Shown here: one piece after another, positions 1 to 20,459 of the stretch
Layout: each line of letters starts with the position of its first letter
Position numbering within the stretch: the first letter of the stretch is position 1
IMG/VR virus record: IMGVR_UViG_3300046318_000275
Span: 1 to 20,459 of that record
Length of the DNA stretch: 20,459 nucleotides
From: a virus
Strand: one strand, 5' to 3'
Made by a program: the position numbers and the translations under genes
The notes under the pieces: model-generated
What the model was told of the DNA's origin: nothing
Databases searched by the model: none
What the model saw: only the letters and a program-made list of their open reading frames with translations

Positions 1-1668
1 ACACAATGTATTGTACTTGAGCATAAAAGACAATGGATTGCTAAAATATTCTCCAAAGGGTGGAATTATTCTGTTGGGTACCATACTGTAAAAATTGTCA
101 AACCTAAATTAATATGGAAAAAAAATCCAGATTTAGATCAATTGATGACTTTTGAAAATACTCCTATTGGAGTTTTTGAACCAGAGCCATGGGATAAAAA
201 TTATAAGTTTATATGGTATATCGATCCTAAAGTTAATCCATTAGCAGATAAAGTGTGGGCGATTAGTTGTTATTACGAAGGTTTAGACCACAAAGGTACC
301 AAGGACATGGGATTTGTCAGACCTAAATTAATCTGGGAAAAGAATCCAGATTTAGATCAATCAATGACTTTTGAAAATACTCCTATTGGGATTTTTGAAC
401 CAGGCCCTTGGGACCGCTATAGGTTTATATGGTATATAGATCCTAAAGTTAATCCACTGGCAAATAAAGTGTGGGCAATTAGTTGCTATTACGAAGGATT
501 CGCCGATAAAGACATTAAGGATATGGGATTTGTCAGACCTAAATTAATCTGGGAAAAGAATCCAGAGTTAGATCAATTGATGACTTTTGAAAATACTCCT
601 ATTGGAGTGTTTGAGCCAGGCCCATGGGATCGATATAGGTTCATATGGTATATCGATCCTAAAGTTAATCCACTGGCAAATAAAGTATGGGCAATTAGTT
701 GCTATTACGAAGGACTTGCTGATAAAGGTATCAAGGATATGGGATTTGTAATGCCAGAAGTTGACATTACTATTAAGGAAGACATACCTAGGATGAATAT
801 TGACATCGATCAATGTTATCCACCATTCTGGCAAATATCAAACGAGTGTGCATTTGAATTAACATCAGATCAACATACATTAGAAGACAAGGTATGGGTA
901 TTTAAATTTACTCCTAGGTATAGAGAACCTATTGGGTGGGCATGGATAGGTAAAATTGCTCCATTAATTACCCCAATAATGGATGTTATTTTTATCAGTT
1001 ACAATGAAAAAAATGCTGAGGAAAATTGGAAAAGAGTATTAGAAAAAGCGCCTCATGCAAAGCGAGTAAACGGAGTTAGGGGAATATTTAATGCTCACAA
1101 AGCTGCTGCTGAATTAGCAACAACAGATATGTTCTATGTAGTAGATGGAGATGCATTTCTTGTTGACGATTGGGTGTTTGATTACAATCCTATTTTATTA
1201 GATAGGAATCAAACGCATGTCTGGTATTCTATTAATCCAACAAATGGACTAGTCTACGGGTACGGCGGAGTTAAACTTTTTCCAAGAATATTATTCAATA
1301 CTACTAAAGAGTGGACAACATTAGATTTAACTACTACTATAGGATCTGAATTTAGAATAGTTGATAAAGTTAGTAATATTGCAGCATTTGATACAGATGC
1401 ATATTCAACATGGCGCAGTGCATTTAGAGAATGTGTTAAGTTATATCATAATATATCCAAAGACAAACTAGATCCGGTGCACAGAGAACGAATGAACGCA
1501 TGGCTGTCAAGCAGTCAAGGAGATTATTGTAAATGGGCAAGATTAGGTGCAATACACGGTGTTCGTTATTGCAAACGTAACCTCAATGAGTATAATATAT
1601 TGCTGAAGATTAATGATTCTCAGTGGCTAGAAGAAGAATTTAAAAGAATAACAAAGGAAATATTTTAA
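1..1668 (+). CDS. Repeat-containing glycosyltransferase-like protein (5' partial)
   Basis: The frame is open from base 1, so the gene begins outside the window; the first in-window Met (145) is not its start. About 555 codons are visible. From about base 103 to 753 it carries three near-identical repeats of 73, 72 and 72 residues (PKLIW..NPDLDQ..MTFENTPIG..FEP.PWD ... KVWAISCYYEG ... KDMGFV). After a degenerate linker (KVWVFKF echoes KVWAISC), the C-terminal part from about base 970 reads as a nucleotide-sugar-type glycosyltransferase domain: DVIFISYNE, HAKRVNGVRGI, AHKAAAELATTDMFYVVDGDA, with the DGD triad (bases 1144-1152) as candidate DxD metal/sugar-nucleotide site. Known: such domains occur in large phages. 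Inferred: modification of phage or host surface glycans, with the repeats as recognition modules. The nucleotidyltransferase-cupin gene follows after one base. Sugar donor and acceptor cannot be told; the glycosyltransferase call is by motif only. Confidence 0.7.
   Translation, partial: TQCIVLEHKRQWIAKIFSKGWNYSVGYHTVKIVKPKLIWKKNPDLDQLMTFENTPIGVFEPEPWDKNYKFIWYIDPKVNPLADKVWAISCYYEGLDHKGTKDMGFVRPKLIWEKNPDLDQSMTFENTPIGIFEPGPWDRYRFIWYIDPKVNPLANKVWAISCYYEGFADKDIKDMGFVRPKLIWEKNPELDQLMTFENTPIGVFEPGPWDRYRFIWYIDPKVNPLANKVWAISCYYEGLADKGIKDMGFVMPEVDITIKEDIPRMNIDIDQCYPPFWQISNECAFELTSDQHTLEDKVWVFKFTPRYREPIGWAWIGKIAPLITPIMDVIFISYNEKNAEENWKRVLEKAPHAKRVNGVRGIFNAHKAAAELATTDMFYVVDGDAFLVDDWVFDYNPILLDRNQTHVWYSINPTNGLVYGYGGVKLFPRILFNTTKEWTTLDLTTTIGSEFRIVDKVSNIAAFDTDAYSTWRSAFRECVKLYHNISKDKLDPVHRERMNAWLSSSQGDYCKWARLGAIHGVRYCKRNLNEYNILLKINDSQWLEEEFKRITKEIF
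103..753 (+). repeat. Three in-frame tandem repeats, about 217 bp each
   Basis: Units start at CCT codons at 103, 322 and 538, giving spacings of 219 and 216 bp (73 and 72 codons). Units 2 and 3 are the most alike and share long identical DNA runs; unit 1 differs by an extra codon (DKNYKF versus DRYRF). The high nucleotide identity points to recent expansion or homogenisation. Confidence 0.9.
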
Positions 1669-1669
1669 T

Positions 1670-2416
1670 ATGAAAATAGTAATTTGCTCAGGAGGGTTTG
1701 ATCCGATTCACAGCGGACACATTAAGTTTTTTAAAGAGGCTAAACTGCTAGGAGATTATTTGATAGTTGGCCTTAACTCGGATGCATGGCTCACTCGCAA
1801 AAAAGGACGACCTTTTATGCCATGGAAAGAACGGCTAGCTGTGGTATCTAATATGTCTGTAGTTGACGAAGTTATTGCGTTTGACGATTCGGATGGATCT
1901 GCTATTGATGCGATTAAACATGTGTTAGGGTCCACAGCATCTGACGCTAAAGTTATTTTTGCCAACGGAGGAGATAGAACAAAAGAGAACATTCCCGAGA
2001 TGTCTATCCAGGATCCTAGATTAACCTTTGTATTTGGTGTAGGCGGCGAAGATAAGAAGAACTCTAGTAGTTGGATCTTAGAAGAATGGAAAAGTCCCAA
2101 GACAGAAAGACCTTGGGGATATTATAGAGTGCTGTACGACATTCCTATGTGTAAGGTCAAAGAGCTGGTAGTTAATCCGGGCAAGAAACTTAGTATGCAA
2201 CAACATCAGCATAGAAGCGAGTATTGGTTTGTATCAGAAGGCACTGCCACAGTTTACTGGGATCACGGACATTCAGAAATACAACAACACGCCAGCGAAA
2301 TTATAAATCAACAGGAGTGGCATCAGTTAGCCAATGAAACAGACCGTCCGCTTAAAGTAGTGGAAATACAGCATGGCCCTGCATGTGAAGAAAATGATAT
2401 TATCCGAAAAGAGTGA
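1670..2416 (+). CDS. Nucleotidyltransferase-cupin fusion (HldE/GCT-like + ManC-type cupin)
   Basis: A 248-aa two-domain protein. Residues 1 to about 140 form a nucleotidyltransferase fold: SGGFDPIHSGHIKF contains the HxGH signature, followed by LGDYLIVGLNSDAW and KGRPFMPWKERL, closest in pattern to the cytidylyl/adenylyltransferase half of heptose or glycerol-phosphate nucleotidyltransferases. Residues from about 153 to the end match the cupin of type II mannose-6-phosphate isomerase/GDP-mannose pyrophosphorylase: ERPWGYYRVL, VKELVVNPGKKLSMQQHQHR, SEYWFVSEGTA, EWHQL, VEIQHG and a terminal CEENDIIRKE. QHQHR and the later H supply plausible metal ligands. ATG sits one base after the upstream stop, with AAAGGA at 1653-1658 as ribosome site. 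Inferred role: making or isomerising an activated sugar for the neighbouring glycosyltransferase. The substrate is unknown. Confidence 0.8.
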   Translation: MKIVICSGGFDPIHSGHIKFFKEAKLLGDYLIVGLNSDAWLTRKKGRPFMPWKERLAVVSNMSVVDEVIAFDDSDGSAIDAIKHVLGSTASDAKVIFANGGDRTKENIPEMSIQDPRLTFVFGVGGEDKKNSSSWILEEWKSPKTERPWGYYRVLYDIPMCKVKELVVNPGKKLSMQQHQHRSEYWFVSEGTATVYWDHGHSEIQQHASEIINQQEWHQLANETDRPLKVVEIQHGPACEENDIIRKE

Positions 2417-2422
2417 TAAATA
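2415..2422 (+). promoter_or_regulatory. Possible T4-type late promoter GATAAATA
   Basis: Matches 7 of 8 bases of TATAAATA and overlaps the stop codon of the preceding gene. It would start a transcript near 2428 that reads about 180 nt before the hydrolase gene. One match in AT-rich DNA is weak evidence. Confidence 0.35.
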
Positions 2423-2523
2423 ATACGTAAGAAAAACTCCAGGCCTGCATACAGCTAACCTTATATAGCTGTCGAAATCACCATTTGAATTTAGTCCGGC
2501 CATACACCAATTTTAATTTACCA

Positions 2524-2550
2524 AAAAGACTTGCTCAAACAAGTCTTTTG
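2524..2550. terminator. Hairpin terminator, possibly bidirectional
   Basis: AAAAGACTTG (2524-2533), loop CTCAAA, CAAGTCTTTT (2540-2549): a perfect 10-bp stem. The T-run is four on the plus strand and five on the minus strand. It would end transcripts of the sugar genes ahead of a new promoter. Confidence 0.6.
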
Positions 2551-2559
2551 TAATATAAT
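2531..2559 (+). promoter_or_regulatory. Possible sigma70 promoter for the wall hydrolase
   Basis: TATAAT (2554-2559) with TTGCTC (2531-2536) 17 bp upstream. The -10 is perfect; the -35 keeps only TTG. It overlaps the terminator hairpin and lies about 48 bp before the start codon. Confidence 0.4.
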
Positions 2560-2606
2560 CTTTGATGTAAGCAATCTTACAACTCTTAAAAAAGGAGGGC
2601 ATACCA

Positions 2607-3215
2607 ATGTCTAAACTACTATCACTAGTAGTCAACACAGTAATAGGCCTGATGTTTTTATCTGGTAGCGTGGCGGCTGCGGAAACGGATAACAGCACAG
2701 CATCGCAAGTTTTTAATTCTATTGAATCATTAATAGAATCATTTACTATTAATACTGTTGACCCAAAAGAATTACAGTGCTTGGCACGTAATATCTTTTT
2801 TGAATCGGGGAGTGAATCTACAGATGGCAAAATTGCTGTCGGAGTAGTTACTCTAAATCGTGTAGAGGATCCACGATGGCCAAAGTCAGTGTGTGAGGTT
2901 GTTAAACAACGAACTCGTATCATACAGACTGTCATGGTGGAAAATAGGCCCACAGAAGTTAAAAGGACTGTTTGTCAATTTAGCTGGGCATGTGCAGTCA
3001 CTGCACGGATCAAAGAAACAGATCAACGATGGACAGAAAGTCTCGAAGTTGCTCGTAATTTGCTGCAAGGCGATCACAGAGATCACAAAGAATACCTAGG
3101 GAATATTCTATATTTTCATGCAACTCATGTTAATCCTATGTGGAATAATTTGAAACGCAGTATTAGAATAGGTGGACATGTTTTCTATGTTGATAAGATC
3201 AGTAACCGAAATTAA
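2607..3215 (+). CDS. Exported SleB/CwlJ-type cell-wall hydrolase
   Basis: A 202-aa protein. Residues 1-25 are a Sec signal peptide (SKLL, hydrophobic core VVNTVIGLMFLSG, AAA cleavage region). The rest follows the Hydrolase_2 (SleB) family: ELQCLARNIFFESGSES with candidate catalytic Glu66, GKIAVGVVTLNRVEDPRWP, CQFSW (SleB proteins typically have CQFSW), ARNLLQG, ILYFHATHVNP.W and the terminal GGHVFYV. Known: SleB/CwlJ proteins cut peptidoglycan glycan strands in spore germination and, in Gram-negatives and phages, in wall remodelling. Inferred: lysis or wall weakening reached by host secretion. The start is fixed by the AAGGAGGG site. It is alone behind its own probable promoter. No holin was seen in this window. 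Confidence 0.88.
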   Translation: MSKLLSLVVNTVIGLMFLSGSVAAAETDNSTASQVFNSIESLIESFTINTVDPKELQCLARNIFFESGSESTDGKIAVGVVTLNRVEDPRWPKSVCEVVKQRTRIIQTVMVENRPTEVKRTVCQFSWACAVTARIKETDQRWTESLEVARNLLQGDHRDHKEYLGNILYFHATHVNPMWNNLKRSIRIGGHVFYVDKISNRN

Positions 3216-3221
3216 TAAATA
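3214..3221 (+). promoter_or_regulatory. AATAAATA late-promoter-like box 5 nt before ATG 3227
   Basis: The box ends at 3221 and ATG starts at 3227, leaving 5 nt. T4 late boxes span about -13 to -6, so the transcript would begin at the A of ATG. The same spacing occurs at 4021, 6846 and 7511. Confidence 0.45.
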
Positions 3222-3226
3222 ACGTA

Positions 3227-3484
3227 ATGCGAATTACAGAATTATTAACAGAAAAAAAAATAGCAGCACCTACTGCTAGTCAATGTTCAGTTGGACACTC
3301 ACAATTGAGCAATGTGAGATATGGGCAGTGCGTTAGCCTAGGGATGTTAGCACACCGCACCGAACACACAGACGGAACTGGTAAGCAAGGGGTTAAGGGA
3401 AGCGGTCGTAAGCTAAAAGGTCGTAAGGCCAAAAGCGTTAAACACGGCGGCCCTGTTAAAAACTATGGTGGAAGCCATAGTTAA
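3227..3484 (+). CDS. Small basic protein with capsid-targeting-like N-terminus
   Basis: An 85-aa protein of unrecognised family. It begins MRITELLTE-KKIAAP; the I/L-x-E at residue 9 resembles the cleavage site of the T4 prohead protease gp21 in capsid-targeting sequences (T4 internal proteins start MKTYQEFIAE; Alt has a related start). The remainder is rich in Gly, Lys, Arg and His (GKQGVKGSGRKLKGRKAKSVKHGG), with two Cys, so it is strongly basic and could bind DNA. No Shine-Dalgarno is present; a TAAATA box ends 5 nt before ATG. Inferred: a packaged internal protein. This is only a hypothesis; a short ribosomal-like or structural protein is equally possible. Its stop codon overlaps the stop of the opposing gene. 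Confidence 0.7.
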   Translation: MRITELLTEKKIAAPTASQCSVGHSQLSNVRYGQCVSLGMLAHRTEHTDGTGKQGVKGSGRKLKGRKAKSVKHGGPVKNYGGSHS

Positions 3485-3822
3485 TCTTCATCATTAGCAA
3501 AGTTTTGCACAGCTAATTCTAGCAATTCAAAGTGATCCAAGTCTACGAATTTTTCATCAAGTTCGTAGACTTTTTCTTCATCGCAATCCCAACTGTCAAC
3601 TCCTAACATTTCCATCATCTCCGAAAACGTAATAGGTTCTCCGCGCATTTGGCTTACCCAAATACATGTAAGGAAGCTACACATGAATATTACTTTGTTA
3701 TCGTAGACACCGTATTCATCACACCAGACCAGTGTTTGATCAAGGTAATATTCAATGTCATCTATGCGATGCTCGAGTTGAGCAATCCATTCTTTGGTAT
3801 TGTCTCTGGACCAATATTTCAT
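3481..3822 (-). CDS. Acidic protein of unknown function
   Basis: A 113-aa, strongly acidic protein, not recognised. It starts MKYWSRDNTKEWIAQLEHR, has a likely helical segment with heptad-like spacing (IAQLEHRIDDIEYYLDQTL), a hydrophobic stretch around VIFMCSFLTCIWV, and an acidic tail ending ANDED. It begins 3 nt after the stop of the Cys-rich mini-gene and is probably co-transcribed with it from the late promoter at 3989-3996. Its TAA overlaps the TAA of the plus-strand gene within TTAA at 3481-3484. Shadow frames on the other strand are shorter and lack start signals. Confidence 0.7.
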   Translation of the reverse strand: MKYWSRDNTKEWIAQLEHRIDDIEYYLDQTLVWCDEYGVYDNKVIFMCSFLTCIWVSQMRGEPITFSEMMEMLGVDSWDCDEEKVYELDEKFVDLDHFELLELAVQNFANDED

Positions 3823-3825
3823 AGT

Positions 3826-3966
3826 TTACTCACTTATGTCAAGTGAGCAATTTTCACACTCACAATCTGGGCAATGCTCACATTCGGTGCAATTATGATC
3901 ACAATGTGCTTTACAACCACATTTACAGTTTAATACAAATCTTTTGTAGTTTTCAAAATTTTCCAT
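3826..3966 (-). CDS. Cys-rich mini-protein, likely metal-binding
   Basis: A 46-aa protein starting MENFENYKRFVLN. It contains ten Cys and three His, packed as CKCGC, HCDHNC, CEHC and CDCEC-like clusters, then an acidic end SLDISE. The frame stays open further upstream on the minus strand (to 4146), but that part overlaps the divergent Fe-S gene. ATG at 3966 has AAAGGACA (3983-3976) at proper spacing and an exact TATAAATA further upstream, so this start is preferred. The Cys density suggests zinc, copper or iron binding like a metallothionein or knuckle protein; function unknown. It is divergent from the A-type Fe-S carrier, which invites a metal-handling link, but that is inference. Confidence 0.75.
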   Translation of the reverse strand: MENFENYKRFVLNCKCGCKAHCDHNCTECEHCPDCECENCSLDISE

Positions 3967-3988
3967 AATTGTGTTTGTCCTTTGATAA

Positions 3989-3996
3989 TATTTATA
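3989..3996 (-). promoter_or_regulatory. T4-type late promoter TATAAATA (exact)
   Basis: The minus strand reads TTATAAATATTATC here, an exact octamer. The expected start is about 3983, then AAAGGACA and ATG at 3966. The order promoter, ribosome site and start codon supports a late mini-operon (Cys-rich protein, acidic protein). Confidence 0.75.
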
Positions 3997-4020
3997 AATT
4001 TTAACCTGCTTGTAAATTTT

Positions 4021-4028
4021 GTTAAATA
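4021..4028 (+). promoter_or_regulatory. GTTAAATA late-promoter-like box 5 nt before ATG 4034
   Basis: The box ends at 4028 and ATG begins at 4034, the same 5-nt spacing as three other genes here. No Shine-Dalgarno is seen, which supports ATG 4034 over the TTG at 4019 that lies upstream of the box. Confidence 0.4.
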
Positions 4029-4033
4029 TTTCC

Positions 4034-4390
4034 ATGATAAACATTTCACAAAATGCAAAAGATAAAATAGTATCATTGCTAGAAGAAGAAGCCAATCCAA
4101 AACTTAAAATGAGAACGTTTGTACAAGGTGGCGGGTGTTCAGGCATGAGCTATGGATTTACGTTTGACGAAGAACAAAATGAAGATGATTTTGTTATTGA
4201 CGTTGGCAGTTATACTGTAGTAGTTGATTCTATGAGTATGCAATACTTAAACAATGCGACTATTGATTACAAAGAAGATTTAATGGGCGCATCTTTTAGT
4301 ATTGATAATCCAAACGCCGAAACTAGCTGTGGGTGCGGCAGCAGCTTTTCTGTAAGAGATGATTTCTTTGATGACCACTTTTTTGATTGA
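4034..4390 (+). CDS. A-type Fe-S cluster carrier (IscA/ErpA/HesB family)
   Basis: A 118-aa protein starting [19 protein letters not shown]. It follows the Fe-S_biosyn family: [18 protein letters not shown] with Cys35, [15 protein letters not shown] and [19 protein letters not shown] with Cys99 and Cys101. These three cysteines are the cluster ligands in IscA/ErpA. Known: A-type carriers pass [2Fe-2S]/[4Fe-4S] clusters to apo-enzymes; HesB/IscA-like genes are recurring auxiliary genes in marine myoviruses. The C-terminus is extended by an acidic FFDDHFFD tail. An upstream TTG (4019) gives five more residues but splits the TAAATA box. The stop codon overlaps the -35 box of the ligase promoter. 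The client enzyme is unknown. Confidence 0.9.
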
Positions 4391-4415
4391 CAAGTTTAAC
4401 AATTTTTGTTACAAT
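4387..4415 (+). promoter_or_regulatory. Strong sigma70 promoter of the ligase-IF-1 operon
   Basis: TTGACA (4387-4392), 17-bp spacer, TACAAT (4410-4415). The -35 is consensus, the spacing ideal and the -10 five of six. The transcript would start near 4422, about 20 nt before ATG 4443. It should be read by unmodified host RNA polymerase, which implies early expression, in contrast to the late boxes elsewhere. Confidence 0.8.
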
Positions 4416-4442
4416 GAATAATTGAATACAGAAAAGGTTATT

Positions 4443-5750
4443 ATGAGTAATTGCGATAGTATTATTCGATCACTAGAAGATCATCCAAGCAGATTAAACA
4501 AAGAAGCTATACTAGAGGCAGAATCGAAATCAAATAATCAAGAATTATTTGAAGGTATTCGTCTATGCCTTGATAACTTGACCACGTTTGGAGTAAAGAA
4601 AGTTCCTACACACAGCGGGCCCGACGGACAAGGATTGCCTTGGGCTGCGTTCAAAGAACTAGCTCACTTGCTATATACTAGGCAGCTTACAGGGCACAAT
4701 GCACGGGATGCAATTGAACTGGCACTGACTGCAAGCAAGAAGTCGCAATGGAATGATTGGTACAGAAGAATCCTAATCAAGGACCTGCGCTGCGGAGTCA
4801 GTGAAAAAACTGTAAACAAAGTTCTAAAAGGAACAGCAATTGCGCCTGTGCCTGTATTTGAATGTATGCTCGCACATGATGGGGCTAACCATGAGAAGAA
4901 AATTACAGGTAAAAAGTTACTTGAACCCAAGCTGGACGGAGTTAGGGTACTTACTGTAATTAATGCACAGAACAAAACCGTTACGCAATATACACGCAAT
5001 GGCAAGGAACTAGAGAATTTTAGTCATATTACTCGGGCAATTGAAGCAAATATAGAATTGTTTGAACGCAGCATTATCCTAGACGGCGAAATGGTTAGTT
5101 CAAGTTTTCAGGAACTAATGAAACAAGTACATAGGAAAAGTGATGTTAAAAGTGAAGATGCAAGGTTAATGTTGTTTGACATTATTCCTCTCACAGAATT
5201 TCAAGCAGGAAAAAGCACGCTGGGCCAAAGGAGGCGCAGTAATCTGTTGCGCTCAATGAAGCCTGTATTTGATAAAATCGGCAGCATTGATATTATTCCT
5301 CAAATAGAAGTAGACCTAGATGCCGCTGTTGGACAAATACAATTTAAGCAGTATAACAAAGATGCAATTGATTCAGGATTCGAAGGCATTATGATCAAAG
5401 AAGTCGATGCCAAGTACGAGTGCAAACGAAGTGTAAGTTGGCTCAAGCAAAAACCATTCATTGAAGTTAGTTTGACCATTGTAGGAATTGAACCAGGGAC
5501 AGGAAAAAATGAAGGAAAAATGGGTGCGGCTATCTGCGAAGGTACAGAGGACGGTAAGTTCATTAGGGTTAATGTTGGATCTGGTTGGACCGATGATCAA
5601 AGAGCCGAGATTGATAACACAGTTATCGGTCAGGTCTTGGAAGTCCGCGCAGATGCAATCACTAGGAGCCAAGATAGTGAAGATGTCTACTCATTACGAT
5701 TCCCGAGAGCGATTCGATTCCGTGGTTTTACAGCAGGCGAAAAAATATAA
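4443..5750 (+). CDS. ATP-dependent DNA ligase (T4 gp30-like)
   Basis: A 435-aa protein. It joins 3'-OH/5'-phosphate nicks via an enzyme-AMP intermediate. Motif I is EPKLDGVRV, adenylated Lys163 in KLDG; motif III-like region is ILDGEMVSSSFQELM; LMLFDIIPL, then GFEGIMIKE (motif IV) and SWLKQKPF (motif V, Lys-x-Lys-like). The C-terminal OB part has VSLTIVGIEPGTGKNEGKMGA and ends RFPRAIRFRGF. The N-terminal 150 residues are the helical DNA-binding type of T4-like ligases. An upstream TTG (4422) is in frame, but ATG 4443 has AAAAGG at 4432-4437 and fits the promoter, whose start is near 4422. It heads an operon with a small protein one base downstream and IF-1. Phage replication and repair role. 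Confidence 0.95.
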   Translation: MSNCDSIIRSLEDHPSRLNKEAILEAESKSNNQELFEGIRLCLDNLTTFGVKKVPTHSGPDGQGLPWAAFKELAHLLYTRQLTGHNARDAIELALTASKKSQWNDWYRRILIKDLRCGVSEKTVNKVLKGTAIAPVPVFECMLAHDGANHEKKITGKKLLEPKLDGVRVLTVINAQNKTVTQYTRNGKELENFSHITRAIEANIELFERSIILDGEMVSSSFQELMKQVHRKSDVKSEDARLMLFDIIPLTEFQAGKSTLGQRRRSNLLRSMKPVFDKIGSIDIIPQIEVDLDAAVGQIQFKQYNKDAIDSGFEGIMIKEVDAKYECKRSVSWLKQKPFIEVSLTIVGIEPGTGKNEGKMGAAICEGTEDGKFIRVNVGSGWTDDQRAEIDNTVIGQVLEVRADAITRSQDSEDVYSLRFPRAIRFRGFTAGEKI

Positions 5751-5751
5751 A

Positions 5752-5994
5752 ATGAATAAGTCAGTGGTTAAGGATATTATCTACGGTGGTATCGTTGAAA
5801 TGATGAACAACCGAGACTTATTTTACAATAGTAGTGTAAACACCAAATATTCGGAGTGGACAGCAGCAGGCATTATCGCATTACAAGAATTCTTGCAAGC
5901 CATGTCTACCCAGATCTTAGATTCACAGGAAGAAGACTTAAATAAAAGAGCCAAAGAGATGGTTATTAATGGACTTAAAGGAGAAAAAGTTTAA
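5752..5994 (+). CDS. Small conserved-looking protein
   Basis: An 80-aa protein starting [28 protein letters not shown], then [20 protein letters not shown] and a charged helix [25 protein letters not shown]. It is mostly predicted helical, with no catalytic motif. I recall similar short proteins in marine T4-like phages but know no function. ATG is one base after the ligase stop; the frame is open further upstream, but that part lies inside the ligase gene in another frame. Translational coupling with ligase is likely. IF-1 starts 2 bases after its stop. Confidence 0.75.
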
Positions 5995-5996
5995 AC

Positions 5997-6215
5997 ATGG
6001 CAAAAGAAGATGTGATTAGCCTTGACGGCAAGATCGAAGAAGTGTTACCCAACGCAATGTTTAGGGTAAAATTAGATCAAGGATCATCGGTGTTAGGGCA
6101 TATCAGCGGTAAGATGCGTCAAAACCGTATTCAAATATTAGCAGGTGATAAAGTCTGTGTAGAAATGAGCCCGTATGATCTAACCAAGTGCAGGATCGTA
6201 TATCGCACAAAATGA
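5997..6215 (+). CDS. infA: Translation initiation factor IF-1
   Basis: A 72-aa protein, the usual bacterial length. It aligns without gaps to IF-1: [61 protein letters not shown], i.e. a single OB/S1-like domain. Known: IF-1 binds the 30S A site with IF-2 and IF-3 and shapes start-codon selection. The usual Gly in SKGRI/TKGRI is Cys here, and the segment around LDQGSSVLG departs from the usual GHVV pattern. GGAG in the end of the preceding gene serves as ribosome site. It is the last gene of the ligase operon, before a strong terminator. Carriage by a phage suggests takeover of initiation or support for leaderless or weak-SD phage mRNAs; that is inference. Confidence 0.92.
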
Positions 6216-6242
6216 AATATAGTATGTAAAAGTTTAGTTCAT

Positions 6243-6270
6243 AAAAAAAGCCCCATATGGGGCTTTTTTT
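6243..6270. terminator. Perfect palindromic bidirectional terminator
   Basis: A run of seven A, GCCCC, ATAT, GGGGC and seven T make a perfect 28-bp palindrome. It closes the plus-strand ligase-IF-1 operon and, read the other way, the minus-strand HNH gene, whose stop codon overlaps the T-run. Confidence 0.95.
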
Positions 6271-6778
6271 ATTCTAGGTAGTTAGCCCAGGATGGGTGTT
6301 GCATATCCCATTTTTGGTTCTTACGTTTTTCAACAAGTTGAAAATAGTTAGGCTTGTAAGGTTTCTTTACAGGCACAATTTTCTTGTTATTTCCTTTTGC
6401 AGCATTACATGGTCCACATGCAGTTACTGTATTTTCAAAGGTAGTCTTACCACCGTGACTAACGGGTAGTACATGGTCTAGTGTAGCTGTCTTTTTGCTT
6501 ACATCATCACCGCAGTATTGACATTCGTAATTATCTCTTAGAAATACGTTTTGTTTGGAATAGCGAATAGTCGCCTTTCTTTTTTCGTATTCACGAAGGA
6601 TCATAACCGCAGGAACTTGTGTTTGCCAACTTGCACTGTGAACAATCCAATCTTCGTAGAATTCTAGCACGGTTGCCTTTTCAAGGACCATGTATTTTAT
6701 AGATTCTTCCCAGGGAATGATACTAAGTGGGAGCCACGAAACAGGTGCTCCGTCGGCGTTAAGCATTAATGTCGACAT
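6269..6778 (-). CDS. HNH endonuclease
   Basis: A 169-aa protein. The HNH core lies at residues about 80-130: ECQYCGDD (Cys86, Cys89), TLDHVLPVSHGG (Asp101, His102, His108), FENTVTACGPCNAAKGN (Asn117, Cys121, Cys124). The two CxxC pairs hold a structural zinc and the H/N residues bind the catalytic metal. The N-terminal 75 residues (MLNADGAPVSWLPLSIIPWE...) are the type found with free-standing HNH proteins in bacteria and phages. The C-terminus is basic. It is flanked by convergent and divergent genes and is a single-gene unit. It may be a homing-type enzyme or a nuclease for DNA processing; nothing shows which. Confidence 0.92.
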   Translation of the reverse strand: MSTLMLNADGAPVSWLPLSIIPWEESIKYMVLEKATVLEFYEDWIVHSASWQTQVPAVMILREYEKRKATIRYSKQNVFLRDNYECQYCGDDVSKKTATLDHVLPVSHGGKTTFENTVTACGPCNAAKGNNKKIVPVKKPYKPNYFQLVEKRKNQKWDMQHPSWANYLE

Positions 6779-6790
6779 ATTATATACTAC

Positions 6791-6798
6791 TATTTATC
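6791..6798 (-). promoter_or_regulatory. Late-promoter-like GATAAATA before the HNH gene
   Basis: The minus strand reads GGATAAATAGTAG. The box ends 12 nt before the ATG at 6778, so the expected leader is about 7 nt and no Shine-Dalgarno fits in it. Confidence 0.5.
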
Positions 6799-6845
6799 CA
6801 TATTAAAACACCTGCTAAGTATAACATATAATCTATAAAAAAGCA

Positions 6846-6853
6846 ACTAAATA
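6846..6853 (+). promoter_or_regulatory. ACTAAATA late-promoter-like box 5 nt before ATG 6859
   Basis: CTAAATAG, four more bases, then ATG. No Shine-Dalgarno is present. The spacing matches the boxes at 3214, 4021 and 7511. Confidence 0.5.
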
Positions 6854-6858
6854 GTCAT

Positions 6859-7158
6859 ATGAGCTATTCAACCATCATCCATTCCAGTATTGTTAATCCA
6901 GCTAAACCGAGTATTTCTATAAAAGAAATGCAGGATCCGATTGATCATGTAACGTTAGACGTTCCGTTGCTAATTCGTATTATGGAATTATCACGCGAAG
7001 ATATTAAATCAGATGCAGAATTGCATCAAGTTGTAACTAAAATACTTGCACTTAAAAACAAAGGTGTATTGACTATGCAGGATTACGATAGCATTGTACA
7101 TCAAGGTGATCAGGGCCAAATGGAACTTGAATCTATTAAAAAATTAGCAGGAATTTAA
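6859..7158 (+). CDS. Small protein of unknown function
   Basis: A 99-aa protein starting MSYSTIIHSSIVNPAKPSIS. The middle reads DHVTLDVPLLIRIMELSREDIKSDAELHQVVTKILALKNKGVLTMQDYDSIV, predicted helical, with an EFREDI-like segment. I recall a similar DVPLLIR..E.ARED motif in small proteins of marine T4-like phages, without a known role. It is preceded by a late-type box instead of a ribosome site and followed after 3 bases by a structural-type gene, so late expression with virion genes is likely. Confidence 0.7.
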   Translation: MSYSTIIHSSIVNPAKPSISIKEMQDPIDHVTLDVPLLIRIMELSREDIKSDAELHQVVTKILALKNKGVLTMQDYDSIVHQGDQGQMELESIKKLAGI

Positions 7159-7161
7159 TAT

Positions 7162-7509
7162 ATGGCTATTCAAATAATTAATACTGGAACTAGTGCTAAT
7201 GCCGGAAATGGTGATAGTGTACGTTCTGCATTTACTAAAGCAAATGCTAATTTTATAGAATTATATTCTTTAATCAACAGTGTCTCTTCGTTAACTAATG
7301 GAATATATTCTTTTACTCTCGGCACTGATGGTAGTTTGAATTTTCCAGATAATACTGTGCAGGCAACTGCGTATCCTGGATTCGTTGCAGGGATTCCTAC
7401 ATCGAGCACTAGTACCGGGATACAAGGACAAATTGCTGTAAACAATACAAGCATGTATGTATGTGTTGCAACTAACTCATGGTTAAGATTCGATGGCGTG
7501 GTATTCTAA
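7162..7509 (+). CDS. Putative virion/tail-fibre-associated protein
   Basis: A 115-aa protein starting MAIQIINTGTSANAGNGDSV, RSAFTKANANFIELY. This N-terminal pattern (INxGxxANxGNGDSLRxAFxKxNxNF) recurs in structural and tail-fibre proteins of marine T4-like phages. Then come LGTDGSLNFPDNTVQA and a C-terminal GIQGQIAVNNTSMYVCVATNSWLRFDGVVF, a typical beta-rich end of fibre-related proteins. AGGA at 7149-7152 can act as ribosome site. Inferred: virion component, perhaps fibre tip or baseplate decoration. Confidence 0.75.
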   Translation: MAIQIINTGTSANAGNGDSVRSAFTKANANFIELYSLINSVSSLTNGIYSFTLGTDGSLNFPDNTVQATAYPGFVAGIPTSSTSTGIQGQIAVNNTSMYVCVATNSWLRFDGVVF

Positions 7510-7510
7510 G

Positions 7511-7518
7511 GTTAAATA
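7511..7518 (+). promoter_or_regulatory. GTTAAATA late-promoter-like box 5 nt before ATG 7524
   Basis: TTAAATAG, four more bases, then ATGAGAG. The motif sits in the 14-nt gap after the previous stop, with no Shine-Dalgarno. Confidence 0.45.
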
Positions 7519-7523
7519 GAACT

Positions 7524-7850
7524 ATGAGAGCAACTGAAATTATCCGAGGTGTACTTGATCTAATCGATCAACTGGAATGCGCCCAACAATCTGAACCAGA
7601 CGTGGTAGCAATAGCGCCTGTTGAAGACCCGATCCAAACAGGAGTTGATACCAATAGATTTAAGCAAATCTTTGATATGCTATCTTCTCAACAGTCACAG
7701 ATGTACGATAATAGCCCTGCAGAAGTTACAGCAGGTATAGAATCAGTTACTACTAATGCAGGCGGTGGATTAAATGGTCCTAAGAATCCTGCAGATATTA
7801 GGGCAGACAGTATCAGCATGTTCCCAGCATATCAATCGGAGAAAAACTAA
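7524..7850 (+). CDS. Protein of unknown function with MRATE start
   Basis: A 108-aa protein. ATG 7524 is chosen over the longer frame from 7479, which would overlap the previous gene. It starts MRATEIIRGVLDLIDQLE, similar in pattern to MRITELL (3227) and MRAKEFL (10704), but lacks L-x-E at residue 9. The remainder is low-complexity and acidic to neutral: NRFKQIFDMLSSQQSQMYDNSP, GGGLNGPKNPADIRADSISMFPAYQ. It ends in ATG overlap with the next gene (TAATG). Likely a structural or packaged protein; function unknown. Confidence 0.7.
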   Translation: MRATEIIRGVLDLIDQLECAQQSEPDVVAIAPVEDPIQTGVDTNRFKQIFDMLSSQQSQMYDNSPAEVTAGIESVTTNAGGGLNGPKNPADIRADSISMFPAYQSEKN

Positions 7851-8068
7851 TGTCTCTAAATGGAATTGCACATTTATCAACTAAGGCTGCTCGTCAAAAG
7901 GCAAAGCTAGATTTAGCAGCAACTGACAGAGCAGCAGACGGCAATACTAGAGACACATACGATATTACACAATTACCTACAGTCTACTCAACTTCTAGCA
8001 ACTTAACTAGCAATGTAATAGACAATCCTAACGTAGGCGGATTAGTTTACGGCCGACCTTGGATCTAA
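7850..8068 (+). CDS. Small putative virion protein
   Basis: A 72-aa protein starting MSLNGIAHLSTKAARQKAKLD, then LAATDRAADGNTRDTYDITQLPTVY and ending VIDNPNVGGLVYGRPWI. I recall near-identical layouts in small proteins beside structural genes of marine T4-like phages. GGAG upstream is the ribosome site, and the ATG overlaps the preceding stop, so translation is probably coupled. Role unknown; probably structural. Confidence 0.75.
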   Translation: MSLNGIAHLSTKAARQKAKLDLAATDRAADGNTRDTYDITQLPTVYSTSSNLTSNVIDNPNVGGLVYGRPWI

Positions 8069-8069
8069 T

Positions 8070-9404
8070 ATGGCAGTTGATCGTTATCAAAGTAGCACAA
8101 ACTATGAACATCCGCAAGAGAGCAATCTCCTAAACCTTCATAAGGCCATGGAGTACAACGCCCTTGGCCAACCTGTGCTTCGTACTACACTTAAAGTAGG
8201 ACAAACAGATGCCTTTGGTCGTATCCGTATGTCTAGTCCTTTTACACTAGGTGACTATAAACACCTATACGGGTTAGATTCCAACTTCATTGATTATGCA
8301 GTCAACGGCGGCACTGTTACATTTCAGTCAAACAAGGCATGTGCTAGATTAGCTACTACTAGCAATTCCGCTAGCCGTATAGTACACCAAACTAAATTCT
8401 ATCATCATTACATGCCAGGTAAGAGTCAGCAGATTCTTTCCAGTTTTAACTTTTATGCTGCTGTACCAAATGTGACTAAACGCACTGGCTACTTTGATGA
8501 CAACAATGGTATCTACTTTGAACAAGCAGGGGATGGCACACTGTCTTGGGTCATACGCAGCTATACCTCCGGAGCACCATTAGAAGTGCGCAAGACACAA
8601 GCAGAGTGGAATATAGATACTTGCAACGGCCAGGGCGGCAGCTTGTTCAACATAGATATTACTAAGACACAGTTAACATTTATCGAGTTTCAGTGGCTAG
8701 GAGTCGGTTCGGTTACAGTAGGATTTGTTCACGATGGTGCTTATATACCTTGCCATATATTCCATCACTCAAATGATTTAACCACAGTCTATATGAGCAA
8801 TCCTAACTTGCCTGTACGCTGTGAAATCGTAAACACGGGTGCTACTACTGGAGCATACTTTGATCAAATATGTAGTACTGTGGCCAGTGAAGGCGGATAT
8901 GTTGAAGCAGGTATCGACTGGGGCGTAACTAGTCCCACATTACGAGTTGTTACAGCAGGTGCAACATTGCCTATTATGGCCATTAGATTAAAAACTGCTT
9001 ATAAAACATATGCTAATCGTATGATTGTGCGTATGGGCAACCTTAACATGTTTAGTGATGGCGAAAGTATTAAATGGAGATTATTAAAACTTCCGGACAG
9101 TACTTATCTTAATGATACTACCTGGACAGATGTTGACGACGACAGTGGAGTACAATACTGTGTAGACATGAACACTTGGACTGATGGTGATGAACTAGAC
9201 AATGGGTGGGTAGGAGCTAGTACCCAAGGTAGTCAAAAGGCAGGCGGAGCACCCGGTTCTAATTTGCCAAGTACTGCTAAAAAGAATTTCATTGTGCAAA
9301 ACTACGACAGCACCAGCAGTGAAATCTATATGATAGTAGCAACTAACCTTGGAAGTCAAAGTACTAATGTTGGTGTTGGCATTCAATGGCGAGAAGTTTA
9401 TTAA
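8070..9404 (+). CDS. Virion structural protein, beta-rich
   Basis: A 444-aa protein starting MAVDRYQSSTNYEHPQESNLLNLHKAMEYN, then GQPVLRTTLKVGQTDAFGRIRMSSPFTLGDYKH. This N-terminal block (GRIRMSxPxTLxDxKxxY) is typical of a structural protein common in marine T4-like phages. The middle is lectin-like or jelly-roll-like beta sequence (GTLSWVIRSYTSG, FIEFQWLGVGSVTVGFVHDG, HIFHHSN), and the end is NYDSTSSEIYMIVATNLGSQSTNVGVGIQWREVY. No enzymatic motif was found. It follows the 72-aa gene by one base, with no good ribosome site, so coupling is likely. Location in the particle (tail, baseplate or capsid decoration) is unknown. Confidence 0.8.
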   Translation: MAVDRYQSSTNYEHPQESNLLNLHKAMEYNALGQPVLRTTLKVGQTDAFGRIRMSSPFTLGDYKHLYGLDSNFIDYAVNGGTVTFQSNKACARLATTSNSASRIVHQTKFYHHYMPGKSQQILSSFNFYAAVPNVTKRTGYFDDNNGIYFEQAGDGTLSWVIRSYTSGAPLEVRKTQAEWNIDTCNGQGGSLFNIDITKTQLTFIEFQWLGVGSVTVGFVHDGAYIPCHIFHHSNDLTTVYMSNPNLPVRCEIVNTGATTGAYFDQICSTVASEGGYVEAGIDWGVTSPTLRVVTAGATLPIMAIRLKTAYKTYANRMIVRMGNLNMFSDGESIKWRLLKLPDSTYLNDTTWTDVDDDSGVQYCVDMNTWTDGDELDNGWVGASTQGSQKAGGAPGSNLPSTAKKNFIVQNYDSTSSEIYMIVATNLGSQSTNVGVGIQWREVY

Positions 9405-9413
9405 AGGATACAA

Positions 9414-9854
9414 ATGAAAAAATTATTGTTAACACTATTAATTGCTGTTGCAGCATTACCTGCACTGGCACAAAAACAAAAAGAGGGTGTAACATATGAT
9501 GCTGTAATTACCCGAGTAATTGATGGTGATACCGTTGCATTTCAAGCACCATTTTTACCAGCACCATTAAAGAAAGAACTAAGCATTAGAGTGTTTGGTG
9601 TAGATACTCCGGAAAAAGGATTTAGGGCGCAATGTCCTAGCGAAGCACAACGTGGTGAAGCAGCAAGTGCATATACCAAACAGCTAGTAGCAAACAGTCA
9701 AAAACGCCAGATCGTGTTAATGGATTGGGATAAGTATGGTGGTAGAGTGCTAGGCGATGTCATACTCGATGGACAAAGTTTGCGAGCACTTTTAATACAA
9801 AACGGCTTTGCAAGAGAATACTACGGAGAAGCGAAGACTTCTTGGTGTAACTAA
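9414..9854 (+). CDS. Exported SNase-type thermonuclease
   Basis: A 146-aa protein. Residues 1-19 are a signal peptide (MKKLLLTLLIAVAALPALA, AxA cleavage). The SNase fold follows: VIDGDT with Asp37, IRVFGVDTPEKG with Arg59, Asp64, Thr65 and Glu67, and YGGRVLGDV with Arg111; these match the calcium-binding and catalytic residues of staphylococcal nuclease (Asp21, Arg35, Asp40, Thr41, Glu43, Arg87). The core is complete and should be active on DNA/RNA. C74 and C145 could form a disulphide after export. AAAGGA at 9403-9408 is the ribosome site. Inferred: periplasmic or released nuclease acting on foreign or host nucleic acid, possibly nutrient recovery or exclusion of rival DNA. Confidence 0.93.
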   Translation: MKKLLLTLLIAVAALPALAQKQKEGVTYDAVITRVIDGDTVAFQAPFLPAPLKKELSIRVFGVDTPEKGFRAQCPSEAQRGEAASAYTKQLVANSQKRQIVLMDWDKYGGRVLGDVILDGQSLRALLIQNGFAREYYGEAKTSWCN

Positions 9855-9996
9855 CCCTGCCTTAGGGACCGTTGTCGTCACGGAGTGAGCTTGCTCACAC
9901 AGGCGTCCGCGCAATTGAACTGCACCGCGTAGTGTGCCGGGAGATAAAGTAACTCCCACTTTAAGGCATATACTGCCTTATATTTTTTACATCTTT
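9855..9996 (+). ncRNA. GC-rich structured leader or sRNA before the desaturase
   Basis: A 142-nt gap, visibly richer in G and C than its surroundings, with successive possible helices: CCGT/ACGG (9869-9872, 9880-9883), GTGAGC/GCTCAC (9885-9890, 9893-9898), GCAC/GTGC (9922-9925, 9934-9937), GGGAG/CTCCC (9939-9943, 9953-9957), and TAAGGCA/TGCCTTA (9962-9968, 9974-9980) followed by a T-run. TGCCTTA also occurs at 9858-9864, right after the nuclease stop, and can pair with the same TAAGGCA, closing the whole domain. The two pairings exclude each other. No tRNA fold or riboswitch family was recognised. It may be a cis-regulatory switch, or a small RNA with a terminator. Confidence 0.5.
9962..9988 (+). 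terminator. Candidate attenuator terminator
   Basis: TAAGGCA (9962-9968), loop TATAC, TGCCTTA (9974-9980), then TATTTTTT. The 7-bp stem is of moderate strength. It lies 8 nt before the desaturase ATG, with no ribosome site in between, so a formed hairpin should shut the gene off. Confidence 0.5.
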
Positions 9997-10707
9997 ATGA
10001 CCGAATTAATTTACACACTAATACTTACACATATCACCATTGTTTGCGTTACTTTATTTTTACATCGTGGACAAGCACACAGGGGAATTACATTCCATCC
10101 TGCGCTAGAACATTTCATGCGATTTTGGTTATGGCTTACTACAGGCATGGTTACTAAACAATGGGTAGCAATACACAGAAAACATCATAGCGCAACAGAT
10201 CAAGCGCCCGATCCTCATAGTCCCCACATTTATGGAATTTGGCATGTTTTATTTAAAGGAGCTGCTTTGTATCATGCAGCCAGTAAAAATAAAACATTGG
10301 TTAAGAATTATGGAGTAGGAACACCAGACGATTGGATAGAGCAGAATCTATATACCAAGCATAGTAGATGGGGTATTATGTTAATGCTCATTATTAATTT
10401 AATACTATTCAGCTGGGTAGGATTCCTAATATGGGCCATTCAAATGTTATGGATTCCGTTTTGGGCAGCAGGTGTGGTCAACGGAATTGGTCACTGGTGG
10501 GGCTACAGAAATACCGATACCAAGGAAGAAAGTACCAATATCGTGCCTTGGGGATTTATAATCGGCGGTGAAGAATTACATAACAATCATCACGCAGATC
10601 CTGCTAATCCTAAATTAAGTAGACGTTGGTTCGAGTTCGACGCAGGGTGGGTGTGGTTTACGTTGTTTAGATATATTGGATTATCTAAACTAAATAGTAA
10701 ACTATGA
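9997..10707 (+). CDS. Membrane fatty-acid (acyl-CoA/delta-9-type) desaturase
   Basis: A 236-aa integral membrane di-iron enzyme. His boxes are HRGQAHR (His23, His28), HRKHH (His60, 63, 64) and HNNHH (His195, 198, 199), plus NGIGH (Asn162, His166). Hydrophobic segments are at about 2-22, 41-52 and 126-165. GTPDDWIEQNLYTKHS, MLWIPFWAAGVVNGIGHWWGYRN and NIVPWGFIIGGEELHNNHH match proteobacterial acyl desaturases. It introduces a cis double bond into acyl chains using O2 and electrons from ferredoxin or similar. ATG 9997 is preferred for homology, but has no Shine-Dalgarno; an in-frame GTG (9934) would add 21 residues across the hairpins. The leader suggests regulated expression. Likely effect: altered fluidity of the host membrane during infection. 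Its stop overlaps the next ATG (ATGA). Confidence 0.95.
   Translation: MTELIYTLILTHITIVCVTLFLHRGQAHRGITFHPALEHFMRFWLWLTTGMVTKQWVAIHRKHHSATDQAPDPHSPHIYGIWHVLFKGAALYHAASKNKTLVKNYGVGTPDDWIEQNLYTKHSRWGIMLMLIINLILFSWVGFLIWAIQMLWIPFWAAGVVNGIGHWWGYRNTDTKEESTNIVPWGFIIGGEELHNNHHADPANPKLSRRWFEFDAGWVWFTLFRYIGLSKLNSKL
10689..10696 (+). promoter_or_regulatory. ACTAAATA late-promoter-like box 7 nt before ATG 10704
   Basis: CTAAATAG lies inside the last codons of the desaturase. The distance to ATGAGAG is 7 nt, slightly longer than the four 5-nt cases. Confidence 0.4.
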
Positions 10708-11054
10708 GAGCTAAAGAATTTTTATCCGAATCAGACGGTAAGACTGTTACAATTAACATTCCTATTACAATAACCATACCATCCGGCAGTGGTGATCCTG
10801 TAGTAGCAGCAGCGCCAGCTGCCGATGGAGGGTCTCTTCCTTTAGCGCCTGTTAATGTATTTCCATTACAACAAGAATTAGAATTATTAAAACATCAAGA
10901 AGGAAAACGAAGTAGAGTATTGAATCAAATACTAGACGACAACGGTGCTGCTTCTGAAGAACCTGAATCAGTTACTAAATTTGACGTAAATGAAAGTTTT
11001 GACGATCTGGTTAAAGAGTATAGACAATTAACAGAAAAACAAATAATTCAATAA
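10704..11054 (+). CDS. Protein of unknown function with capsid-targeting-like start
   Basis: A 116-aa protein starting MRAKEFLSE-SDGKTVTINI. EFLSE at residues 5-9 parallels EFIAE of T4 capsid-targeting peptides cut by gp21 after I/L-x-E. After it come a beta-like TVTINIPITITIP strand, a low-complexity Ala/Pro segment (VVAAAPAADGGSLPLAP) and a helical charged C-terminus (LQQELELLKHQEGKRSRVLNQIL ... SFDDLVKEYRQLTEKQ, a likely coiled coil). No enzymatic motif. It overlaps the desaturase stop by 4 bases; a box inside the desaturase end may drive it separately. Possible packaged or scaffold-core protein; unproven. Confidence 0.7.
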   Translation: MRAKEFLSESDGKTVTINIPITITIPSGSGDPVVAAAPAADGGSLPLAPVNVFPLQQELELLKHQEGKRSRVLNQILDDNGAASEEPESVTKFDVNESFDDLVKEYRQLTEKQIIQ

Positions 11055-11070
11055 CTGAGGATTTTGTAAA

Positions 11071-11514
11071 GTGCCCGTACAAAAAATAAAATCCGGAAGA
11101 GTTTTAAACCCAGGAGTAAACCAATTTATTGGTGAAAAAGGGACAATATTCTTTGATGAAGATGTAGGGGAATTACGACTTTCAGATGGGCATACACCGG
11201 GTGGTATTCCAATTACTTCCGGTGGAACGGATACATTTGTATTATCAGTAGCAACTACCAGCACATTAGGTGGCATTAAGGTAGGAGCAGGATTAAGTGT
11301 AACACCGGATGGTACACTATCAGCTGTGTCAACTGCTACTTTGACAGTTAATTCCTTTACAAATATCAATACCATTAATTTTGATGCAGGGTTACTGGTA
11401 ACAAATACAGGTTCAGCAGTAACAGTAACTGGAATTTATAGTTCTAACTTAGATGGTGGGTATCCGAATTCTATTTACGGTGGTGTGCCTATACTAGATG
11501 CTGGAGGAATATAA
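11071..11514 (+). CDS. Tail-fibre-associated structural protein
   Basis: A 147-aa protein starting at GTG 11071 with TGAGGA at 11055-11060 as ribosome site. VQKIKSGRVLNPGVNQFIGE, KGTIFFDEDVGELRLSDGHTPGGIPI is a pattern found at N-termini of fibre and structural proteins of marine T4-like phages (GELRLSDGxTPGG). The rest is Thr/Ser/Gly-rich beta sequence (TTSTLGGIKVGAGLSVTPDGTLS, the typical GGIKVGxGLxV fibre repeat) and a short C-terminus YPNSIYGGVPILDAGGI. It stands first in the fibre cluster and 3 nt before stop-start linkage with the next gene. Confidence 0.8.
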   Translation: MPVQKIKSGRVLNPGVNQFIGEKGTIFFDEDVGELRLSDGHTPGGIPITSGGTDTFVLSVATTSTLGGIKVGAGLSVTPDGTLSAVSTATLTVNSFTNINTINFDAGLLVTNTGSAVTVTGIYSSNLDGGYPNSIYGGVPILDAGGI

Positions 11515-11859
11515 ATGGCAGTTCAAATACAATTAAGAAGGGGAACTGCCGCAGAATGGGCATCTGCAAATCCTGTACTTGCCGAAGGCGAATTAGCGGT
11601 AGAGATAGATACTGGCAAATTTAAATTAGGCAACGGAATATTACACTGGAATAATATTGACTATTCTAGCGGAGTTGCTGGCCCTGCTGGCCCAGCTGGC
11701 CCTGCTGGTGCAACTGGTACTAATATTATTAACGAAGCAACTGATGTTGATATTTCTGGGCTAACGGCAGGTTCTGTATTAGTCTACCAGACTAGTATAA
11801 ATAAGTGGGTAGCATCAACTGACCTAACACAACAAAATTTAGATGCAGGTGAATTTTAA
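11515..11859 (+). CDS. Short tail-fibre protein with collagen-like GPA repeat
   Basis: A 114-aa protein. GGAGGAAT is the ribosome site. MAVQIQLRRGTAAEWASANP, VLAEGELAVEIDTGKFKLGNG is the common N-terminal module of fibres and hyaluronidase-like proteins (RRGTxxxWxxxNPVLAxGExGxExDTGxxKxGDG). A short collagen-like stretch GPAGPAGPAGATG follows, then DISGLTAGSVLVYQTSINKWVASTDLT, a fibre bead motif. It lacks a long receptor-binding part, so it may be a connector or a shortened fibre. The GPA triplets differ from the Gln-rich triplets of the large fibre. Confidence 0.85.
   Translation: MAVQIQLRRGTAAEWASANPVLAEGELAVEIDTGKFKLGNGILHWNNIDYSSGVAGPAGPAGPAGATGTNIINEATDVDISGLTAGSVLVYQTSINKWVASTDLTQQNLDAGEF
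11796..11803 (+). promoter_or_regulatory. Exact TATAAATA inside the preceding coding region
   Basis: The octamer is exact but falls in the codons for SINK. The expected start is near 11809, giving a 68-nt leader to ATG 11877 with CGGAG before it. It may be a true internal late promoter or chance. Confidence 0.35.
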
Positions 11860-11876
11860 AATCGGAGCGCAATTAA

Positions 11877-14138
11877 ATGGCATCAACAATTAGAATCAAG
11901 CGATCGTCTGTATCAGGAAATCCTAGTACGCTGGCCGCAGGCGAATTAGCGTATTCAGCATTAACAGACAACGGATCAAATGGTGGTGATCGTTTATACA
12001 TTGGAATTGGTTCAGAAACGGGCGGTAATGCTGCAAATCACTTTGTTATCGGCGGAAAGTTTTTCACCGATCTTTTAGATCACAATCCTGGTACACTGAC
12101 TACTAGCTCTGCAATTATTACAGATTCTAATAATAAAATCAGCCAACTATTAGTTGATAATTTAGATCTGAACGGAAATACAATTACCACAACTGATAGC
12201 GGTAACTTGATTTTAACTGCTGGCGGAACAAGCAAGATTAGTTTTTATAGTGCTTATACATTTCCTAGAACAGACGGGAGTATAGGACAAGCACTAGTAT
12301 CCGATGGCGCTGGCAACTTAACTTGGGCAGGTGTAAGTGTTGCAACAACTGCAACTAACTTAGCAGGTGGAACTGCTGGCCAGGTAGCTTATCAAACAGG
12401 GCCAGGTACAACTAGTTTCTACGGTCCAGGTACCTCTGGACAAATATTAGTAAGCGCAGGAGCATCAGCACCAGTTTACACTAGTACTAGTAGTATCTTT
12501 GTTGGGCGTGCGGCAACAGCAGATGCATGGACTTCTGCCAGAACTATTACACTAGGCGGAGATTTAACTGGTTCTGTTCAAATTGACGGAAGCGGAAATG
12601 CTACATTAACTGCAACCATTGCTACTAATAGTGTAGCACTAGGTACAGATACCACAGGCGACTATGTATCTAATGGAGCAACTAGTGGTTTTGGTATAAG
12701 TGGCAGCACTACAGGTGAGTCACAGACATTTACTGTAACTGCAAATTCTACAAGTTCTAATACTGTTAGCACAATAGTTTATAGAGATACAAGTGGTAAT
12801 TTTAGAGCAGGTTCTGTTGTATTAGAATCTGTTACTGGTGCAACATCTACAGCATCAGGTGCATTACAAGTTGCCGGAGGAGTAGGCATTGGCGGCACAT
12901 TGTATGTAGGTAATACTGGTACATTTAGTGGAACCGCAGCTAGCACCACTACAGTTGCTAATAACACGTTGCAGGTCCTAGGCGGAGTAGGTATAGATGG
13001 ATCTTTATACGTTAAAGGTCAAGCAGTTTTCCAAAACGATGTTGTATTCAGTGGTACAACTACATATGTATTTTCGACACAAACAGTTTACACAGATAAC
13101 ATTTTAAACCTACATGCTCCAAGTGGTGGAGTTGGTGGAGCATGGACTGTTGATGACGGTAAAGATATTGGATTTGTTTTCCATAATTATACAGACGGCG
13201 CCGACAACGACAGTTTCTTAGGCTTTGCTAATGATACAAAATACCTAGAATGGTATGTTAAAGGCACAGAATCTACAGCTAGTACATTTACCGGTACCAT
13301 TTACGGAACATTTAAAACAGGCGGAATTGTATTAGTTAACACAACTGCAAGTACGACTACTTCAACTGGCGCATTAACTGTTGCCGGTGGTGTAGGAATC
13401 GGTGGTAATTTAAATGTAGGCGGAACTATTACTGCTACAGGCGGAATTACAGGAAGTATTACAACTGCGACTAACCTAGCAGGCGGAACTGCCGGTCAAC
13501 TAGTTTACCAAACATCGGCAGGTGTAACTTCATTTGCAGGCCCAGGTACCTCTGGACAAATATTAGTAAGTGCAGGAGCATCATCACCAGTTTATACCAA
13601 TACCAGTAGTATCTATGTAGGTCGTGCAGCAACAGCAGATGCATGGACTTCTGCTAGAACTATTACGCTAGGTGGTGATTTAACTGGCTCTGTTCAAATC
13701 GACGGAAGCGGTAATGCTACATTGACTGCAACTATTGCCAGTAACAGTGTAGCACTAGGTACAGACACTACAGGCGATTATGTATCTAATGGAGCAACTA
13801 GCGGATTTGGTCTAAGTGGCAGCACTACCGGTGAGTCACAGACATTTACTGTAACTGCAAATTCTACAAGTTCTAACACATTAAACAGCATTGTTTATAG
13901 AAATGGCAGTGGTGACTTTGCCGCCGGTGTAATCACTGCAAGTTTTACAGGTAACTTAACAGGAACTGCATCAACTGCAACTAATCTAGCCGGCGGCGCA
14001 GCTAATCAAATTCCATATCAAACTGCTGCTGGAGTTTCTACATTCTTATCTGCTGGTACATATGGACAAGTTTTACAAGTAGTTAATACTGCAACAGGTG
14101 CTTTTGCCTGGGGCGATATTGACGGTGGAACTTATTAA
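11877..14138 (+). CDS. Tail fibre protein (753 aa, internally duplicated)
   Basis: The N-terminal module MASTIRIKRSSVSGNPSTLAAGELAYSAL..NGSNGGDRLYIGIG is the fibre attachment-type sequence also seen at the start of the 14213 gene. Then follow LLDHNPGTLT..., repeated bead motifs (GALQVAGGVGIGGTLYVG, GALTVAGGVGIGGNLNVGG) and two near-identical ~155-residue blocks (bases 12351-12815 and 13467-13931) that begin ATNLAGGTAGQ and include GGDLTGSVQIDGSGNATLTA and TTGDYVSNGATSGFG. A third, short remnant starts at about 13977. It is Ser/Thr/Gly-rich with no Cys; a beta-helical trimeric fibre is likely. It ends GDIDGGTY. Function: host recognition or fibre shaft. A late promoter/terminator pair follows. 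Confidence 0.9.
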   Translation: MASTIRIKRSSVSGNPSTLAAGELAYSALTDNGSNGGDRLYIGIGSETGGNAANHFVIGGKFFTDLLDHNPGTLTTSSAIITDSNNKISQLLVDNLDLNGNTITTTDSGNLILTAGGTSKISFYSAYTFPRTDGSIGQALVSDGAGNLTWAGVSVATTATNLAGGTAGQVAYQTGPGTTSFYGPGTSGQILVSAGASAPVYTSTSSIFVGRAATADAWTSARTITLGGDLTGSVQIDGSGNATLTATIATNSVALGTDTTGDYVSNGATSGFGISGSTTGESQTFTVTANSTSSNTVSTIVYRDTSGNFRAGSVVLESVTGATSTASGALQVAGGVGIGGTLYVGNTGTFSGTAASTTTVANNTLQVLGGVGIDGSLYVKGQAVFQNDVVFSGTTTYVFSTQTVYTDNILNLHAPSGGVGGAWTVDDGKDIGFVFHNYTDGADNDSFLGFANDTKYLEWYVKGTESTASTFTGTIYGTFKTGGIVLVNTTASTTTSTGALTVAGGVGIGGNLNVGGTITATGGITGSITTATNLAGGTAGQLVYQTSAGVTSFAGPGTSGQILVSAGASSPVYTNTSSIYVGRAATADAWTSARTITLGGDLTGSVQIDGSGNATLTATIASNSVALGTDTTGDYVSNGATSGFGLSGSTTGESQTFTVTANSTSSNTLNSIVYRNGSGDFAAGVITASFTGNLTGTASTATNLAGGAANQIPYQTAAGVSTFLSAGTYGQVLQVVNTATGAFAWGDIDGGTY
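12351..12815 (+). repeat. Intragenic direct repeat, copy 1
   Basis: Paired with 13467-13931, offset 1,116 bp (372 codons, in frame). DNA is highly similar, including identical runs in the GSVQIDGSGN and STTGESQTF regions. Confidence 0.85.
13467..13931 (+). repeat. Intragenic direct repeat, copy 2
   Basis: Second copy of the block at 12351-12815. Differences are mostly synonymous, plus a few replacements (TSIF to TSIY, GISG to GLSG). Confidence 0.85.
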
Positions 14139-14155
14139 TATCCAGATAGATATTA

Positions 14156-14163
14156 TATAAATA
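14156..14163 (+). promoter_or_regulatory. T4-type late promoter TATAAATA (exact) for the giant fibre gene
   Basis: Intergenic exact octamer, 49 nt before ATG 14213. The expected start is 14169, inside the left arm of the terminator at 14165-14186. Confidence 0.75.
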
Positions 14164-14164
14164 C

Positions 14165-14193
14165 AAGGAGACTTTTTAGTCTCCTTTATTTTT
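14165..14193 (+). terminator. Rho-independent terminator after the 753-aa fibre gene
   Basis: AAGGAGACT (14165-14173), loop TTTT, AGTCTCCTT (14178-14186), then TATTTTT. A perfect 9-bp stem. It should stop transcripts from the upstream fibre genes. Confidence 0.9.
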
Positions 14194-14212
14194 GTCCTTA
14201 TTAGGGTGTTAA

Positions 14213-17200
14213 ATGTCCAATAAAATTATTCTTAAGAAATCATCCGTTGCGGGTAAAATTCCAACAACTAGTGATCTTACCTACGGTGAAGTTGCATTAA
14301 ATTATTCAGATGGTAAGTTATATTACAAAACTGTCGGCAATGCTATAGAATATCTAGCCAATGGCGGTACATTTACAAATGCCCTTACAATCACAGATAC
14401 TACACAATCAACGTCAACTGTTACAGGCGCATTAGTAGTCACCGGCGGAGTCGGCGTTGGAAAGAATCTTGTAGTAGGTAATGATCTATTTGTTGGCGCT
14501 GGTGCAGCTGAGACTAGCTTTGTTAATCCCACAATTATTGCAAAAGATTCTGGGGCAACTTATATTCAAGCGGCTCTTATTAATTCAAATGCTACAGGAT
14601 CTGCTGACTGGACAGCCTATGGTGAAACGGGCACTGACTCACAAGCCTGGGCGAGTTTTGGATTCACCGGAAGCGGATTTAATGACAATAATTATAATAT
14701 TACCGGTGACAACGATGGGTATCTCTTTGTACAAGGTACTACAGCAACCGGCTCAACTGGAAATCTAGTCTTAGCAACAGGCGAGAAGGGAGAATTAAAA
14801 GATATAGTATTTGCCACAGGCGGTTTTTCTACATCCAACGAAAAGATGAGATTAATCGATAATACAGGGCAATTATATTTGCAAACAGATACAGATGCGA
14901 CTAGCAACACAGATGGCGCTCTTAGAGTACTCGGTGGAGTATCTGTTGGAAAATCACTAGTAGTAAATGATAACTTGTACATCGGCCCAGAATCGTGGAC
15001 ATTAGGATTAACTAACCCAACATTAGTAGCTGCCGACCTTGGCTCTACCTACATCCAAGCTGCACTAAAAAATAATGGAGCAACTGGGTCTGCAGATTGG
15101 ACCGCTTATGCAGACAATGGAACAGAATCTAACAGTTGGGTAGATATGGGGGTAACTGGAAGTGAATTCAGTGACCCGAATTACACTATAACCGGAATTA
15201 ATGATGGTTACTTATTTGCATTAGGTTCTGCGTCAACAGGAACCGGAAATCTGGTATTAGCAACTGGCAATTTAGGTTCGGGCAAAGATATAGTATTTGC
15301 CACAGGCGGGTTTGATGCCGCTAATGAGAAAGTAAGATTAATTGATAGCACAGGCCAGTTATATGTAAAAACTACAACTACTTCTGTGAGTACTACTACC
15401 GGTGCACTAAGAGTAGCCGGCGGCGTAGGTATTGGCGAAAATTTAAATGTAGGCGGTAATGTTAATAATGTAAAAATTAATGCACCGTCTGCAATATCTA
15501 CATTAACATTAGGTAATAATATTACAGTTAGTATTCCTAGGAGCTTGACATTTCCTGGTGTAGACGGAACATCGACTTATTTGTTAAGCACCGACGGTGC
15601 AGGAATACTAAGTTGGGCAGAGCCTGCACAAGGTGCACAAGGTATCCAAGGAACTCAGGGCATACAAGGAATTACCGGTTCGCAAGGTACCCAGGGCGTG
15701 CAAGGCCGTCAAGGCACTCAGGGTACACAAGGAACACAAGGTATCCAGGGCATACAAGGATCAAATGCTGATGCAACAGCATTAGTTACTGCGCACGAAG
15801 CAGCATCTGATCCTCATCCTCAATACGCTACTATTCCTGAAGTTGCCGATGTAACTGGGGACATTCATGGAGTTGTGACTAGAACTGCATCGGTATTGTC
15901 TTTTAATGAAGGGACTAGAGAATTCAGTATTGCACCCGCATCATCGTCATGGACTTATTATTATCATGGTAATCTACATACCATATCGTCTACTTTATCA
16001 ATAACTTTAGCCAATACATCAGGTGCAAGATTTATTAGAATTGATCCCAATACAGATACATTAATCGAAGGCGGATCTGTACCAGACTTTGCAAATGATA
16101 CAATTGTAGCTTATATCTACTATAATGCTGCAACTGGTAAAGGAATTATACTAGGCGATGAAAGGCACGGATATAAAAGAGATACCACCTGGCATTCAAA
16201 TCAACATTTAAATGTCGGTACTGTATGGAGATCCGGTGGTTCTCTAACATATACTTTAGACAATGACACTAGTGTGAGTATCGGTGTCGGTACTCCTCTT
16301 AATATCGCAGATGAAGATTTATTGCATACTATTATAAATTCAGCATCTCCTGCCGCAAACTACGAACAGACACTGTCGACTTCTGCATCTCTCGAAGTGT
16401 TATACCTTGATGGAAATGGATATTACGCAAATACTACACCAAGTACTACTCCATGGGTTGCTGGAACCTCTCTTGCAAGATATAACTCAGTTTCCGGTGG
16501 GTTAGGTTCATTAGTTGATGCAAACGAAGGCGAATATATTACATATTGGTTAATTGCTACTAATGACATTCGACGCCCGGTGAAACTAGTAATGGGCAGA
16601 GCATCTCATGCTACTATAGATGCTGCATACGCAGAGGAGTTCCAGGAATATGGGTTGTCTTTTGCAGAACAAGTATTCATGTATCAGATTGTAATTAAAA
16701 CAAGTTCGTCTTATACAAATAACACACCTAAAGTTGTAATTTCTGCAATTCGTAAGGTACTAAGCAAAGTTGCATCATCTGCTTCTACAGTATCTGCATC
16801 GTCGCACAATAGCCTAACAGGAAGAGATTCTGCCGATACCCATCCAATATCTGCTATTACAAATTTACAAAGTTCTCTAGATGGTAAGCAGGAAACATTG
16901 GTATCTGGTACCAATATAAAAACAGTTGCAGGTACATCTTTATTAGGATCAGGAGATATTCCTAGTATACAAGGAACACAAGGTGTTCAAGGACGTCAAG
17001 GCGTTCAAGGTGTACAGGGAATAGAAGGCCCTACTCCAGAATCTATAACATATACTGTGCAAAGTATCTCGTTAACAGATGGAGTATATGTTTCTGGCGG
17101 ACTATCGGATATTCAAACATATAATGATGGAAATCAATATATTATTACTGATGGTACCGCAGCAGGCCCAGCATGGATTATCACTGTTGGATTTACAGGA

Positions 17201-20200
17201 GTAACGTCATTCAACCAGATTAGTTTGAATGTTTTGTATACTCAAAATTCCGGACATACAGTTTATGTACAATTATATAATAATAATACTGTATCTTGGG
17301 ATAATATTTCTCAGTATAACGGTACAACTGGATATGCTCAATTTCAGTTAGGTATTATCGACGGAGCTCCTTATATTAATGCTGGAGCAGTAAGTGTTAG
17401 ATTATATCATAATAATACAGGTAGTGCATTACATCAAACCAATCTTGATTATATTGCACTCGTTGATTCTATAGCCGGAGGAATGGGCCCTAGGGGATTA
17501 CAAGGCACTCAAGGCGTAACTGGTACACAGGGCACTGATGGAACACAAGGAGTACAAGGCACTAACGGAACACAAGGCACGCAAGGAGTTCAAGGAACTC
17601 AAGGAGTTCAGGGGGTAACTGGATCACAAGGAACACAAGGAGTTCAAGGAACTCAAGGAGTTCAGGGGGTAACTGGATCACAAGGAACACAAGGAGTTCA
17701 AGGAACACAAGGCGTTATTGGAGTGCAAGGCACCACTGGTACTGCTACTCAAGGAACACAAGGCGTAACTGGTACTGCTACTCAAGGCGTTCAAGGTGTA
17801 ATTGGAGTACAAGGTGTAACTGGTACTGCTACACAAGGAACTCAGGGAGTAACTGGTACTGCTACTCAGGGAACTCAGGGTGTAACTGGTACTGCTACTC
17901 AGGGAACTCAGGGTGTAACTGGTACTGCTACACAAGGAACTCAAGGAGTAATTGGGGTTCAAGGAACACAAGGCGTTCAAGGACGCCAAGGCGTTCAAGG
18001 TGTAATTGGAGTACAGGGCGTAACTGGTACTGCTACTCAAGGAACTCAGGGCGTCCAAGGAACCAATGGAACTCAGGGTGTAACTGGTACACAAGGTACA
18101 CAAGGTACATTTACAGGAACTACAACTTCAACTGTTTTTATTGACAATGCAACATCGGCAACGTCTACAGCTACCGGCGCACTGACCGTTTCGGGCGGTG
18201 TTGGTATTGGCAAAGATTTATATGTTGGCGGAACAATATATGGTTCATTAACAGGAATTGCTACTACAGCAACGGATGCTGTGAAGTTACAAACCGCTAG
18301 AACAATCAATGGTGTTTCCTTCAATGGAACCAGTGACATCACAGTAAGCGCAACTACTACAAATGCACTTACTATAGGAACTGGTCTAAGTGGAACATCT
18401 TTTAACGGCTCTAGTCCAGTTACTATTGCTATAGATTCAAGCGTAGTGACACTAACTGGTGCACAAACTCTCACAAATAAAACGTTAGAAAATCCATTAG
18501 TCGAAGGTTCATTAAGCGTATATAATACTGGTACTGCATTTACACCGTTTGATTTATCAATAGCACGGATAATATCTAATGTTAACGAGTACTCAGAAGT
18601 TTATCATCAAAATATAAACGCAGGATCTGATTCATCCGCTGACTTTGTGGTCTACAATGATCTAGGTGACGGGACATCGTATTTCTTAGATATGGGTATT
18701 AACAGCAGCAACTATAGCTCTGTTGATTATCCGATATTTAGTGCTAATTCAGCATACCTATATGCAGGTGGTGGCCCAGGCCAGGGGTCTGAATTATTCA
18801 TAGGAACTGGTTCAACTGGTAGCGATGTTACTCTGTTTACTGGCGGAACTACTGTAGCAAATAAGAGACTGGTTATTAAGTCAGAAACTGGTAATGTATT
18901 AATTGGATCAACTACTGATGATGTTACACATAAATTACAAGTCACAGGAACTACCAAGTTTAATGGTGATATAAATGTCGCCGGTGCAGCATATGCAACT
19001 GCGGACATCACAGGAGCATTGCAACTTGTAACCAAACAATATGTAGATAATGCTACCAGTGCCGGCTTACACATTCACACTCCTGTTAAAGTCGAGGCTG
19101 CTGGGAACTTAAATGCAACCTATACTACAGGTGGGTCTGCTGCTACAATTACAGCTATTACAGCAACATCATACTTGACCATTACTGGTCACGGTATCAC
19201 TGAGCTGCACGATATGTTTGTGTTCAATAGTACAGCAAATGGAATTGTAAGTGGAACACCTTACTATGTTAGCGAGATTGTCGATGTAAACACTTTGAGA
19301 TTTTCATTAACCCACGCTGGTGCTACCTATACATCATTTACTAATGGAACAGGCCTGTCGATTGCAGGAAGGTCTAATGCAGGTGTAGGTGCTACCTTAA
19401 CAAACGCAGGAACACAAACAAATCTAGTCGTTGACAGTGTTACGTTATCGGTTAATGATCGTGTGTTAGTGTATGAGCAAACTAATACTTTTGAAAACGG
19501 TATATACGTTGTTACCAACACCGGAACTGTTTCTACTAATTGGATTTTAACAAGATCTAACGATGCTAATAAGTTTGGTCCTACTGATCCAACACAACTT
19601 GGCGGTGGTGATTATTTCTATGTTACCGAAGGAGCTACAGGAGCAGGTGAATCATATGTGTGTACTAATTCTGAACCAATTATATATGGTACCAGTGCAA
19701 TTAATTTTACACTGTTTAGTGCAGCCCCTGCGTATACAGGAATAACACCTATTAATGTAAGTGGGCAAAATATCAGTCTAACAGGAACTGTAGATGCTAC
19801 ACACGGCGGAACCGGAGTAAGTACAGTAACTACTGGTGACTTATTATATGGATCTGCTGCCAACACCTGGAGTAAATTGCCGTTAGGTGTTGCATACAAG
19901 AGTATAGTAGTTAACGCTAGTGGAACACAGTTAGAATGGAATGCAGTAGCATTGAATCAACCTGCGGCTGTTAGTGGAGAATTAGGCATAGTCCATGGCG
20001 GAACTGGTGCATCTACTAGTGCTACTGCTAGGACTAACTTAGGATTAGCAATAGGTACCGATATTCCTAGTGTATCAGGGTCTGGTGCAACTGGCACTTG
20101 GAACATAAACATTAATGGAACTTCTGCAAATATTGCAGGCGGATCTCAAAATAAAATATTATATCAAACAGGAACCAATGCAACTAATTTCATTATAGCA

Positions 20201-20459
20201 CCTACTACAGCAAGTACATATCTTGCATGGAGTGGCAGCGTATTTGAATGGAGTAGTGTAGCAGGGATACCAGGGACCCAGGGAACACAAGGTGTTCAAG
20301 GAGTAATTGGGGTTCAAGGAACACAAGGCGTTCAAGGAACTCAGGGTGTAACTGGTACTGCTACTCAGGGCGTTCAGGGTGTAACTGGTACTGCTACTCA
20401 AGGCGTTCAAGGTGTAATTGGAGTACAAGGTGTAACTGGTACTGCTACACAAGGAACTC
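14213..20459 (+). CDS. Giant tail fibre protein, 3' partial (over 2,080 codons)
   Basis: The frame is open from ATG 14213 to the window end with no stop. The N-terminus MSNKIILKKSSVAGKIPTTS, DLTYGEVALNYSDGKLYYKT is the fibre attachment module. Next are two tandem 163-residue copies (YIQAAL..ATGSADWTAY ... TGxNDGYLF ... GNLVLATG ... DIVFATGGF ... EKxRLID), each ended by a GALRV.GGV bead. Four Gly-X-Y blocks follow (15632, 16973, 17486, 20264), mostly GTQ/GVQ. Between blocks 1 and 2 lies a long unique domain (REFSIAPASSSWTYYYHGNLHTI ... SSHNSLTGRDSADTHPISAI), typical of fibre proteins. After block 3 come bead motifs, GAQTLTNKTLENP, TKQYVDNATSAGLHIHTPVKVEA and NGIYVVTNTG. A weak AGGGTG site precedes the ATG. 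Receptor binding is the likely role; the tip lies outside the window. Confidence 0.93.
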   Translation, partial: MSNKIILKKSSVAGKIPTTSDLTYGEVALNYSDGKLYYKTVGNAIEYLANGGTFTNALTITDTTQSTSTVTGALVVTGGVGVGKNLVVGNDLFVGAGAAETSFVNPTIIAKDSGATYIQAALINSNATGSADWTAYGETGTDSQAWASFGFTGSGFNDNNYNITGDNDGYLFVQGTTATGSTGNLVLATGEKGELKDIVFATGGFSTSNEKMRLIDNTGQLYLQTDTDATSNTDGALRVLGGVSVGKSLVVNDNLYIGPESWTLGLTNPTLVAADLGSTYIQAALKNNGATGSADWTAYADNGTESNSWVDMGVTGSEFSDPNYTITGINDGYLFALGSASTGTGNLVLATGNLGSGKDIVFATGGFDAANEKVRLIDSTGQLYVKTTTTSVSTTTGALRVAGGVGIGENLNVGGNVNNVKINAPSAISTLTLGNNITVSIPRSLTFPGVDGTSTYLLSTDGAGILSWAEPAQGAQGIQGTQGIQGITGSQGTQGVQGRQGTQGTQGTQGIQGIQGSNADATALVTAHEAASDPHPQYATIPEVADVTGDIHGVVTRTASVLSFNEGTREFSIAPASSSWTYYYHGNLHTISSTLSITLANTSGARFIRIDPNTDTLIEGGSVPDFANDTIVAYIYYNAATGKGIILGDERHGYKRDTTWHSNQHLNVGTVWRSGGSLTYTLDNDTSVSIGVGTPLNIADEDLLHTIINSASPAANYEQTLSTSASLEVLYLDGNGYYANTTPSTTPWVAGTSLARYNSVSGGLGSLVDANEGEYITYWLIATNDIRRPVKLVMGRASHATIDAAYAEEFQEYGLSFAEQVFMYQIVIKTSSSYTNNTPKVVISAIRKVLSKVASSASTVSASSHNSLTGRDSADTHPISAITNLQSSLDGKQETLVSGTNIKTVAGTSLLGSGDIPSIQGTQGVQGRQGVQGVQGIEGPTPESITYTVQSISLTDGVYVSGGLSDIQTYNDGNQYIITDGTAAGPAWIITVGFTGVTSFNQISLNVLYTQNSGHTVYVQLYNNNTVSWDNISQYNGTTGYAQFQLGIIDGAPYINAGAVSVRLYHNNTGSALHQTNLDYIALVDSIAGGMGPRGLQGTQGVTGTQGTDGTQGVQGTNGTQGTQGVQGTQGVQGVTGSQGTQGVQGTQGVQGVTGSQGTQGVQGTQGVIGVQGTTGTATQGTQGVTGTATQGVQGVIGVQGVTGTATQGTQGVTGTATQGTQGVTGTATQGTQGVTGTATQGTQGVIGVQGTQGVQGRQGVQGVIGVQGVTGTATQGTQGVQGTNGTQGVTGTQGTQGTFTGTTTSTVFIDNATSATSTATGALTVSGGVGIGKDLYVGGTIYGSLTGIATTATDAVKLQTARTINGVSFNGTSDITVSATTTNALTIGTGLSGTSFNGSSPVTIAIDSSVVTLTGAQTLTNKTLENPLVEGSLSVYNTGTAFTPFDLSIARIISNVNEYSEVYHQNINAGSDSSADFVVYNDLGDGTSYFLDMGINSSNYSSVDYPIFSANSAYLYAGGGPGQGSELFIGTGSTGSDVTLFTGGTTVANKRLVIKSETGNVLIGSTTDDVTHKLQVTGTTKFNGDINVAGAAYATADITGALQLVTKQYVDNATSAGLHIHTPVKVEAAGNLNATYTTGGSAATITAITATSYLTITGHGITELHDMFVFNSTANGIVSGTPYYVSEIVDVNTLRFSLTHAGATYTSFTNGTGLSIAGRSNAGVGATLTNAGTQTNLVVDSVTLSVNDRVLVYEQTNTFENGIYVVTNTGTVSTNWILTRSNDANKFGPTDPTQLGGGDYFYVTEGATGAGESYVCTNSEPIIYGTSAINFTLFSAAPAYTGITPINVSGQNISLTGTVDATHGGTGVSTVTTGDLLYGSAANTWSKLPLGVAYKSIVVNASGTQLEWNAVALNQPAAVSGELGIVHGGTGASTSATARTNLGLAIGTDIPSVSGSGATGTWNININGTSANIAGGSQNKILYQTGTNATNFIIAPTTASTYLAWSGSVFEWSSVAGIPGTQGTQGVQGVIGVQGTQGVQGTQGVTGTATQGVQGVTGTATQGVQGVIGVQGVTGTATQGT
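14529..15460 (+). repeat. Tandem 489-bp in-frame repeat in the giant fibre
   Basis: Matching points TATATTCAAG (14561) and TACATCCAAG (15050) give a 489-bp (163-codon) period. The copies are diverged at DNA level but plainly homologous in protein, each ending with a GGV bead motif. This module is widespread in marine phage fibres. Confidence 0.85.
15632..15760 (+). repeat. Collagen-like Gly-X-Gln block 1
   Basis: About 14 triplets, GAQGIQGTQGIQGITGSQGT and similar. Part of the giant fibre; probably a trimeric collagen-like rod. Confidence 0.9.
16973..17037 (+). repeat. Collagen-like Gly-X-Gln block 2
   Basis: Seven triplets, GTQGVQGRQGVQGVQGIEGP, between unique domains of the giant fibre. 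Confidence 0.9.
17486..18112 (+). repeat. Collagen-like Gly-X-Y block 3 with tandem DNA repeats
   Basis: About 70 triplets, GTQ, GVQ, GVT, GTA and TQG patterns, starting GPRGLQGTQGVTG. At DNA level it includes two tandem copies of a 54-bp unit (17585 and 17639) and a 33-bp unit (GTAACTGGTACTGCTACTCA plus GGGAACTCAGG) repeated around 17820-17940. Confidence 0.92.
17765..17843 (+). repeat. 79-bp exact direct repeat, copy 1
   Basis: Identical by eye to 20381-20459; the match runs to the window edge, so its true length may be greater. Offset 2,616 bp = 872 codons, in frame. Confidence 0.85.
20264..20459 (+). repeat. Collagen-like block 4 (continues past window)
   Basis: GIPGTQGTQGVQGVIGVQGT and on, open at the right edge. 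20381-20459 is the second copy of the 79-bp exact repeat; another stretch of about 43 bp near 20297 matches 17940 onward. Confidence 0.9.

Follow-up and report, generated by a model that had tools for sequence, protein, structure and literature searches.

Immediately downstream of a nuclease gene in a viral record of 20,459 bases (the window, meaning the whole stretch that was analysed), positions 9855-9957 hold what is virtually certain to be a member of a new phage family of conserved structured RNA. Selection acts on the RNA base pairs of this family, which we divide into types, the window's RNA belonging to type I. Our reading of the element as a whole, a structured noncoding phage RNA of about 100 nt that acts in trans and pairs with the host ribosome, is drawn from sequence comparison and is, in our estimate, only just short of probable.

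The RNA is abutted at its start by the stop codon of the nuclease gene, and the gene that follows it encodes a desaturase, with no Shine-Dalgarno sequence before its ATG at 9997 (Table 1). An earlier note on this DNA had drawn attention to the gap on account of three elements, TGCCTTA (9858-9864), TAAGGCA (9962-9968) and TGCCTTA (9974-9980), as well as the lack of a Shine-Dalgarno sequence and a raised GC content. All of these are present as described, the GC content of the region being 0.49-0.53 against 0.33-0.47 nearby. Copies 2 and 3 of the repeat pair as a hairpin of 7 bp with T9983-T9988 behind it, which in a pattern scan is the sole terminator-like site in 9300-10300. The conserved RNA terminates before it, at 9957. 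The alternative folds are nearly isoenergetic, with a minimum free energy of -38.3 kcal/mol for pairing of copy 1 with copy 2, versus a centroid of -37.6 for copy 2 with copy 3. The window sequence is not stabler than its shuffles in single-sequence folding (z of -0.63, and -1.10 in a second run), and folding of the region on its own was set aside as uninformative.

Known RNA families do not account for the region. There are no Rfam 15 matches in the window at gathering thresholds, and a search of 9700-10100 with E-values up to 10 returned an irrelevant snoRNA inside the desaturase gene and nothing else, known ribozymes included. No tRNA or tmRNA was found in the window by ARAGORN. With no match to an Rfam family, a tRNA, a tmRNA or an intron, these readings were ruled out, among them the ordinary tRNA or intron fragment that the earlier note had named as a refuting match. 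Elsewhere in the window, all on the plus strand, are a phage-encoded homologue of translation initiation factor IF-1 (5997-6215; PF01176, E 1e-26; PHROG unnamed), a protein that huge phages are known to carry (PMC7162821), an IscA/ErpA-like iron-sulphur cluster biosynthesis protein (4019-4390; PF01521), and a giant ORF with long collagen-like GTQGVQG repeats (14213-20458), open at the window end and probably a tail fibre.

Table 1. The phage RNA of the window, its parts and the flanking features.
Feature	Position	Strand	Remarks
Staphylococcal-nuclease homologue (upstream gene)	9414..9854	+	PF00565, E 3e-11
Type I phage RNA member	9855..9957 (aligned span 9852-9958)	+	Match to model R1 at 9852-9958, 78.4 bits, E 6e-16, with the window itself among the R1 training sequences
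Hairpin H1, conserved loop (A/G)CCUU(A), here GCCUU	9855..9867	+	Includes the first TGCCTTA
Hairpin H2, CCGU...ACGG	9869..9883	+	93.8% paired (alignment A1)
Optional hairpin GUGAGC-UU-GCUCAC	9885..9898	+	Insertion in A1, present in a subset of members
Junction AGGCGUCCG, nearly invariant	9901..9909	+	Doubled as search pattern
Pseudoknot, 9908-9911 (CGCG) with 9926-9929 (CGCG, H4 loop)	9908..9929	+	Columns 73-76/91-94, 96.8% paired
Hairpin H4, 9922-9925/9934-9937, loop in pseudoknot	9922..9937	+	100% paired; two-sided changes in 4 of 4 pairs
Hairpin H5, 9939-9943/9953-9957, loop AUAAAGUAA	9939..9957	+	100% paired; two-sided changes in 5 of 5 pairs
Terminator-like hairpin TAAGGCATATACTGCCTTA and T-run	9962..9988	+	Second and third repeat elements; outside the conserved RNA
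Fatty acid desaturase (downstream gene)	9997..10707	+	PF00487, E 3e-13

Among 80 viral loci retrieved for carrying a desaturase relative, clear homologues of the gap were seen just before the desaturase in one (L008) and just after it in another (L034). A pattern derived from the conserved parts, AGGCGTCCG...ATAAAGTAAC, matched at least 119 viral stretches. The 5' hairpin CC-ACCUU-AGG, which is independent of the search pattern, is found in all of the listed pattern matches except two chance matches and two truncated copies. From the pattern matches, 71 distinct type I homologues were aligned (alignment A1). The invariance of AGGCGUCCG and of the H5 loop, which also belonged to the search pattern, is therefore in part a product of construction; when the search made no demand for AGGCGTCCG, 61 of 73 distinct sequences still had it, the remainder being point variants or chance matches.

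The 20 proposed pairs of A1, including the pseudoknot, are 97.8% paired and show 226 two-sided changes, with a covariation of 0.510 compared to 0.154 for shuffled and at most 0.106 for slid alignments. H1, H4 and H5 were recovered independently by RNAalifold. H1 (columns 5-7/14-16) is 95.8% paired, and one of its pairs has 11 two-sided changes. For H2 the covariation evidence is weak, since its changes are mostly one-sided or its pairs invariant. The arms of the optional hairpin differ between members yet stay complementary (GGGGGC/GCCC and AACGAGC/GCUCGUU, for example). In the pseudoknot, pair 75/92 is AU in 28 sequences, CG in 23, UA in 15, GC in two, UG in two and GU in one, and is broken in none, and pair 76/91 has 24 changes from G-C to G-U.

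G-U combinations far outnumber A-C combinations in A1 (66 versus 7), and the plus strand is thus the RNA. This excess and the covarying pseudoknot stand against an element that works as DNA, such as a site of recombination, replication or packaging whose hairpins merely resemble those of an RNA. The single copy per record and a gene order that differs on both sides would suit such a site, which we nevertheless regard as extremely improbable.

The three repeats had been interpreted in the earlier note as a switch, in which the middle copy pairs either with the first or with the third. This does not survive comparison with the relatives: TGCCTTA is present in H1 in one of 50 distinct type I members, the window itself, and the other 49 lack it. 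A downstream complement of at least 7 nt to H1, within 60 nt, is found in two of 50 distinct relatives (the window included) and in 0.7% of shuffles. Copies 2 and 3 fall beyond the conserved RNA, and relatives do not have them; this applies also to L140 and L008, where the hairpin at 9962-9988 is absent even though both RNAs precede desaturases. The two alternative stems, for which the note had proposed covariation as a check, are not conserved in the relatives. The three-way TGCCTTA switch was accordingly ruled out. The match between H1 and the terminator arms is private to the window, and the structured region around the repeats is conserved. The note was thus right to see here a structured RNA outside the known riboswitch classes, as the covariation in A1 and the lack of an Rfam 15 match attest, and wrong on the switch.

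All three principal types (I, II and III) give one strong match per phage record, in records that extend to 345 kb for type I and to 356 kb overall. This single copy led us to rule out a dispersed repeat or mobile element. The type I pattern has nine matches in 84,980 GTDB bacterial and archaeal species genomes, all of them without the other elements; these are chance matches, and a host gene was ruled out. Among cultured phages (50,697 deposited records), neither the RNA types nor the desaturase has a genuine match, and no description of the RNA family was found in the open-licence literature. Judged from these searches, the family is restricted to viruses, namely uncultured tailed phages.

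Types II and III share the ACCUUAGG motif with type I and take its place in other phages. Type II, found at other desaturase loci, has the ACCUUAGG start and a different 3' part, and type III is a third form, first met in two records. The patterns for type II and for type III each matched at least 120 viral stretches, and no locus was found with two of the three types. The 3' architecture of type III is that of type I, with a pseudoknot between a loop and an upstream strand and a second pseudoknot that joins the H5 loop to the strand preceding H4; in type III one pair of the second pseudoknot is GC in 20 sequences, UA in 14 and broken in none. The 24 pairs of type III are 95.3% paired, with a covariation of 0.320 against 0.128 in the control. 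Three loci (L497, L499 and L534) are chimeric, with a type I-like 5' half (UGGCGUC) and a type II 3' half, indicating that the types form one family; the loop ACGCCA of the type II half could pair with UGGCGUC. A second, weaker RNA in several type I and type II records (type IV, model R2) consists of the 3' module and a terminator only, that is, the 3' module of types I and III standing alone. It was seen in L471-L482 (G001, G010, G012-G017, G032, G041 and G042), for example as CGGGCACAAGAUAAGGUGUCGCUGGAACCCGUAACCAGC followed by a terminator. A pattern search for type IV, which proved overly strict, gave one match. Neither type II nor type IV loci have a relevant Rfam match.

The neighbouring genes bear on whether the RNA serves the transcript in which it lies. 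In 49 of 49 type I loci and in 103 of 107 type II loci the gene before the RNA has the same orientation, often ending within 30 nt of it, as might be expected of a 3' UTR element. Such an element, whether a processing site, an exonuclease block or a self-cleaving RNA, would give the upstream mRNA its 3' end. However, genes within a phage block mostly share one orientation in any case, the upstream gene is opposite in 18 of 99 type III loci, a single copy per genome is unusual for 3' UTR elements, and no ribozyme was matched. We consider an element of this kind improbable.

On the downstream side, the gene is often Hsp20-like or of the 'MRAKEF' kind (the names Hsp20-like and phasin-like were read from the sequences by eye, not assigned by profiles). 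In type III it is co-oriented in 92 of 95 loci, 86 of these belonging to the clusters called Hsp20-like or phasin-like; a terminator-like hairpin and a Shine-Dalgarno sequence lie between the RNA and the gene, and TAAATA stands just upstream of the RNA in 36 of 102. Type III and one clade of type I thus keep a fixed order before Hsp20-like or phasin-like genes, and in the window, L140 and L008 the RNA lies directly before a desaturase. Such loci are what would be expected of a cis-acting leader, in which the downstream mRNA would use the RNA as its aptamer or sensor and the hairpin with its T-run as its expression platform, be it a riboswitch, an attenuator or a thermosensor for Hsp20, phasin or desaturase genes. 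The conserved structured domain evident from the covariation of A1 also recalls riboswitches, and aptamers are typically compact pseudoknots, as is this RNA. The leader reading is at odds with the single copy per genome, with the lack of a fixed downstream gene or pathway in type II and in type I outside the Hsp20/phasin clade, with downstream genes oriented against the RNA in 6 of 48 type I loci and in 16 of 111 type II loci, with L034, where the RNA follows the desaturase, and with the alternative stems of the window, which its relatives do not keep. Control of desaturation, as suggested in the earlier note, is by the same token not a general role of the RNA. We regard a cis-acting leader as unlikely, if less so than any other alternative considered here.

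Gene order at type I and type II loci varies on both sides of the RNA, whose location is not bound to one target gene; one copy per genome together with changing neighbours favours a trans role. In the Hsp20/phasin clade the RNA may have either a cis or a trans role. The other suggestion of the earlier note, a small RNA ended by a terminator, stays one live reading among several; a terminator-like site lies at 9962-9988.

Some further observations were made at these loci. At gene starts of type I and type II loci, TAAATA, which we take to be the T4-type late promoter core, peaks sharply 10-11 nt before the ATG; transcription would therefore start at the ATG and yield leaderless late mRNAs. At a distance of about 1 kb from its RNA, L008 carries a phage-borne tmRNA (1500-1924, minus strand; Rfam beta_tmRNA / tmRNA_permuted, ARAGORN tag DAEFALAA). 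A short motif, CGGGATGGGAAG, recurs upstream of the desaturase in L006, L044, L048, L073 and L077 and upstream of the RNA in L483 and L485; it stands before terminators or before the RNA, and is possibly a further conserved RNA element.

A candidate target, should the RNA act in trans, emerged from a comparison with rRNA that was post hoc, having been conceived after the sequences were seen. Conserved blocks of types II and III are antisense to the universal segment 1919-1937 of 23S rRNA (helix 69/71), a target that is near-identical across more than 140 genera. The motif ACCUUAGGACC is antisense to 23S 1921-1931, and ACCUUAGGACC(G) is found in 34 of 34 type III sequences. In type II, the loop CGGCUGCUGG is antisense to 16S 518-527 (the 530 loop), and a third loop present in many of these RNAs, UUCGCUACC, is antisense to 23S 1929-1937. 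Measured with dinucleotide shuffles against the rRNA positions that seven bacteria of four phyla share, the observed antisense statistic is reached by none of about 700 shuffles for each of IIa and IIb, and by 0.2% for type III; neither type II nor type III has an excess of sense matches to conserved rRNA. In an unbiased set of 120 distinct type II sequences, found without requiring the 530 motif, there are 3.27 antisense matches per RNA (of at least 8 nt, to universally conserved rRNA) compared to 0.44 sense matches and 0.38 in shuffles, and 309 of the 393 antisense matches fall at 23S 1900-1980 or 16S 505-540. The type II loop GGCUGCUG is kept while its closing stem changes, and the unbiased set likewise retains the loop GGCUGCU, with rare variants, on differing stems. 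The match to the 530 loop is broken in some type II relatives (GGCUUCUG in L487, L488 and L508), and the ACCUUAGG block of type III may instead pair internally with CUAAG.

For type I the complementarity is weak, its mean antisense statistic being reached by 8.6% of shuffles. Most members have the 8-nt ACCTTAGG, of which the window keeps 7 nt, CCUUAGG (9860-9866, in H1), antisense to 23S 1924-1930. As only these seven complementary bases remain, the rRNA mechanism for the window's RNA rests on homology. The weakness of type I could be accommodated if the RNA acted in trans on another partner, as a small RNA or RNA-protein scaffold for a phage protein, a phage mRNA or a host RNA; the complementarity to rRNA seen in types II and III would then be incidental or ancestral, and structure, copy number and distribution would hold without any pairing to rRNA. 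Against this, the enrichment in type II is antisense only and lies at two universal sites. We judge a different partner to be rather unlikely, slightly more so than a cis-acting leader. Pairing with rRNA is the best-supported mechanism, and we propose it at somewhat less than even confidence.

Under the rRNA-pairing model, transcription of the window's RNA would be either separate or joined to that of the nuclease gene, and the hairpin and T-run at 9962-9988 would terminate it. The H1 loop would bind 23S rRNA beside helix 69 and, in type II, the loop of a second hairpin would bind the 16S 530 loop, and the phage would thereby interfere with or redirect host translation. A tentative and broader proposal, a little less secure than the pairing itself, is that these virus-only RNAs are modular and dock on the ribosome through loops that pair with 23S helix 69/71 and, in one type, with the 16S 530 loop, so that phages control host translation; types I and III would be the fused form, the 3' module (H4, H5 and pseudoknots) being separate as type IV in several phages. 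Pairing at helix 69 can matter, since a peptide nucleic acid (PNA) directed against it can stop the growth of E. coli, according to the passage of PMC7038079 that cites Kulik et al. 2017.

Among known systems, the terminator-ended small RNAs of bacteria and phages are, like this RNA in the favoured reading, short, intergenic, structured and trans-acting, and a hairpin with a T-run follows the RNA in the window and in several other members. However, the family is conserved in sequence and structure far beyond typical small RNAs, types II and III are complementary to rRNA rather than to mRNA start sites, and no Rfam small RNA is matched. With riboswitches and attenuators it shares a compact pseudoknotted form and, in one clade, a position ahead of a gene, flanked by promoter-like TAAATA on one side and a terminator-like hairpin on the other, and it differs from them in its copy number, its variable or opposite downstream genes and its lack of conserved alternative stems in the window's relatives. 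The helix 69 PNAs, as described in that passage of PMC7038079, are also antisense to the helix 69 region, although they are synthetic oligomers, whereas the phage RNAs are encoded in genomes. Phage-encoded translation proteins (IF1, IF3, bS21 and S1) are products of viral genes and are thought to intercept host translation (PMC7162821, PMC6375957), and one of them, IF-1, has a homologue in the window itself; they are, however, proteins and not RNAs.

The family is by itself a new RNA class, abundant, single-copy and pseudoknotted, in hundreds of contigs of uncultured aquatic phages. If the rRNA pairing is true, it would be the first viral RNA known to us to target the decoding and subunit-bridge sites of the ribosome by antisense pairing.
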